NCBI GenBank assembly: GCA_022844405.1
Contig: JALHLV010000005.1
Span: forward strand, 1-64,000
Direction: 5' to 3'
Source of the DNA: Sphingomonadales bacterium
GTDB taxonomy: Bacteria; Pseudomonadota; Alphaproteobacteria; SMXS01
Length of the DNA stretch: 64,000 bases
Within the stretch, counting starts at the first letter, position 1. The number at the start of each line of letters is the position of its first letter. A program made the position numbers and the translations under genes. Shown here piece after piece: positions 1-64,000 of this stretch. Under the pieces are notes generated by a model. It was not told where the DNA came from and did not search any database. It saw only the letters and a list, made by a program, of their open reading frames with translations.

Positions 1-711
1 CGCGGCGAGCGCGCCGCGCAGCCGCATCACCGCCTCGCGCCTCGCCGCCGCGATAGCGACGGTCGCCTCGGCCATGCGGCCCTCCAGCGCGGTCAGCCAG
101 GCGTCGTCGCCGCTGCCGTCGCGCAGCAGCTTGAGCCGCTCGCGCATCACCCGCTCATAGGCGCCGACCCGCCTGCCATGCTCCGGGTCGTAACCCAGCA
201 CCAGCCGGTCGAGGAAACGGCGTCGGTCGGAGCGGCCGTCGGTGAACAGCCGGTCCATCTGCGGCGTCAGCCAGACCACGCGGATCAGGTCGGCGAGCGC
301 CGCCGGTCCGCGCGCCGGCGCGCCGTCGATGCGCACCACCCGCCGTTCGACACTTTCATCGTCGTCGCCGTCGGCCGCCCGGCCCTCGATGCCGGTGCCG
401 ATGACGGCGACCCCGGACGGCGTCTGGATCCGCGCGGCCACCGACCAGCCGCCGGCGCCGCCGATCCGCGCCAGTTCGGGCAGGCGCACGCCGCGCAGGC
501 CACGGCCGGGCGTCAGGTAGGACAGCGCCTCGAGCACGTTGGTCTTGCCCGCGCCGTTGGGGCCGGTCAGCACCACCGGGCGCGGCGCCACCTCGATCCG
601 TTCCGCTGCGTAGTTGCGGAAGTCGGTCAGGGTCAGCCGGGACACGGCAAGCGGCAACGCCGCCGCATCGGGTGCGTTTCCCCGTCCGGCATGTTGTTCG
701 GCCTGGAGCAT
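1..711 (-). CDS. recF: DNA replication/repair protein RecF (C-terminus outside window)
   Basis: RecF is an SMC-like ATPase that loads RecA at single-strand gaps. Reading the minus strand from the ATG at 711 gives 237 codons open to the window edge, so the C-terminal part is missing. The start is chosen because GGGAAGAGA lies directly before it; a GTG at 645 (reading VSRLTLTDFRNYAAE) is the alternative. A Walker A motif, GPNGAGKT, is visible near residue 50, as expected for RecF. It begins 22 bases after the dnaN stop on the same strand, which fits the classical dnaA-dnaN-recF order. Family assignment is firm; the exact start is less so. Confidence 0.9.
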   Translation of the reverse strand, partial: MLQAEQHAGRGNAPDAAALPLAVSRLTLTDFRNYAAERIEVAPRPVVLTGPNGAGKTNVLEALSYLTPGRGLRGVRLPELARIGGAGGWSVAARIQTPSGVAVIGTGIEGRAADGDDDESVERRVVRIDGAPARGPAALADLIRVVWLTPQMDRLFTDGRSDRRRFLDRLVLGYDPEHGRRVGAYERVMRERLKLLRDGSGDDAWLTALEGRMAEATVAIAAARREAVMRLRGALAA

Positions 712-733
712 TCTCTTCCCGGATGCGACCGCG

Positions 734-1849
734 TCAGACGCGCATCGGCATCAACACATAGAGCGCGGTGTCGTCGGCGCCGTCCTGAACCAGCGTGGGC
801 GCGGCGGCGTCGGCGAAGGACACGCGCACTGTGTCGCCTTCCACCTGGCTCATGATGTCGAGGACGTAGCGCGCGTTGAAGCCGATCTCCATAGCCTCCG
901 ACGCATAGCCGGCGGCCAGTTCCTCGGTGGCCGAGCCGCTGTCCGGGCTGTTGACCGCGAGCGTCACCTTGTCGGTGTCGATGATCAGCTTCACCGCCCG
1001 CGACTTCTCGCTGGAGATGGTCGAGACGCGGTCGATGGCCTCGGCGAACAGCCTTGCGTCGACCTCGAGCAGCCGGTCGTTGTTGGCCGGGATCACCCGG
1101 ACATAGTCGGGGAACGTGCCGTCGATCAGCTTGGAGGTGAGCACCGCGTCGGCGAAGTCGAAGCGGATCTTGCTCTCGGACAGGCTGACCTGCACCAGGC
1201 CCTCGGCCTCGTCGAGCAGCTTGCGCACTTCCTGCACGGTCTTGCGCGGCACGATCACGCCGGGCATGCCCGCCGCGCCCATCGGCATGGGCAGCCGGAC
1301 GCGGGCAAGGCGGTGACCGTCCGTGGCCACGCCCACCAGCATGGGTTCCTTGCCGTCGGCGACATGCAGGTAGATGCCGTTCAGGTAGAACCGGGTTTCC
1401 TCGGTGCTGATGGCGAAGCGGGTCTTGTCGATCAGCTTCTTCAGGTCGGCGACCGGCAGGCTGAAACGGTGCGGCAGCGCATCCTCGGCCATCACCGGGA
1501 AGTCCTCGCGCGGCAGGCATGCCAGCACGAAGCGCGAGCGGCCGGCGCCCAGCGTCAGGCGCTGTTCGCCGCCCCGGTATTCCATCTCCACCTGGGAGCC
1601 TTCCGGCAGCTTGCGGACGATGTCGTAGAGGGTGTGCGCCGGGGTGGTGATCGCGCCCGGCGCGGTCACGTCGGCCGCGACGGATTCCACCACGGCCAGG
1701 TCCAGATCGGTCGCCGTCAGGTTCAGGCGCCCCTCCGCTGCCTCGAGCAGCATGTTGGACAGGATCGGGATGGTGGTGCGCCGCTCGACGACACTTTGCA
1801 CGTGGCCCAGCGACCGCAGAAGCGCCGCGCGTTCAATGGTGAGTTTCAT
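734..1849 (-). CDS. dnaN: DNA polymerase III beta subunit (sliding clamp)
   Basis: This is the ring-shaped processivity clamp that tethers DNA polymerase III to DNA. The 371-residue product starts MKLTIERAALLRSLGHVQ and includes VVERRTTIPILSNMLLEA, the signature of the first clamp domain. The C-terminus ends ALYVLMPMRV, matching the conserved PMR(V/L) tail. The length is normal for the family. It follows dnaA on the same strand after a 218-base gap that contains a strong dnaA terminator, so it probably has its own promoter in that gap and is co-transcribed with recF. Nothing is odd about it. Confidence 0.97.
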   Translation of the reverse strand: MKLTIERAALLRSLGHVQSVVERRTTIPILSNMLLEAAEGRLNLTATDLDLAVVESVAADVTAPGAITTPAHTLYDIVRKLPEGSQVEMEYRGGEQRLTLGAGRSRFVLACLPREDFPVMAEDALPHRFSLPVADLKKLIDKTRFAISTEETRFYLNGIYLHVADGKEPMLVGVATDGHRLARVRLPMPMGAAGMPGVIVPRKTVQEVRKLLDEAEGLVQVSLSESKIRFDFADAVLTSKLIDGTFPDYVRVIPANNDRLLEVDARLFAEAIDRVSTISSEKSRAVKLIIDTDKVTLAVNSPDSGSATEELAAGYASEAMEIGFNARYVLDIMSQVEGDTVRVSFADAAAPTLVQDGADDTALYVLMPMRV

Positions 1850-2013
1850 GGGCTCTTAGCTATGGTTGAACCTACGGCAAGGGGTCGTAAACCCCCGTCT
1901 TTCTTATGCTTTTCGGGACAGCCCAGAGGCCGCCGCCCGGACCCGGAAAACGCCCGCCAACGACAGCAGTCAACCGGACCGAGACTTTAGCAGAGGAAGG
2001 GCGCAATGACACG
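1850..2013. other. dnaA-dnaN intergenic spacer
   Basis: This spacer follows the dnaA terminator and precedes dnaN on the minus strand. A TTGACT hexamer lies in it but has no convincing -10 at normal spacing, so I do not place the dnaN promoter. I saw no TTATCCACA-type DnaA boxes here by eye. Confidence 0.5.
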
Positions 2014-2037
2014 AAAAATGGGGCGCCAGGCCCCATT
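2014..2037 (-). terminator. rho-independent terminator after dnaA
   Basis: Read on the minus strand, an 8-bp perfect stem (AATGGGGC with GCCCCATT, 2017-2024 and 2030-2037) closes a 5-base loop and runs into TTTTTCG. It lies 30 bases beyond the dnaA stop. This suggests that most dnaA transcripts end here and dnaN-recF are driven separately. Confidence 0.8.
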
Positions 2038-2067
2038 CCACGCTTCCGTTCAGATGGGCCGGAACCG

Positions 2068-3510
2068 TCAGGTTTCCAGGGTCCGGCGCAGGTTCTCGAT
2101 ATCCTGGTCGAGGGTGCTGTCGGTCTCGCGCAGCTCCTCGATGCGGCGCACCGCGTGCATCACCGTGGTGTGGTCGCGCCCGCCGAACTTGCGGCCGATC
2201 TCGGGCAGGCTGCGCGAGGTGAGCTGCTTGGCGAGGTACATGGCGACCTGCCGCGGGCGCGCGACCGCGCGGGCCCGGCGCGCCGACAGCAGCTCGGACA
2301 GGCGCACGTTGAAATACTCGGCCACATGGCGCTGGATCTCGGCGATCGACACCCGCCGGTCGTTGGACCGGATCAGGTCCTGCAGCACTTCCTGGGTCAT
2401 CTCCAGGGTGACCGGGCGGCCGACCAGATCCGAATAGGCGGTGACCCGGTTGAGCGCGCCCTCGAGCTCGCGCACGTTCGAGATGATCTTGCGGGCCAGG
2501 AACTCGGTCACTTCCTTGGGCATGTCGTCACGGCCCATGACCTCGAGCTTGGACTGCAGGATGCCGACCCGCAGCTCGTAATCGGTGGGATGCACGTCGG
2601 CGACGAGGCCCCAGCCGAGGCGCGACTTGATGCGGTCCTCGATGCCCTCCAGGTCCGACGGCGACCGGTCGCCCGAGATGATCACCTGGCGGTGCTGGTC
2701 GATGACGGCGTTGAAGGTATGGAAGAACTCTTCCTGGGTGCTGTCCTTGTTGGCGATGAACTGGACGTCGTCGATCATCAGCACGTCGACCGAGCGGAAC
2801 TGTTCCTTGAACGCCATGGTGTCCTTGTACCGGAGCGCCCGGATGAACTGGTACATGAACTTCTCGGCCGACATGTAGAGCACCTTGCGCTCCGGATTGC
2901 GGGCGCGGATCTCGGCGGCGATGGCGTGCATCAGATGGGTCTTGCCCAGACCGACGCCGCCATAGAGGAACAGCGGGTTGAACTGCACCTTGGTGCTGCT
3001 GGAGACCCGGCGCGCCGCGGCGTGGGCCAGCTCGTTGGATTTGCCGACCACGAAGTTGTCGAAGGTGAAGCGCGGATCGAGCGGCGCGCTGTAGGTATCG
3101 CCGCCGTCCATGTCCTCGCCCTGCCCGTCGGCGCGGGCCGGACGGCCGTTCGGTTTGACTTGCGGCGGCGGCGCGGCGGCGGCCATGCCGGGCGATGGCG
3201 CCTGGACGCTGACCACCAGTTCCACGTCGATCGCCGCGCCGGTCTCCTGGTGCCAGTAGTCGGTGATGCGGCTGAGATAGTGGGTCTTGACCCAGTCGCA
3301 CATGAAGCGCGTCGGCACGGAGATCAGCACCTTCGAGCCTTCGGCGCGCAGCACGCCCAGCGGCTTCAGCCAGCTGTCGAAGGTGGCGTCGCCGAACTCG
3401 GTCCGCAGCTTCGCGCGAATCCGCTGCCACGCATCCTGCCAGGGCGCCATCATGGACGGGTTGACCGCATCGTTGTGTATCCCCCCGAGTCGGTGGGTTT
3501 CCTTGGTCAC
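2068..3510 (-). CDS. dnaA: chromosomal replication initiator protein DnaA
   Basis: DnaA is the AAA+ ATPase that melts the replication origin. The protein shows the N-terminal domain (WQRIRAKLRTEFGDATFDSW), a linker, the ATPase domain with Walker A (YGGVGLGKTHL) and Walker B (VLMIDDVQFI), and the C-terminal DNA-binding helix-turn-helix with the signature GRDHTTVMHAVRRIEEL. I place the start at GTG 3510 (VTKETHRLGG), about 480 aa. A longer reading frame would run back over the rhodanese gene. An ATG at 3453 just before APWQDAWQ is the alternative. It lies 10 bases after the rhodanese stop, so the two are probably co-transcribed. Confidence 0.96.
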   Translation of the reverse strand: MTKETHRLGGIHNDAVNPSMMAPWQDAWQRIRAKLRTEFGDATFDSWLKPLGVLRAEGSKVLISVPTRFMCDWVKTHYLSRITDYWHQETGAAIDVELVVSVQAPSPGMAAAAPPPQVKPNGRPARADGQGEDMDGGDTYSAPLDPRFTFDNFVVGKSNELAHAAARRVSSSTKVQFNPLFLYGGVGLGKTHLMHAIAAEIRARNPERKVLYMSAEKFMYQFIRALRYKDTMAFKEQFRSVDVLMIDDVQFIANKDSTQEEFFHTFNAVIDQHRQVIISGDRSPSDLEGIEDRIKSRLGWGLVADVHPTDYELRVGILQSKLEVMGRDDMPKEVTEFLARKIISNVRELEGALNRVTAYSDLVGRPVTLEMTQEVLQDLIRSNDRRVSIAEIQRHVAEYFNVRLSELLSARRARAVARPRQVAMYLAKQLTSRSLPEIGRKFGGRDHTTVMHAVRRIEELRETDSTLDQDIENLRRTLET

Positions 3511-3520
3511 GTTGGGACTC

Positions 3521-3940
3521 TCAGTTCTGGGTCCAGGGAAGGCCGCGGACTTTCCAGCCATTGACCCGGCCTCGATGCCGGTCAGCGTCGGGATCCCCCT
3601 CGAATCCCTCGGAAACATTGTAGCAGCGCGTATAGCCCTGCTGGGTCATCAGCCGGGCCGCCGCCGCCGAGCGCGCGCCCGACCGGCAGAGAAACAGCAC
3701 CGGCGCATCGCGGTCGATGCCGATGCCGCCGACCTCGTCGGCGAATCGGTCGTTGCGCTGACCTTCGGGGAACGTCTGCCACTCCACGAAGACCGGCTTT
3801 TTACTCAGCGGCGACAGGTCGGTGACACCCACATAGGCCCATTCCGCGCGCGTGCGGACATCGACCAAGAGCGCGGAAGGCTCGGATTCCAGCAGATTCC
3901 ACGCGTCCTGGGGAGACAAGTCGCCCGCGTAATCAGCCAT
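3521..3940 (-). CDS. rhodanese-like domain protein
   Basis: A single rhodanese domain of 139 aa, likely a cytosolic sulfurtransferase. The domain begins DAWNLLESEPSALLVDVRT, and the active-site loop is CRSGARSAAAA, with the catalytic Cys directly before RSG as in active family members. The start at 3940 has a good ribosome site (GGGAGG about 10 bases upstream). It sits immediately upstream of dnaA with a 10-base gap, so dnaA is probably translated from the same message. The substrate cannot be told from sequence. Confidence 0.9.
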   Translation of the reverse strand: MADYAGDLSPQDAWNLLESEPSALLVDVRTRAEWAYVGVTDLSPLSKKPVFVEWQTFPEGQRNDRFADEVGGIGIDRDAPVLFLCRSGARSAAAARLMTQQGYTRCYNVSEGFEGDPDADRHRGRVNGWKVRGLPWTQN

Positions 3941-4312
3941 CCTCGATCAATCCTCCCAAGTCTCTTGTGACAACACGGCGAATCTCTGAAGCAGCGCCAG
4001 GTCATCGTCATGTATTTGTAAGAAGAAGTAAAGACGATCCCCGCAAAGGCTAGAAGTATAGCCCTTTTATTACGCATTTGTTACTTGCAGAGATCCGCCC
4101 GCCTTCGAATCTGGGGGAGAGAGTAGCAAATTGCACGGCATTGGCAACCGTCGCTGTGGCCTACGCCGCGATTTGTGACGGCTCTATGTACGTTGTGTGA
4201 AGCCGCCTACCAGATATGGGTCTGGTGCGTCGCGGCCGATCGGCGCGGAGAGGAGATTGGAGCCCGGACCGGAGCGCGCCGGACCTGATACGGCCCGGCG
4301 TCGAGTCGGGGA
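3941..4312. other. 372-base gene-free stretch upstream of the rhodanese-dnaA pair
   Basis: This lies between rpsT and the rhodanese gene. The 4000-4085 part is clearly AT-richer than its surroundings and holds a candidate minus-strand promoter at 4055-4084. I looked for clustered DnaA boxes, since an AT-rich segment beside dnaA could be an origin, but saw no TTATCCACA-type 9-mers. The 4140-4312 part, just after rpsT, has no clear terminator or open frame. Confidence 0.5.
4055..4084 (-). promoter_or_regulatory. candidate sigma-70 promoter for rhodanese-dnaA
   Basis: On the minus strand GTAACA (4084-4079; 4 of 6 to TTGACA) is followed after 18 bases by TATACT (4060-4055; 5 of 6 to TATAAT). It lies about 115 bases before the rhodanese start in the AT-rich stretch. 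This is pattern only. Confidence 0.4.
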
Positions 4313-4579
4313 TCAGGCCTTCAGCGAGCGGACGCGCGCGTTGAGGCGGGAGATTTTCCGCGAGGCGGTATTCTTGGCGAGGACGCCCTTGGACACGCCG
4401 CGCATGATTTCCGGCTCGGCGGCCTTCAGCGCCGCAGCGGCGGCGGCGGCGTCACCCGATTCCAGGGCCTTCTCGACGCCCTTGATGAAGGTGCGGATGC
4501 GACCGCGTCGGGCGCGGTTCACGTCGGTGCGACGCTCGGTCTGACGAATGCGCTTACGCGCCTGCGGCGAATTGGCCAT
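4313..4579 (-). CDS. rpsT: 30S ribosomal protein S20
   Basis: S20 is an 88-residue helical protein that binds 16S rRNA early in 30S assembly. The sequence begins [18 protein letters not shown] and is rich in Lys/Arg, with the typical internal stretch ([13 protein letters not shown]) and [12 protein letters not shown] at the C-terminus. Length and composition are normal. It is monocistronic, with a strong promoter at 4620-4648. The rpsT-dnaA neighbourhood is common in alphaproteobacteria, here with a rhodanese gene inserted between. Confidence 0.97.
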
Positions 4580-4619
4580 GTGTGTTCCGTCTCAACGCTA
4601 AATCACGAACAGGGCGCGG

Positions 4620-4648
4620 CTTATACGGCCTGTGCCCGCACCCGTCAA
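4620..4648 (-). promoter_or_regulatory. rpsT promoter
   Basis: On the minus strand TTGACG (4648-4643) and TATAAG (4625-4620) are separated by exactly 17 bases, each 5 of 6 to the sigma-70 consensus. It ends about 40 bases before the rpsT ATG, which suits a strongly expressed ribosomal protein gene. Confidence 0.75.
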
Positions 4649-4660
4649 CCATTGGATCGT

Positions 4661-4684
4661 GCCGGGACGGCGGACCGTCCCGGC
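4661..4684 (-). terminator. hairpin after the enoyl-CoA hydratase gene
   Basis: A perfect 10-bp stem (GCCGGGACGG paired with CCGTCCCGGC) with a 4-base loop begins 9 bases beyond the hydratase stop. There is no T-run after it, so it may stabilise the mRNA end or act with Rho rather than as a full intrinsic terminator. Confidence 0.5.
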
Positions 4685-4693
4685 GGCCGATTC

Positions 4694-5470
4694 CTAGCGA
4701 TTCTTGAACTGCGCCGGGCGCTTCTCGACGAACGCGGCCATGCCTTCCTTCTGGTCGTCGAAGGCGAACAGGGCATGGAACGTCCGGCGTTCGAATCGGA
4801 CGCCTTCCGACAGGGTGGTCTCGTAGGCCCGGTTGATCGCCTCCTTGGCGACGATCACCGAGGGGCGCGACATGTCGGCGATGATGGCGGCGGCCTTCAG
4901 CGCCTCGTCGATGAGCTGGTCGTTGGGCACGATGCGGCTCACGAGGCCTGAGCGCTCAGCTTCCTGGGCGTCCATCATGCGGCCGGTCAGGCACATGTCC
5001 ATGGACTTGGACTTGCCGACGAAGCGGGTCAGGCGCTGGGTGCCGCCGGAGCCGGGAATGACGCCCAGCTTGATCTCGGGCTGGCCGAACTTGGCGCTCT
5101 CGGCGGCGATGATGAAGTCGCACATCATCGCCAGCTCGCAGCCGCCGCCGAGCGCGAAGCCGGCGACCGCCGCGATCACCGGCTTGCGGGTGCGCGTCAC
5201 CGTCTCCCAGTTGCGGGTGATGAAGTCCTCGGTGAACACGTCGATGTAGTTCTTGTCCTTCATCTCGGTGATGTCGGCGCCGGCCGCGAAGGCGCGCTCG
5301 CTGCCGGTGATGACGGTGCAGCCGATGTCCGGGTTCTTCTCGATCCCCAACAGCGCGTCGGTCAGCTCGTCCATGAGCTGGGCGCACAGGGCGTTGAGCG
5401 CCTTGGGCCGGTTGAGTGTGATCAGCGCGACCTTGCCGCGCACCTCGAAATTGATGGTCTCGTACGCCAT
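4694..5470 (-). CDS. enoyl-CoA hydratase/isomerase family protein (crotonase fold)
   Basis: A 258-residue crotonase that probably hydrates trans-2-enoyl-CoA in beta-oxidation. It shows the CoA/oxyanion-hole segment [11 protein letters not shown], the glycine-rich stretch [15 protein letters not shown] with the first catalytic Glu, and [15 protein letters not shown] with the second Glu region (FGQPEIKLG). All the residues expected of a true hydratase are present, and the length matches short-chain hydratases (about 258 aa). It lies between mutM and rpsT on the same strand, a common alphaproteobacterial arrangement. The chain-length preference cannot be read from sequence. Confidence 0.92.
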
Positions 5471-5564
5471 GGGCTTCCTCCGGGAATTTGCTTGCCGTCA
5501 CAGGGCAGGCCAGCGTTTTGGCAGAGCTTGGCCCGGCGCGCAAGGATGCGCGTGCCGTCTGCCG

Positions 5565-6407
5565 CTATCGCTGATGCTTGTTGCAGAAGAAGGTGGAACG
5601 GCCGCTCTGGACGATACGCGCGATGGTGCCGTTGCATCCGGCCTGTCCGCACGGCTCTCCCTCGCGTCCATAGGCCTTCCAGGAGTGCTGGAAATAGCCC
5701 AGCTCGCCATCGACCTGGGCGTAGTCGCGCAAGCTGGACCCGCCGGCCTGGATGGCCCGTTCGAGCACGTCCCGGATCGCGGGCACCAGCCGCTCCGCGC
5801 GCTGCCCCGACACGGAACTGGCCAAGCGCCGCGGGGATATTCCGGACATGTGCAAGGCCTCGCACACATAGATGTTCCCGAGGCCGGCGACCACCCGCTG
5901 GTCGAGCAGCGCGGCCTTGATCGGCGTCCGCTTGCCGTCGAGCGCCTCGGACAGGTACTCGGGATCGAACCCGTCGCCGAGCGGCTCCGGCCCCAGATGG
6001 ACGAAATAGGGATGGGCCGCCAGATCCTCCTCCCGCGTCAGCGCCATGAAGCCGAAACGGCGCGGATCATGGAACACCACGCGGCTGCCGTTGCCGACCT
6101 CGAAGATCACATGGTCGTGGGTGGCGAGCGGCGGCGGTTGGGCGGACACCTGCGGCGCCCACAGGTTCATGCGGCCCGACATGCCCAGATGCATGATCAG
6201 CACCTGGCCATCGTCCAGATGGACCACGATGTATTTGGCACGGCGGTCGATCCGCTCGATCCGCCGCCCCCGCAGCCGTTCGCCGAAATCCGGCGGCAGC
6301 GGAAAGCGCAGGTCGGGGCGGCGGACGGTCACCTGCGTCAGGACGCGGCCTTCCATGGCCGTGCGCAGGCCGCGGCAAACCGTTTCAACCTCGGGCAATT
6401 CGGGCAT
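5565..6407 (-). CDS. mutM: formamidopyrimidine-DNA glycosylase
   Basis: MutM (Fpg) removes 8-oxoguanine and ring-opened purines. The start is fixed at ATG 6407 because the mature enzyme must begin PELPEVE, with the N-terminal proline as nucleophile. The 280-residue product has the H2TH region ([19 protein letters not shown]) and a C-terminal zinc finger. The finger reads C-x4-C-x16-C-x2-H (EPCGQAGC ... FFCNKHQR) instead of the textbook four cysteines. The start is 47 bases from the divergent ubiE start, so both promoters must lie in or overlap that short gap. Confidence 0.96.
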
Positions 6408-6454
6408 GGGAGGCGCTGTAACGTTTCTGGTAGCCGTCAGGCGGGTGGGGTAAG

Positions 6455-7276
6455 GTGCGCCGCATGATAGAGGATCGCGGCGAAAACACAGCCCCTTCCA
6501 GGGCCAGGGACGCTGACGGCGGCGCCAGCTTCGGCTTTCGCGACGTGAGCCCCGGCGAGAAGACCGCACTGGTGCGCGGTGTGTTCGATTCCGTGGCGAC
6601 CCGCTACGACGTGATGAACGACGCCATGAGCGGCGGTGTCCACCGGCTGTGGAAATCGGCCATGATCGACTGGCTGCGCCCGCGCCCGGGCATGCGTGTG
6701 CTCGACGTGGCGGGCGGCACCGGCGACATCGCCTTCCGCATCCTCGACAAGGCCAACCGCGAGGTGCCCGAGGGCAGAACGCCGGCCGCGGTCACCGTCT
6801 GCGACATCAACGAGGCGATGCTGAACGTGGGCCGCGACCGGGCGGTGAACGTCGGACGGCTCGACAATCTGGACTGGATGGTCGGCAACGCCGAGGCGCT
6901 GCCCGTCGCCGATCGCGCCTATGGCGCCTACACCATCGCCTTCGGCATCCGCAACGTGACCGACATCCCGGCGGCGCTGCGCGAGGCGCGGCGGGTGCTG
7001 AAGCCCGGCGGGCGCTTCCTGTGCCTGGAATTCTCCAATGTCGACATCCCGCTGCTGAAGCAGGGCTACGACTTCTACTCGATGAACGTCGTGCCGCAAC
7101 TGGGCCGGCTGATCGCGGGCGACGCCGAGTCCTACCGCTACCTGGTCGAGAGCATCAGGCGCTTCCCGGACCGCGACACCTTCGCCGGCATGATCGAGGC
7201 GGCGGGCCTGTCGCGGGTCTCGACGCGCGCCCTGTCGGGCGGCATCGTCGCCCTGCACTCGGCCTGGCGCGTCTGA
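6455..7276 (+). CDS. ubiE: ubiquinone/menaquinone C-methyltransferase UbiE
   Basis: A SAM-dependent class I methyltransferase that C-methylates 2-polyprenyl-6-methoxybenzoquinol in ubiquinone synthesis. SAM-binding motif I is [15 protein letters not shown], and family signatures [18 protein letters not shown] and [15 protein letters not shown] are present. At 273 aa it is slightly longer than E. coli UbiE because of an N-terminal extension of about 35 residues. ATGs at 6455 and 6464 are both possible. ubiB follows 8 bases after the stop, so the pair is an operon for ubiquinone production. Confidence 0.96.
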
Positions 7277-7284
7277 CGCGGGCC

Positions 7285-8841
7285 ATGTTCGCCGCCGCCG
7301 GCCACTTCCTGAGACTGTTCAAGATCGCCCGCACGCTGGCGCGGCACGACGCCATGTTCCCGCTCGACCTGCTGGCCGTGCCGCCGGCGTTGGCGACGGC
7401 GCTCAAGCTGCTGACCGTGTTCAACCGCCGCCATGTCAACGCGCCGATCCCGCCCGGCGAGCGGCTGGCCCATGCGCTGGAGGCACTCGGCCCCACCTTC
7501 ATCAAGCTGGGCCAGGCGCTGGCAACCCGTCCCGACATCGCCGGCGACGACGTCGCCGAGGCGCTGACCCGGCTGCAGGACCGGCTGCCGCCCTTCCCGG
7601 GCGCCGAGGCGCGGGCGATCATCGCCGCCGACCTGGGCCAGCCGGTCGACGTGCTGTTCTCTGCGTTCGACAACGACGCGATCGCCGCCGCCAGCATCGC
7701 CCAGGTACACAAGGCAGTGACCGCCGACGGCGTGAAGGTGGCCGTGAAGGTGCTGCGCCCGGGCGTGCGCGAGGCGTTCCGCCGCGACCTGGCGACATTC
7801 TTCTGGTTCGCCCGGCTGATGGAACGGCGCGTACCCGACACGCGGCGCCTGCGCCCGGTGGAGGTGGTGGAGACCTTCGCCGAGACCGTGGCGCTGGAGA
7901 TGGATTTGCGCTACGAGGCCGCCGCCGCGAGCGAGCTGCGCGAGAACATGGAAGGCGAGCCCGGCTTCCGTGTGCCGCGGGTGATGTGGCCGACCACGTC
8001 CGAGCGGGTGCTGACCACCGAATGGATCGACGGCACGCCGCTGGGCGACCGGGCGGCGCTGGCCTCCACCGGCATCGACATGCGCGCGCTGGCCGCCGTG
8101 CTCGTGCGCGTCTTCCTGCTGCAGGTGATGCGCGACGGCTTCTTCCATGCCGACCTGCACCAGGGCAATCTGTTCGTCGACACCGACGGCAACCTGGTCG
8201 CCGTCGATTTCGGCATCATGGGCCGGCTGGACCGCAAGTCGCGCCGGTATCTCGCCGAGATCCTGCGCGGCTTCCACACCGGCGACTACCGCCGCATCGC
8301 CGAGGTGCATTTCGAGGCGGGCTACGTGCCGCGCACCAAGAGCATCAACAGCTTCGCCCAGGCGCTGCGGGCCATCGGCGAGCCGATCGCCGGGCGGCGG
8401 GTGCGCGACATCTCGTTCGGCAGGCTGCTCGCCCAGCTGTTCCAGATCACCGCCACCTTCGAGATGCGCACCCAGCCCCAGCTGCTGCTGCTGCAAAAGA
8501 CCATGGTGATGGCCGAGGGGCTGGCCATGTACATGGACCCCGAGATCAACATGTGGGAGGTTTCGCCGCCCGTGGTCCAGGGGTGGCTTACCGACAACAT
8601 GGGTCCCGACGCCTATATCCGCGAGACAGCCGAATCCGTCCTGTCGCTGCTGCGCTACGTGCCGCTGATCGCCGACGAGCTGGAAAAGCGCGCCGCCGTG
8701 CTGACCGCCGAAGGGATCGTGCTGCATCCCGAGACCGCGCGGCTGATCGGCGACGCGCAGACCCGGCACCTGCGCAGCCAGAGCGCGGCGCTGTGGGTCA
8801 TCGCCGTATTGCTGGCTTTGTTGATAGCAATTATCAACTAA
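7285..8841 (+). CDS. ubiB: UbiB-type atypical protein kinase-like ATPase (ubiquinone biosynthesis)
   Basis: UbiB/ADCK-family ATPases support ubiquinone synthesis, probably by extracting lipid intermediates from the membrane. The 518-residue protein carries the KxGQ motif (TFIKLGQALATRPD), the A-rich loop AAASIAQVHKA, the catalytic loop HADLHQGNLFV and the VDFGIMGRL metal site. It ends in one clear hydrophobic helix (ALWVIAVLLALLIAIIN), where many homologues have two. The start at ATG 7285 is 8 bases after the ubiE stop. A 7-bp inverted repeat spans its stop codon. Confidence 0.95.
   Translation: MFAAAGHFLRLFKIARTLARHDAMFPLDLLAVPPALATALKLLTVFNRRHVNAPIPPGERLAHALEALGPTFIKLGQALATRPDIAGDDVAEALTRLQDRLPPFPGAEARAIIAADLGQPVDVLFSAFDNDAIAAASIAQVHKAVTADGVKVAVKVLRPGVREAFRRDLATFFWFARLMERRVPDTRRLRPVEVVETFAETVALEMDLRYEAAAASELRENMEGEPGFRVPRVMWPTTSERVLTTEWIDGTPLGDRAALASTGIDMRALAAVLVRVFLLQVMRDGFFHADLHQGNLFVDTDGNLVAVDFGIMGRLDRKSRRYLAEILRGFHTGDYRRIAEVHFEAGYVPRTKSINSFAQALRAIGEPIAGRRVRDISFGRLLAQLFQITATFEMRTQPQLLLLQKTMVMAEGLAMYMDPEINMWEVSPPVVQGWLTDNMGPDAYIRETAESVLSLLRYVPLIADELEKRAAVLTAEGIVLHPETARLIGDAQTRHLRSQSAALWVIAVLLALLIAIIN
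8820..8838. repeat. perfect 7-bp inverted repeat across the ubiB end
   Basis: GTTGATA and TATCAAC flank a 5-base spacer, ending 3 bases before the end of the ubiB stop codon. No T-run follows. It might be a weak terminator for ubiE-ubiB or a site upstream of coaBC (start 8912); chance is also possible. Confidence 0.35.
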
Positions 8842-8911
8842 ACTGCTTGTTGTAGCGCCGGAATGTGATACCAAGCATAACTACAGTTCCAGGTCGTGAA
8901 TTGGCGCCAAC

Positions 8912-10135
8912 ATGCTGCAAGACAAACGAGTCCTCCTGATCGTCGGCGGCGGGATCGCCGCTTACAAGGCACTCGACCTGATCCGCCGCCTGCGCGAGCG
9001 GGGCGTGCGGCTGCGGGCGATCCTGACCCGGGCCGGGAGCGAGTTCATCACGCCGCTGTCGGTTGCCAGCCTGACCGGCGAGAAGGCCTATACCGAGCTG
9101 TTCTCGCTGACCGACGAGGCCGAGATGGGCCATATCCGCCTGTCGCGCGAGGCCGACCTGGTGCTGGTGGCGCCGGCCACCGCCGACCTGATGGCCAGCA
9201 TGGCGCACGGTATCGCCCGCGACCTGGCGACCACGGCGCTGCTCGCCACCGACAAGCCGGTGATGATCGCGCCGTCCATGAACGTGCAGATGTGGCTGCA
9301 TCCGGCCACCCGGCGCAACCTGCGCCTGCTCGAGGCCGACGGCATCCTGCGCGTCGGTCCGGGCAGCGGCGACCTGGCGTGCGGCGAAGTGGGCGACGGC
9401 CGCCTCGCCGAGGTCATGGACATCGTCGCCGCCGTCGAAACGTTCTTTGCAGTCGATGCCACGGCGGCCGACCGACCGCTGGCGGGACGGCGCGCGCTGG
9501 TGACCGCCGGCCCGACCCACGAGGCCATCGACCCGGTGCGCTACATCGCCAACCGCAGCTCCGGCAAGCAGGGCTATGCCATCGCCCGGGCACTGGCGGC
9601 GCTGGGCGCCGACACCACGCTGGTTTCGGGGCCGACGTCCCTGCCCGATCCTGATCACGTGTTCACCGTGCGCGTCGAATCGGCGCGCGAGATGCTGGCC
9701 GCCTGCGAGGCCGCGCTCCCCGCCGACGTGGCGGTGTGCGTCGCCGCCGTCGCGGACTGGCGCATCGCCGACGACACAGGCCAGAAGATCAAGAAGAACG
9801 GTGGCGGCCCGCCGACGCTGAAGCTGGTCGAGAACCCCGACATCCTGGCCGGCCTGTCGGCCCGCGCCAACGACCGGCCACGGCTCGTCGTCGGCTTTGC
9901 CGCCGAGACCCAGAACGTGGTCGCCTACGCCCAGGCCAAGCGGGCGAAGAAGAATTGCGACTGGATCGTCGCCAACGACGTGTCGCCCACCACCGGCATC
10001 ATGGGCGGCGACGACAACACGGTGCACCTGGTGACCGCCGGGTCGGTCGAGGACTGGCCGCCCGCCAGCAAGTCCGCCGTGGCCGAACGCCTGGCCCGCC
10101 GCATCGCCGACCATCTGAAGGAGCCAACCGCCTGA
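8912..10135 (+). CDS. coaBC: bifunctional phosphopantothenoylcysteine decarboxylase / phosphopantothenate-cysteine ligase
   Basis: A 407-residue fusion enzyme making 4'-phosphopantetheine for coenzyme A. The N-terminal CoaC flavoprotein (about residues 1-185) has [12 protein letters not shown], the PSMNVQMW substrate motif and the [14 protein letters not shown] active-site loop with its catalytic Cys. The C-terminal CoaB (about 190-400) has [20 protein letters not shown] and the lysine-rich [10 protein letters not shown]. The length is typical. It overlaps dut by one base (TGATG), so the two are translationally coupled. Confidence 0.97.
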
Positions 10136-10581
10136 TGCGCGTTTCCGTCTCGATCCGCCGCCTGCCGCACGCGGAAGGTCTCGCATTGCCGGCGTACCAG
10201 ACCGGCCAGGCGGCGGGCGCCGACCTGACCGCCGCCGTGGGCGAGGATGTCACTTTGCCGCCGGGCGGGCGCATGCTGGTTCCGACCGGCATTGCCATCG
10301 GCCTGCCGGAAGGCTATGAGGCGCAGGTCCGGCCGCGCTCGGGCCTTGCCCTCAAGCAGGGCGTCACCGTGCTCAACACGCCCGGTACCATCGACGCCGA
10401 CTACCGCGGCGAGATCGGCGTAATCCTGATCAATCTCGGGCCGGAACCCTTCACCATCCAACGCGGCGACCGCATCGCCCAGATGATCGTGGCACCCGTG
10501 GTTCAGGCAGAGTTCCACGAGGAAGACCTGACCGAGACGGCGCGCGGCGCCGGCGGCTTCGGATCGACCGGCAAGGGCTGA
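10135..10581 (+). CDS. dut: deoxyuridine 5'-triphosphate nucleotidohydrolase (dUTPase)
   Basis: A trimeric dUTPase that hydrolyses dUTP to dUMP and pyrophosphate, keeping uracil out of DNA. At 148 aa it has all five motifs in order: [17 protein letters not shown], the catalytic [18 protein letters not shown] and the C-terminal GGFGSTG that closes on the substrate. The start ATG overlaps the coaBC stop. The coaBC-dut pairing is common in proteobacteria. It is followed after 3 bases by an Rrf2 regulator gene. Confidence 0.97.
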
Positions 10582-10584
10582 CCC

Positions 10585-11037
10585 GTGCTGAAGCTGTCGC
10601 GAAAAACCCTCTATGCGCTCGAGGCGGTGGTCGACATCGCCTACAACGCCCGCGCCGAACCGGTGCAGTCCAAGGAAATCACCGCCCGTCAGGGCATCCC
10701 GCAGCGCTACCTGGAGCAGGTCATGCAGCAGCTGGTGCGCGCCGGCATCCTGAAGGGCGTGCGCGGCCCGCGCGGCGGCTATCTGCTGGCCCGCGAGCGG
10801 CGGCGCGTGTCGGTGGGCGAGATCGTCCGGGTCATCGCCGCCATGGAGGACGAGGGCGGCAACGGCTACGAGTCCGAGTCCGCCATGGGCCGGCGGATCA
10901 TCGCCCCGTTGCTCGACTCCATCCAGCAGGACATGATGGAACGGCTCGATTCGGTGACCGTCGAGGATCTGTGCAGCGAAGCCGCGGGGACCGGCGTGCC
11001 GCGCGAGTCAAAGGATCGTCTCGACTTTACCATCTAG
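10585..11037 (+). CDS. Rrf2-family transcriptional regulator
   Basis: A 150-residue winged-helix regulator beginning (GTG at 10585) MLKLSRKTLYALEAVVDIA, with the recognition region (QRYLEQVMQQLVRAGILKGV) and wing (RGPRGGYLLAR) of Rrf2 proteins. Unlike IscR or NsrR it has only one cysteine (VEDLCSEAA), so it should not bind a Fe-S cluster in the usual three-Cys manner. It resembles CymR-type members in that respect. It sits 3 bases after dut and 60 bases before cysK, so control of cysteine synthesis is the natural inference, unproven here. Confidence 0.92.
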   Translation: MLKLSRKTLYALEAVVDIAYNARAEPVQSKEITARQGIPQRYLEQVMQQLVRAGILKGVRGPRGGYLLARERRRVSVGEIVRVIAAMEDEGGNGYESESAMGRRIIAPLLDSIQQDMMERLDSVTVEDLCSEAAGTGVPRESKDRLDFTI

Positions 11038-11097
11038 AGCCATTTCGCCGCCCGGAAGCCGAACCGAACCTATTCCGGAACTCACAAGGAGCGCCAC

Positions 11098-12062
<965 letters not shown>

Positions 12063-12063
<1 letters not shown>

Positions 12064-12854
12064 TGGACTTCAGCGACGACCAGATCGAGCGCTATGCCCG
12101 CCACATCATCCTCAAGGAGATCGGCGGCGCCGGGCAGCAGAAGCTGCTCTCCGCGAAGGTGCTGGTGGTCGGCGCGGGCGGTCTGGGCTCGCCGCTGCTG
12201 ATGTATCTGGCGGCGGCCGGCGTCGGTACACTGGGAATCGTCGATGACGACACCGTGTCGCTGTCCAACCTGCAGCGGCAGATCCTGCACCGGACCGGCG
12301 ACATCGGCCGGCCCAAGACGGCGAGCGCGGCCGAGACGCTGGCGGCGCTCAATCCCGACGTGAAGGTCGTCCTGCACGAGGCGAGGCTGAACGCGGCCAA
12401 CGCGCTGGCGCTGGTTTCGGGCTATGACCTGGTGGCCGACGGCAGCGACAATTTCGAGACCCGCTTCCTGGTCAACGACGCCTGCTATCTGGCGAAGGTG
12501 CCGCTGGTGTCGGCCGCCATCGGCCAGTTCGAGGGCCAGCTGTCCACCTACCGGGCGTTCGAGGGCGGCAATCCCTGCTACCGCTGCGTCTTCCCGGAGC
12601 GGCCGCCGCCCGGCACGGTGCCGAGCTGCGCCGAGGCCGGCGTGGTCGGCGCGCTGGCGGGCGTGATGGGCTCGCTCCAGGCCGTCGAGGTGATCAAGGA
12701 GATCACCGGCATCGGCCAGTCCATGGCCGGGCGCCTCACCATCTACGACGCGCTCGACGCGCGTTTTCGCACCCTCAAGCTGCGCCGCGATCCCGGCTGC
12801 GCCCTGTGCGGCGAACACGCCACCATCCGCGACCTGACGGCCCACGCGGCATGA
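12063..12854 (+). CDS. moeB: MoeB/ThiF/HesA-family E1-like adenylyltransferase
   Basis: This enzyme adenylates the C-terminal Gly-Gly of a ubiquitin-like sulfur carrier (MoaD or ThiS type). In 263 aa it shows the nucleotide-binding GAGGLGSPLLMYLAAAG, the VDDDTVSLSNLQRQ acidic motif, DGSDNFETR, the zinc pairs PCYRC and GCALC, and the Cys of VPSCAEAGVVG. The ATG at 12063 overlaps the cysK stop. Whether it serves molybdopterin, thiamine or another carrier cannot be told. Its placement behind cysK suggests a sulfur-carrier role, and the MoaD-like protein at 61114 is one possible client. Confidence 0.9.
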
Positions 12855-13234
12855 CCGGCATCGATAAGCTCTCGCTGGTCATCCACTCGGGCGACTATGC
12901 CCGCATGCACTACGCGCTGGTGATGGCGAGCGCGGCGGTGGCCATCGGCAAGCCGGTCACCATCCTGTTCGCCGGCACATCGGTCCAGGCGCTGGCGAAG
13001 AACTGGCGCCTGCCCGACGAGGATCACCGCGTGAAGGCCCTGCGCGTCGCCGGCTTCGGGGAGCTGCTGACCGCTTGCCGCGACCTTGGCGCCCGCATGC
13101 TGGTGTGCGAGACGGCGCTGGCCTTGTGCGAACTGAAGCCCGCGCAGTTGCGGGCCGACCTCAACCTGGAGGTGGCGGGCGCGGTCAGCTTCCTCAGTGA
13201 CGCATCGGCAAACGGCGATATGGTTTTCGTGTAA
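12851..13234 (+). CDS. DsrE-family-like small protein
   Basis: A 127-residue cytosolic protein resembling the DsrE/DsrF peroxiredoxin-like fold: an opening strand LSLVIHSGDYARMHYALVMA, then AIGKPVTILFAG, and a late GAVSFL strand. It has cysteines in LTACRDLG, MLVCETAL and ALCELKP. The third corresponds roughly to where sulfur-relay members carry their reactive Cys, but I cannot align it precisely. The start overlaps the MoeB-like stop (ATGA), making it the last gene of the cysK cluster and hinting at sulfur transfer. Confidence 0.75.
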   Translation: MTGIDKLSLVIHSGDYARMHYALVMASAAVAIGKPVTILFAGTSVQALAKNWRLPDEDHRVKALRVAGFGELLTACRDLGARMLVCETALALCELKPAQLRADLNLEVAGAVSFLSDASANGDMVFV

Positions 13235-13249
13235 GATCGTCTTAAATTT

Positions 13250-13275
13250 CGCTATCATTGACGTCAACGCTAGCG
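13250..13275. promoter_or_regulatory. operator-like palindrome before the FitA-like antitoxin gene
   Basis: A 26-base interrupted palindrome: outer arms CGCTA and TAGCG, core TTGACGTCAA, all sharing one centre, with 11 of 13 base pairs matching. It ends 11 bases before the antitoxin ATG, where autorepressed toxin-antitoxin promoters carry their operator. Confidence 0.6.
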
Positions 13276-13286
13276 AAGGATCAATC

Positions 13287-13520
13287 ATGGCCACCTTGAC
13301 CGTCCGAAATTTCGACGACGCCCTTGCCAGGCGCCTTTCCGTGCGCGCTGCAAAGAACGGCGTATCGCGGGAGGAGGAGGTACGGCGGATACTGGCGGCA
13401 GTGCTGGGGCCGGAAGATGCAGAGATATGGGCCGCCCTCGATGCCGCGCGCGCGAGGACCCGTCCACAGAAGACAGACAGCACGGATCTGGTCAGGCAAG
13501 ACCGGGACTCTCGCCGGTGA
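13287..13520 (+). CDS. FitA/VapB-like ribbon-helix-helix antitoxin
   Basis: A 77-residue antitoxin that should neutralise the PIN-domain toxin encoded immediately downstream and repress its own promoter. The N-terminus MATLTVRNFDDALARRLSVR followed by NGVSREEEVRRIL is the ribbon-helix-helix pattern of FitA-like proteins. The C-terminal part (after about residue 50) is charged and probably the toxin-binding tail. The ATG at 13287 is preceded by GAAGGA. The stop overlaps the toxin GTG by two bases. It lies between the cysK cluster and a convergent dehydrogenase, so it looks like an inserted cassette. Confidence 0.88.
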   Translation: MATLTVRNFDDALARRLSVRAAKNGVSREEEVRRILAAVLGPEDAEIWAALDAARARTRPQKTDSTDLVRQDRDSRR

Positions 13521-13939
13521 CGCAGTTCGTCGTCGACGCCAGCGTGGCCCTCAAATGGGCAATCCGGGAAAGTAAGAGCGAGAACGCCAGACGATTGGCT
13601 GGCTCCACCATGTTCGCTCCCGGCCTGATGCTGGCCGAATGCGCGAATGCCCTGTGGCGGAAGTCTCGCGTTGGAGACCTGACACCCGAGGAAGCGGTGA
13701 GCAACCTGTCGCTCATTCGGGCTGTACCAGTGAACTACATATCGGACGAGGCTCTGGCCGAAACCGCTCTCATCATCGCCCAGTCTATCGACCATGCGAT
13801 ATATGACTGCCTCTATCTGGCTCTATCCCTGCGCCAGAACGCGCCGCTGGTGACGGATGACATGCGGCTGCTCGCGAAGTGGACCGCGGCCTCCGGTATT
13901 CCGCAGCCCCTCGCGCTGGCGGATTTGGCCGATTCTTAG
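13517..13939 (+). CDS. PIN-domain ribonuclease toxin (VapC/FitB type)
   Basis: A 140-residue PIN-domain endoribonuclease. The metal-binding acidic residues are visible: Asp in FVVDASVALKW, Glu in LAECANALWR, Asp in YDCLYLAL and Asp in LVTDDMRLL. GTG 13517 is chosen because GTGA overlaps the antitoxin stop, the usual coupling in this class; upstream residues in the same frame do not resemble a PIN domain. Its stop overlaps the convergent dehydrogenase stop by four bases. The full set of catalytic residues suggests a functional toxin. Confidence 0.9.
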   Translation: MTQFVVDASVALKWAIRESKSENARRLAGSTMFAPGLMLAECANALWRKSRVGDLTPEEAVSNLSLIRAVPVNYISDEALAETALIIAQSIDHAIYDCLYLALSLRQNAPLVTDDMRLLAKWTAASGIPQPLALADLADS

Positions 13940-14922
13940 AGCAACCCCTCCAGCACCCGGTCCGGCGGGGCGTGGCCGTCGACGAAGGTCTTGATGTTGA
14001 TGATCACCTTCTCGCCCATGTCGATGCGGCCCTCGATGGTGGCCGAGCCCATGTGCGGCAGCAGCACCACGTTGTCCATGGCGAGCAGCTTCGGATTCAC
14101 CGCCGGCTCGTGCTCGAACACGTCGAGGCCGGCGCCGGCCAGCTCCTTGCTGCGCAGCATGCGGATCAGTGCGTTCTCGTCGATCACCTCGCCGCGCGCG
14201 GTGTTGACGATGTAGGCGTGGGGCCGCAGCAGCGCCAGGCGCCTTGCCGACAGCAGGTGGAAGGTGGCCGGCGTGTGCGGGCAGTTCACCGACACGATGT
14301 CCATGCGCGCCAGCATCTGGTCGAGGCTTTCCCAGTAGGTCGCCTCCAGCTCGCGCTCGGTCTCCTCGTGCACCCGGTTGCGGTTGTGGTAGTGGATCTG
14401 CATGCCGAACGCCCGGGCGCGGCGGGCGACCGCCTGGCCGATGCGGCCCATGCCGATGATGCCGAGGCGCTTGCCCCAGATGCGGTGGCCCAGCATGCCG
14501 GTGGGCGACCAACCCTTCCAGTCGCCGTCACGCAGCAGGCGCTCGCCTTCCGACAGGCGGCGCGGCACGGCGAGCATCAGCGCCAGCGTCATGTCGGCCG
14601 TGTCCTCGGTCAGCACACCCGGCGTGTTGGTGACGGTGATGCCGCGCTGGCGGGCGGTGGCAAGGTCGATATGGTCGACGCCGGTGCCGAAATTGGCGAC
14701 CAGCCGCAGGTTGGGGTTGGCCTGCACCAGCACGCCCGCGTCGATCCGGTCGGTGACGGTCGGCACCAGCACGCTCGCCTCCCTGGCAGCGGCGATCAGG
14801 TCGGCCTGGCTGAACGGCTTGTCGTCGAGGTTGAGGCGGACGTCGAACAGCTCCATCAGCCGCGTCTCGATCGGATCGGGCAGCTTGCGGGTGACGATGA
14901 CCTTGGTCTTCCTGTACGGCAT
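13936..14922 (-). CDS. D-2-hydroxyacid dehydrogenase (glyoxylate/hydroxypyruvate reductase type)
   Basis: A 328-residue NAD(P)-dependent dehydrogenase resembling GyaR/glyoxylate reductases. It has the nucleotide-binding region GKRLGIIGMGRIGQAVARRA, the catalytic Arg segment NTARGEVIDENAL, the Glu in DVFEHEPAVNP and the catalytic His in VLLPHMGSAT. The start is ATG 14922, because GGAGGG sits 7 bases before it; an ATG at 14937 would place the ribosome site inside the gene. The likely reaction is glyoxylate to glycolate or hydroxypyruvate to glycerate. Substrate choice is not decided by sequence. Confidence 0.9.
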   Translation of the reverse strand: MPYRKTKVIVTRKLPDPIETRLMELFDVRLNLDDKPFSQADLIAAAREASVLVPTVTDRIDAGVLVQANPNLRLVANFGTGVDHIDLATARQRGITVTNTPGVLTEDTADMTLALMLAVPRRLSEGERLLRDGDWKGWSPTGMLGHRIWGKRLGIIGMGRIGQAVARRARAFGMQIHYHNRNRVHEETERELEATYWESLDQMLARMDIVSVNCPHTPATFHLLSARRLALLRPHAYIVNTARGEVIDENALIRMLRSKELAGAGLDVFEHEPAVNPKLLAMDNVVLLPHMGSATIEGRIDMGEKVIINIKTFVDGHAPPDRVLEGLL

Positions 14923-15081
14923 CGAGGCACCCTCCACGGCGATGGAAACGGTCGGAAATCGAGGGATTCAGGCCCCTTCCCTCCGGCTGTGTCTAGCAGA
15001 TGTACCCTTCGGTTTCAAACCTGCAAGGGATGCGCCGGCCGTGCCCGCTTGACCGTTTTGGACGGGCGGCATAAACCTTTG

Positions 15082-15636
15082 GTGGTGCATGGGGATAGGC
15101 AGGCCATCCGCTTGAAAGCCTTCGCGAGAGTGTTGATCGGGCTATGCCTCGCGGCCGCGCTGACGCCCGCGCCGGCATCGGCGCAGACCCGGGAGGAAGA
15201 GGCCGGCGCCGGCAGCGTCACCGGCCTGCCGCTGCCCCGCTTCGTCACCCTGTCGTCGGGCAAGATCAACATGCGCGTCGGCCCGGGCAGCCGCTATCCC
15301 ATCGACTGGGTCTATACCCGCCGCGGCATGCCGGTTGAGATCATCGCCGAGTACGAGCTGTGGCGGAAGGTGCGCGACGTGGACGGCACCGAGGGCTGGG
15401 TGCTCAAGCACATGGTATCGAGCAAGCGCGGCGCCATCGTCACCGTGGCCGTCGCCACCCTGCGCCGCGAGCCCGAGGACACGGCGGCGCCGGTGCTCTA
15501 CGCCAAGAAGGGCGTGCAGGGCATGCTCGACGAATGCCGGAAGGAATGGTGCGAGCTGGAGGTGGACGGCTCCAAGGGCTGGCTGCGCAAATCGAGCCTC
15601 TGGGGCATCTACCCCGACGAGATATTCAAGGAGTAG
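15082..15636 (+). CDS. secreted SH3-domain protein
   Basis: An exported protein of about 184 aa with a signal peptide (FARVLIGLCLAAALTPAPASA, cleavage before QTREEE) and two bacterial SH3-like repeats. The first begins around FVTLSSGKINMRVGPGSRYP and ends with GTEGWVLKHMV; the second covers IVTVAVATLRREP to SKGWLRKSSLWG. Such proteins usually bind cell-wall material in the periplasm. The start is uncertain: GTG 15082, GTG 15085 or TTG 15112 (with AGGCAGG upstream). It is divergent from the dehydrogenase gene, with about 160 bases between them. Confidence 0.85.
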   Translation: MVHGDRQAIRLKAFARVLIGLCLAAALTPAPASAQTREEEAGAGSVTGLPLPRFVTLSSGKINMRVGPGSRYPIDWVYTRRGMPVEIIAEYELWRKVRDVDGTEGWVLKHMVSSKRGAIVTVAVATLRREPEDTAAPVLYAKKGVQGMLDECRKEWCELEVDGSKGWLRKSSLWGIYPDEIFKE

Positions 15637-15733
15637 CGGGCGGGCCCGCGGCCATGCCGCGCTCGGCGACCAGCTTGGCCACCGCCCGGGCAATGTCCTT
15701 GCGGCGCTGGTCCTGATCGACGTCCAACGGCAC
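15626..15733 (-). CDS. possible small ORF or remnant with a TetR-like helix
   Basis: On the minus strand a GTG at 15733 opens 35 residues reading VPLDVDQDQRRKDIARAVAKL followed by VAERGMAAGPPATP and a stop. The RRKDIARAVAKLVAERG part looks like the first helix of a TetR-family DNA-binding domain, but it ends without a recognition helix. It overlaps the SH3 gene end by 11 bases. The frame stays open a few codons upstream of the GTG. It could be a remnant of a deleted regulator, a real small protein or chance. Confidence 0.3.
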   Translation of the reverse strand: MPLDVDQDQRRKDIARAVAKLVAERGMAAGPPATP

Positions 15734-15876
15734 TTTCGCATCTCGCCGGAGGAAATAGGATGTATGTTATACAACAGCCGTCTTATATTTGGGCCGATCA
15801 AGCCGTTTAGCACGCTATCGGGCGCATATTGAGCGCGCGAGGCATAGGCTGGGCGGAGCGAACGGGGAGAACGGCA

Positions 15877-17832
15877 ATGAAACTGCTGACGCCGATCAAG
15901 CTGGGGCCCATCGAGGTCCGCAACCGGGTCGTCTCGACGGCCCACGCCGCCTATACGGATTTCTGGCAGGCCGGCAATACCGGCGAGCGGTACATGGCCT
16001 ATCAGGAACGGCGATCACAGGGCGGCACCGGCCTGATCATCCTGACCGCCATGCACGTCCACCATTCCAGCCAGATTCCGGGCCACTTCGTCTACGAGGT
16101 CGAGGACATCGCGAAGAAGTACCAGCAGATGAGCACGCGCGTGCACCGGCACGGCGCGAAGATCATCCAGCAGCTGTTCCATTTCGGCGTACAGGGCAAG
16201 TCGGACCCGCGCGACGACTGGACTCCGCTGTGGGGATTCTCCGGCACCACGTCGCTGGCGGGCGAGGTGTCGCACAAGATGACCGACGCCGAGATCGAGG
16301 AGGTCATCGACGCGTTCGCGAGGACGGCGAAGATCGTCGTCGACAATGGCCTGGACGGCGTCGAGCTGCACGGCACCCATGGCTACCTGATCCAGCAATC
16401 GTTCACGCCGCGCGCCAACCGCCGCGACGACCGCTGGGGCGAGCACCTGTATTTCGTGAAGACCCTGGCGCAGCGCGTCCGCGACGCCATCGGCCCGGAC
16501 AAGGCCATGGGCTTCCGCATCTCGGTCGACGATTTCATCAAGCCTGAAGACGGCGGCGTCGGCATCGACCGCCTGGCGGAGATCGCCAGCGAGGTGGTCG
16601 GCACCGGCCTGTTCGACTACCTCAACCATTCGGAAGGCTCCGGCGGGGTCGACTATGCCCGGGCGATCGGCTCCTATCGCCACACCTTCGGAGAATGGCT
16701 GCCGCTGACCCGCAACCTGCGCGACGCCATCGGCGCGGCAGTGCCGGTCGTCGGCGTCGGCAAGATTCCGACGCCTGACCTGGCCGAACGGGCGCTGCAG
16801 GCGAGCGACTGCGACCTGGTCGGCATGACCCGCGCCCAAATCGCCGATCCCGACCTGGTGAAGAAGCTGTGGCACGGCATCGGTCACCGCATCCGCACCT
16901 GCACCGGCTCGAACCAGGGCTGCTACGACCGCGCGCGCTATCCGATCACCTGCTTCCACAACCCGGAAGTGGGCGAGGAGAACCGGTTCAGCAAGCTGGA
17001 CGTGCCCATCGAGGGACCCAAGCGGGTGTTGGTGGTGGGCGGCGGTCCCGCCGGCATCAAGGCGGCCGAGATCGCCGCCAGGCGCGGCCACGACGTGACG
17101 CTGGTCGAAGCCGGCTCGCGCCTCGGCGGCCGGTTGAACCTGGTGGCGCCCATGGGCGATGCCGCCAACCTGCTGACCTCGGTGAACTGGATCGAGCAGG
17201 AGCTGTCGCTGCTGCCGGTCAAGATATTGCTGCAGACTCTGGCGGACGAAGCCTTTGTCCGCGATTTCAAGCCGGACGCCATCATCATGGCGACAGGGGC
17301 CGTGTCGACCAGTGACCTTGGTGCCGAGAGCGACGGCTCGATCCCGGTCATTTCATCCGACGCCGCCGCCCAGGGTCTGTTCAACGAGGTGAAATTCGAC
17401 CTGAGCGGCACGCGGGCGCTCATGGTCGACGTGCGCGCCAACTATGAGACCGCGCTGGTCATGGAGTCGCTTGCCAAGCGGGGCAGCAAGGTCACCGTCG
17501 CCACGCCGTATCTGCACTTCGGCGTCAATATCGGTGCCTCCCACCAATACGAATATCTCCAGAGCCTGCCGACGCTGGGCATCGACGTGCTGCCCACGAC
17601 CGTGGTGGCGCGCGTCCAGCACGGCGAGGCGCACCTCCGGCACGCCTTCAGCGGCGCCATCTCGCCCCAGGGCTTCGACTTCATCGTCGCCGGCAGCAGT
17701 CCCACGCCCCGCGACGAGATGTGGGAAGTGTTTGCCCGTTACGCGCCGACCAAGATGGCCGGCGACGTGGTCGCGCCGCGGTCGGCCCTCGAGGCCTATC
17801 GTGAGGGCGACCGCGCCGGGCGCACGGTGTAG
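15877..17832 (+). CDS. NADH:flavin oxidoreductase / 2,4-dienoyl-CoA reductase-type protein
   Basis: A 651-residue enzyme of the Old Yellow Enzyme/trimethylamine dehydrogenase family. An N-terminal FMN barrel (about 1-335; RVVSTAHAAYTDFW, GVELHGTHGYLIQQSFTP) is followed by an iron-sulfur region and a C-terminal FAD/NAD domain (VLVVGGGPAGIKAAEIAARRG near 385). The expected C-x2-C-x3-C-x11-C cluster motif is altered: C342, Ser345, C349, then C359 after only nine residues. The start is ATG 15877, as the protein begins MKLLTPIKLGPIEVRNRVV. A flavoprotein gene follows 30 bases later; together they suggest catabolism of an unsaturated or cyclic substrate. Confidence 0.88.
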   Translation: MKLLTPIKLGPIEVRNRVVSTAHAAYTDFWQAGNTGERYMAYQERRSQGGTGLIILTAMHVHHSSQIPGHFVYEVEDIAKKYQQMSTRVHRHGAKIIQQLFHFGVQGKSDPRDDWTPLWGFSGTTSLAGEVSHKMTDAEIEEVIDAFARTAKIVVDNGLDGVELHGTHGYLIQQSFTPRANRRDDRWGEHLYFVKTLAQRVRDAIGPDKAMGFRISVDDFIKPEDGGVGIDRLAEIASEVVGTGLFDYLNHSEGSGGVDYARAIGSYRHTFGEWLPLTRNLRDAIGAAVPVVGVGKIPTPDLAERALQASDCDLVGMTRAQIADPDLVKKLWHGIGHRIRTCTGSNQGCYDRARYPITCFHNPEVGEENRFSKLDVPIEGPKRVLVVGGGPAGIKAAEIAARRGHDVTLVEAGSRLGGRLNLVAPMGDAANLLTSVNWIEQELSLLPVKILLQTLADEAFVRDFKPDAIIMATGAVSTSDLGAESDGSIPVISSDAAAQGLFNEVKFDLSGTRALMVDVRANYETALVMESLAKRGSKVTVATPYLHFGVNIGASHQYEYLQSLPTLGIDVLPTTVVARVQHGEAHLRHAFSGAISPQGFDFIVAGSSPTPRDEMWEVFARYAPTKMAGDVVAPRSALEAYREGDRAGRTV

Positions 17833-17862
17833 AATTTTTCGGTCACGAGAGACGAGGATCAC

Positions 17863-19320
17863 ATGACTACCGCACCCGAACTGCTGCGCGCCGACCAGAT
17901 CGGCGCCTGGGACGACACCGCCGACGTCATCATCATCGGCTACGGCATCGCCGGCGCCTGCGCCGCGCTGGAGGCGCGCCGGGCGGGCGCCGACGTGCTG
18001 GTGATCGAACGGGCCTCGGGCGGCGGCGGCGCGAGCGCGCTTTCCGCCGGCATTTTCTATCTGGGCGGCGGCACCGCCGTGCAGAAGGCCGTCGGCTACG
18101 ACGATACCGCCGAGGACATGTTCAAGTTCCTCATGGCCAGCACCAGCGCGCCGGACGCCACCATCGTCCGCCGCTTCTGCGACGACGCGGCCGGCCATTT
18201 CGACTGGCTGGAAGCCCAGGGCGTGCCGTTCGAGCGCACCTATTACAAGGACAAGGCGGTGATCGCGCCGACCAGCGAATGCCTCGCCTCGACCGGCAAC
18301 GAGAAGGCATGGCCCTACTACACCTTTGCCAAACCGGCGCCGCGTGGCCACAAGGTCGCCAAGGTCGGCGATGGCGGCGGCGCGCTGGCCATGAACGCGT
18401 TGATCGCCCGCTGCGCCGAGGAGGGCGTGCGGATCGCGACCGACAGCGAGGTGAAGGCGCTGGTCCGCGACGGCGCCGGCCGGATCATGGGCGTGAAGGT
18501 CCGCCAGACCACGGGCCCGGTCCATCTGCGCGCCCGCCGCGCGGTGATCCTGGCCGCCGGCGGCTTCGGCATGAACCGGGAGCTGATGCGCCGGTACGTG
18601 CCGCGGCTTCCCGAGGCGTCCGAGCCGCTGGGCATCCCGCACAATGACGGCGCGGCGCTGATGCTGGGCCTGTCGGCCGGCGCGGCGACCCAGGCCATGA
18701 GCGGCACCATCGCCACCTCGTCGTTCTATCCGCCGGGCCAGCTGATCCGGGGCATCGTGGTCAACACGCGCGGCGAGCGCTTCGTGGCCGAGGACAGCTA
18801 TCACGGACGCACCGCCGAGCACATCGCCGAGCAGCCCGGCGCCACCGCCTACCTGATCGTCGATTCGGCGGTGTTCGCCTATCCTGAGATCGAGAAGCGG
18901 CTGATCGACGGCTGGGACACCATCCCCGAGATGGAAGCGGGCCTGAAGCTGCCGGCGGGTTCGCTGCAGAAGACCATGGCCGACTACAACGCGGCCGCGG
19001 CGAAGGGCTCCGATCCGCTGTGGAACAAGCATCCCGACTGGGTGACGCCGCTCGACAAGCCGCCCTATGCGGCCTTCGACCTGTCCTACACCGCCACCAG
19101 CTACCGCTACCTGACCCTGGGCGGCCTGCGCACCACCGCCGAGAGCGAGGTGCTGGATGGGGACGGCAAAATCATCCCCGGCTTCTACGCCGCCGGCGCC
19201 TGCGTCTCCAGCATCCCGCAGGACGGCAAGGGCTATGCCAGCGGTCTGAGCCTGGGGCCGGGATCGTATTATGGGCGGGTCGCGGGGCGGAACGCGGCAA
19301 AAGCGACGCTGAATCGCTAG
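17863..19320 (+). CDS. FAD-dependent dehydrogenase/reductase (ketosteroid dehydrogenase / fumarate reductase flavoprotein family)
   Basis: A 485-residue soluble flavoprotein. The FAD-binding Rossmann motif is DVIIIGYGIAGACAALEARR near residue 22. Later family motifs are ILAAGGFGMNRELM and, at the C-terminus, GACVSSIPQDGKGYASGLSL. This pattern resembles 3-ketosteroid-delta1-dehydrogenases and related FAD_binding_2 enzymes. No signal peptide or heme motif is present, so it is not a periplasmic flavocytochrome. It follows the OYE-type gene by 30 bases and is likely co-transcribed. The true substrate is unknown. Confidence 0.85.
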   Translation: MTTAPELLRADQIGAWDDTADVIIIGYGIAGACAALEARRAGADVLVIERASGGGGASALSAGIFYLGGGTAVQKAVGYDDTAEDMFKFLMASTSAPDATIVRRFCDDAAGHFDWLEAQGVPFERTYYKDKAVIAPTSECLASTGNEKAWPYYTFAKPAPRGHKVAKVGDGGGALAMNALIARCAEEGVRIATDSEVKALVRDGAGRIMGVKVRQTTGPVHLRARRAVILAAGGFGMNRELMRRYVPRLPEASEPLGIPHNDGAALMLGLSAGAATQAMSGTIATSSFYPPGQLIRGIVVNTRGERFVAEDSYHGRTAEHIAEQPGATAYLIVDSAVFAYPEIEKRLIDGWDTIPEMEAGLKLPAGSLQKTMADYNAAAAKGSDPLWNKHPDWVTPLDKPPYAAFDLSYTATSYRYLTLGGLRTTAESEVLDGDGKIIPGFYAAGACVSSIPQDGKGYASGLSLGPGSYYGRVAGRNAAKATLNR

Positions 19321-19394
19321 CCAATTGGGGCGCCATTGTGTCTTCTTGGGGAAGAAGGTGGGGCCAGTTGGCTATCCCGTCGAAGCCCTCCTCG

Positions 19395-19410
19395 TGGCCC
19401 GTGCGGGCCA
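19395..19410. repeat. perfect hairpin between two convergent genes
   Basis: TGGCCCG and CGGGCCA flank two bases in the 130-base gap between the flavoprotein gene and irr. Another short stem (CTTCTT with AAGAAG) lies about 50 bases to the left. Either may help end transcription of the convergent genes, though no T-run follows. Confidence 0.35.
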
Positions 19411-19450
19411 AGCCTTACTTAGATAAACTCTAAAAAGGACGGGCCGCCCG

Positions 19451-19879
19451 TTACTGGTCGCAGATGCGGATGACGATATCGACGCGGCTGATCTTGCGGC
19501 CGTCGGGCGCCTGCGGCAGGCCGGCCACGGTCACCATATGCGCCGGGATGTCGGTGAGCTGGCCGGACCGCTCGCACAGGAAATGATGGTGGTCGGTGAC
19601 GTTGGTGTCGAAATAGGTTTTGCCCGCATCCACCATGATCTCACGCAGCAGACCGACGTCGGTGAACTGGTGCAGTGTGTTGTAGACCGTGGCGAGCGAC
19701 ACGCGGGCGCCGCACGCCTGCGCTTCCTCGTGCAGCGTCTCGGCCGTCACGTGCCGATCGCAGCCTTGCTCGAACAGCAGCTTGGCAAGCGCCAGGCGCT
19801 GCTGCGTGGGGCGTAGATCGGCCTCACGGAGCCGATTGATCGCTTGGGCGTAGGGTCGTTCGTTCATGCTGGTGTCCAT
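19451..19879 (-). CDS. irr: Fur-family iron response regulator Irr
   Basis: Irr is a Fur-like repressor/activator of alphaproteobacteria that tracks haem/iron status. The 142-residue protein has the Fur winged helix (RPTQQRLALAKLLF, SLATVYNTLHQFTDVGLL) and the Irr-typical HHH segment (VTDHHHFLCE). It lacks the C-terminal CxxC pairs of classical zinc Fur. The regulator is named by its similarity to Irr over the TVYNTLHQF to DHHHFL span. An internal ATG at 19867 is an alternative start. A near-consensus promoter lies about 40 bases upstream. Confidence 0.88.
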   Translation of the reverse strand: MDTSMNERPYAQAINRLREADLRPTQQRLALAKLLFEQGCDRHVTAETLHEEAQACGARVSLATVYNTLHQFTDVGLLREIMVDAGKTYFDTNVTDHHHFLCERSGQLTDIPAHMVTVAGLPQAPDGRKISRVDIVIRICDQ

Positions 19880-19917
19880 CGGAAGATGTACGCTGGGCGC
19901 GGGTCCGCATCACCGTC

Positions 19918-19947
19918 ATTAAATTGACTCCAGAACGCAAAAGTCAA
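19918..19947 (-). promoter_or_regulatory. irr promoter with flanking inverted repeat
   Basis: On the minus strand TTGACT (19947-19942) and TTTAAT (19923-19918) are 18 bases apart, each 5 of 6 to consensus. The -35 is mirrored by a second TTGACT on the plus strand at 19924-19929, forming an inverted repeat with a 12-base spacer inside the promoter that could be an operator. Confidence 0.65.
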
Positions 19948-20068
19948 GCGACGGGCCGCCCGGAACGGCACATTCGCGCGGCCGGCCGGTTGCCTCCCGC
20001 AGTAGTCGTGGCGTCGCAAGCCGTGGCGGGGTACGACTCTTGCCAGCCATATCCGGGAAGGAATCATC

Positions 20069-20707
20069 ATGCTGACCGTGCATCATCTGGGCATCTCGCA
20101 GTCGGACCGGATCGTCTGGCTCTGCGAGGAGCTGCAGATTCCCTACGAGATGAAGAAATACGACCGCGATCCGGTCACCAGGCTCGCGCCCGCCGACTAC
20201 AAGGCGATACACCCGTTCGGCACCGCGCCGGTGATCACCGACGGCGCCCTGGTGCTGGGGGAGTCCGGCGCGATCATCGACTACATCATCGCCAAATACG
20301 GCAACGGCCGGCTGAAGCTGGCGCCCGATCACCCCAACTATCCGGACTACCTGTTCTGGTTCCACTTCGCCAACGCCTCGCTGATGCCGAGCGGCATGGT
20401 GGGCATGATCCTGACCATGCTGGAGGCGCCGGAAACCGACATGACCAGGGCGCTCCGCTCGCGCGGCGACAAGGCGTTCGCCATGGTCGAGGACCGGCTC
20501 GGCAAGGCGCGCTATTTCGCCGGCAGCGAGTTCACCGCCGCCGACATCATCATGCTGTTCCCGCTGACCACCATGCGGCTGTTCGTGCCGCGCGACATCT
20601 CGGGCATGCCCAACCTGCTGGCCTACCTGAAGCGCATCGGCGAGCGGCCGGCCTACCAGCGCGCGGCGAAGAAAGGCGACCCGGACCTGCCGCCGAAGCT
20701 GGACTGA
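20069..20707 (+). CDS. glutathione S-transferase
   Basis: A 212-residue cytosolic GST. The N-terminal thioredoxin-like domain (1-80) has LTVHHLGISQSDRIVWLCEE, the cis-proline region GTAPVITDG and the glutathione-binding LGESGAIIDYI. The C-terminal helical domain includes EFTAADIIMLFPL, the conserved N-capping box region. A good ribosome site (GGGAAGGA) precedes ATG 20069. It probably conjugates or reduces electrophiles with glutathione. It is divergent from irr and convergent with the nitronate-monooxygenase-like gene. The substrate is unknown. Confidence 0.92.
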   Translation: MLTVHHLGISQSDRIVWLCEELQIPYEMKKYDRDPVTRLAPADYKAIHPFGTAPVITDGALVLGESGAIIDYIIAKYGNGRLKLAPDHPNYPDYLFWFHFANASLMPSGMVGMILTMLEAPETDMTRALRSRGDKAFAMVEDRLGKARYFAGSEFTAADIIMLFPLTTMRLFVPRDISGMPNLLAYLKRIGERPAYQRAAKKGDPDLPPKLD

Positions 20708-20748
20708 GCAACCTCCGCCTAATGCGCCTAACGCGGGCCTTTAATGCG

Positions 20749-20819
20749 GGGACATAATACCTATTCCGGCACTGTGGCGACCGCTCAACGGGCCGGTGCC
20801 GAAATAGGTATTATGTCCC
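20749..20819. repeat. 71-base foldback element (REP/MITE-like)
   Basis: Two 24-base arms, starting GGGACATAATACCTATT and ending AATAGGTATTATGTCCC, are inverted copies of each other with one mismatch and a 23-base loop. It lies between two convergent genes, so it can act as a bidirectional terminator. Arms of the GGGACATAATACCTATT type recall palindromes associated with Y1-transposase (RAYT) elements, but no transposase is present here. Confidence 0.85.
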
Positions 20820-20827
20820 TGTATTAG

Positions 20828-22225
20828 TCAGTCGCCGGTGCAGATCCGGTCGACGAGTTGCTTGACCGTGGGGATGAAGCCGTTGGAGTAGAACGGGTCC
20901 TGCCTGAAGCGGTAGGCGCTGTGGCCGGCGAACATCAGGTTGTGCTCGAGGTCGCCGCCATGGGCGATGTCCATCAGCGTCTTCTGGATGCAGAAGCTGC
21001 GCGGATCGGCCTTCTTGCCGTTGGAAAAGTCGCCGTGGTCGGCCCAGTTGGAGAACTTGCAGGCGCTGAGGCAGCCCATGCAGTCGGCCTGGTCCTTCTG
21101 GATCTCGCGCTGCTTGAGCGCCGACACGAAGATCAGCGTCTGGTCGGGTGTGCGCATGGGCTGATCGTAGCCCTGCGCCTGCCAGCCCGCCGCATGTTCG
21201 GCGTCGCCGGGCGTCAGGTAGACGGTGTTCTTGCGGGCGCCCAGCGAGAACGGCACCTGGTGCTCGCCCACCGGCTCGGCGGTGTAGGCGACCTGGCGCT
21301 CGCTGCGGGCGTCGAGCTCGACCAGGAACTCGTTGCGGACGGCCGAGGAGTAAAAGCCGGTGGGCGAATGGCGGTGCAGCTGCACGTCGCCTTCCTCCAG
21401 GGTCATCAATCGCTGCTTCCACTGCTCGGGGATCGGGCTTTCCCTCGTCAGCAGCGGACGGGTGCCGAACTGGAAGACGATCGGGCCCACTTCCGGGTTA
21501 TCGATCCAGTCCTCGAAATCGCGCAGGTACCAGACGCCGCCCGCCATGATGATCGGCGTGTGGTCGAGACCGAACTCGTTCATGGTCTTGCGCAACTCGA
21601 CGATGCGCGGATAGGGCGCCTCGGGCCGCAGCGGGTCTTCCGAATTGGACAGGCCGTTGTGGCCGCCCGCCAGCCACGGGTCTTCATAGACCACGCCGCC
21701 CAGCATCTCGGCGAACTTGAAATAGGCCCGCTTCCACAACGCCCGGAAGGCGCGGCCGGAAGAGATGATCGGGTAGTAGCGCACGCCGTAACGGGCGGCG
21801 ATCTCACCCAGCTTGTAGGGCATGCCGGCGCCGCAGGTGACGCCGTGGACCAGGTCCTTGGCCCGCTCCAGCACGCCGTGCAACACCCGCTGGGCGCCGC
21901 CCATCTCCCACAGCACGTTGATGTTGATGAAGCCGTTGCCGGCCGCGCGCTCATAGGCTTCGCGGATCTGGGCCAGACCGCCCCTGATGCCGAAGTCGAT
22001 CAGCTCCTCGTGCCGGTCGACGCGGGTGCGGCCCTTGTAGAGCTGCGGTATCAGCCTGCCGCCGGAATCGTAGCTGTCGGCGTTGACGCACGAGACGGTG
22101 CCGATGCCGCCGGCGCCGGCCCAGGCGCCCGCGCTGGCGCCATTGGAAATGGAGATGCCCTTGCCGCCCTCGATGAGCGGCAGGACTTCCTTGCCAGCGA
22201 TCCTGATGGCGTTGAGCGCCCTCAT
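20828..22225 (-). CDS. nitronate monooxygenase-like FMN protein with C-terminal cysteine cluster
   Basis: A 465-residue protein. Residues up to about 320 fit the FMN TIM-barrel of 2-nitropropane dioxygenase/nitronate monooxygenases (ISNGASAGAWAGAGGIGTV near the start, PIIMAGGVWYL, VFQFGTRPLLT). The last ~85 residues are unusual, with C382-x2-C385-x3-C389 and C412 (DCMGCLSACKFSNW, RSFCIQK), a spacing that could hold an iron-sulfur cluster. The tail is conserved-looking (FYSNGFIPTVKQLVDRI). The substrate is unknown. It lies downstream of pnp on the same strand but behind a hairpin. Confidence 0.8.
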   Translation of the reverse strand: MRALNAIRIAGKEVLPLIEGGKGISISNGASAGAWAGAGGIGTVSCVNADSYDSGGRLIPQLYKGRTRVDRHEELIDFGIRGGLAQIREAYERAAGNGFININVLWEMGGAQRVLHGVLERAKDLVHGVTCGAGMPYKLGEIAARYGVRYYPIISSGRAFRALWKRAYFKFAEMLGGVVYEDPWLAGGHNGLSNSEDPLRPEAPYPRIVELRKTMNEFGLDHTPIIMAGGVWYLRDFEDWIDNPEVGPIVFQFGTRPLLTRESPIPEQWKQRLMTLEEGDVQLHRHSPTGFYSSAVRNEFLVELDARSERQVAYTAEPVGEHQVPFSLGARKNTVYLTPGDAEHAAGWQAQGYDQPMRTPDQTLIFVSALKQREIQKDQADCMGCLSACKFSNWADHGDFSNGKKADPRSFCIQKTLMDIAHGGDLEHNLMFAGHSAYRFRQDPFYSNGFIPTVKQLVDRICTGD

Positions 22226-22247
22226 CTGCGCGGATCCGTACGGTTCA

Positions 22248-22275
22248 GCCTATGTGCCTATTCAGGCACATAGGC
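22248..22275. repeat. perfect 12-bp inverted repeat between pnp and the nitronate-monooxygenase-like gene
   Basis: GCCTATGTGCCT and AGGCACATAGGC flank a 4-base loop, 26 bases after the pnp stop and 22 bases before the next start on the same strand. No T-run follows on the minus strand. It could end or protect the pnp message, or be an operator for the downstream gene. Confidence 0.7.
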
Positions 22276-22301
22276 CAAAGCCGCCCGGAATCCAAGCTCG
22301 A

Positions 22302-24443
22302 TCAATCGCGCCGCTGCTTCTTGGGTTCGCGGGTATCGGCGATTTCCTCGCCGGTTTCCTGGTTCACCAGCCGCATGGACAGGCGCACCTTGCCCCGGTC
22401 GTCGACGCCCAGCACCTTCACCTTCACCGGCTGGCCTTCCTTGACCACGTCACCGACCTGGGCGACACGGTCCTCGCGCAGCTCGGAGATGTGGACCAGG
22501 CCGTCCTTGTTGCCGATGAAGTTCACGAAGGCACCGAAATCGACGACCTTCACGACCTTGCCGTCATAGACCATGCCGATTTCCGGCTCGGCGACGATGC
22601 CGGTGATCCAGGCGCGCGCCTTCTTGATGGCTTCCGGATCGCTGGACGCGATCTTGATGGTGCCGTCATCCTCGATGTCGATCTTGGCGCCGGTCTGCTC
22701 GACGATCTCGCGGATCACCTTGCCGCCGGTACCGATGACTTCGCGGATCTTATCCTTCGGCACGCTCATGGTCTCGATGCGCGGCGCGTTGGAGCTGAGC
22801 TCGTCGCGGGCGTGGTCGAGCGACTTGGCCATCTCGGCCAGGATATGGATGCGGCCGCCCTGCGCCTGCGCCAGCGCGGTCTGCATGATCTCCTTGGTGA
22901 TGCCGGTGACCTTGATGTCCATCTGCAGCGAGGTGATGCCGACCGACGTGCCCGCCACCTTGAAGTCCATGTCGCCGAGATGGTCCTCGTCGCCCAGGAT
23001 GTCGGACAGCACGGCGTAGCTGCCGTCCTTCTCCAGGATCAGGCCCATGGCGATGCCCGACACTGGCCGGGTGATCGGCACGCCGGCGTCCATCATGGCG
23101 AGGGACGAGGAGCACACGGTGGCCATGGAGGAGGAGCCGTTGGATTCGGTGATCTCCGACACCACGCGGATGGTGTAGGGGAACTCCTCGGCCGACGGCA
23201 GGACCGCCTGGAGGGCGCGCCAGGCCAGCTTGCCGTGACCCACCTCGCGGCGGCCGGTGAAGCCGGAGCGGCCGACTTCGCCGACCGAGAAGGGCGGGAA
23301 GTTGTAGTGCAGCATGAAGCGCGAGCGCCAGTTGCCCTCGAGCGAATCGATGATCTGCTCGTCGTCGCCGGTGCCCAGGGTCACGACGCCCAGCGACTGG
23401 GTCTCGCCGCGGGTAAACAGGCACGAGCCGTGGGTGCGCGGCAGGACCGTCACCTCGGCCAGGATCGGGCGGACGGTGACCAGGTCACGGCCGTCGATGC
23501 GCTTGCCGGTCTTGATGATGTTGCCGCGGACGATGTCCTTCTCGAGGTCCTTCAGCAGGGTCTTCACCACGCTGGGATCGGCCGGCGGATCCATGTCGGT
23601 CAGCGCCGTGACGATCTGGCTCTTGGCCTCGCCGATCGCCTTGGTGCGGACCTGCTTGTCGGTGTTGGCGTAGGCGGCGCGCAGGCCGGCTTCGCCCAGC
23701 TCGGCGACACGGGCCTGGAGGACGCTGTGGTCCGGGGCTTCCGGCAGGTTCCACGGGTCCTTGGCGGCGTCCTCGGCCAGGTCGATGATCAGGTTGATCA
23801 CCGCCTGCATCTGGTCATGGCCGAACACAACCGCGCCCAGCATGATCTCTTCGCTCAGCTCGGCGGCCTGCGATTCCACCATCAGCACCGCGGTGCTGGT
23901 GCCGGCGACGACCAGGTCGAGCTGCGAGGTCGGCAGCTCGTCGATCGACGGGTTCAGCACATACTGGCCGTCGATGTAGCCGACGCGGGCGCCGGCGATC
24001 GGGCCCAGGAACGGGATGCCCGACAGGGTCAGCGCCGCCGAGGCGCCGATCAGGGCGACGACGTCCGGATCGTTCTCCATGTCATGGCTGAGCACGGTGC
24101 ACAGCACCTGGGTCTCATTGCGGAACTCGGACGGGAACAGCGGACGGATCGGGCGGTCGATGAGGCGCGAGGTCAGCGTCTCCTTCTCGGTCGGCCGGCC
24201 CTCACGCTTGAAGAAGCCGCCCGGGATCTTGCCGGCGGCGTAGTATTTCTCGGTGTAGTTGACGGTCAGCGGGAAGAAGTCCAGGCCCGGCTTGGGCGAC
24301 TTTTCCGCGACGACGGTGCACAGCACGACGGTGTCGCCATAGCTGGCCATGACGGCGCCGTGGGCCTGACGGGCAACACGGCCGGTTTCCAGGACCAGCT
24401 TGCGACCGCCCCAGTTGAGTTCCTTACGGGTGATATTAAACAT
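22302..24443 (-). CDS. pnp: polyribonucleotide nucleotidyltransferase (PNPase)
   Basis: PNPase degrades RNA phosphorolytically from the 3' end and is a degradosome partner. The 713-residue chain has two RNase PH domains ([20 protein letters not shown] in the first; [15 protein letters not shown] in the second), then KH (about 555-615; [15 protein letters not shown]) and S1 (about 620-690; [11 protein letters not shown]) domains. The length is typical. It follows rpsO on the same strand with a terminator between, the conserved rpsO-pnp arrangement. An AAGGAA ribosome site precedes ATG 24443. Confidence 0.98.
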
Positions 24444-24557
24444 TTTGAATTCCTTCTTGCGCGGCCAGCCCCATTGCCAGCCGCCCCTTCCTCGACTCTT
24501 TCAATTCGAAGGTCGGTTTTGCCGCCCCGTCCGGCGTTTGGCCGTGGGGGCGGGCCT

Positions 24558-24588
24558 CAAAAGCGAAAGCGCCGGACGATGCCGGCGC
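24558..24588 (-). terminator. intrinsic terminator between rpsO and pnp
   Basis: On the minus strand GCGCCGG and CCGGCGC (24588-24582 and 24575-24569) enclose a 6-base loop, followed by TTTCGCTTTT. It starts 7 bases after the rpsO stop and probably lowers read-through into pnp; such sites are often also RNase entry points. Confidence 0.75.
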
Positions 24589-24595
24589 CTTCCTG

Positions 24596-24865
24596 TTACT
24601 TGCGCAGTCCAAGACGCTGAATCAGCGAGGTGTAGCGCGCTTCGTCCACCTTCTTGACATAGGCCAGAAGGCTGCGGCGCTGGTTCACCATCTTGATGAG
24701 GCCGCGGCGCGAGTGGTTGTCCTTCTTGTGGGTGCCGAAGTGCTCCTGCAGGTTGTTGATCCGCTCGGTGAGGATGGCAACCTGGACTTCGGGGGACCCG
24801 GTATCGCCGGTGGTGGTGGCGAATTCCTTGATCAGTTCTTCCTTGCGGGAAGCGGCAATCGACAT
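24596..24865 (-). CDS. rpsO: 30S ribosomal protein S15
   Basis: S15 binds the central domain of 16S rRNA and bridges to 23S rRNA. The 89-residue product starts [16 protein letters not shown] and contains the family core [19 protein letters not shown] and [20 protein letters not shown] 24865 is chosen because AAAGGAG lies just upstream; longer frames run back into truB. It starts 11 bases after the truB stop and is the usual last gene before pnp. Confidence 0.98.
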
Positions 24866-24876
24866 CGATATCTCCT

Positions 24877-25770
24877 TTAAAGATTGAAGAGCCGCTTGGG
24901 CTTCAGGGTTCCGTCCGTGATCACGCCGATACCGACGGCCTTCCCGGACACCTTGATAACCACGTCGCCGTCGAGCTGGCACGGTACGAATACCGGCTGC
25001 CCGTGGCGTAAACGGTCGGCCTCGCTTTCCATCACGGCGACCGCCGGGATGTCGTCCAGCGGTGTCTCGATGGGCAGCACAAGGCCACAAGGCGGCGCAC
25101 TATGGTCCAATTGTCCAAGCTTATCCAGTGAAAATGCTTGGGCCTCGCCGAACGGGCCGACCTGGGTCCGGCGCAGCGCCGTGACGTGGCCGAAGGTGTC
25201 CAGCGCCTGCGCCAGGTCGCGGGCGAGCGAACGCACATAGGTGCCCTTGCCGCAGTCCAGTTCGAACTCGGCGCTGTCCTCATGGGCCTCGATCAGAACC
25301 AAGCGCTTCACCTCCACCTCGCGCGGCGGCAGATCGGGCGGCGCGCCGTCGCGGGCCAGGTCGTAGGCGCGTTCACCGCCGACCTTGATGGCCGAGAACG
25401 ACGGCGGCTTCTGCAGGATGACGCCGGTGAAGGCGGGCAGCGCGGCCGCGATCCGCGCCGCCGTCGGGCGCACATCGCTGAGGCCGGTCACCGCGCCCTC
25501 GGTATCGTCGGTGTCGCGGCCTTCACCCCACTGGACGGTGAAGCGATAGGACTTGGAGCCGTCCATGGCGTAGGAGATCAGCTTGGTCGCCTCGCCCAGC
25601 GCCAGCGGCAGCACGCCCGTCGCCAGCGGATCGAGGGTGCCGGCGTGACCGACCTTGGCCGCGTCGAGAAGCCGCTTCACCCTGGCGACCGCATGGGCCG
25701 AGGTGATGCCCGACGGCTTGTCGAGAACGACCCAGCCGCTGATCGGCCGGCCTTTCCTGTTGCGTCCCAT
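24877..25770 (-). CDS. truB: tRNA pseudouridine-55 synthase
   Basis: TruB makes pseudouridine 55 in the T loop of tRNAs. The 297-residue protein carries the catalytic-Asp motif [16 protein letters not shown], the opening [17 protein letters not shown] and the family segment [13 protein letters not shown]. The C-terminal part (about 240-297) is a small PUA-like region. ATG 25770 lies 6 bases after the rbfA stop. It is part of the infB-rbfA-truB-rpsO run. Confidence 0.97.
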
Positions 25771-25776
25771 CCCGAC

Positions 25777-26178
25777 CTATTCGTCGTCGGAGGCATGCCC
25801 CAGGTCGCGGGCGACCTTGGGCTGGCGCAGCAGCGCGTCGATCTTGGCGGCCTGCTCGAACGTCCGGTCGACGGCGAAGCGAAGCTGCGGCACGTAGCGC
25901 ATGTCGACCATATGGCCGACCTGCCCGCGCAGGAACCGGGCGCAGCGGTTCAGGCCCTGCGCCACCTTCTCCATGTCCTGGCCGCCCAGCGGCATGACAT
26001 AGACGGTCGCGTTCTTCAGGTCCGGGCCGACGTCCACCTCGGTGACGGTGATCGAGATGCCGTCGACCGCCGGGTCGCGCAGCTGGCCGCGCATCAGCAC
26101 TTCGGCCAGGGCGTGGCGCAGCACCTCGCCCACGCGCGACTGACGCTGGGTCCGCGGACCGCCACGGGATTTGCTCAT
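25777..26178 (-). CDS. rbfA: 30S ribosome-binding factor A
   Basis: RbfA is a KH-like cold-shock factor needed for late 16S rRNA processing. The 133-residue protein has the conserved (RVGEVLRHALAEVLMRGQLRD), VTEVDVGPDLKNATVYVMPL and VPQLRFAVDRTFEQAAKIDAL segments. The N-terminal basic residues (SKSRGGPRTQRQSR) are typical of alphaproteobacterial members. It lies 22 bases after infB on the same strand. Confidence 0.96.
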   Translation of the reverse strand: MSKSRGGPRTQRQSRVGEVLRHALAEVLMRGQLRDPAVDGISITVTEVDVGPDLKNATVYVMPLGGQDMEKVAQGLNRCARFLRGQVGHMVDMRYVPQLRFAVDRTFEQAAKIDALLRQPKVARDLGHASDDE

Positions 26179-26200
26179 GACCTGCCTGCCTTCGCCCGCG

Positions 26201-28822
26201 TTACAGGGTGCGGGCGCGTTCCTCGACCGAGTACATCTCGATCCGGTCGCCGGCCTTCACGTCGTTGAAGTTGTCGACGGTGATGCCGCACTCGGTGCCG
26301 GCCGCCACCTCCTTGACCTCGTCGCGGAAACGGCGGAGCGAGCTGACCTTGCCGTCATGCACCACCACGTCGTCGCGCAGCACGCGGGCACGGACGTCGG
26401 TGCGGGCCGAGCCCTCGAGCACGATACAGCCCGCCGCCTTGCCCTTGCCGGCGTTGAACACTTCCTTGACCTGGGCGACGCCGACGATGGTTTCCCTGAT
26501 CTCGGGCGCCAGCATGCCCGACAGGGCCGACTTGATGTCGTCCACCAGGTCGTAGATCACCGAGTAGTAGCGGATCTCGACGCCGTTCTGCTCGGCCATG
26601 GCACGGGACTTGCCCGCGGCGCGGACGTTGAACGCCAGGATCGGCGCCTTCGACGCCTCGGCCAGCGCCACGTCGGATTCGGACACGCCGCCGACGCCGC
26701 TGAGCAGCACCTTCACCGCCACCTCGTCGGTGTTCATGGCCTGCAGCGCGCTGGCGACGGCTTCCGCCGAACCGTGCACGTCGGCCTTGATCACCACCGG
26801 CAGCTCCTGCACTTCCTTGGTCTTCAGCTTCTCCAGCATGGACTCGAGCGATGCGCGCTCCAGCGGGCCGGCGAGCTTTTCCTTGAGCTGGCGCTGGCGA
26901 TAGGCCGAGATCTCGCGGGCGCGGGCCTCGGTCTCGACCACCAGGAAATCGTCGCCCGCCATGGGCGCGCTGGTCGCGCCGAGCACGGCGACCGGCTGCG
27001 ACGGGCCGGCTTCCTTGATGGTGTTGCCCTTGTCGTCGATCAGCGCCCGGACGCGGCCCGATTCGGCGCCCATCACGAAGATGTCGCCGATGCGCAGCGT
27101 GCCGCGCGTCACCAGCACGGTGGCGACGGCGCCGCGGCCCTTGTCGAGCATGGATTCGATGACCACGCCTTCGGCCGCGCGGGCCGGATTGGCGGCGAGC
27201 TCCAGCACTTCGGCCTGGAGGATGATGGCTTCCTCCAGCTTGTCCAGGTTGGTGCGCTCCTTGGCCGACACCTCGATGTCGAGCGTGTCGCCGCCGAGGC
27301 TTTCGACCACGATCTCGTATTGCAGCAGCGCCTGGCGGATTTTCTCCGGATTGGCGTCGTATTTGTCGATCTTGTTGATCGCCACGATGATCGGCACGTT
27401 CGCCGCACGGGCATGGTGAATGGCCTCGACCGTCTGCGGCATGATGCCGTCGTCGGCCGCCACCACCAGCACCACGATGTCGGTCACCTGGGCGCCGCGG
27501 GCACGCATGGCGGTGAACGCCGAATGGCCCGGCGTGTCGAGGAAGGTGATCTTCTCGCCGCCCGGCATGGTGACCTGATAGGCGCCGATATGCTGGGTGA
27601 TGCCGCCCGCCTCGCCCGATACCACGTCGGTGGCGCGCAGCGCATCGAGCAGCGACGTCTTGCCGTGGTCGACGTGGCCCATCACGGTCACGACCGGCGG
27701 ACGCGGCGCGAGGTCCTCGGGGCTGTCGGCCGCGCCGGTCAGGCCGGCCTCGACGTCGGCTTCGGCCACGCGCTTCATCTTGTGTCCCATTTCGGCGACG
27801 ATGATCTCGGCGGTATCCGCGTCGATGGTGTCATTGACGCTGACCGGGACGCCGATCTTCATCAGCTCGCGCACCACGTCGTTGGCGCGCTCGGTCATGC
27901 GGTTGGCCAGCTCGGCCACGGTGATATGCTCGGGGACGATGACCTCTCGGAACAGCTTCTGCGGCGCATCCGACATGCGGCGCATGGCCTTCTGCTTCTC
28001 GCGGGCGCGGCGCATGGCGGCCAGCGACCGCTGCCGTTCCTCGGCGCCGTCGTCCAGCGCGCGCTGGACGGTGAGCTTGGAGTTGGCGCGGCGCGTATCG
28101 ACCTTCGGCGTCGGCTTGGCGTGTTGGACCTTGGCGGCGCCGGCGCGGGCCCGCTTCTTGCGCTCGTCTTCCTCTTCCTCGTCGATCAGCGTCGCGGTCT
28201 TGACCCGATCTTCGGGTCTCGGGCGGCGAGCTTCCTCGACCGGCGGCGGCACCACGATGTCGGCGACGCGGCTCTTCACGACCGGCGGCGGCGGCGCGAC
28301 CGGCTCGACGCGCGGCTTGGGCTTGGCGACGGTGACCGCCGGATTGGCGACGACGCGCACCGGCGCCGGCTGCTCGGCGGCGGTCGAGTCGTCCGTCGGC
28401 CTGAGTGCCTCTTCCTTCGCCTTGCGGGCGGCCTCTTCGGCGGCCAGCCGGCGGCGTTCGTCGTCCTCGGCCTTGCGGCGGGCTTCTTCCTCGGCGCGGC
28501 GCCTGGCTTCTTCTTCCTGGCGCTGCTTCTCCAGCACTTCCTGCTTGCGCGCTTCCTCGAGCGCCCGCAGCCGGACCGCCTTCTCGCCCTGGCTCAGATG
28601 GCCGCCTTCGACATCGCCGCCGAATTCGCCCAGGCCCGGCTCGCCGTCACGGCTGAAGGTGCGGCGGCGCTTGCGTTCCACCACCACGGCCTTGCCGCGC
28701 CCGTGGGACAGGCTCTGGCGCACCTGGCCGCTGCCGCCAGCGTCGACGCTTTTCTTCAGCTGAAGCGTCTTGCCGGACGACAGGGTGAGCTTCGTGTCGC
28801 CGCTTTCCTTGGTTTCGCTCAT
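26201..28822 (-). CDS. infB: translation initiation factor IF-2
   Basis: IF-2 is the GTPase that places initiator tRNA on the 30S subunit. The protein is 873 aa. The first ~370 residues are a charged Glu/Arg/Ala-rich linker (around 85-150) with the N-terminal IF2 motifs; the G domain follows with [18 protein letters not shown] (G1), DTPGHSAF (G3) and NKIDKY (G4); then domains II to IV. The long linker makes it longer than many IF-2s, as is usual in alphaproteobacteria. It starts by ATGA overlap with the ylxR stop. Confidence 0.98.
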
Positions 28823-29442
28823 TCACATTCCTCATTCGCGCTCGGCCGGCCCGTCGGACCTTCGCCGTGCCGGTAACCGGCAAGCAGATTCACTTCGGCC
28901 ACAAACCGCCGGGCCAGGCCGCCGTCGCGCAGGGCTGCATGTATCACATTCCCGCGCCCCAACGCCAAACTCAATTGCTCGGACGTGAACAGGTCCACAT
29001 CCGGTAATCCCGCGGCCAGTCCGCGCAGCTTGCGGCGGCCGTCCTCGGCCGCGTCGGCCGCCGTCACCAGCACGCTCGCGGTCCCCGTCTGCAGCCAGCC
29101 CTTGACCTTTTCGAAGCCGGCAACGATGTCGCCCGCCTTGCGGGCCAGGCCCAGCAAACTCAGGCAGCCATGGACCAGCTGGGCCTCGATCAGGGCCGGC
29201 AGCCCGTCGGGCACGCTGACCTTCTGGCGCGCGGCGCGCGAGAAGGCGTTTTTCGCGCACGCGGTCTCGACCACGTCGCGGCGCGCCTCTACCCACAGCC
29301 CGCGGCCGGGGAGTTTACCCCTGAGATCGGGCACGATGACGTCGCCGGGCCCGACGACAAAGCGCACGAGGCCCGCCCGCGGCGCGCTCTCGCCGCTTAC
29401 GATGCATCGTCGTTCCGCCGCATGCCCTTTGCTTCCCGTCAT
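28819..29442 (-). CDS. YlxR-like nucleic-acid-binding protein fused to an L7Ae-like domain
   Basis: A 207-residue protein made of an N-terminal YlxR/DUF448 domain (about 8-90; [29 protein letters not shown]) and a C-terminal L7Ae/YlxQ-like domain (about 105-185; [20 protein letters not shown]). In Firmicutes these are two separate genes, ylxR and ylxQ; the fusion is the usual alphaproteobacterial form. It probably binds RNA or RNase P-related targets. It lies between nusA and infB, overlapping infB by four bases. Confidence 0.92.
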
Positions 29443-29460
29443 CCGGTCTCCGTCGTGGCC

Positions 29461-31017
29461 TTACCCGGCCGCCGAGTCGCCGCCCGCGGCGGGTTCCTCG
29501 TCCTCGTACCAGTGGGCACGAGCGGCCATGATGATCGCGTTGGCGTCGTCTTCGCCGAGGTCGAAGCCCTGCAGCGGCCCGCCCGATTCGATGAGCTCGA
29601 AACCGGCGAACTCGGCCAGCTCGTCCAGGGTCTTGATCCCCTTCTCGCCGAGGACGACCAGCATCTGGGGCGTCAGCCCCTCGATGGCGGCCACATCGTC
29701 GGTCACGCCGAGCTGCTTGCGCCGGGCGTCGGCCTCGTCGTCGCGACGCTGCAGCGCGGCACGGGCGCGGTTCTGAAGTTCCTGGGCAATGTCCTCGTCG
29801 AAGCCCTCGATCGAGGCCAGCTCGTCCAGCTCCACATAGGCCACTTCCTCGAGATCGGCGAATCCTTCGGCGACCAGCAGCTGGGCGATGGTCTCTTCGA
29901 CGTCGAGGGCTTCCATGAACAGCGCCGAGCGGGACTGGAACTCCTGCTGCCGGCGCTCGGACTCTTCGGCCTCGGTCAGGATGTCGATGGTCCAGCCGGT
30001 GAGCTGCGAGGCGAGGCGCACATTCTGGCCGCGGCGGCCGATCGCCAGGCTGAGCTGGTCGTCGGGGACGACCACCTCGATGCGCTCGTTGTCCTCGTCG
30101 AGCACCACCTTCTGCACCTCGGCGGGCGCCAGGCCGTTGACGACGAAGGTGGCCACGTCGGGCGACCACTGGATGATGTCGATCTTCTCGCCCTGCAGCT
30201 CGTTGACCACGGCCTGGACGCGGCTGCCGCGCATGCCGACGCAGGCGCCGACCGGGTCGATGCCCGGGTCGTTCGACACGACGGCGATCTTGGCCCGGCT
30301 GCCCGGATCGCGCGCCACCGACTTGATCTCGATGATGCCGTCGTAGATTTCCGGCACTTCCTGGGCGAACAGTTCGGCCATGAACTCGGGCCGGGCGCGC
30401 GACAGGAAGATCTGCGGGCCGCGCGGCTCCTGGCGGACGTCGTAGATGTAGGCGCGGACCCGGTCGCCGTTGCGCAGGTTCTCGCGCGGCAGCGCCTCGT
30501 CGCGGCGGATCACCGCCTCGGCGCGGCCCAGATCGACGACCACGTTGCCGTATTCGACGCGCTTGACGATGCCGTTGATGATGTCGCCCTGGCGGTCCTT
30601 GTACTCGCTGTACTGGCGGGCGCGCTCGGCCTCGCGGACCTTCTGGGTGATCACCTGCTTGGCGGTCTGGGCGGCGATTCGGCCGAAATCCATCGGCGGC
30701 AGCTCTTCGGAAATCTCCGAGCCGGTCTCCAGTTCGTGGCCCGGATAGCGGCGCTCGGCGTCCGTCAGGGTCAGCTGGGCGGCCTCGTTCTCGACCTCCT
30801 CGACCACGGTGATCACCCGGCGCAGCTTGATCTCGCCGGTATTGCGGTCGATGTGGGCGCGCAAATCGTGCTCGGCGCCGTAGCGCGAGCGGGCGGCCTT
30901 CTGGAAGGCTTCTTCCATGGCTTCGAGCACCAGCTCGCGGTCGATCACCTTGTCGCGGGCGACGGCGTCGGCGACCTGCAGCAGTTCCAGGCGGTTGGCG
31001 CTAATGGCGGTGGACAT
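29461..31017 (-). CDS. nusA: transcription termination/antitermination factor NusA
   Basis: NusA modulates pausing, termination and antitermination by RNA polymerase. The 518-residue protein shows the N-terminal polymerase-binding domain (1-130), an S1 domain ([16 protein letters not shown]), two KH domains ([18 protein letters not shown] and [16 protein letters not shown]) and C-terminal helix-hairpin-helix repeats (about 360-500). Its ATG shares a base with the rimP stop (TGATG), so translation is coupled. NusA levels may feed back on the attenuator-like hairpin before rimP. Confidence 0.98.
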
Positions 31018-31553
31018 CAGTCAGCTCCCTGTTGATCAACCGGTTCGATCCCGGCCGCCCTGCGGGCGTCCTGATGCGCGTTGATCAGCGCATCCGTCAG
31101 CACCAGCTTGGCCTGCTCGATGTTGTCGAACGGCAAGTGCACGCGGCCCTGCGGCGCATCCAGCGCCACCTGGCCATCGTCGAAACCCACGATCGTGCCG
31201 CGGAACCGGCGCTGGCCCGAGATCGGCGTCGCCGTCTCGATCTTCGCCTCGAACCCGGCATAGTTGCGGTAGTCCTGCTCGCGCACCAGCGGGCGGTCGA
31301 TGCCGGGCGAGCTGACTTCCAGAGTGTATTCGCCCTTGATCGGATCCTCGACGTCGAGGATCGCCGACGCGGCGCGGCTGACCTCGGCGCAGTCCTCGAC
31401 GGTCATGGTGCCGTCGGCGCGCTCGGCCATGATCTGCAGCGTCCGGCGGCTGGTGGTGATGAAGCGCACGCGCACCAGGTCGAAGCCCATGGCCTCGACC
31501 GAAGGCTCGATCAGCGCCCGCACCTTGGCGGCTATGCCGGATTCAGCGACCAA
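31017..31553 (-). CDS. rimP: ribosome maturation factor RimP
   Basis: RimP assists 30S maturation. The protein (about 178 aa) has the N-terminal domain IEPSVEAMGFDLVRVRF and ALDVEDPIKGEYTLEVSSPG, followed by RPLVREQDYRNYAG, as in all RimPs, and a C-terminal SH3-like domain. I place the start at TTG 31553 (LVAESGIAAKV) because a longer frame from GTG 31592 would be encoded by a perfect terminator hairpin; GGGAATCGGG is the candidate ribosome site. It heads the rimP-nusA-infB operon. Confidence 0.93.
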   Translation of the reverse strand: MVAESGIAAKVRALIEPSVEAMGFDLVRVRFITTSRRTLQIMAERADGTMTVEDCAEVSRAASAILDVEDPIKGEYTLEVSSPGIDRPLVREQDYRNYAGFEAKIETATPISGQRRFRGTIVGFDDGQVALDAPQGRVHLPFDNIEQAKLVLTDALINAHQDARRAAGIEPVDQQGAD

Positions 31554-31570
31554 CCCGATTCCCAAAAACG

Positions 31571-31592
31571 AAAAAAGTGGGCTCTCGCCCAC
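31571..31592 (-). terminator. intrinsic terminator in the rimP leader (candidate attenuator)
   Basis: Minus strand: GTGGGC, GAGA tetraloop, GCCCAC, then TTTTTT, ending about 17 bases before the rimP start. A textbook terminator just ahead of an essential operon suggests transcription attenuation rather than the end of the upstream gene. Confidence 0.8.
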
Positions 31593-31706
31593 CCTTCGAA
31601 CGTCCCGGCCGCTCCTCGAAGCAACCGGTCTATGTCAAGAGCAGCCGGAACCTAGTCCAAAGCCGGGGATTTTTCAAGGTCGATGTCCGGGCGCGATACG
31701 GTGGCG

Positions 31707-33413
31707 TCATCCGGCCGCGCGGGCCTTGCGGACCGCATCCTCGACCCGGCGCGCATAGCGCACCAGCGGCGGCTTGAGGCCCTGCGCGAACAGCTCCCTG
31801 CGGATGTCATGGGTGGTTCCCGTGAGATAGATGTCCACGCCGCGCCGCGCGGTCTTGTGGGCCAGCCCCTCGATGGTGTTGGCGGCGGTCGAATCGAGAA
31901 ACGGGACGGCGGCGAAGTCGATCACCAGGGCGCGGTGGGTGTCGGCGATTCGGTCGAGCACCGAGCCGATCGAGGCCGCCGCGCCGAAGAAGAAGGCGCC
32001 GGAGATGCGGTAGACCACGATGTCCGGATCGTTGGCCGCGGCCTCGTCATAGGGTGCTCGCTCGCCACCGGATTCATCGGCCCTGTCCTCGGGCACGAAC
32101 GGCGTCTGCCGCTCGACGGCGGTCGCCGTCGACATGCGGTGGATGAACAGCACGGAGCCGAGCGCGAAGCCGACCACGATTGCCTCGGTGAGGTCGCGGA
32201 AGATGGTCAGCAGGAACGTCGCCATCAACACCGCGGCATCGCCGCGCGACGCCCTGAGCAGGGCCGCGAAAGCCGGCTTCTCCACCATGTTCCACGCCAC
32301 GACCGCGAGCACGCCGGCGAGGCTCGCCAGCGGAATGAAGCTGGCCAGCGGCGCGGCCACCAGCACGAAGGCGAGCAGGAACAGGGCGTGGAGCATGCCG
32401 GCGACGGGTCCGTGGGCGCCGGCGCGGACATTGGTCGCCGTCCGGGCGATGGTACCCGTGACGCAGATGCCGCCGAACAGGCCCGAGGCGATATTGGCGG
32501 CCCCCTGCGCGACCAGCTCGCAGTTCGAGCGGTGGCGGCGGCCGGTCATGCCGTCGGCGACCACGGCCGACAGCAGGGACTCGATCGAGCCCAGCAGGGT
32601 GAACGCGGCCGCGCTGGGTAGCACCGCGAAAACTTTGGCCACGCTGATCTCGGGCAGGGCGGGCATCGGCAGGCCGGCTGGAATGCCCCCGAATTGGCTA
32701 CCGATGGTCGCGACCGGCAGATCGAGCATGGCCGCCGCGACAGCCGCGCCCGTCACCGCGACCAGCATGCCCGGCCATTGAGGCCGGAACCGCTTGAGCG
32801 CGGCGATGGTCGCGATGGTCGCGCCGGCGATGAGGATCGTCGGCGTGTCGGCCGTCCCCATGCTCGACCACAGGACCGGCAGCTTGTCCAGCAGCGGCCC
32901 CGGTTCGCCCGCCGCCAGCGTCAGGCCGAGCAGGTCCTTCAGCTGGCTGGCAAAGATGATGACCGCGATGCCGGCGGTGAAGCCGACGGTCACCGGGTAG
33001 GGAATGAACTTGATGTAGGTGCCGAGCCGCAGGAAGCCGACGACCGCCAGCATGATGCCCGACAGGAGGGTCGCCAGCAGCAGACCGTCCATACCGTGCG
33101 CCTGCACGGTCGCGGCGACCAGCACGATGAAGGCGCCGGCGGGACCGCCGATCTGAAACCGGCTGCCGCCCAGCGCCGAGACCAGGAAACCGCCGATGAT
33201 CGCCGTATACAGGCCCTGCGCGGGCGACGCGCCGCAGGCGATGGCGATGGCCATGGACAGGGGAAGCGCGACGATCGCGACGGTCAACCCGGCGAGGGCG
33301 TCGGCACGAAAGTTGCGCAGCGTATATCCGCCGCGCAGGACCGTGACGAGTTTCGGCGTGAACAGTTCGGCGAAGGTGGGCTCGGCGCTGGTCGGCGCGG
33401 TCTGCGAGGTCAT
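31707..33413 (-). CDS. SulP-family anion transporter with STAS domain
   Basis: A 568-residue inner-membrane transporter. The transmembrane part (about 35-410) opens LAGLTVAIVALPLSMAIAIACG and includes GFTAGIAVIIFASQLKDLL and SGLFGGICVTGTIARTATN, typical of SulP proteins. The C-terminal STAS domain (about 450-560) has ALVIDFAAVPFLDSTAANTI. The substrate may be sulfate, bicarbonate or another anion. ATG 33413 is chosen (MTSQTAPTSAEP); the longer frame lacks support. An Xre regulator lies 77 bases upstream on the same strand. It is inside the insert between trmB and rimP. Confidence 0.92.
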   Translation of the reverse strand: MTSQTAPTSAEPTFAELFTPKLVTVLRGGYTLRNFRADALAGLTVAIVALPLSMAIAIACGASPAQGLYTAIIGGFLVSALGGSRFQIGGPAGAFIVLVAATVQAHGMDGLLLATLLSGIMLAVVGFLRLGTYIKFIPYPVTVGFTAGIAVIIFASQLKDLLGLTLAAGEPGPLLDKLPVLWSSMGTADTPTILIAGATIATIAALKRFRPQWPGMLVAVTGAAVAAAMLDLPVATIGSQFGGIPAGLPMPALPEISVAKVFAVLPSAAAFTLLGSIESLLSAVVADGMTGRRHRSNCELVAQGAANIASGLFGGICVTGTIARTATNVRAGAHGPVAGMLHALFLLAFVLVAAPLASFIPLASLAGVLAVVAWNMVEKPAFAALLRASRGDAAVLMATFLLTIFRDLTEAIVVGFALGSVLFIHRMSTATAVERQTPFVPEDRADESGGERAPYDEAAANDPDIVVYRISGAFFFGAAASIGSVLDRIADTHRALVIDFAAVPFLDSTAANTIEGLAHKTARRGVDIYLTGTTHDIRRELFAQGLKPPLVRYARRVEDAVRKARAAG

Positions 33414-33490
33414 GATGTCCGGCGGCCTTGGGTCAGGCGGCGGGATCGTCGGCATTATGGTCGGCGGTCGCGTCGCGGTAAGCGTGTCGG

Positions 33491-33751
33491 TCAGAGTTTC
33501 CGTGCAGGTTCCCTGAGCCGGACGCCCCGTCCGCCACCCGTGCTCTGGGCACCCTCGCCGATCAGTTCGATGCCGGCGAGGTTGAGGGCGTCGACCACCT
33601 TGGTCAGGCTGTCGACGACCCCCTTGACGTTGCCCTGGCTCGCTTCCATGCGCTGGATGGTCGGCAGCGAGACACCCGCCATGCCGGCAAGCGTCTTCTG
33701 GTCGATGCCGAGAAGCGCGCGGGCGGCCCGTATCTGGGAGGCAGTGATCAA
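33491..33751 (-). CDS. small Xre-family helix-turn-helix regulator
   Basis: An 86-residue DNA-binding protein: MITASQIRAARALLGIDQKTL, then MAGVSLPTIQRMEAS, is a complete helix-turn-helix of the Xre/Cro type, followed by a short tail. It sits directly upstream of the SulP gene on the same strand, so local control of the transporter is the likely role. The AT-rich 33752-33842 gap before it contains the palindrome TATCATGATA (33796-33805), a possible autoregulatory site. Confidence 0.85.
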   Translation of the reverse strand: MITASQIRAARALLGIDQKTLAGMAGVSLPTIQRMEASQGNVKGVVDSLTKVVDALNLAGIELIGEGAQSTGGGRGVRLREPARKL

Positions 33752-33842
33752 GGTGCGTATCCGTTCAGAAAATCACTTGTCCTTATCTGGATGTCTATCA
33801 TGATATTTCAAGCATCATAATAGATGTATGAGACTGCGTATT

Positions 33843-33959
33843 TCACCTCACTGCGATGCGTCCGCCCCAGGCCGTGTCGAGTTCCATCGGCCAGCGCCAG
33901 GGCTCGATGTGGGTGGCGATGGGCACCGGGCTGAAGCCCTGCTTGAAGCGCGCCCTGTC
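33843..33959 (-). pseudogene. 3'-terminal fragment of a second cytochrome P450 gene
   Basis: The minus-strand frame reads RARFKQGFSPVPIATHIEP and WRWPMELDTA, closely matching the C-terminus of the intact P450 encoded at 35005 (PRFKPGSNPQPIAIRIEP, WHLPLEFDAA). At the DNA level 33868-33952 and 35006-35090 agree at roughly 67 of 85 positions without gaps (hand alignment). The match stops where the palindrome of the toxin-antitoxin module begins. No heme-binding part is present, so it cannot be functional. Confidence 0.75.
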
Positions 33960-33993
33960 ATATGTCATATTATTTACGACAGATGACAGGGCG
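33951..33993. promoter_or_regulatory. 43-base palindrome, probable operator of the Xre-RES module
   Basis: Arms CGCCCTGTCAT and ATGACAGGGCG pair perfectly over 11 bases, and further inner pairs (TGTC/GACA) give 17 of 21 matching pairs around one centre. It ends 5 bases before the candidate antitoxin ATG and contains AT-rich sequence (CATATTATTT) suitable for a promoter. Confidence 0.7.
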
Positions 33994-33998
33994 TTTCC

Positions 33999-34478
33999 AT
34001 GACACCTGCGCACCCGATGATCCAGGATGCCGAGATAGACCGCACGGTTGCGTTGCTTGGCGGCCGGCGCACTCTCGATCGGCCCGTGCACAGCCGCCTC
34101 GACGCTCACGACCTGCTCCAGGCCGGCCTACCCGGTCACGCGCTGAAACATCTGGTGAGCCGCGTCGGAATTCTCCGGACCGTCAACAAGGGCGGCCTGG
34201 AGAGGGCGATCGGCATCAGCGTCAGGACCTACCAGCGCCACCAGGAAGCGCTGGACAAGAAGCTGAGTCCCGAGCAGAGCGGCCGGACATGGAAGTTCGC
34301 CGAGATTCTCGGCCGGGCTATCGCACTGTTCGGCTCCCAGCCCGAGGCCGAGGCATGGCTGGAGCGCCCGGCGATGGCGCTCGACCGGCGCAGGCCCATC
34401 GACCTGCTCTCGACACCGGCGGGGGTGGAGTCCGTCGAAGGCCACCTGACGCGTCTCGAGTACGGCGTCTATACATGA
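33999..34478 (+). CDS. Xre/ParS-type antitoxin
   Basis: A 159-residue antitoxin of the Xre/MbcA/ParS type that pairs with RES toxins. A helix-turn-helix is visible (LERAIGISVRTYQRHQEAL), followed by the C-terminal toxin-binding domain (WKFAEILGRAIALFGSQPEA, EAWLERPAMALDRRRPIDLL, typical of DUF2384). ATG 33999 directly follows the palindrome; ATG 34017 is an alternative. The stop overlaps the toxin start (ATGA). The module sits between a P450 fragment and the intact P450. Confidence 0.9.
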   Translation: MTPAHPMIQDAEIDRTVALLGGRRTLDRPVHSRLDAHDLLQAGLPGHALKHLVSRVGILRTVNKGGLERAIGISVRTYQRHQEALDKKLSPEQSGRTWKFAEILGRAIALFGSQPEAEAWLERPAMALDRRRPIDLLSTPAGVESVEGHLTRLEYGVYT

Positions 34479-34978
34479 TGCCGCTGCCGCCGCCGCTGGG
34501 GTCCGGCGGGCTGGTCCTGTGGCGGCTGGATCAGGTACGGTTCAGCGCCGCATGGGATAGCGGCGAGGGCAGCTATCTGGCCGGCGGGCGGTGGAACTCG
34601 CGGGGTGTTCGCGCGGTCTATGCCGCGCTCGATCCCGCCACGGCGATCCTGGAAGTCGCCGTCCACAAGACCTTCGAGGCGCTCGACAGGGTTCCCCACG
34701 TCCTGACGTGGGCCACGATCGCCGATGCCGGGAAGGTGCATGTCGTCAATGGGTCCGACGTGCCCAATCCGGACTGGCTGAGGCCGGGGGCGATCGGCGC
34801 CGGGCAACAGGCGTTCGGCGACACCCTGCTGCAGGCGCATGCCTTCACCCTGATCCCGAGCGTGGTTTCATCCCATAGCTGGAACGTCATGTTCGATCCG
34901 GTAGTGGCCAAAGGCCTTTACGCGGCGGTCGAACAGGAAGCGTTTGTCCTCGATCCGCGCCTTCGGGCGGCGAACTGA
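34475..34978 (+). CDS. RES-domain toxin
   Basis: A 167-residue RES-domain protein; characterised members deplete NAD+ by phosphorolysis or hydrolysis, or ADP-ribosylate targets. The conserved pieces are LWRLDQVRF, GGRWNSRGVRAVYAAL and ATAILEVAVHK, giving the Arg, Tyr and Glu expected in the active site, plus SHSWNVMFDP late in the protein. The length fits the family. The start ATG overlaps the antitoxin stop, so production is coupled to the antitoxin. It appears intact. Confidence 0.92.
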   Translation: MMPLPPPLGSGGLVLWRLDQVRFSAAWDSGEGSYLAGGRWNSRGVRAVYAALDPATAILEVAVHKTFEALDRVPHVLTWATIADAGKVHVVNGSDVPNPDWLRPGAIGAGQQAFGDTLLQAHAFTLIPSVVSSHSWNVMFDPVVAKGLYAAVEQEAFVLDPRLRAAN

Positions 34979-35004
34979 AGCGGGTTTTTCGAAACCGGGC
35001 AGCC

Positions 35005-36270
35005 TCAGGCCGCGTCGAACTCCAGCGGCAGGTGCCAGGGTTCGATGCGGATGGCGATGGGCTGAGGGTTCGACCCCGGCTTGAAGCGCGGGTTGCGGAT
35101 CACCTCCATCAGCATTTTCGTGCCGATCACCGATTCGGCGCGGGCGAGCTGGTAGCCGACGCAGAAATGGGCGCCGAGCCCGAAGCCCACATGCCCGGCG
35201 ACGCCCGCCTGGTAATAGCCGGAGCGCAGTTCCTTCCCGAAATAGAAGTCGTCGCGGAAGATGTCGAACTTGTCGGGATTGGAGAACACCCGGTCGTCGC
35301 GGTTGGCGCCGTAGAGCGACACATGCACGTAGTCGCCGGCCCGGATGGTCTCGCCGTGCAACTCCACGTCGTTGATCGCCCGGCGGGTCTGGGCGCCGGC
35401 GGGGCCGTGGACCCGCATCATCTCGGCGAAGGCGCGCTCCAGCAGTTCGGGGTCGTGCTGGACGGCTTCCCACTGCTCGGGGTTGGCGAGCAGCTGGTAC
35501 CACAGATTGGCGATGGCCTTGTCGGTGGTCTCGGCGCCGGCCACCAGGATCAGGCTGGCGAACGACTTGATCTCCTGCTTGGTCATGCGCGCGCCGTCGA
35601 CCTCGGCGTTGGCGAGCCGCGACAGCAGGTCGTCGCCCGGGTTCTTCGTGCGCTCGTCGATCAGCGGGTCCAGATAGGCGTGGTATTCGGCGTTGGCCTT
35701 CTGGCCCTCGATCCGCAGCGCCGGGCCGCCATTGATACCGTTCATCATCGCCGGATACCAGGTGTGGAACATCTCGTGCGCTTCCTGCGGCAGGTCGAGC
35801 ACGTCGAGGATGACGTTGAGCGGCAGCCTGGTGGCGAAGTCGTCGACAATGTCGATCTCGCCCTTCGCCGCGGCCTCGCCGGCGATGCGGCGGGCATGCT
35901 TCTCGGTGAACTTGCCGATCAGCGCCATGGCGTTGCGCTGGATGGTGGGCAGCAGCGCCGTCAGCCGCATGCCGACGAACTGCGGCGCGACGATGTTGCG
36001 CAGCTTGATGTGGTCCTGGCCGTCATATTCCATCAGCGTCGGGCCGAACACCGCGCCGATATGCTCGCCGTTCGGCGAGGCGGAAAAGTTCACGGTGTCG
36101 CGGAAGACGTTCACCACGTCCTCGTAGCGGGTCACCATCCAGGCGCCGTTCGGCAATTTGTAGGCCGGATAGTGGTCGCGCAGGATCTTCAGCGTCGGAT
36201 ACGGATTGGCGGCGTATCCGGCGCTGCCGAAGATTGCTGGATCGATGGTCGGCTTGGTGATCGTGCTCAT
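35005..36270 (-). CDS. cytochrome P450
   Basis: A soluble bacterial P450 of 421 aa. The I-helix is LILVAGAETTDKA, the ExxR pair is in AEMMRVHG, and the heme loop is FGLGAHFCVGYQLARAE with the cysteine ligand. There is no membrane anchor, so it depends on separate ferredoxin/reductase partners, none of which is in the window. ATG 36270 (MSTITKPTIDPAIFG) is chosen with AGAGA upstream. It is in the accessory insert beside a truncated copy of its own 3' end. The substrate is unknown. Confidence 0.95.
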   Translation of the reverse strand: MSTITKPTIDPAIFGSAGYAANPYPTLKILRDHYPAYKLPNGAWMVTRYEDVVNVFRDTVNFSASPNGEHIGAVFGPTLMEYDGQDHIKLRNIVAPQFVGMRLTALLPTIQRNAMALIGKFTEKHARRIAGEAAAKGEIDIVDDFATRLPLNVILDVLDLPQEAHEMFHTWYPAMMNGINGGPALRIEGQKANAEYHAYLDPLIDERTKNPGDDLLSRLANAEVDGARMTKQEIKSFASLILVAGAETTDKAIANLWYQLLANPEQWEAVQHDPELLERAFAEMMRVHGPAGAQTRRAINDVELHGETIRAGDYVHVSLYGANRDDRVFSNPDKFDIFRDDFYFGKELRSGYYQAGVAGHVGFGLGAHFCVGYQLARAESVIGTKMLMEVIRNPRFKPGSNPQPIAIRIEPWHLPLEFDAA

Positions 36271-36327
36271 CAGTCTCTCCCCAGGAACGCGGCAGCGTCC
36301 CACAGAAGAGGCGGCGTCGGCAATGGC

Positions 36328-37038
36328 TCAGACGCCGGGGCGCGCCTTGCGCCGGTAGCGCAGGTAGAGCGGCTTGTCGCCCTTGGCCAGCGCCTTGGCC
36401 TCGTAGCGGGTCTGCGGCCAGTCCTCGGTGCGGCCCCGCCAGTCGGCGGCGCGCTCGGCGGTCCAGTCGAAGTCCTCGCGGGCGCTCATGTGGCGCACGA
36501 TCCAGTCGCCGTAGTCGGCGTGGTCGGTGGCGGCGCGGAACTCGGCGCCGTCGGCCAGCGCCCGCGACAGGATGTCCAGCCGGTCCGGATTGACGAAGCG
36601 GCGGCGGTGGTGGCGCGCCTTGGGCCACGGGTCGGGGAACAGCAGGAAGGCGCGGCCGATGCTGGCCGGGCGCAGCGCGGCGAGCAGCAGGGCGGCATCG
36701 TCCATCCAGACGCGGACATTGTCGAGCCTGTGCCCGGCGATCTCGGTGAGCAGGCCGGCGACGCCGTTCTCGTAGGGTTCGCAACCAATGAAGCCGATGT
36801 CGGGGTGCTCGCGCGCCTGCCAGGCCAGGTGCTCGCCCTTGCCGAAGCCGATCTCGAACCACACCTCGCGCACCGGCTTGTCGAACCAGATGCGCGGGTC
36901 GATGTTGGCGTCGCCCTCCTCGAGCGGCACCGAGACGGCCGGCAGCAGCCGGTCCATCAGGTCCTGCCGCGTCTGGTTGAGCGCCTTGCCGCGCCGCCGG
37001 CCATAGACCCGGCGGACGACGGGCGTTTCGGAGGTCAT
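36328..37038 (-). CDS. trmB: tRNA (guanine-N7-)-methyltransferase
   Basis: TrmB forms m7G46 in tRNA variable loops. The 236-residue protein has the SAM-binding FEIGFGKGEHLAWQA, the family signatures FLLFPDPWPKARHHRRRFVN and the acidic ends of each motif. The start is ATG 37038 (MTSETPVVRRVYGRRRGK), since the longer frame runs over the metK 3' end. It begins 7 bases after the metK stop. In relatives trmB is followed directly by rimP; here about 4.7 kb of other genes intervene. Confidence 0.95.
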   Translation of the reverse strand: MTSETPVVRRVYGRRRGKALNQTRQDLMDRLLPAVSVPLEEGDANIDPRIWFDKPVREVWFEIGFGKGEHLAWQAREHPDIGFIGCEPYENGVAGLLTEIAGHRLDNVRVWMDDAALLLAALRPASIGRAFLLFPDPWPKARHHRRRFVNPDRLDILSRALADGAEFRAATDHADYGDWIVRHMSAREDFDWTAERAADWRGRTEDWPQTRYEAKALAKGDKPLYLRYRRKARPGV

Positions 37039-37045
37039 GACCGGA

Positions 37046-38215
37046 TCAGGCGACCGCGGCGCGCAGGGCCTCGGCCAGGTCGGTGCGCTCCCAGCTGAAG
37101 CCGCCATCGGCCTCGGGTTCGCGGCCGAAATGGCCATAGGCGGCGGTGCGCGCATAGATCGGCTTGTTGAGGCCCAGATGGGTGCGGATGCCGCGCGGGC
37201 TGAGGTCCATCACCTCGCCCAGGACATCGCCCAGCCTGCCCGTGTCGACATTGCCGGTGCCGTGCAGGTCCACATAGATCGACAGCGGCTTCGACACGCC
37301 GATGGCGTAGGAGAGCTGGATGGTGCAGCGGTCGCCCAGGCCGGCGGCCACCACGTTCTTGGCCAGGTAGCGCGCGGCATAGGCGGCCGAGCGGTCGACC
37401 TTGGTCGGATCCTTGCCCGAGAACGCGCCGCCGCCATGCGGCGCCGCGCCGCCATAGGTGTCGACGATGATCTTGCGGCCGGTGAGGCCGGCGTCGCCGT
37501 CCGGGCCGCCGATGACGAAGCGGCCGGTAGGGTTGATATAGAAGTCGGTCTCGTTGGTCAGCCAGCCTTTGGGCAGCGCCTTCGAGATGAACGGGCGGAC
37601 GATGCCTTCCACGTCGGACGACGACAGGTCCTCGTCATGCTGGGTCGACACCACGATCGAGGTGGCGCGCACCGGCTTGCCGTTCTCGTAGAGCAGGCTG
37701 ATCTGGCTCTTGGCGTCGGGGCCGAGGCCCTTCACCGCGCCGGAATGCCGGGCCTGCGCCATGTCGCGCAGGATCTTGTGGGCATAGTAGATCGGCGCCG
37801 GCATCAGCGCGTCGGTTTCGCGGCAGGCATAGCCGAACATGATGCCCTGGTCGCCCGCGCCCTCGTCCTTGTTCTCGGCCGAATCGACGCCCATGGCGAT
37901 GTCGGCCGACTGGCTGTGCAGCAGCACCTTCACGTCGCAGGTCTTCCAGTGGAAGCCGTTCTGCTCGTAGCCGATCTTGCGCACGGTCTCGCGCGCCACG
38001 CTCTCGAGCACTTCCTTGGTGATCGACGCCGGGCCGCGCACCTCGCCGGCCAGCACGATCTGCTGGGTGGTGACCAGCGTCTCGCACGCGACGCGCGCAT
38101 AGGGGTCGGCCGCCAGGAACGTATCCAGGACGGCGTCGGAGATCATGTCGCAGACTTTGTCGGGATGGCCTTCGGAAACGGATTCGCTGGCAAACAGGTA
38201 CGAGTTCTTGGCCAC
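37046..38215 (-). CDS. metK: S-adenosylmethionine synthetase
   Basis: MetK makes SAM from methionine and ATP. The 389-residue chain starts [21 protein letters not shown], with the ATP-binding GHPDK, the second signature [12 protein letters not shown] and the third, [16 protein letters not shown]. The GTG at 38215 has GAGGGG 5 bases upstream. An operator-like palindrome (38318-38333) and a hairpin (38282-38298) lie in the leader, so feedback control by SAM or its breakdown product is likely. Confidence 0.98.
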
Positions 38216-38281
38216 GAGACCCCTCGAAAATGGAGTTCAGGAAAGGCGCGCGGAGACCCTGTTCCGCGATTGCCGGCACGA

Positions 38282-38298
38282 CCGCTGTATAGCAGCGG
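38282..38298 (-). promoter_or_regulatory. hairpin in the metK leader
   Basis: CCGCTG and CAGCGG enclose five bases (TATAG), 67 bases before the metK start. It could be an RNA stem in the 5' leader, or the TATAC inside it could be a -10 element; I cannot tell which. I could not fit it to a known SAM riboswitch. Confidence 0.35.
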
Positions 38299-38317
38299 CC
38301 ACACGCGGCGAACAAGC

Positions 38318-38333
38318 ATAAAGATGTCTTTAT
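38318..38333. promoter_or_regulatory. ATAAAGA-N2-TCTTTAT palindrome upstream of metK
   Basis: A 16-base palindrome with 7-base perfect arms, about 100 bases before metK. It resembles my recollection of ATAAAGA-type operators of ArsR-family SAM/SAH-responsive regulators near metK, ahcY and metH in proteobacteria, but the regulator itself is not in the window. Confidence 0.5.
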
Positions 38334-38390
38334 ATCCTTATGTTCAGTTTCGGGCGCATTGCCCGGCACGGCCCGGCGCGCGGCGACGAA

Positions 38391-38496
38391 GGCACCCTCA
38401 CCCTGCTCTCTCCCACAAGGGGAGAGGGAATGAAGCAAGCATGGCAATGGTTTACCCCCTCTCCCCTTGTGGGAGAGGGTTGGGGTGAGGGGTGCC
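38391..38496. repeat. 106-base foldback repeat (MITE/REP-like)
   Basis: A left arm (GGCACCCTCACCC ... AAGGGGAGAGGG, 38391-38428) and right arm (CCCTCTCCCCTTGTGGG ... GGGGTGCC, 38457-38496) are near-perfect inverted copies around 28 bases. The CCCTCTCCCCTTGTGGGAGA core is a widely dispersed proteobacterial palindromic repeat. It holds no gene. One copy is seen in this window. Confidence 0.85.
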
Positions 38497-38548
38497 GCGC
38501 AAGCGGCTCTCGTGTCGATGGAGCATCCGTTGCCGGGAAAGCCGGCCG

Positions 38549-38941
38549 TCACTCGGCCCGGGCGAGCGCCCTGGCCAGCTCGAGCAGGCGGTGGCGGACC
38601 GGCGCGCTGTCGATCTGGCGGTAGACGCGGACCAGCTCCATGGTCTCACGGTCGACGGGGTCGTCGCCGCGCGGCGCCAGCGGCATGGCGTCGATCAGCG
38701 CCGACTCGCCGTTGGCCGGCATGGCCTCGAAAAAGAACTGCGGCGGCACTTCCAGAACGCGGCAGATGTCGAACAGCCGGCTGGCGCCGATGCGGTTCGC
38801 GCCGCGTTCGTATTTCTGGATCTGCTGGAACGTGATGCCGAGCGATGCGCCCAGTTGCTCCTGGGTCATGCCGACGAAAGTCCGCCGTTGTCGCAAGCGT
38901 TTGCCGACATGGATGTCGACAGGATTGGGATCCGATAGCAC
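38549..38941 (-). CDS. Xre-family transcriptional regulator
   Basis: A 130-residue regulator with an N-terminal helix-turn-helix (VGKRLRQRRTFVGMTQEQLG, then GITFQQIQKYERGANRI) and a C-terminal helical part of about 60 residues. Small Xre proteins of this kind commonly lie between lnt and metK in alphaproteobacteria. An 8-bp-scale palindrome at 39018-39033 in its upstream region could be an autoregulatory site. Its targets are unknown. RBS: GAGG about 10 bases before the ATG. Confidence 0.88.
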   Translation of the reverse strand: MLSDPNPVDIHVGKRLRQRRTFVGMTQEQLGASLGITFQQIQKYERGANRIGASRLFDICRVLEVPPQFFFEAMPANGESALIDAMPLAPRGDDPVDRETMELVRVYRQIDSAPVRHRLLELARALARAE

Positions 38942-39017
38942 GCGCAGGCCTCCTCAAGTTCCCCAGCCCGGGAACGCGCGTGGACCGGACTGGAGGATCA
39001 GCTTTCATAGCCCCAAA

Positions 39018-39033
39018 TGGTGCGGACGCACCA
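39018..39033. promoter_or_regulatory. 7-bp inverted repeat upstream of the Xre regulator
   Basis: TGGTGCG and CGCACCA flank two bases, about 77 bases before the xre ATG and within the 169-base xre-lnt spacer. The position fits an operator for autoregulation; it could also be a leader hairpin. Confidence 0.45.
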
Positions 39034-39110
39034 AACCCAACAGATATCGCCGACCCTCGAACCTGTTAAAACTAGCAATATGCAGGGATGTATGGCGGGT
39101 CAAGCGCCTT

Positions 39111-40685
39111 CTACCGGCGGTTGCGCCAGCGCATGCCCAAAACGAGTAAGGCAAGTCCCGCCATCATCGTCCAGAACACCCCGTCGCCGAACCGGGCGTA
39201 GAGCGTGGGGGCGATGGGCGCCGGCAGCCTGCCGTCGACGACGCCGCGTTCGCCGATGCCCAGTTCGGAGATCACCCGCCCGTGGGCGTCGATGATCGCC
39301 GAGATGCCGGTGCCGGCGGCGCGCAGCATGGGCAGGCCTTCCTCGATGCTGCGGTAGCGGGCGATGGCGAGGTGCTGCCGCGGGCCGGCCCACTCGCCGT
39401 ACCAGGCGTCGTTGGTGATGTTGAGCAGCCAGTCGGGCCGCTCGCCCCTGGGGGCGACCGCGCCGGGGAAGATCACCTCGTAGCAGATCAGCGGGCTGAC
39501 CGGCGGCAGGCCGGGCAGGTGGATGACCCTGAGACCGGGCCCCGGCACGAAGTCGCCGCCGCCCTCGACGACCTTCTGGAACCGGACGCCGAGACCCAAC
39601 GCCTCGAACACGGAATCCAGCAGGCGAAACAGTCCCTTCAGGGGCACATACTCGCCGAATGGCACCAGATGGGCCTTGTCGAAGGTGGCGAGCGTCTCCC
39701 CGCCCTCGCCGACGAAGATCATGCTGTTGAAATAACGCAGCCGGCCGGCCGGCTCGATCTCGACACGGGGAAAGCCGGTGACGACGACCGCGCCGGGCCG
39801 GCCGACCCGGGCGATCCGCTCACGCCCGGGCGTATCGGCATCGAGCTGGTACGGCACCGCCGCCTCGGACCAGGCGAACAGGTCGACAGCCTCGCTGCCC
39901 GGTCCTTCCGACAGGGCGAGATGATCGGTGAAGTTGCGGTGGAAATTCTCGGGCAGCCACTTCTCGTCCTGGGCGATGTCGGGCTGGACGGCGCGCACCA
40001 TGGGCCGGCCCTCGGGCTCCGGGTCCGCGCCGGCGAGGCGAACGGCGCCGAAGGCGAACAGCGCCGCCACGCAGACGGCGGCGGCGATGGGCGCGCGGAA
40101 ATCGGCCATCGATTTCAGCGGACGTCCGACGAGAAGCACGGGCGAGGCGGCGATGGCGGCGGTGACCAGAGTCAGGCCGTAGGCGCCCGCCACCGAGGCG
40201 AACTGGCTCATGGCATCGGAGAACGCCCAGGCATAGGCGGCCAGGTTCCACGGAAAGCCGGTGATGACGTGGCCGCGCAGCCATTCGGCCAGCGCCCAGC
40301 ACAGCGCGAACAGCAGCACCCGCGACGGCACGCGGCGGCCAACGACCCGGTAGAGCAGGCCGGCGAGGCCGCTGTAGAGCGCCATGCCCAGCGGCAGGGC
40401 GATGGCGGCCGCGGGCGGCGCGCCGGCGATGGCGAGCGCGTTGGCCACCCAGTAGAAGCCAGTGAGGAAATGGCCGAAGCCGAAGAACCAGCCGACGCCG
40501 AACGCGCCCTTTTTCGTCGGGCTTGCCTCGAGCAGCAGGATCAGGCCGGGAAACGACACCAGCAGGACGGGAACCGCATAGAGCGGCGCGAACGAAGTGG
40601 TGGCGAGCGCCCCCAGCACGAACGCCAGGCCGAAGCGCTGCCATGGCTGGCGCGCGGCCAGCCAGCCGGGCAAGCCATTCATCAT
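39111..40685 (-). CDS. lnt: apolipoprotein N-acyltransferase
   Basis: Lnt adds the third acyl chain to outer-membrane lipoproteins. The 524-residue inner-membrane protein has several N-terminal helices (LAFVLGALATTSFAPLYAVP onward, residues 15-215) and a periplasmic nitrilase domain (about 225-480). Its Glu-Lys-Cys triad is seen in FAWSEAAVPYQ, FDKAHLVPFGEYVP and LICYEVIFPG. The length matches the family. It lies downstream of the CorC gene in the conserved ybeY-corC-lnt order. Confidence 0.96.
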   Translation of the reverse strand: MMNGLPGWLAARQPWQRFGLAFVLGALATTSFAPLYAVPVLLVSFPGLILLLEASPTKKGAFGVGWFFGFGHFLTGFYWVANALAIAGAPPAAAIALPLGMALYSGLAGLLYRVVGRRVPSRVLLFALCWALAEWLRGHVITGFPWNLAAYAWAFSDAMSQFASVAGAYGLTLVTAAIAASPVLLVGRPLKSMADFRAPIAAAVCVAALFAFGAVRLAGADPEPEGRPMVRAVQPDIAQDEKWLPENFHRNFTDHLALSEGPGSEAVDLFAWSEAAVPYQLDADTPGRERIARVGRPGAVVVTGFPRVEIEPAGRLRYFNSMIFVGEGGETLATFDKAHLVPFGEYVPLKGLFRLLDSVFEALGLGVRFQKVVEGGGDFVPGPGLRVIHLPGLPPVSPLICYEVIFPGAVAPRGERPDWLLNITNDAWYGEWAGPRQHLAIARYRSIEEGLPMLRAAGTGISAIIDAHGRVISELGIGERGVVDGRLPAPIAPTLYARFGDGVFWTMMAGLALLVLGMRWRNRR

Positions 40686-40715
40686 GTGTGCAATGGCATC
40701 ATGGAGCGCCCTGCG

Positions 40716-41612
40716 TCACGGCAGCACGTCGCCGATGTCGGACTTGGGCTTGCGGACCCGGACCCGCCGGAGCTGGCGCGCGTCCGCCTCGGTCACCTCG
40801 AACTCGATGCCCGACGGATGCTCGATCACCTCGCCGCGCTCCGGCACGCGCCCGGCCAGCGAGAACAGCAGGCCGCCGACGGTGTCGATGTAGTCCTCCT
40901 GGTCCTCGGGCAGCAGGTCGACGCCGAGCTGGGCTTCGAGGTCCTCGATCGGACAGCGCGCGTCCACATCGAGCGTGCCCGACGGGCGCGGCATGATCAA
41001 CGGCGTGAGCTGCTCGTCATGCTCGTCGTCGATGTCGCCGACGATGGTCTCGATCAGGTCCTCGATGGTGACGAGGCCGTCGGTGCCGCCATACTCGTCG
41101 ATCACCAGCGCCATGTGGTTGCGGCTGAGCCGCATCTTCAGCAGCAGGTCGATCACCGGCATGGACGGCGGGACGAACAACACCCGGCGCTTGATGTCGC
41201 TGATGGTGATCTGCCGGCCGGTTTCCTGGCCGTCGGCGAGCGCGATCAGCACGTCCTTCACATGAACCATGCCGGCCACGTCGTCGAGGGTGTCGCGATA
41301 GACCGGCAGCCGCGAATGGGCAGCCTCCCTGAATGCCTTCACCAGGCCTTCGATGGGCATCGCCATGTCGATGGCGACGATGTCGGCGCGCGGCACCATG
41401 ACGTCGGATATCTGCAGCTCGCGCAGCGACACGATGTTCATCAGCATGATCCGCTCTTCGGCGGTCAGGTCCGACGGATCGTCGCGGTGTTCCTCGATGA
41501 CGTCTTCGAGGCTTTCGCGCAGCGATGGCTCGCGACCGCGCAGCCTGGTGAGCACGCCGCTCACCCAGCCCTTCAAGCTCGCATTGTCAGCCTCGGTGGA
41601 AGAGTCGCTCAT
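40716..41612 (-). CDS. CBS-domain protein of the CorC/HlyC family
   Basis: A 298-residue cytosolic protein with two CBS domains (about 70-200; [17 protein letters not shown] and [14 protein letters not shown]) and a C-terminal CorC_HlyC transporter-associated domain (about 215-290). Such proteins are linked to magnesium/cobalt efflux or membrane integrity. No membrane segment is present, so it is the short CorC form. Its start overlaps the ybeY stop (ATGA). An alternative name is hemolysin-related protein; no hemolytic function is implied. Confidence 0.93.
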
Positions 41613-42091
41613 GCCGTGTTCTGCGTTGTGGCGGTATTTTCCGCATAGGGATCGGGAATGTCGAGGGTTTCGAGTATGCGCACCTCGCGCGCCTCCATGA
41701 CGGCGGCGGCGGCGTCGGTCTCGTGGTCGTAGCCGAGCAGGTGCAGGAAACCGTGTACCAGCAGATGGGCGGCGTGATGATCGAACGGCTTGCCCTCCTC
41801 GCGCGCCTCGCGCGCCACGGTCTCGAAGGCGAGGACGATGTCGCCGAGCGGGCGCGGGCCGGGAACGCCGGGAGCGGCGGCTGGGAACGACAGCACATTG
41901 GTGGGCTTGTCCAGGCCGCGCCAGCGGGCGTTCAAGCCGCGGACGAAGGCGTCATCGGCGAACAGCACGCTGACCTCGGCGTCGCCGGCGCCGCGGTCGG
42001 CGCGGGCGAGGACGTCACGGGCGAACGTCGCGGGATCGGGCAGCGGCCCGAGCCAACTGTCGCACTCCAGGGATGTGTCCACTGACAGCAT
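41609..42091 (-). CDS. ybeY: endoribonuclease YbeY
   Basis: YbeY is a single-strand RNase involved in 16S rRNA 3' maturation and ribosome quality control. The 160-residue protein has the zinc motif [15 protein letters not shown] (three His in the H-x3-H-x5-H pattern) and the preceding [11 protein letters not shown] and NVLSFP segments. The length is usual. It lies 11 bases after phoH on the same strand and overlaps the corC gene, the standard phoH-ybeY-corC order. Confidence 0.96.
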
Positions 42092-42102
42092 GGGCCGGCG
42101 GC

Positions 42103-43155
42103 TCAGCCGCCATCTTCTCCGTTCTGGGCGGTCTTGCGCGCCATCTGCGCCACCTGCCGCTGCCGGTCGTTCTCGTTATAGGCTTGCACGATGCGCGTGA
42201 CGAGATGATGACGCACCACGTCGGCCTCGCCGAAATGGACGACGCCGACCTCGGGCACGTCGGCCAGGATGTCGAGCGCGTCGCGCAGGCCGGACTTGCT
42301 GCCGAGCGGCAGGTCGATCTGGCTGGGATCGCCGGCGATCACCATGCGCGAGTTCTCGCCGATGCGGGTCAGGAACATCTTCATCTGCATCGGCGTGGTG
42401 TTCTGCGCCTCGTCGAGGATGATGAACGAGTTGGCGAGCGTCCGGCCGCGCATGAAGGCGAGCGGCGCCACCTCGATGTCGCCGGTCTCCAGCGCCTTGG
42501 CGACCTGATCGCCGGGCAGCATGTCGTGCAGCGCGTCGTAGAGCGGGCGCAGATAGGGATCGATCTTGTCGCGCAGGTCGCCGGGCAGGAAGCCGATGCG
42601 CTCGCCCGCCTCGACCGCCGGGCGCGACAGGATCAGCCGGTCGACGCGCCCCTGGAGCAGCATCTCGACGGCGACCGCGACTGACAGGTAGGTCTTGCCG
42701 GTGCCCGCCGGGCCGACGCCGAAGACGATGTCGGATTCACGGATGCGCTGGACATATTCGGCCTGCTTGGCCGAGCGCGGCGTGATCAGGCGCTTGCGGG
42801 TGCGGATCACCGCCTGCTGGGCCGCGTCGTCGTCCGCGCTGCCCGGCTGCGCCGACTCGGCCAGCCGGATCGCGCCCTCGACATCGCCGGATTCGACGGT
42901 CTGTCCGCGCTCCAGCCTGCTGTAGAGCGACTGCAGCACGGACTTGGCGGCGCCCGCCGACACCGACGGGCCGGCGATCGACACCTTGTTGCCGCGCGAC
43001 GACAGCGTCACGCCGAGGCGTTTCTCGATCAGCGCCAGGTTGCTGTCATGCTTGCCGAACAGTTCCGGCAGAAGGGAGTTGTCGCTGAAATCCGTGACGA
43101 CCTTTCCGGCCGTCAACGCGGCGGCCCCAGGCATGCCCGTCGATTTATCTGCCAC
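42103..43155 (-). CDS. PhoH-family ATPase
   Basis: A 350-residue cytosolic ATPase. The N-terminal KH-like region (about 20-100) is followed by a P-loop domain with Walker A ([19 protein letters not shown]) and Walker B ([20 protein letters not shown]), both diagnostic of PhoH proteins. It probably acts in RNA or phosphate metabolism and is often encoded beside ybeY, as here. It lies 12 bases after miaB. A direct phosphate-starvation role cannot be shown from this sequence. Confidence 0.95.
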
Positions 43156-43167
43156 TGTCCCTCGCCG

Positions 43168-44553
43168 TCATTGCGCCGCCACCATGCTCACCGGTTCCGC
43201 CAGCCGTCCGCGCAGGCTGTTGGACAGCACGGCGGCGATTTCCACATTCCGGATGGTACCCTTTAAATCGCCCGGGACGGAACCCGCATCGACGCTGACC
43301 GCCTGCATATAGGGACTGCGCCCGACGAGCTGGCCCGGATGACGGCCGTCGCGCTCGAGCAGCACCGGCATGATCCGGCCGACGCTGGCGGCGTTGAACG
43401 CCTCCTGCTGGCGCAGCAGCTCGTCCTGCAGGACCGCGAGGCGCGCGGACTTGACGTCTTCGGGCACCTGTTCGTCCAGGTCGGCGGCGGGCGTGCCCGG
43501 GCGCGGGCTGTACTTGAAGGAATAGGCCATGGCGAAGCCGACCTGACGCACCAGGTCCATGGTCGCCTGGAAATCGGCGTCGGTCTCGCCGGGATAGCCG
43601 ACGATGAAGTCGCTGGACAGGGCGATGTCGGGCCGCGCGTCGCGCAGCTTGCCGACGATCTCGTGATAGCGCGCCGCCGTGTGCCGCCGGTTCATGGCCC
43701 GCAGGATGCGGTCGGAACCGCTCTGCACCGGCAGGTGCAGGAACGGCATGATCCGCGGCACGTCGCGGTGGGCGGCGATAAGGTCGTCGTCGACGTCGCG
43801 CGGATGGGAGGTGGTGTAGCGGATCCGCTCGAGCCCGTCGATATCGGCAAGGCGGCGAATCAGCTCGCCCAGGCCGGCGACGCCGCCGTTGCCATCGTCG
43901 CCGTGATAGGCGTTGACGTTCTGGCCCAGCAGGCTGATCTCGACGGTGCCCTGGCGCACCATGCGGCGGGCTTCGGCCAGCACGTCGGCGACGGGCCGGG
44001 AAAATTCGGCGCCACGAGTGTAGGGCACGACGCAGAACGAGCAGAACTTGTCGCAGCCTTCCTGGATGGTCAGGAACGCGCTGTAGCCCTGGGGCGCGGC
44101 CTCTTCCGGCAGCCGGTCGAACTTCTCGTCGACGGCCAGGTCGATGGCGACGACGCGCGAGCGGCCGGTTTCCATCAGCTCGCGGGTGGCGCGGCCCAGC
44201 AGGTCGGGCAGATCCTGATAGGCCTGCGGCCCGAACACCAGGTCGATGGACGGCGCGCGGCGCATCATCTCCGCGCCCTGGGCCTGGGCGACGCAGCCGC
44301 CGACGGCGACCAGCATGCGCCCGCCGGCACGGGCCTTTTCTTCCTTCAGCAGGCGAAGGCGGCCCACCTCGGAATAGACCTTCTCGGCCGCCTTCTCGCG
44401 GATATGGCAGGTGTTGAGGATGACCAGGTCGGCGTCTTCGGGCGTCTCGGTCGCCTCATAGCCCAGCGGCGCCAGGACGTCGGCCATGCGGGCCGAGTCG
44501 TAGACGTTCATCTGGCAACCATAGGTCTTGATGTGCAACCGCTTCTTCGCCAC
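43168..44553 (-). CDS. miaB: tRNA-2-methylthio-N6-dimethylallyladenosine synthase
   Basis: MiaB is a radical-SAM methylthiotransferase modifying A37 of tRNAs. The 461-residue protein contains three N-terminal cluster cysteines ([35 protein letters not shown]), the radical-SAM CxxxCxxC ([17 protein letters not shown]) and a C-terminal TRAM domain (about 385-450). GTG 44553 is chosen because AGGATAGGG lies before it; the TTG at 44574 would leave that inside the gene. It heads the miaB-phoH-ybeY-corC-lnt operon. Confidence 0.97.
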
Positions 44554-44622
44554 GGGCCCTATCCTAGAGAACAACGGGCGGGGAACCTAGCAGCGGCCGT
44601 CCCGGAGTCAAGAAAAGCCGGA

Positions 44623-45459
44623 TTACGCCGCATCTTCCACCGGATCGTAGCCGCCGTTCAGATATTCCAGCCGCCGCGAGATCTCGGCGTGGCAATACGC
44701 CGACATCGCCTTTCGGCCACCCGCCATCTCCAGCGTGACCGGCTCGTGGAAGGTGATCACCGCGGTTACCCGGCCGATGGTCAGCAGCTCCCAGAGATGC
44801 GGTCCCAGTTCCATGTCGCCGTACCAGCCGACGAAGGGCCGGAAGTGACGGCCGAGCGGCATCGAGTTGATCCGCGTATAGGCGACGGTGACCGGCTGGA
44901 CGGTCAGCGGCCGCGCGCCCTGCCAGCGTTCCGCCACCGCGAACAGGCTGCTCTTGAACGGCAGCACCCGCCTGCCGTCGGAGCTGGTGCCCTCGGGGAA
45001 CAGGATCAGGCTGTCGCCGGCCTCGAGGCGGGCGATCATCTTTTCCAGATGGGCGCCGGATCGGACGCGGTTCTCGCGGTCGATGAAGATGGTCCGCCGC
45101 AGGGTGGAGAGCCAGCCGAACAGGGTCCAGCCCTCCAGATCAGCGCGGGCGACGAAGGACGGCGTCATCACGCCGCCCAGCGCGCAGATGTCGAGCCAGG
45201 AGATGTGGTTGGCCACATACAGCACCGGACGGTCGCTGGAGCGTCTGCCGTGAACCTCTATGCCGATGCCCAGGATCCACGTCGACGCCTTGAAGAACCA
45301 GTACGGGATCTTCTCCTTGGCGCGGCCCGGCAGGCGCAGCATCAACGGCTGGAAGAGGATGACCGGCGCCAGGCAGAGCGCGACGCCCAGCAGGCACAGC
45401 AGCGCGCGCGCCTGGCTGAGCGGCAGGGTGCGGGGGCGCGTCGGCGAACCGTCGGCCAT
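44623..45459 (-). CDS. plsC: 1-acyl-sn-glycerol-3-phosphate acyltransferase
   Basis: PlsC makes phosphatidic acid. The 278-residue membrane-associated protein has an N-terminal hydrophobic helix (ALLCLLGVALCLAPVILFQP), the catalytic HX4D block (VANHISWLDI), the substrate motif FPEGTSSDGRRVLPF and later family segments. Length and motifs are normal. It lies 6 bases after fur on the same strand, with miaB following it. Acyl specificity is not decided. Confidence 0.93.
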   Translation of the reverse strand: MADGSPTRPRTLPLSQARALLCLLGVALCLAPVILFQPLMLRLPGRAKEKIPYWFFKASTWILGIGIEVHGRRSSDRPVLYVANHISWLDICALGGVMTPSFVARADLEGWTLFGWLSTLRRTIFIDRENRVRSGAHLEKMIARLEAGDSLILFPEGTSSDGRRVLPFKSSLFAVAERWQGARPLTVQPVTVAYTRINSMPLGRHFRPFVGWYGDMELGPHLWELLTIGRVTAVITFHEPVTLEMAGGRKAMSAYCHAEISRRLEYLNGGYDPVEDAA

Positions 45460-45465
45460 CGGGCG

Positions 45466-45882
45466 TCAGGAGTCCTTGTTCAGCGGTACGCCATAGAGTT
45501 CGAGGCGGTGGTCGACGAGCTTGTAGCCCAGCTCCCTGGCGATGAATTCCTGCAGCTTCTCGATGTCCTCGTTGCGGAACTCGACCACCTTGCCGCTCTG
45601 CACGTCGATCAGGTGGTCATGGTGCCGCTCGGGCACCTCCTCATATCGGGAACGGCCGTCCCTGAAGTCGTGGCGCTCCAGGATTCCGGCCTCTTCGAAC
45701 AGCCGGACGGTCCGGTAGACCGTCGCGATGCTGATATGGCTGTCGATCTTGACGGCGCGGGCGTAGAGTTCCTCAACGTCGGGATGGTCGTGTGCTTCCG
45801 ACAGCACGCGGGCGATCACCCGCCGCTGGTCGGTCATGCGCATCCCCTTGGCCACGCACAATTTTTCGAGTCGGTCCGGCAT
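45466..45882 (-). CDS. fur: Fur-family transcriptional regulator (Fur/Mur type)
   Basis: A 138-residue Fur-family repressor. The winged helix (GMRMTDQRRVIARVLSEA, then SIATVYRTVRLFEEAGIL) and dimerisation domain with metal-binding HHDHLIDVQSG and YEEVPERHHD are present. It lacks the C-terminal CxxC pairs, as do the alphaproteobacterial Fur/Mur proteins that respond to manganese or iron. With the Irr protein at 19451 the window holds two Fur-family regulators. It lies 47 bases after mucR and 6 before plsC. Confidence 0.93.
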   Translation of the reverse strand: MPDRLEKLCVAKGMRMTDQRRVIARVLSEAHDHPDVEELYARAVKIDSHISIATVYRTVRLFEEAGILERHDFRDGRSRYEEVPERHHDHLIDVQSGKVVEFRNEDIEKLQEFIARELGYKLVDHRLELYGVPLNKDS

Positions 45883-45929
45883 ACCTCACCTTTATCGAGG
45901 GATCCGGACGCGCCCGCGCCGGATACCCG

Positions 45930-46358
45930 TTACTTCCGGCGGCCGCGCTTGGTGCCCAGGCCGATCTTCTTGGCCAGGGTCCGGCGCTGCGCCGCGTAGT
46001 TCGGGGCCACCATGGGGTAGTCCGCCGCCAAGCCCCACTTCTCGCGGTACTCTTCGGGCGACATGTTGTAGGCGGTCCGCAGATGCCGCTTGAGCATCTT
46101 CAGCTTCTTACCATCTTCCAGGCAAATGATGTAGTCCGGCATTACCGAACGGCGAACCGGAACCGCCGGCTTGGCCTTCTCGACCGGCTCTTCCGGCGCG
46201 TCGGCGCCCAGCTTGGTCAGCGTGTAATACACCTGCTCAATCAGGTGGGGAACGTCGGCCATGGCCACGCTATTATTGGCCAGATGCGCCGAAACGATGT
46301 CGGAGGTCAGGGCCAGCAGGTCGCCGCGTTCGACGTTTTCCTTGGTTTCATTTGCCAT
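45930..46358 (-). CDS. mucR: MucR/Ros-family transcriptional regulator
   Basis: A 142-residue regulator of the MucR/Ros family, which represses exopolysaccharide, motility and virulence genes in relatives. The signature (YIICLEDGKKLKMLKRHLRT, then AYNMSPEEYREKWGL) is intact. One zinc ligand (the second Cys) is Asp and the last His is not in place (RTAYNM), so it is closest to the zinc-less Ml-type members. The flanks are basic (TKRGRRK). The promoter at 46400-46428 is close to consensus. Confidence 0.93.
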   Translation of the reverse strand: MANETKENVERGDLLALTSDIVSAHLANNSVAMADVPHLIEQVYYTLTKLGADAPEEPVEKAKPAVPVRRSVMPDYIICLEDGKKLKMLKRHLRTAYNMSPEEYREKWGLAADYPMVAPNYAAQRRTLAKKIGLGTKRGRRK

Positions 46359-46399
46359 GAGAGAACCTTGTTTCTGTTTGACTAGGAGAAATCTTCCGT

Positions 46400-46428
46400 C
46401 TTATAGGCCGACCGGAATGCATAGGCAA
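46400..46428 (-). promoter_or_regulatory. mucR promoter
   Basis: On the minus strand TTGCCT (46428-46423; 4 of 6) and TATAAG (46405-46400; 5 of 6) are 17 bases apart, about 40 bases before the ATG. A further TTGACT lies just upstream. Confidence 0.6.
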
Positions 46429-46462
46429 GTTGGATAGTCAATCGCGGGTGCAACAAAACAAG

Positions 46463-46711
46463 ATGACAGAACAGGTGGATCAGCGCCTCGACATTACAGC
46501 GCTATTGTGTCCGATGACCTTCGTGAGAACTCGATTGCTTCTGGATCGAATGAACCCCGGAGAGGTCGCCGAGATCATTCTGCGCGACGGCGAGCCCCTT
46601 CAGAACGTGCCCGCGGCGGTGCGCGGCCTGGGCCATGTCGTTCTCGCCCTCGAGGAAACCGGCAAGGCTGGCATTTTCCGCATGCTGGTGCGGGCCGCCA
46701 CGCCTATCTGA
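46463..46711 (+). CDS. TusA/SirA-like sulfurtransferase
   Basis: An 82-residue protein with the TusA-type fold: LDITALLCPMTFVRTRLLLD contains the CP-x4-R motif that carries the persulfide sulfur, followed by GEVAEIILRDGEPLQNVPAA. The ATG at 46463 is used; upstream TTG 46430 is less likely. It probably relays sulfur in the cell, for example to tRNA thiolation or another sulfur acceptor. It is divergent from mucR and its end overlaps the convergent rimI by 8 bases. Confidence 0.88.
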   Translation: MTEQVDQRLDITALLCPMTFVRTRLLLDRMNPGEVAEIILRDGEPLQNVPAAVRGLGHVVLALEETGKAGIFRMLVRAATPI

Positions 46712-47186
46712 GGTCGCGTCGCATGGTCAGCGCATCGACCTTCACGTTGTCGAGTCGCAGATAGTAGGCCTTGCGGCGCCCCACCTGGAAGAAGCCGAGC
46801 GAGCGGTAGAGCATCTGGGCCGACGGATTGTCCTCCGCCACCTCCAGGTACATTTCCCGGGCGCCGCCCTCGACGCAGCGGCCCATGCTGCGCAGGATGA
46901 GCTGGCGTGCGGTGCCCGCGCGCCGTTGTTGCGGCAGCACACCCAGCGACAGCAGTTCGCTTTCCGGCCCGGCGACGCGGCAGGCGCAGAAGCCAACGGG
47001 CCGCTGCCCGTCGTGTCCGTTCACGCTGGCCAGCAGGCAGAACGATCCGGGCATGCCGAGGACGTCCGAAAACGCCTGCGCCGACCAGCGCTCGTCGCCC
47101 GCTTTGCAGAAGCTGCCCGCGTGCAGCGTCGACAGCAGCTCGACCGCGGCGGCGCCCACTGGCGCGATGTCGACCAGCGCGGTCAC
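46704..47186 (-). CDS. rimI: ribosomal-protein-alanine N-acetyltransferase (RimI-like GNAT)
   Basis: A 160-residue GNAT acetyltransferase. The N-terminal part is the substrate loop (SFCKAGDERWSAQAFSDVL), followed by the acetyl-CoA site (LSLGVLPQQRRAGTARQLIL) and YLEVAEDNPSAQMLYRSLGF, the RimI-type core. GTG 47186 overlaps the tsaB stop by four bases. The tsaB-rimI pairing is widespread, and the enzyme probably acetylates S18 or other N-termini. The name rests on context as well as motifs. Confidence 0.9.
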   Translation of the reverse strand: MTALVDIAPVGAAAVELLSTLHAGSFCKAGDERWSAQAFSDVLGMPGSFCLLASVNGHDGQRPVGFCACRVAGPESELLSLGVLPQQRRAGTARQLILRSMGRCVEGGAREMYLEVAEDNPSAQMLYRSLGFFQVGRRKAYYLRLDNVKVDALTMRRDLR

Positions 47187-47851
47187 GCCAGTAGCCGACC
47201 GCCCGGCAGCTTGGCGTCCGGCGCACGGAGATAGAGCGGCCGCGGCGGCGCGGGCGGCACCGGCCGCGAGGCCGCGATGGCCGCCACATGGGCCGCGTCG
47301 ATGGTTTCGTGTCCCGGCAACACCGTCAGGCCGCGCGCGGCCGCCCCCGCGATGGCCGCGCCCGAGCCGACGATGACGCCGGGGCCACGCGGCAGACGGG
47401 CGACAAGATCGCCGAGATCGACGGCCGCCGGCGCCGACAGCGGCTCCTGCGCCGCGCCGGCGCGGAACGACTGCAGGTAAAGCTGGCCGCGCCGGCCGTC
47501 GATGGCGGCGACGATCGCGCCGCCGTCATGCGCCTGGCCGATCGCGCCCCACGCCAGCGCCTCCAGGCTGGTGACGCCGGCGACCTTGACGCCGGTCGCC
47601 ACGCCCAGGCCGCGGGCGACGGCGACGCCGATGCGCAGCCCGGCGAAGGTGCCGGGGCCGACGGTCGTCGCGATCAGATCCAGGTCGGCGTAGCCGACGC
47701 CGGCTTCGGCCAGCACCTGCTCGATCATCGGCAGCAGCCGCTCCACGAGCGCGCGCGGCTGGACCTCGTCGGCACGGGCGAGGCAGGCGCCGCCGGCCAC
47801 CAGGGCCACGGACCCGCCTCCCAGCGACGTATCGAATGCCAGCACGCGCAT
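47183..47851 (-). CDS. tsaB: tRNA threonylcarbamoyladenosine biosynthesis protein TsaB
   Basis: TsaB is the non-catalytic partner that stabilises TsaD in making t6A37 of tRNAs. The 222-residue ASKHA-fold protein starts MRVLAFDTSLGGGSVALV and contains TVGPGTFAGLRIGVAVARGL. The start is ATG 47851, since the upstream frame runs back through the nitroreductase gene. It overlaps rimI at its 3' end. Its partner genes tsaD and tsaE are not in the window. Confidence 0.94.
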   Translation of the reverse strand: MRVLAFDTSLGGGSVALVAGGACLARADEVQPRALVERLLPMIEQVLAEAGVGYADLDLIATTVGPGTFAGLRIGVAVARGLGVATGVKVAGVTSLEALAWGAIGQAHDGGAIVAAIDGRRGQLYLQSFRAGAAQEPLSAPAAVDLGDLVARLPRGPGVIVGSGAAIAGAAARGLTVLPGHETIDAAHVAAIAASRPVPPAPPRPLYLRAPDAKLPGGRLLA

Positions 47852-47862
47852 GGTTCCGGACG

Positions 47863-48456
47863 CTACCTGATGCTGCAGAAGTCGTCGAAGTCGGGCCGCG
47901 GGCTGCGCGGGAACAGGCCGGCGGGATCGCCATAGCCCAGCGCGCACAGGAAGTTCGACTTGGTGCTGGTGCCGGCGAAATACGCCTCGTCGACGGCGGC
48001 GTTGTTGAAGCCCGACATGGGACCGCAGTCGAGCCCCAGCGACCGCGCCGCCAGCATCAGGTAGGCGCCCTGCAGGGTGCCGTTGCGGAACGCGGTGGTG
48101 AAGGCTACCTGCTCGTCATGGGCGAACCATTCACGGGCTTCCGGCGCGTGCGGGAAAAGCCAGGGAATCTGATCGTAGAACTTCAGGTCGTAGCCGATGA
48201 TGGCGACGGCGCCCGCCGTCGTCACCTTCTCGACGTTCCCCGGCATCACCATGGTGGCGAGCCGGTCCTTCTCGGCCTGGGAATGGGCGAAGACGATCCG
48301 CATCGGAAAGCAGTTGGCGCTGGTCGCGCCCCACTTGGTCAGGTCGTATACCTGCCTGAGCTGGGCGGCGGTGACGGGCTTGGGCAACCATTTGTTCTGG
48401 GTGCGCGCCGTGCGGAACAGCACGTCGAACGCGGCCTCGTCGAGTACCTGGCTCAT
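47863..48456 (-). CDS. nitroreductase-family protein (RutE/HadB-like malonic semialdehyde reductase)
   Basis: A 197-residue FMN-dependent oxidoreductase. The opening LFRTARTQNKWLPKPV and LTKWGATSANCFPMRIVF, with the FMN-binding GTLQGAYLMLAARSLGL and DCGPMSGFN, resemble RutE/HadB-type proteins that reduce malonic semialdehyde to 3-hydroxypropionate in pyrimidine degradation. No other rut gene is near, so the actual substrate may be different. It lies between tsaB and the nfu gene, all on the minus strand. Confidence 0.85.
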   Translation of the reverse strand: MSQVLDEAAFDVLFRTARTQNKWLPKPVTAAQLRQVYDLTKWGATSANCFPMRIVFAHSQAEKDRLATMVMPGNVEKVTTAGAVAIIGYDLKFYDQIPWLFPHAPEAREWFAHDEQVAFTTAFRNGTLQGAYLMLAARSLGLDCGPMSGFNNAAVDEAYFAGTSTKSNFLCALGYGDPAGLFPRSPRPDFDDFCSIR

Positions 48457-48554
48457 GCGGTGGACTTCCCTCTGCTGGTGGCGTCGGGATCAATCTACGG
48501 CGGATTCCGCCGAAATCCAGCGGGGAAGTGACCGGCCGGCGACGCGCGCTCGGC

Positions 48555-49100
48555 TCAGACCTGCCGCACCTCGGAAACCTCGGGCACGAAGTGCCGCAGC
48601 AGGTTCTCGATGCCGTGCTTGAGCGTGGCGGTCGAGCTGGGGCAGCCCGAGCACGAGCCCTGCATGTGCAGGTAGACGATGCCGTCCTCGAAACCCCGGT
48701 AGACGATGTCGCCGCCGTCCTGGGCGACGGCTGGACGCACCCGGGTGTCGAGCAGGTCCTTGATCTGGCGGACCACATCGTCGTCCTCCTCGCCGCTGTC
48801 CTCGACGGGCGCGGAGTCGGCCTCCACCACCGGCAGCCCGGAGGTCAGGTGCTCCATGATGGCGCCGAGCACGGCCGGCTTCAGATCCTGCCAGTCCATG
48901 CCGTCGGTGGTGATGGTGATGAAGTCGCTGCCGAGGAACACGGCGGCTACGCCGTCGATACCGAACAGCCGCTGCGCCAGCGGCGACCGGGCGGCCGCCT
49001 CCAGGTTCGGGAAGTGCGCCGTGGCGTCGCCCATGATGTCACGGCCCGGCAGGAACTTCAGGGTCGCAGGATTGGGGGTGCGCTCGGTTTCGATGAACAT
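48555..49100 (-). CDS. NifU/Nfu-family iron-sulfur scaffold protein
   Basis: Nfu proteins carry [4Fe-4S] clusters to target enzymes. The 181-residue protein has an N-terminal Nfu_N domain (FIETERTPNPATLKFLPGR and SPLAQRLFGIDGVAAVFLGS) and a C-terminal NifU domain (about 105-180) with the cluster-binding CSGCPSS, the CxxC motif. ATG 49100 is preferred as the family begins MFIETE; an ATG at 49121 would add seven unlikely residues. The neighbours are unrelated. Confidence 0.93.
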   Translation of the reverse strand: MFIETERTPNPATLKFLPGRDIMGDATAHFPNLEAAARSPLAQRLFGIDGVAAVFLGSDFITITTDGMDWQDLKPAVLGAIMEHLTSGLPVVEADSAPVEDSGEEDDDVVRQIKDLLDTRVRPAVAQDGGDIVYRGFEDGIVYLHMQGSCSGCPSSTATLKHGIENLLRHFVPEVSEVRQV

Positions 49101-49236
49101 GGTTCGGCTCCTCGGAAGCATTCGACCGTCATATGCGCCACATCCTCCCGCTTTTCAAGCAGGGGTCCTTGCCGCACGCGACAAAATACGGGCGGCGAAG
49201 CCGGAATCGCCGTCCGTGATCTAGGCGATGGGAAGG

Positions 49237-49872
49237 TCAGTAGCGGCTGGCCGCCGGCGCCTTGTCCATGTCGATGCTGATCTCGCGGGTCACGCCGCTG
49301 GGACCTGGAAAATCGGTGAACAGCGAGCGCACCATCAGCGGCATCACCTCCTCCAGCCGGTTCGAGCGTCCGTCGCTGACCACGCGCGTCTCGTAGAGGT
49401 TCTGGCCGGGATTGCCGGCGGCGGCGATCTCCAGTTCCAGCCGGCGCTGGTAGACGGTGTAGGAGCGCACGTCCGGAGTGTCGCCATAGCCGAACCCGTA
49501 GCCGCCCCACGGACCCCAGAACGGCCGGTGATAGCCGTAATAGCCGCCGCCGTAGAAGCCGGTGTCGTAGGAGCGCACCTTCTCGCGTGCGCCGTCGAGG
49601 CCGTAGTCGAAGCGGACGATCAGCGTCGGCTGGGCGCCGCGCGCCGCCGGACGGTAGCCGACCCGCTGCAACTCGGCCGAAACCAGGCTGGTATACTGCT
49701 GGAACTCGAGGCTGCCCTGCTTGCGAGGATCCTTGGCGTCGATGACGAAGGTCTCGCCCGAGGGCGGCGGCAGGCGGTGCCAGCTCGACACGTCGGTGCG
49801 GAACTTGCTGGCGCACCCCGCGAGCGCGAGGGCGGCGACCAGTACGATGAGTAGTCTCGATGATGTGGCCAT
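49237..49872 (-). CDS. DUF4136-type lipoprotein
   Basis: A 211-residue lipoprotein: the signal peptide MATSSRLLIVLVAALALAG ends in a lipobox with Cys20 (LALAGC), so it is probably anchored in the outer membrane. The mature part has the DUF4136 pattern (FVIDAKDPRKQGSLEFQQYT, VSAELQRVGYRP) and a Gly/Tyr-rich segment (GFYGGGYYGYHRPFWGPWGG). Its function is unknown. ATG 49872 is used, as the longer frame lies over the trpS region. Confidence 0.8.
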   Translation of the reverse strand: MATSSRLLIVLVAALALAGCASKFRTDVSSWHRLPPPSGETFVIDAKDPRKQGSLEFQQYTSLVSAELQRVGYRPAARGAQPTLIVRFDYGLDGAREKVRSYDTGFYGGGYYGYHRPFWGPWGGYGFGYGDTPDVRSYTVYQRRLELEIAAAGNPGQNLYETRVVSDGRSNRLEEVMPLMVRSLFTDFPGPSGVTREISIDMDKAPAASRY

Positions 49873-49942
49873 TGGCGTTGTCCATGCCCCCCAGAGGCAG
49901 CGTTCCGTGGATTGCTCCACAATAACAGATAGGCTGCGGGTG

Positions 49943-50944
49943 TCAGGCCTGCAAGAAGCCCACGATGTCCTTGACCTGGCGCAGGATCGGCGCCGACCGC
50001 TCCCGCGCCTTCTCCGCCCCGGCATGGAGGATCGCCGTGACATGGGCCGGATCGTCGCGCAGCCGCCCGAACTCGGCCGCGATGGGTCCCAGCCTGGCGA
50101 CGGCCAGATCGGTCAGGTCCTGCTTGAACTTGGAGAACTGGGCGCCGTCGTACTGGGTGCAGACCTGTTCGGCCGACAGATCCGACAGCGCCGCGAAGAT
50201 CCCCACCAGGTTGCGCGCCTCGGGCCGGTCCTTCAGCTCCTTGGGCGTCCCCGGCAGCGGCTCGGCGTCGGTGCGGGCCTTGCGGATCTTGCGCGAGATT
50301 TCGTCCGGGCCGTCGCTGAGGTTGATGCGCGAAACCTCGGCCGGATCGGACTTCGACATCTTCTTGGTGCCGTCCTTGAGCGACATGACGCGGGTCGCCT
50401 CGCCGAGGATCAGCGGCTCGGGCAGCGGGAAGAAGTCGGTCTCGTAGTCGACGTTGAACTTCTGGGCGATGTCGCGGGCCAGCTCGAGATGCTGTTTCTG
50501 GTCCTCGCCCACCGGCACATGGGTCGCCTTGTAGAGCAGGATATCGGCGGCCATCAGGTTCGGATAGACGAACAGGCCGACGCTTGCCCGCTCGCGGTGC
50601 TTGCCGGCCTTGTCCTTGAACTGGGTCATGCGCGACAGCCAGCCCATGCGGGCGACGCAGTTGCATATCCAGGCCAGCTCGGCATGGGCGGGCACCTGGC
50701 TCTGGTTGAACAGCAGGGCACGGTCGGGATCGATACCGCAGGCGATGACCGCGGCGGCCACTTCCAGCGTATTGCGGCGCAGTTCGTCCGGCGCCTGGAA
50801 CAGGGTGATCGCATGCAGGTCGACGATGCAATAGAGGCAATCGTACTCGTCCTGCATCTTCACCCAGTTGCGGATGGCGCCGAGATAATTGCCCAGATGC
50901 AGGTTGCCCGTGGGCTGCACGCCCGAAAATACCGTCGCCGTCAC
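49943..50944 (-). CDS. trpS: tryptophanyl-tRNA synthetase
   Basis: A class I aminoacyl-tRNA synthetase charging tRNA-Trp. The 333-residue protein starts [20 protein letters not shown] (GTG 50944), with the HIGH-type motif in [13 protein letters not shown], and later the KMSKS motif ([13 protein letters not shown]). Both nucleotide-binding signatures and the length are normal. It begins 60 bases after the murJ stop and is likely co-transcribed with murJ. Confidence 0.97.
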
Positions 50945-51004
50945 GTCGTTGATCCCATCAATGCTCGAATGGCCGCAGGGTTATGGGCCTTTCGGACCCG
51001 TTTT

Positions 51005-52564
51005 TCAACCGTCGGCCTTGCCGCGGATCAGGCCGCGCAGCTCGCCCAGCCGCAGCGCACCGGTGAGCTGGGAGACGATGCCATAGACGGCCATGCCACC
51101 GACGACGATGACGGCCAGTTTCAGGATTCGCGGCAACTCGCTCACCCCGGGTCCGGACCACGGGCCGAATGCCACGCTCATGCCCCACAGCGCCAGGCCC
51201 ATGGCCGCCGCGGCGAGCAGCATGCGCGGGAGCCGGCGGCGCAGCCGCGCGTCGACCTTGAAGTGGCCACGCTTCATCAGCCCCCAGGTCAGCAGCCCCA
51301 CATTGACCCAGGAGGCGATGGCGGTGGCCGCCGCCAGGCCGAGCTGGGCGAAGTGCTGCATCAGCGCCAGGCTGATCAGGGTGTTGAGCACCAGGGTGAC
51401 GATCGAATAACGCACCGGCGTCGCCGTGTCGTGCCGGGCGAAGAAGCCGGGCGTCAGGATCTTCACCAGGATGTAGGCGGGCAGGCCGGCCGAGAACACG
51501 GCCAGGGTCATCGCCGTATTCCAGGTGTCCCGGGCGGTGAAGGCGCCGCGCTCGAACATGGTGGCGATCAGCGGCTCGGCGACGACCATGGACGCGACGG
51601 CGCATGGGATGGTGAGGAACAGGCCGATCTCCATGGCCCGGTTCATGGTCGACAGGGAGTCCTGCTCCTGCCCGGCGGCCACCTGGCGCGACAGCATGGG
51701 CAGCAGCGCGGTGCCGAGCGCGACGCCGATCACGCCGATGGGCAGCTGGTTCAGCCGGTCGGCATAGAACAGGTAGGAGATCGAGCCCGCTGGCAGGAAC
51801 GAGGCGATGATCAGGTCGATCATCAGGTTGAGCTGCATGGCGCCGGCGCCGATGGCAGCGGGCGCCATGATCCTGAGAAGCTGCCTGACGTCGGCGGTCA
51901 GGCGCGGCAGCCGCAGCCGGAGGCCCATGCGCGCCGACCGCAGCGCGCCGAACAGCCACAGGAACTGGAGCGCGCCGCCGGCGGTGACCGCCCACGCCAG
52001 CGCGTGGCCGGGCGGATAGGGCGGAACAAGCCACAGCATGGCCGCGATCATGGTCAGGTTGAGGATGATCGGCGTGCCGGCCACGGCGGCGAACCTGCCG
52101 CAGGCGTTGAGGATGCCGCCCTGCAGCGACACCAGGCTGATGAACAGCAGGTAGGGGAAGGTGATGCGGGTGAGCTCGACCGCCAGGCCGAACTTCTCCG
52201 GGTCGTCGCTGAACCCCGGCGCCAGGACATACATCACCCAGGGCATGCAGATCTGGACGACGGCGACGAAGGCGAGGAGCGCGGTGAGCAGCACCGCCTG
52301 GGTTTCCTCGGCGAAGCGCCGGGCGGTCTGGCCGGTTTCGTCCTCGGTCAGCCTGCGGGTGAACAGCGGCACGAAGGCGGCGTTGAACGCGCCCTCGGCG
52401 AACAGGCGGCGGAAAAAATTGGGCAGCTTGAACGCCACCACGAAACAGTCGGCGACCATCCCGGCGCCGAGCACGCCGGTCATCAGGATGTCGCGGGCGA
52501 GGCCGGCGACGCGGCTGATCGCCGTGAAGCCGCCGATGGTCGCGGTCGCGCGCCAGAGGGACAT
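51005..52564 (-). CDS. murJ: lipid II flippase MurJ
   Basis: MurJ flips lipid II across the inner membrane for peptidoglycan synthesis. The 519-residue protein has the multi-helix MOP-superfamily fold; the N-terminus reads SLWRATATIGGFTAISRVAG and the signature LARDILMTGVLGAGMVADCFVVA. Further helices run through RSARMGLRLRLPRLTADVRQ and ILVKILTPGFFARHDTATP. The glnD gene lies upstream on the same strand with a long hairpin between. The glnD-murJ-trpS order is common in alphaproteobacteria. Confidence 0.95.
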   Translation of the reverse strand: MSLWRATATIGGFTAISRVAGLARDILMTGVLGAGMVADCFVVAFKLPNFFRRLFAEGAFNAAFVPLFTRRLTEDETGQTARRFAEETQAVLLTALLAFVAVVQICMPWVMYVLAPGFSDDPEKFGLAVELTRITFPYLLFISLVSLQGGILNACGRFAAVAGTPIILNLTMIAAMLWLVPPYPPGHALAWAVTAGGALQFLWLFGALRSARMGLRLRLPRLTADVRQLLRIMAPAAIGAGAMQLNLMIDLIIASFLPAGSISYLFYADRLNQLPIGVIGVALGTALLPMLSRQVAAGQEQDSLSTMNRAMEIGLFLTIPCAVASMVVAEPLIATMFERGAFTARDTWNTAMTLAVFSAGLPAYILVKILTPGFFARHDTATPVRYSIVTLVLNTLISLALMQHFAQLGLAAATAIASWVNVGLLTWGLMKRGHFKVDARLRRRLPRMLLAAAAMGLALWGMSVAFGPWSGPGVSELPRILKLAVIVVGGMAVYGIVSQLTGALRLGELRGLIRGKADG

Positions 52565-52579
52565 TCAGCGGATCAGGCG

Positions 52580-52611
52580 ACCAGAGCAAAGCCGGTGGGC
52601 TTTGCTCTGGT
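52580..52611. repeat. 14-bp perfect inverted repeat between glnD and murJ
   Basis: ACCAGAGCAAAGCC and GGCTTTGCTCTGGT flank a 4-base loop, 15 bases before murJ and 70 bases after glnD. No T-run follows on the minus strand. It may separate glnD from murJ expression or be a small repeat. Confidence 0.7.
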
Positions 52612-52681
52612 TTCAAACAGATCGACCACGATCCATCCCAGTCGTTTCGACCCGGGTGGATTGTGTTGGCCGCCGCCGGCC

Positions 52682-55510
52682 CTATTCGGCTGCGGCGGCA
52701 TTCTTGGCGGCTTTCGTGGGTGTCTTGGCGGGCGCCTCGTCCCTGGTCTCGGCCTTCTTCGCCGGCCGCCGCTCGCCGCCGGGTTCGCGCACGGAATCGA
52801 GCAGCCGCTCCTCGATGGCCTTCAGCCGGCCCTCGTGGGTGATCTTGTGGCCGAACAGGTCGCGCACGTAGAAGGTGTCGACCGCACGCTCGCCGAAGGT
52901 GGCGACATGGGCGCTGGAAATGGTCAGCTTCAAATCGAACAGCGCCCGGGTCACGTCGTAGAGGAAGCCCGGCCGGTCGCGGCCGTTCACCTCGATCACC
53001 GTGTGGGTATGGCTGGCGTTGTTGTCGATCAGCACCACGGGCGCGACGGTGAACGCCTTGCGCGTGCGGCTGGGCATGGCGGCCGGCTTGGACAGCTCGC
53101 GCTTGGGGATGACCTCGCCCGCCATGGTTTGGCGGATCATCGTCTCCAGCCGCTTCAGCCGCGCAGGGTCGGTGAATGCCGTGTCGCCGCGATCCTGGAT
53201 GGTGAAGTGGTCGAGCGCCATGCCGTCCTTGGTGGTGAAGATCTTGGCATCGACGATCGACGCGTCGAGCAGCGCGATGGCGCCGGCGATGCGCGCGAAC
53301 AGGCCCGGGTGATCCTGGGTGTAGACGGTCAGGTTGGTGGCCGCGCGGAACGTGTCCGAGCTGGTGGCCATGGCATATTTCCGGTCGGCGCCGTCGGTGG
53401 CGGCGACGAGGCGGGCATCGTCGATCTGCACCCCCAGCGGCGTCCCGGTCCAGTAGTGGTCGTAGTGCCGCTTGGCATAGGCGTCGAAGGACTCGTCCGA
53501 CCAGTCGGCGAGCGCCTTGCGCAGGGCGTCGCGGGCGTATTTGGCGCGCCGGCCCGACGCCTCGGCGAGCTGGCCGCCGGTCAGATAGTCCTCGGCGCTG
53601 TAGTAGAGCTCGCGCAGCAGCTGGCCCTTCCAGCCGTTCCACACGCCCGGGCCGACCGCCTTGATGTCGACCACGGTCAAGCACAGCAGCAGGCGCAGCC
53701 GCTCGGGGCTCTGCACGATGTCGCAGAAATCCTTGATGGTCTTGGGGTCGCTGATGTCGCGCTTGAACGCCACGTTCGACATGATCAGGTGCCAGCGCAC
53801 CAGCCAGGCCGTCGCCTCGGTCTCGCCCGCGGTGAAGCCCATGCGCGGGCACAGCCGCTCGGCCACCTTGGCGCCCAGCACCGAATGGTCGCCGCCGCGG
53901 CCCTTGGCGATGTCGTGGAGGAGCACCGACATGTACATCACCCGGCGCGACAGCACCTTGTGGATGATCTCGTGCAGCGTCGGATGCTCGTCGCCCAGAG
54001 TGCCCGCCTCGACCTTGGCGAGGATCTCGATGGCGCGGATGGTGTGCTCGTCCACCGTGTAGTGGTGGTACATGTCGTGCTGCATCTGCGCCACGACGCG
54101 GCCGAAATCCGGGATGAACCGGCCCAGCACGCCGGCTTCGTTGAGCCGGCGCAGCGCCGTCGCCGGATCTTTCGGCGACGTCAAGATGTCCATGAAGATG
54201 GCGTTGGCTTCCGGATCGTCGCGGACGTCCCTGTCGATGCGGCGCAGGTTCCGGGTGATCAGCCGCAGCGCCTCGGGATGGATGTCCAGCCCGCGCTTTT
54301 GCGCCACCTGGAACAGCCGCAGAATCGACACCGGATCGCGTTCGATGTCCTTTGGGTCGGCGAAGCCGATGCGGTCGCCCTCGACCGTGAAACCTTCCAG
54401 CTCGCGCCGGCGCAGCCCGATCCTGGGTAGGCGCAGCAGTGGCTTCTTCTGGTGCTGGTCCTCCAGATGGGCACAGAAGATCCGTGTCAGGTCGCCGATG
54501 TCCTTGGCGGTCAGGAAGTAGTGCTTCATGAACCGCTCGATGCCCGACGCGCCCGAATGGTCGGTGTAGTTCAGCCGCTCGGCCAGCGACCGCTGGACGT
54601 CGAAGGTCAGGCGTTCCTCGGCGCGGCCGACCAGGTCGTGCAGGTGGCAACGCACCGTCCACAGAAACTTTTCGGCCTTGTCGAAGCGCTGCTTCTCGCC
54701 GGCCGACAGCACGCCCTTCTCGACCAGCACGCCGACATCGTCGGTGCGGTAGAGGTATTTCAGCAGCCAGTAGAGCGTATGCAGGTCGCGCAGGCCGCCC
54801 TTGCCGTCCTTCAGGTTCGGCTCGACCAGATAGCGGCTGTCGCCCATGCGTTTGTGGCGCTCGTCGCGCTCGGCCAGCTTGGCTTCGACGTAATCGGGGC
54901 CGCTGGTCGCCACCACTTCCTTGTCGAACCGGGCGCGCAGCTCGTCATAGAGCAGCCGGTCGCCCCAGACATAGCGCATCTCGAGCAGCGCGGTGCGGAT
55001 GGTCAGGTCCTTGCGCGCCAGGCGCAGGCAATCGTCGATGGAGCGGACCGAATAGCCCACCTTCAGGCCCAGGTCCCACAGCACGTAGAGCATGAACTCG
55101 ACGACCTGTTCGCCCCAGGCGGTCTGCTTGTAGGGCAGCAGGAACAGCAGATCGACGTCCGAGAACGGCGCCATCTCGGCGCGGCCATAGCCGCCGACGG
55201 CGACGATGGACAGGTGCTCGGAACTGGTCGGATTGTCGGCCTGGTATTCGTAGGTCAGGGTGAAGTCGTAGAGCACCCGGATGATCTGGTCGATCAGGAA
55301 GGAGCGGGCGAACGCCACCTTGCGGCCGCCTTCGCCGTCGAGCAGCCGGCGGCGGATCTCGGCGTCGCCGGCGGCGAGCGCGTCCTGCAGCGCCTTCACC
55401 AGCAGCGGTCGCATCTTGTCGCGGGCGAGGTCGCGCACCTGCGCCTCCAGGCTCTCGATGAGCGCCTGGCGGTCGATGATGGCCTTGCGGTTGGCGACCT
55501 GCTGCTGCAT
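52682..55510 (-). CDS. glnD: bifunctional uridylyltransferase/uridylyl-removing enzyme GlnD
   Basis: GlnD senses glutamine and uridylylates or deuridylylates PII proteins. The 942-residue enzyme has the nucleotidyltransferase site (IVAVGGYGRAEMAPFSDVDL, with the catalytic Asp pair), the HD hydrolase domain (SVLLHDIAKGRGGDHSVLG) and two C-terminal ACT domains (about 740-820 and 850-920; ARIAGAIALLDASIVDAKIF, GFLYDVTRALFDLKLTISSA). The tail is Lys/Ala-rich. All catalytic parts are present. It probably controls nitrogen regulation through PII and glutamine synthetase. Confidence 0.97.
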   Translation of the reverse strand: MQQQVANRKAIIDRQALIESLEAQVRDLARDKMRPLLVKALQDALAAGDAEIRRRLLDGEGGRKVAFARSFLIDQIIRVLYDFTLTYEYQADNPTSSEHLSIVAVGGYGRAEMAPFSDVDLLFLLPYKQTAWGEQVVEFMLYVLWDLGLKVGYSVRSIDDCLRLARKDLTIRTALLEMRYVWGDRLLYDELRARFDKEVVATSGPDYVEAKLAERDERHKRMGDSRYLVEPNLKDGKGGLRDLHTLYWLLKYLYRTDDVGVLVEKGVLSAGEKQRFDKAEKFLWTVRCHLHDLVGRAEERLTFDVQRSLAERLNYTDHSGASGIERFMKHYFLTAKDIGDLTRIFCAHLEDQHQKKPLLRLPRIGLRRRELEGFTVEGDRIGFADPKDIERDPVSILRLFQVAQKRGLDIHPEALRLITRNLRRIDRDVRDDPEANAIFMDILTSPKDPATALRRLNEAGVLGRFIPDFGRVVAQMQHDMYHHYTVDEHTIRAIEILAKVEAGTLGDEHPTLHEIIHKVLSRRVMYMSVLLHDIAKGRGGDHSVLGAKVAERLCPRMGFTAGETEATAWLVRWHLIMSNVAFKRDISDPKTIKDFCDIVQSPERLRLLLCLTVVDIKAVGPGVWNGWKGQLLRELYYSAEDYLTGGQLAEASGRRAKYARDALRKALADWSDESFDAYAKRHYDHYWTGTPLGVQIDDARLVAATDGADRKYAMATSSDTFRAATNLTVYTQDHPGLFARIAGAIALLDASIVDAKIFTTKDGMALDHFTIQDRGDTAFTDPARLKRLETMIRQTMAGEVIPKRELSKPAAMPSRTRKAFTVAPVVLIDNNASHTHTVIEVNGRDRPGFLYDVTRALFDLKLTISSAHVATFGERAVDTFYVRDLFGHKITHEGRLKAIEERLLDSVREPGGERRPAKKAETRDEAPAKTPTKAAKNAAAAE

Positions 55511-55640
55511 GGGCCCTAAACTACGGCGTCACGGCGGATAATTCCACCACGCAGGCGCTTTGGTTCGCCGACCATATCCGGTGGTGCTTGTCGCGGCCAG
55601 ATTGACGATGTGCCAGCATACTCCCGAAGGAGTGTGCCGC

Positions 55641-55907
55641 ATGTCTGGTAGCATCGTCAGGAAATGGGGTAAGACCCTTGCCGTCCGCGTGCCTTCGGAT
55701 ATCGCGCGGGCGATCGGATTGACCGAGGGCGAGACCGTGGAAGTCGAGACGCAGGATGGGGACATCGTCATCCGGCGGCGCGCGGCGCACGCACGCGGCA
55801 GGCAGGATGCCGAGCAGGCCGCCGCCGAGATCATTGCCGACAGCCGGGGCCATTCGCTGGAGGGTCTGTCGATCCGCGACCTCATCGACGACGGGCGCCG
55901 CGGGTGA
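55641..55907 (+). CDS. orphan AbrB/MazE-type antitoxin
   Basis: An 88-residue antitoxin with an N-terminal AbrB/SpoVT swapped-hairpin domain (MSGSIVRKWGKTLAVRVPSD, then IARAIGLTEGETVEVETQDG) and a C-terminal tail ending SLEGLSIRDLIDDGRRG. Such proteins usually pair with a PIN or MazF toxin starting at the GTGA overlap. Here the GTG at 55904 opens only 26 codons and no toxin domain before mutS ends on the other strand. AAGGAG lies before ATG 55641. Confidence 0.85.
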   Translation: MSGSIVRKWGKTLAVRVPSDIARAIGLTEGETVEVETQDGDIVIRRRAAHARGRQDAEQAAAEIIADSRGHSLEGLSIRDLIDDGRRG

Positions 55908-55947
55908 GCATCGTTCAAGGTCGAAACGCTTGCCGCCCGATGCTGCC

Positions 55948-58653
55948 TCAGTCTCTCCCGTCCAGCATGCCGCGTAGCCGGTAGACGAGGTCGAGCGCCT
56001 CGCGGGCCGTCAACTCGTCCGGGTTGACACCCTTGAGCGCCTCGAGCGCCGGCGACACTTTCGCCGGCGCGGGCGCGGCGCGCTTCAGGTGGGCCGAGAA
56101 CAGCGGCAGGTCGTCGGCCAGCGCGGCGACGGCGCCGGACTGCTCGCCGGTCTCCAGCTTCGCCAGCACCGCCTGCGCCCGGCTGACCACCGCCTGCGGC
56201 AGACCCGCCAGCCTGGCCACCTGGATGCCGTAGGAGCGGTCGGCGGCGCCGGGGCCGACCTCGTGCAGGAACACCACCTCGCCCTGCCATTCCTTCACCT
56301 TCATGGTGTGGGGCGCCAGCGCGTCGAGCTTGCCGGCGAGCGCGGTGAGCTCGTGGTAGTGGGTCGCGAACAGGCCGCGGCTGCGGTTGACGTCGTGCAG
56401 GTGCTCGACGGCGGCCCAGGCGATGGACAGGCCGTCATAGGTGGCGGTGCCGCGGCCGATCTCGTCGAGGATCACCAGCGAGCGGTCCGTGGCCTGGTTG
56501 AGGATGGCCGCCGTCTCGACCATCTCGACCATGAAGGTCGATCGGCCACGCGCCAGGTCGTCGCTGGCGCCGACGCGGCTGAACAGCCGGTCGACCACGC
56601 CCAGCCGGGCCGAGGCGGCGGGCACATAGGCCCCCATCTGCGCCAGGATGGCGATCAGCGCGTTCTGGCGCAGGAAGGTGCTCTTGCCCGCCATGTTGGG
56701 GCCGGTGACCAGCCACAGCCGGTTGCCCTCGCCCAGATCGCAGTCGTTGGCGACGAAGCTGGCCTGTGAGCGGGCGGCGACGGCGGCCTCGACCACCGGA
56801 TGCCGGCCGGCCCTGATCTCGAAGGCCAGCGTATCATCCACCTCGGGCCGGCAATGATTGTGGGCGGCGGCCAGGTGGGCGAGCGCCGCCGACACGTCGA
56901 GCACGGCGAGCGCCCGGGCGGCGAGCGAGATGGCGGCCCAGTTCGACGTCACCTCGGCCGACAGGTGGTCGAAGATCTGCAACTCGCGGGCGAGCGCCTG
57001 GTCGGCGGCACGGCTGATCTTCGAATCCAGCTCGGCCAGCTCGGTGGTGTTGAAGCGCACCGCGCCCGCCATGGTCTGGCGGTGGATATAGACCTCGTTG
57101 AGCGGCGGTTTCAGCATCCGTTCGCCGTGGTTCTGCGGCACCTCGATGAAGTAGCCCAGCACGTTGTTGTGCTTGACCTTCAGGCTGGCGACGCCGGCGT
57201 GGTCCTTGTAGCGCCCCTGCAGCCCGGCGATGAGCTGGCGCGACTGGTCGCGCAAGGTGAGCAGTTCGTCGAGCTGGGCATCATAGCCATGCGCCACGAA
57301 GCCGCCGTCGCGGGCGATCAGCGGCGGCGCCTCGACCAGCGCCTTCACCAGCAGCGCGACCAGCGCGCCGTGGCTGCCCAGATCCTCCGTTGCGAGCTTC
57401 ACGACCTTGGGCAATGGCCCCAGCGGATCGGTCTCGGCGGCCTTCGCCACCAGCCGCCTGATCCCGGTGGCCTGGCTGAGCGCCTGGGCGATGGCGAGCA
57501 GATCGCGCGGACCGCCGCGCCCGACCGACAGCCGCGACAGCGCGCGTTCCATGTCGGGGCACGCCCGCAGCGCCTCGCGCAGCCGGCCGCCGACCGCCGG
57601 CCGCTCCATGAACCAGGCGACGGCGTCGAGCCGCTCGTTGATGGCGCCGGGATCGGTCAGCGGCGCCGACAGCCGTTCGGCCAGAAGCCGCGCGCCGGCG
57701 CCGGTCACCGTCCGGTCGATGCACGACAGCAAGGTGCCGCCGCGTTCGCCCTGCTGGTTGCGGGTGAGCTCCAGGCTGCGGCGGGTCGCCGCGTCGATCG
57801 CCATGGTGGCATGCGCCTCGACCCGCTGCGGCGGGCGCAGCCGGGGCAACGCGCCCTTCTGGGTGTCGTCGAGATAGGCGACCAGCGCGCCGGCCGCCGC
57901 CAGCTCGGCGCGGGAGAAGGCACCGAAGCCGTCCAGGCTGGCGACGGCGAACTGGCGCTTCAACACCGCCTCGCCGCGCTGGGAGTTGAAGCGGGCCGAC
58001 GACAGCGGCGTCAGCGCCGTGTGCCAGTCGTCGAGCGCCTCGCGCAGCTCGGCCACCGCGCCCAGCGTCTCCGGCACCAGCAGCTCGCCGGGCTGCAGCC
58101 GAGCGAGATCGGCCTCCAGGTCTTCGGCGGTGGTGGGGCCGGTGCAGAAATCGCCCGTCGACATGTCGAGCCACGCGAGCGCCAGCGCGCCTTCGGCCCG
58201 TCCCAGCGCCGCCAGGTAGTTGTGGCTGCGGGCGTCGAGCAGTGCCTCCTCGGTCAGCGTGCCGGCGGTGACGAGGCGCACCACGTCGCGCTTGACCACC
58301 GACTTGGAGCCGCGCTTGCGGGCCTCGGCCGGATCCTCGACCTGCTCGCAGACCGCGACCCTGAATCCCTTGCGGATCAGCCGGGCCAGATAGCCGTCGG
58401 CCGCGTGCACCGGCACGCCGCACATGGGGATGTCGTCGCCCTGGTGCCTGCCGCGTTTTGTCAGCGTGATGTCGAGCGCCTCGGACGCTTTCACCGCGTC
58501 GTCGAAGAACAGCTCGTAGAAGTCGCCCATGCGGTAGAACAGCAGGCAGTCCGGGTATTGCCCCTTGATCTCCAGATACTGGGACATCATCGGCGTCGCG
58601 TCGGACGGCACCGCATTCGGGGTTGCGTTCTCGGAAGAGCGTGCTAAAGACAT
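55948..58653 (-). CDS. mutS: DNA mismatch repair protein MutS
   Basis: MutS recognises mismatches and starts repair. The 901-residue protein has the N-terminal mismatch-binding domain with the FxE motif ([19 protein letters not shown]), the connector and lever domains, and the ATPase with Walker A ([19 protein letters not shown]) and [23 protein letters not shown] 58653 is used; the TTG at 58665 has no ribosome site. The glnD-mutS region and opposite maeB are often close in alphaproteobacteria. The length is typical. Confidence 0.97.
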
Positions 58654-58784
58654 AAAATAACGCAAATGACCGCCGACACCTAACGAACCATCATCCAGGG
58701 CGCCCGAAAACGGAATAAAATTTCACGAATGCGCAATTGAGGCATGTCGGTTTCCGTAATGGAAGGTGACAGAAGGTCGCGGTC

Positions 58785-61103
<2,319 letters not shown>

Positions 61104-61113
61104 GACGCGAGCG

Positions 61114-61434
61114 ATGGCACGGATGTTCTTCACCCAGCATCTGCGCCGCCTCGTGCCGCACGAGCCCGTCGAGGTAACCGGCGCGACCCTGCGCGCGGCG
61201 CTCGACGATCTGTTCCGGCAGCTTCCGGCACTGCGTTCCTATGTGCTCGACGACCAGGGCCGGTTGCGGCAGCATGTCTGCGCGTTCGTCGACGACGAGC
61301 GCATCGATTTCTCCGGGACGCTCGATTGCAAGGTCGCGCCCGAATCCGAAATCTACGTGATGCAGGCATTGTCGGGAGGGAAGACATGGCCAATCGCATT
61401 CTCGCCGGAACCCGGAAAGGGCTCTTCATCCTGA
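61114..61434 (+). CDS. MoaD/ThiS-like ubiquitin-fold protein with a C-terminal extension
   Basis: A 106-residue protein. Residues 1-89 fit a beta-grasp sulfur carrier (MARMFFTQHLRRLVPHEPV, then ESEIYVMQALSGG), and Gly88-Gly89 would be the usual C-terminus. Instead the frame continues for 17 residues (KTWPIAFSPEPGKGSSS) and overlaps the next gene. The BNR-repeat protein following it is a frequent partner of MoaD-like proteins. It needs processing after the GG before activation, unless it works unprocessed. No JAMM protease gene is near. Confidence 0.8.
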   Translation: MARMFFTQHLRRLVPHEPVEVTGATLRAALDDLFRQLPALRSYVLDDQGRLRQHVCAFVDDERIDFSGTLDCKVAPESEIYVMQALSGGKTWPIAFSPEPGKGSSS

Positions 61435-62471
61435 AGCCCGACGGCAGGGGCTGGACCGTCGAACGCACCGCGTTCCTCGGCAGCCCGGTGCCCGCCGTGC
61501 TGCACGACGGGCGCGACGGCACGCTCTATGCCTCGCTCGACCTGGGACATTTCGGCGGCAAGCTGCACCGGTCGGACGATTTCGGCGAGAGCTGGCAGGA
61601 AGTGGCCGCGCCCGCCTACCCGAAGGCCGGGGAAGGCACCGACGGCGATTCGCTCAAGCTTCTCTGGACGCTGGAAGCCGGCGGCCCGGGCCAGAAGGGC
61701 ACGCTGTGGGCCGGCACCATTCCCGGCGGCCTGTTCGTGTCCCGCGACCGGGGCGAGACCTGGGCGCTCAACGAGCCGCTATGGAATGTGCCGGAACGGG
61801 CGCGCTGGTTCGGCGGCGGCTACGACAAGCCGGGCATCCATTCGGTGCTGGTCGACCCGCGCGACGAGAACCGGATCACCGTCGGCGTCTCCTGCGGCGG
61901 CGTCTGGCTGACCGAGGACGGCGGCAGGAGCTGGGAAATCCGCACCAGGGGCATGCGCGCCCCCTACATGCCGCCCGACCTGGCCGAGGACGGCGCCATC
62001 CAGGACCCGCACCGCGTGGTGCAGTGCCCGGGCAAGCCGGAAGGCTACTGGATCCAGCATCACGGCGGCATCTTCCGCTCGACCGACGACCTGGAGAACT
62101 GGCAGGACGTGCCCAGCATGGGTCCGTCGATCTTCGGCTTCGCCGTGGCCGTCCACCCGAAGGATCCGGAGACGGCCTGGTTCGCGCCCGCCATCAAGGA
62201 CGAGTTCCGCTATCCGGTGGACGGCAAGTTCGTCGTCACCCGCACGCGGGACGGCGGGCGTACCACCCAGGTGCTGAGCGACGGCCTGCCGCAGGCGTCG
62301 TCCTACGACCTGGTCTATCGCCACGGCCTCGACGTGGACGAAACCGGCGACGGGCTCGCCATGGGCTCGACCTCGGGCGGCGTCTGGACCAGCGCCGATG
62401 CCGGCGACAGCTGGACCCTGCTGCCCGACCGCCTGCCGCCGGTCTACGCGGTGCGGTTCACGACGGCCTGA
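61386..62471 (+). CDS. BNR-repeat/sialidase-fold beta-propeller protein
   Basis: A 361-residue protein with BNR/Asp-box repeats: HRSDDFGESWQE, SRDRGETWALN, TEDGGRSWEIR, RSTDDLENWQD and TSADAGDSWTLL, each with the S-x-D-x-G-x-x-W pattern. The fold is a sialidase-like beta-propeller, but typical sialidase catalytic residues are not clearly present, so an enzyme function is doubtful. There is no signal peptide, so it is probably cytosolic. ATG 61386 lies inside the MoaD-like gene, with the GGGAGGG ribosome site encoding its Gly-Gly. Confidence 0.8.
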   Translation: MANRILAGTRKGLFILKPDGRGWTVERTAFLGSPVPAVLHDGRDGTLYASLDLGHFGGKLHRSDDFGESWQEVAAPAYPKAGEGTDGDSLKLLWTLEAGGPGQKGTLWAGTIPGGLFVSRDRGETWALNEPLWNVPERARWFGGGYDKPGIHSVLVDPRDENRITVGVSCGGVWLTEDGGRSWEIRTRGMRAPYMPPDLAEDGAIQDPHRVVQCPGKPEGYWIQHHGGIFRSTDDLENWQDVPSMGPSIFGFAVAVHPKDPETAWFAPAIKDEFRYPVDGKFVVTRTRDGGRTTQVLSDGLPQASSYDLVYRHGLDVDETGDGLAMGSTSGGVWTSADAGDSWTLLPDRLPPVYAVRFTTA

Positions 62472-62474
62472 CGT

Positions 62475-63248
62475 TCACGCCGGCCGGCTGCGCCGGGCCA
62501 AGTGGGCGAAGTACTTGTCCGGCACGCGGGCGATGGACTGCAGGATGAACACGTCGGTGGTGCCGAACTGCCTGTCGACCACCGCGCCGTCGCCGATGTA
62601 GCAGCCGCAGCGCAGATAGCCCTTGATCAGCGGTGGCAGTTCCTTGACCACGTCGCGCTCGCGGATGCGGTCGGCGGGCATGATGTTCATCTCCACATGC
62701 CGCGATGGCACGGCGTAGACGCACAGCTCCTCGGGCGCGCGGAAGTTGTGATAGAGGTAGGACAGCGCCTCGGCGTGTTCGGCGATGTCGGTGCCGGGAA
62801 GGCTGGCGCAGCCGAACAGGTACGACACCTGGTGGTCGTAGACGTATTGGGCGATGCCCTTCCACAGGAACTGGATGGTGGCGTTCGAGCGGTATTCGGC
62901 GCGGACGCAGGAGCGGCCCAACTCGAGGAATTGGCCGTGCTGGCGCGCCGTATGCTCGTCGCGGCCCATGAACAGCGGGCTGAGGTCGTATTCCGAGGCC
63001 GAATAGAAGCCGTCATTGGCGAGCGCGACCTCCTCGCGCAACAGGCGGTAGGTGCCCACCACCGCTTCCTCGGCGGGGAGCGAATGATCGATCACCAGCA
63101 GGTGGTCGCAGACCGGGTCGAATTCGTCGAAGTCCAGCTTGTCGCGGGCCATCTGGGCGTTCGCGGCCGCACCGAGCTCTTCGTAGAAGACCCGGTAGCG
63201 GAGGTGTTGCGCGGCGATGATTTCGGCTTCGTCCTGGGCTAAACGCAC
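62475..63248 (-). CDS. OlsB-like L-ornithine N(alpha)-acyltransferase (GNAT fold)
   Basis: A 257-residue acyltransferase. The family segment AAQHLRYRVFYEELGA and the acyl-binding VVGTYRLLREEVA, then LELGRSCVRAEYRSNATIQF and YLFGCASLPGTD, match OlsB-type and haemolysin-related acyltransferases. They make lyso-ornithine lipid, a phosphorus-free membrane lipid. The GTG at 63248 is the assigned start; the frame is open further upstream without ATG. An OlsA homologue is not obvious nearby, though plsC could serve. Convergent with the BNR gene. Confidence 0.85.
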   Translation of the reverse strand: MRLAQDEAEIIAAQHLRYRVFYEELGAAANAQMARDKLDFDEFDPVCDHLLVIDHSLPAEEAVVGTYRLLREEVALANDGFYSASEYDLSPLFMGRDEHTARQHGQFLELGRSCVRAEYRSNATIQFLWKGIAQYVYDHQVSYLFGCASLPGTDIAEHAEALSYLYHNFRAPEELCVYAVPSRHVEMNIMPADRIRERDVVKELPPLIKGYLRCGCYIGDGAVVDRQFGTTDVFILQSIARVPDKYFAHLARRSRPA

Positions 63249-63362
63249 TTCAAGTTGAGCCGGTCTGGTGGCTAGAACAGCGATGACAACACCTTTGTTG
63301 TTGTGGCTTCCCCAGAGTGTTCGGCGACCATATCACAAACGGTCGAAGCCGGGCATGAACTT

Positions 63363-64000
63363 TCAATTAAGCGCTGGAGGCGGCTTGTCGACCGCGCCGA
63401 AATGCCGGGTCGCCCACCAAAGCAGCAGCAGGCCGGGCACCGCGGCAACGGCGGTGATGCCGAAGAATACCGGCCAGCTGACCGCCTCGGCCAGGTAGCC
63501 CGACGGCGCCGACAGCATCGTCCGGCCGACGTTCATCAACGAGGTAAGCAGCGCGTATTGCGTCACGGTATAGGCGACGTTGCACAGCCCGGACATGTAG
63601 GCGATGAAGGCGGTGACGCCCATGCCGCTGGCGAAATTCTCGACGGCGATGACGCCGCCCAACACCCAGGGATCGTTGCCCGCCCAGGCGAGCAGCACAT
63701 AGGTGAAGTTGGAGAAAAGCTGGGCGATGCCGCCGATCCACAGGCTCTTCATCACCCCCAGCCGATGGACCATGATCCCGCCGAGCACGGCGCCGACGAT
63801 GGTGGCGACCAGGCCGACGGGCTTGCTGATCAGCCCGACCTGCTCGAGCGAAAAGCCCAGCTCCAGGAAAAAGGGTCCGGTCATCATGGACGCCAGCGTG
63901 TCACCCAGCTTGTAGAACAGGACAAGCGCCAGAATGATGATCGAGAACACCCCGAAGCGCCGGAAGAACTCGAGGAACGGCGACGCCACCGCGCCGTAGA
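63363..64000 (-). CDS. AmpG-like muropeptide MFS transporter (N-terminal part outside window)
   Basis: The C-terminal half of a major facilitator superfamily protein of the AmpG type, open to the window end. Helices are visible in GVFSIIILALVLFYKLGDTL, VGLISKPVGLVATIVGAVLG, GVIAVENFASGMGVTAFIAY and PVFFGITAVAAVPGLLLLWW. The LYKLGD-type motif is typical of AmpG permeases that import anhydro-muropeptides. About 212 residues are seen; the N-terminus is cut. It is likely an inner-membrane recycling transporter. Confidence 0.8.
   Translation of the reverse strand, partial: YGAVASPFLEFFRRFGVFSIIILALVLFYKLGDTLASMMTGPFFLELGFSLEQVGLISKPVGLVATIVGAVLGGIMVHRLGVMKSLWIGGIAQLFSNFTYVLLAWAGNDPWVLGGVIAVENFASGMGVTAFIAYMSGLCNVAYTVTQYALLTSLMNVGRTMLSAPSGYLAEAVSWPVFFGITAVAAVPGLLLLWWATRHFGAVDKPPPALN

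Follow-up and report, generated by a model that had tools for sequence, protein, structure and literature searches.

A predicted Xre-RES module preceded by a long palindrome

The window, a stretch of 64,000 nucleotides from a Sphingomonadales genome, contains two plus-strand genes that overlap by the four nucleotides ATGA (34475-34478), with the antitoxin gene first in the operon (Table 1). The product of the first gene scores above the cut-offs of the Xre profiles TIGR02293 (122.3 bits, cut-off 57) and NF049845 (103.8 bits, cut-off 90) and also matches PF20432 and PF09722, while the product of the second gene matches the RES profiles NF049844 (114.4 bits, cut-off 110) and PF08808 (89.9 bits). 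Among proteins of solved structure, the antitoxin is related to 8gug_B (VPA0770; E = 1.9e-7) and to Pseudomonas putida Xre (E = 3.7e-6), and its match to ParS is below significance (E = 0.11). The toxin is related to ParT (E = 2.4e-9), 8gug_A (E = 1.3e-5) and P. putida RES. The toxin segments GGRWN, YAA and LE align with ParT and constitute what we take to be the active-site region of the RES toxin. By its domains and gene order, the pair is classified as a type II RES/Xre (ParST/MbcTA-like) toxin-antitoxin module.

The initial annotation described a 43-bp palindrome directly before the antitoxin gene, with 17 of 21 pairs matching and perfect outer arms of 11 bp. Recounting the 43-mer CGCCCTGTCATATGTCATATTATTTACGACAGATGACAGGGCG (33951-33993, centre base 33972) reproduces this description exactly, down to the perfect outer 11 pairs, and a gap of only 5 bp separates the palindrome from xre. 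No other centre in the window, odd or even, reaches at least 16 of 21 pairs. Of 60 dinucleotide-shuffled windows of 64 kb, 15% contain a centre that pairs at 17 or more of 21 positions. At the scale of the whole window the pairing score is therefore unremarkable by itself and would be compatible with a chance palindrome. Within the 100 bp before the xre ATG, however, only 2 of 20,000 shuffles reach a score of 17 of 21. Three places in the window, with 7 registers between them, have perfect 11-bp arms separated by at most 25 bp; the mean in 40 shuffles is 1.8 registers. In the 3.78-Mb genome, a single copy was found both of the full 43-mer and of the core pattern TGTCRY-N7-RCGACA. A second palindrome (33794-33824, 12 of 15 pairs) lies upstream of a minus-strand HTH gene (33491-33751) and is possibly that gene's own operator.

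Table 1 Features at the xre-res locus (positions in the window).
Feature	Position	Strand	Remarks
xre antitoxin gene	33999..34478	+	159 aa; TIGR02293, NF049845, PF20432 HTH and PF09722
res toxin gene	34475..34978	+	167 aa; NF049844, PF08808
Palindrome	33951..33993	.	Holds both boxes and the outer arms 33951-33956 and 33988-33993
Predicted operator box 1	33957..33966	.	GTCATATGTC (pattern GNCANNTGNC); conserved box pair
Predicted operator box 2	33978..33987	.	GACAGATGAC (pattern GNCANNTGNC); 21 bp from box 1
Putative -35, TTGAAG	33943..33948	+	TTGA(A) kept at this distance in relatives; sits in P450-derived sequence
Putative -10, CATATT	33966..33971	+	First base shared with box 1, remainder between the boxes
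Insert (predicted operator, xre and res)	33953..35003	+	1,051 bp; relative to the module-free sister genomes G264 and G386
Degenerate P450 3'-end relic	33866..33952	-	Original tail, displaced to the left of the insert

Two boxes at a nearly fixed spacing precede xre in close relatives

Homologues were drawn from 35 of 385 genomes of the class, 4 of 10 of the order and 42 of 398 of the phylum that gave a match, together with two further genome contig loci and a selection of 23 plasmid loci out of 1,515 records that matched. Matches to a pattern were also obtained in 28 viral-contig stretches, none of which encodes a relative. We call close the 40 loci, among them the window, that reach a score of 100 bits or more (identities of 41-100%); they are partly redundant and related (for example, L008/L009 and L080/L081). 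Most of their promoters align once orientation is matched. A strict scan finds two boxes of the pattern GNCANNTGNC before xre in 36 of the 40 close loci, at a distance of 21 bp in 33 and of 22 bp in three, and in the control, other sequence of 83 loci totalling 246,095 bp, there is a single box pair at 21 or 22 bp. With relaxed thresholds, a pair is found in 38 of the 40, L040 and L088 showing it under this scoring only; L033 (62% identical) and L043 have no box pair under either scoring. A motif-free scan of the same 40 loci, in which four half-sites must agree, singles out a spacing of 21 bp (z = 21.9 relative to shuffles), followed by 14 bp (z = 5.7), with all remaining spacings at 3.3 or below. 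Such conservation across relatives is strong evidence against a chance origin of the palindrome, to which we assign a negligible probability.

The first conserved feature to be noticed was the core TGTC-N11-GACA, which could represent one wide site for a single Xre dimer, the remainder of the palindrome being incidental. This reading does not account well for the surrounding positions. In an alignment of 31 core-aligned loci that includes the window and leaves out the nine of the 40 close loci below the core score (the box count keeps all 40), all 12 specified box positions carry 2.0 bits. Six of the 12 fall inside the core used to choose the 31 loci and six outside it, and the outer positions (-6, -4, -3, 21, 22 and 24, numbered relative to the core) vary no more than the core itself. 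In addition, the three 22-bp loci keep both boxes whole with a changed core gap, and remote loci retain box dyads such as GCCATTTGGC. The core was therefore replaced by the two boxes as the unit of analysis, and a single dimer on one wide site is considered very unlikely. Inside the GNCANNTGNC boxes of the 31 loci, the variable positions are the two central ones and the one separating G from C.

Outside the boxes, pairing is only weakly kept. At steps 6-11 of the outer arms, 2.61 of 6 pairs match, whereas arms compared across loci give 2.33 (a value this high arose in 236 of 5000 permutations), and at steps 8-11 the values are 1.26 of 4 versus 1.15 (1238 of 5000). The bases flanking the boxes are mostly C and G in the relatives (1.5 and 1.4 bits) and T and A, which also pair, in the window. 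Compensatory change between the long arms gave a weak signal (135 of 5000 permutations as high for steps 2-7, 1019 for steps 0-7), and we therefore do not claim that the full 43-bp symmetry is selected. As judged across these loci, what is conserved is the pair of 10-bp boxes and the distance between them. The initial annotation had envisaged two adjacent half-site pairs and looked to conservation of the arms in related modules. The former survive as the pair of GNCANNTGNC boxes in the 36 close loci; the latter is borne out for the 10-bp boxes and their spacing, and only weakly for the 6 bp outside each box.

A palindrome of this kind might also act as an RNA or cruciform hairpin, as in a terminator, an attenuator or the end of a mobile element. 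The plus-strand RNA has a strong predicted fold (-24.8 kcal/mol, z = -9.2), and the left edge of the palindrome lies nearly at the insert boundary (33952/33953). No terminator-like site was found, however, and a transcript beginning at the start proposed below would keep the right arm only (fold z = 0.5). The relatives also keep the boxes, whereas they keep the pairing of the outside arms weakly, and a hairpin role appears highly improbable. On the strength of conservation, an operator role for the box pair is near certain, and the assignment of the boxes as two dimer sites is strongly supported.

The putative promoter and the insertion of the module beside a P450 gene

The putative -35 and -10 hexamers are separated by 17 bp, and a CATATT-like hexamer lies between the boxes in relatives too. 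By hand count the two hexamers match at 8 of 12 positions, and a sigma-70 scan with a limit of 9 detected no plus-strand promoter at the operator; the promoter assignment thus depends on conservation. The inverted repeats overlap this putative promoter just before xre, and transcription likely starts at or near box 2. Close to the centre of the palindrome, the A/C mismatch of the window (33967 and 33977) is common to 28 of the 31 aligned operators, with L003, L007 and L041 showing G there instead. Since an imperfect operator is reported to be required for full promoter activity in P. putida, the central mismatch may be retained by the -10 hexamer.

Comparison with the sister genomes delimits the module as an insert. 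The window contains the final 87 bp of the P450 gene twice (33866-33952 and 35004-35090), once on either side of the insert. At the corresponding site in G264 and G386, this 87-bp end is present once and adjoins DNA matching the small HTH gene and part of the sulfate permease gene of the window. G167 has different DNA next to its P450 gene, and no match was found beyond the P450 gene on that side in G385, G039 and G387. The intact P450 tail of the window matches seven sister copies from six genomes at 72-79 of 87 positions, compared with 63-70 of 87 for the displaced copy, which has lost its stop and reads on into DNA shared with G264. The P450 tail may have been brought by the element or duplicated locally. 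At the place of the putative -35, the sister P450 genes read TTGAAG in G264, G386, G385 and G387 and TTGAAT in G167 and G039. Because TTGAAG of the window sits in the displaced P450 copy, the promoter looks chimeric, with a -35 derived from the P450 gene and a -10 and operator derived from the module.

Matches to a cytochrome P450 query are numerous in this 3.78-Mb genome (G000), which has 40, a high number for its size; the six other genomes of the genus that were searched have 21 to 43. No more than about 2 kb separates two remote Xre-like genes (G000:C29:17908-18270 and C19:53415-53669) from P450 matches, and the same holds for remote Xre-like genes in G385 (C108), G039 (C1) and G387 (C21); such proximity may be no more than the P450 density would give.

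Dyad pairs with other outer bases precede many remote xre genes

Among 43 loci scoring below 100 bits, a GNCANNTGNC pair occurs in three, with a spacing of 22 bp in two of them and of 37 bp in the third. The motif-free scan gave weak signals for these first remote loci (z = 2.3, 2.7 and 1.8 at 20, 21 and 22 bp). Many remote loci instead display dyads at 20-23 bp that are centred on CA..TG and differ in their outer bases, such as ACCATTTGGC..ACCAAATGGA around TATAAT. Extra remote loci were fetched from genome sets in which 23 of 197 and 28 of 194 gave a match. A RES hit anywhere in the locus was then required, which 109 of 140 loci pass (31 left out), 79 of the 109 having the hit within the adjacency window. 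Removal of duplicates and of short or N-containing flanks reduced 69 remote loci to 59. In these 59, spacings of 20, 21, 22, 23 and 24 bp hold CA-type pairs in 3, 7, 19, 9 and 0 loci, respectively, whereas shuffle means lie at 0.40-0.56 over this range (0.40, 0.40 and 0.44 for 21, 22 and 23 bp) and other spacings between 13 and 35 bp hold 0 to 3 loci each. When the CA requirement is dropped, 22 bp is still found in 17 loci versus 1.82 in shuffles and 23 bp in 8 versus 2.02, with 6 loci each at 20 and 21 bp (1.50 and 2.00 shuffled).

The thresholds for remote loci were set after 43 of them had been viewed, and the later-fetched loci were therefore used as a hold-out. A CA-type pair at 21-23 bp is present in 19 of 38 explored loci (shuffles 0.88) and in 14 of 20 hold-out loci (shuffles 0.75), some of which are kin to explored loci or to each other; the antitoxin of L144, for example, is 95% identical to that of L060. 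L122 is the place of the explored locus L061 fetched again and was set outside both counts. With L122 included, 34 of the 59 remote loci have a CA-type pair at 21-23 bp, and 25 have none.

Arg76 of the antitoxin covaries with the first base of the half-site

Arg76 in the window antitoxin aligns with Arg67 of P. putida Xre (6gw6; numbering counted by hand), a recognition-helix residue whose substitution in the R67A mutant is reported to abolish repression (PMC12204516). All 47 loci with Arg at this position, the window included, have G at base 1 in three or all four of their half-sites, while none of the 25 loci with Ala, Ser, Thr or Asn does. Counted by half-site, base-1 G occurs in 185 of 188 at the Arg loci versus 8 of 100 at loci with other residues, as raw counts across base compositions. 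Close loci entered this comparison under the relaxed thresholds, and all 38 of those counted carry Arg. On a midpoint-rooted tree built with the helix left out, the residue and the base each change three times, always together, so the independent evidence for the Arg-G association amounts to three events. Outside the 47 and 25 loci, L157 and L161 (Arg) and L159 (Lys) all have G at base 1.

Comparison with characterized Xre-RES systems

The closest described counterpart is the Xre-RES/S4 system of P. putida KT2440 (PMC12204516; PDB 6GW6, 9R35), which shares both protein families with the window, along with a palindromic autoregulatory operator just before xre (putative in the window) and the arginine equivalent to Arg76. 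According to that paper, a 4:2 complex (Xre4RES2) represses its own promoter through the palindrome S4; free Xre is monomeric and a weak repressor, and the RES toxin is needed for the DNA-binding Xre dimer and holds two such dimers per complex. AlphaFold 3 placed the two dimers "about 20-bp apart" and a second site was proposed, on the basis of a crystal contact, the partial repression of a deletion mutant and a grey-zone AlphaFold 3 ipTM of 0.6 (PMC12204516). The proposed distance of about 20 bp compares with 21 bp between the window dyads that we read as dimer sites. The two systems differ in that the boxes of the window are equally conserved, whereas in P. putida S4 is strong and the second site was deduced (PMC12204516).

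A fragment of the P. putida antitoxin matches 57 plasmid records, of which five loci (62-91% identical) were read. Half-sites in these P. putida-type plasmids are GGNA-like with exceptions, in contrast to GWCA in the window. L161 contains the dyad GGTAAATGCC twice, 21 bp apart, and L159 the pair GGCATATGCC/GGCAAACGCC at the same distance; in L157 the pair GGCGTTTCCC/GGGAAACGCC, also 21 bp apart, is less regular and was found by eye. In all three loci a RES gene is annotated and a frame containing GRW is present. In L158 and L160, the 180 bp scanned held no operator boxes, and the RES annotation and GRW-containing frame are absent; these Xre genes on Pseudomonas plasmids are possible orphan antitoxins.

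The NatR-NatT 4:2 complex of P. aeruginosa binds and represses its own promoter region, and the main text of that report is without the words palindrome, operator or inverted repeat (PMC11535050); NatT is described as carrying a Flap domain (PMC12204516). VPA0770-0769 of V. parahaemolyticus (PDB 8GUG) contains sequence relatives of both window proteins, and in ParST (PDB 6D0H/6D0I) the toxin ParT is related to the window RES, ParS giving the non-significant match noted above. A search for operator terms in passages of the NatRT, SlvAT and GndRX papers found no operator sequence.

Discussion

We interpret the palindrome as the autoregulatory operator-promoter of a type II Xre-RES module, gripped by both antitoxin dimers, and place the probability of this reading at roughly 85%. 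The two GNCANNTGNC dyads have centres 21 bp apart, or two helical turns, so both boxes would face the same side of the DNA, and their mirror arrangement gives rise to the overall palindrome. The 21-bp two-box layout fits the prediction of the P. putida model, which leads us to propose one dimer per box and one spanning hexamer. From conservation and this analogy we infer binding of the window Xre to the boxes, bridging by the hexamer, a block of transcription and the promoter hexamers themselves. Each Xre dimer would read one box, and one hexamer, which we consider probable, would span both and cover the -10 region; binding to both boxes would block transcription. Upon loss of antitoxin, the complex would no longer span both boxes and the operon would be derepressed.

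Alternatively, two independent Xre dimers or complexes could bind cooperatively through contacts between neighbours, without a hexamer bridged by RES. The same box data fit this arrangement, and sites two turns apart would equally allow bound neighbours to touch, as other repressors do. It would agree, too, with the in vitro finding that one P. putida 4:2 complex bound a single S4 duplex even with excess DNA (PMC12204516). The monomeric state and weak activity of P. putida Xre alone, and the two dimers held by RES, speak against it (PMC12204516), as does a distance of exactly 21 bp in 33 of the 40 close loci, the outcome expected of a rigid spacer, although remote loci vary between 21 and 23 bp. 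On balance, binding through neighbour contacts is doubtful, and we favour the RES-bridged hexamer.

Extended to the Xre-RES family at large, the operator would consist of two CA..TG dyads, spaced by 21-23 bp, that enclose the -10 and are read at the same time by two RES-held Xre dimers, with the toxin dimer as the ruler and the residue at the Arg67 position setting the outer base; we lean slightly towards this generalization. With the toxin dimer as the ruler of the repressor, promoter occupancy would report the toxin:antitoxin stoichiometry directly. If true, Arg for G would be a simple specificity code separating co-resident modules.

Our searches of open-licence full texts turned up no family-wide description of a two-dyad Xre-RES operator. 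Comparative sequence here lends independent support to the unsettled second DNA site of the Xre-RES repressor, in the form of two dyads that keep an almost constant distance of two helical turns, both in close relatives and in remote loci whose half-sites differ. The spacing of the boxes makes the bridging model directly testable, and the Arg-G correlation proposes a base that may be read by the key arginine. Taken together, the box layout suggests a sequence-only route to the operators of the NAD-depleting RES toxin family.
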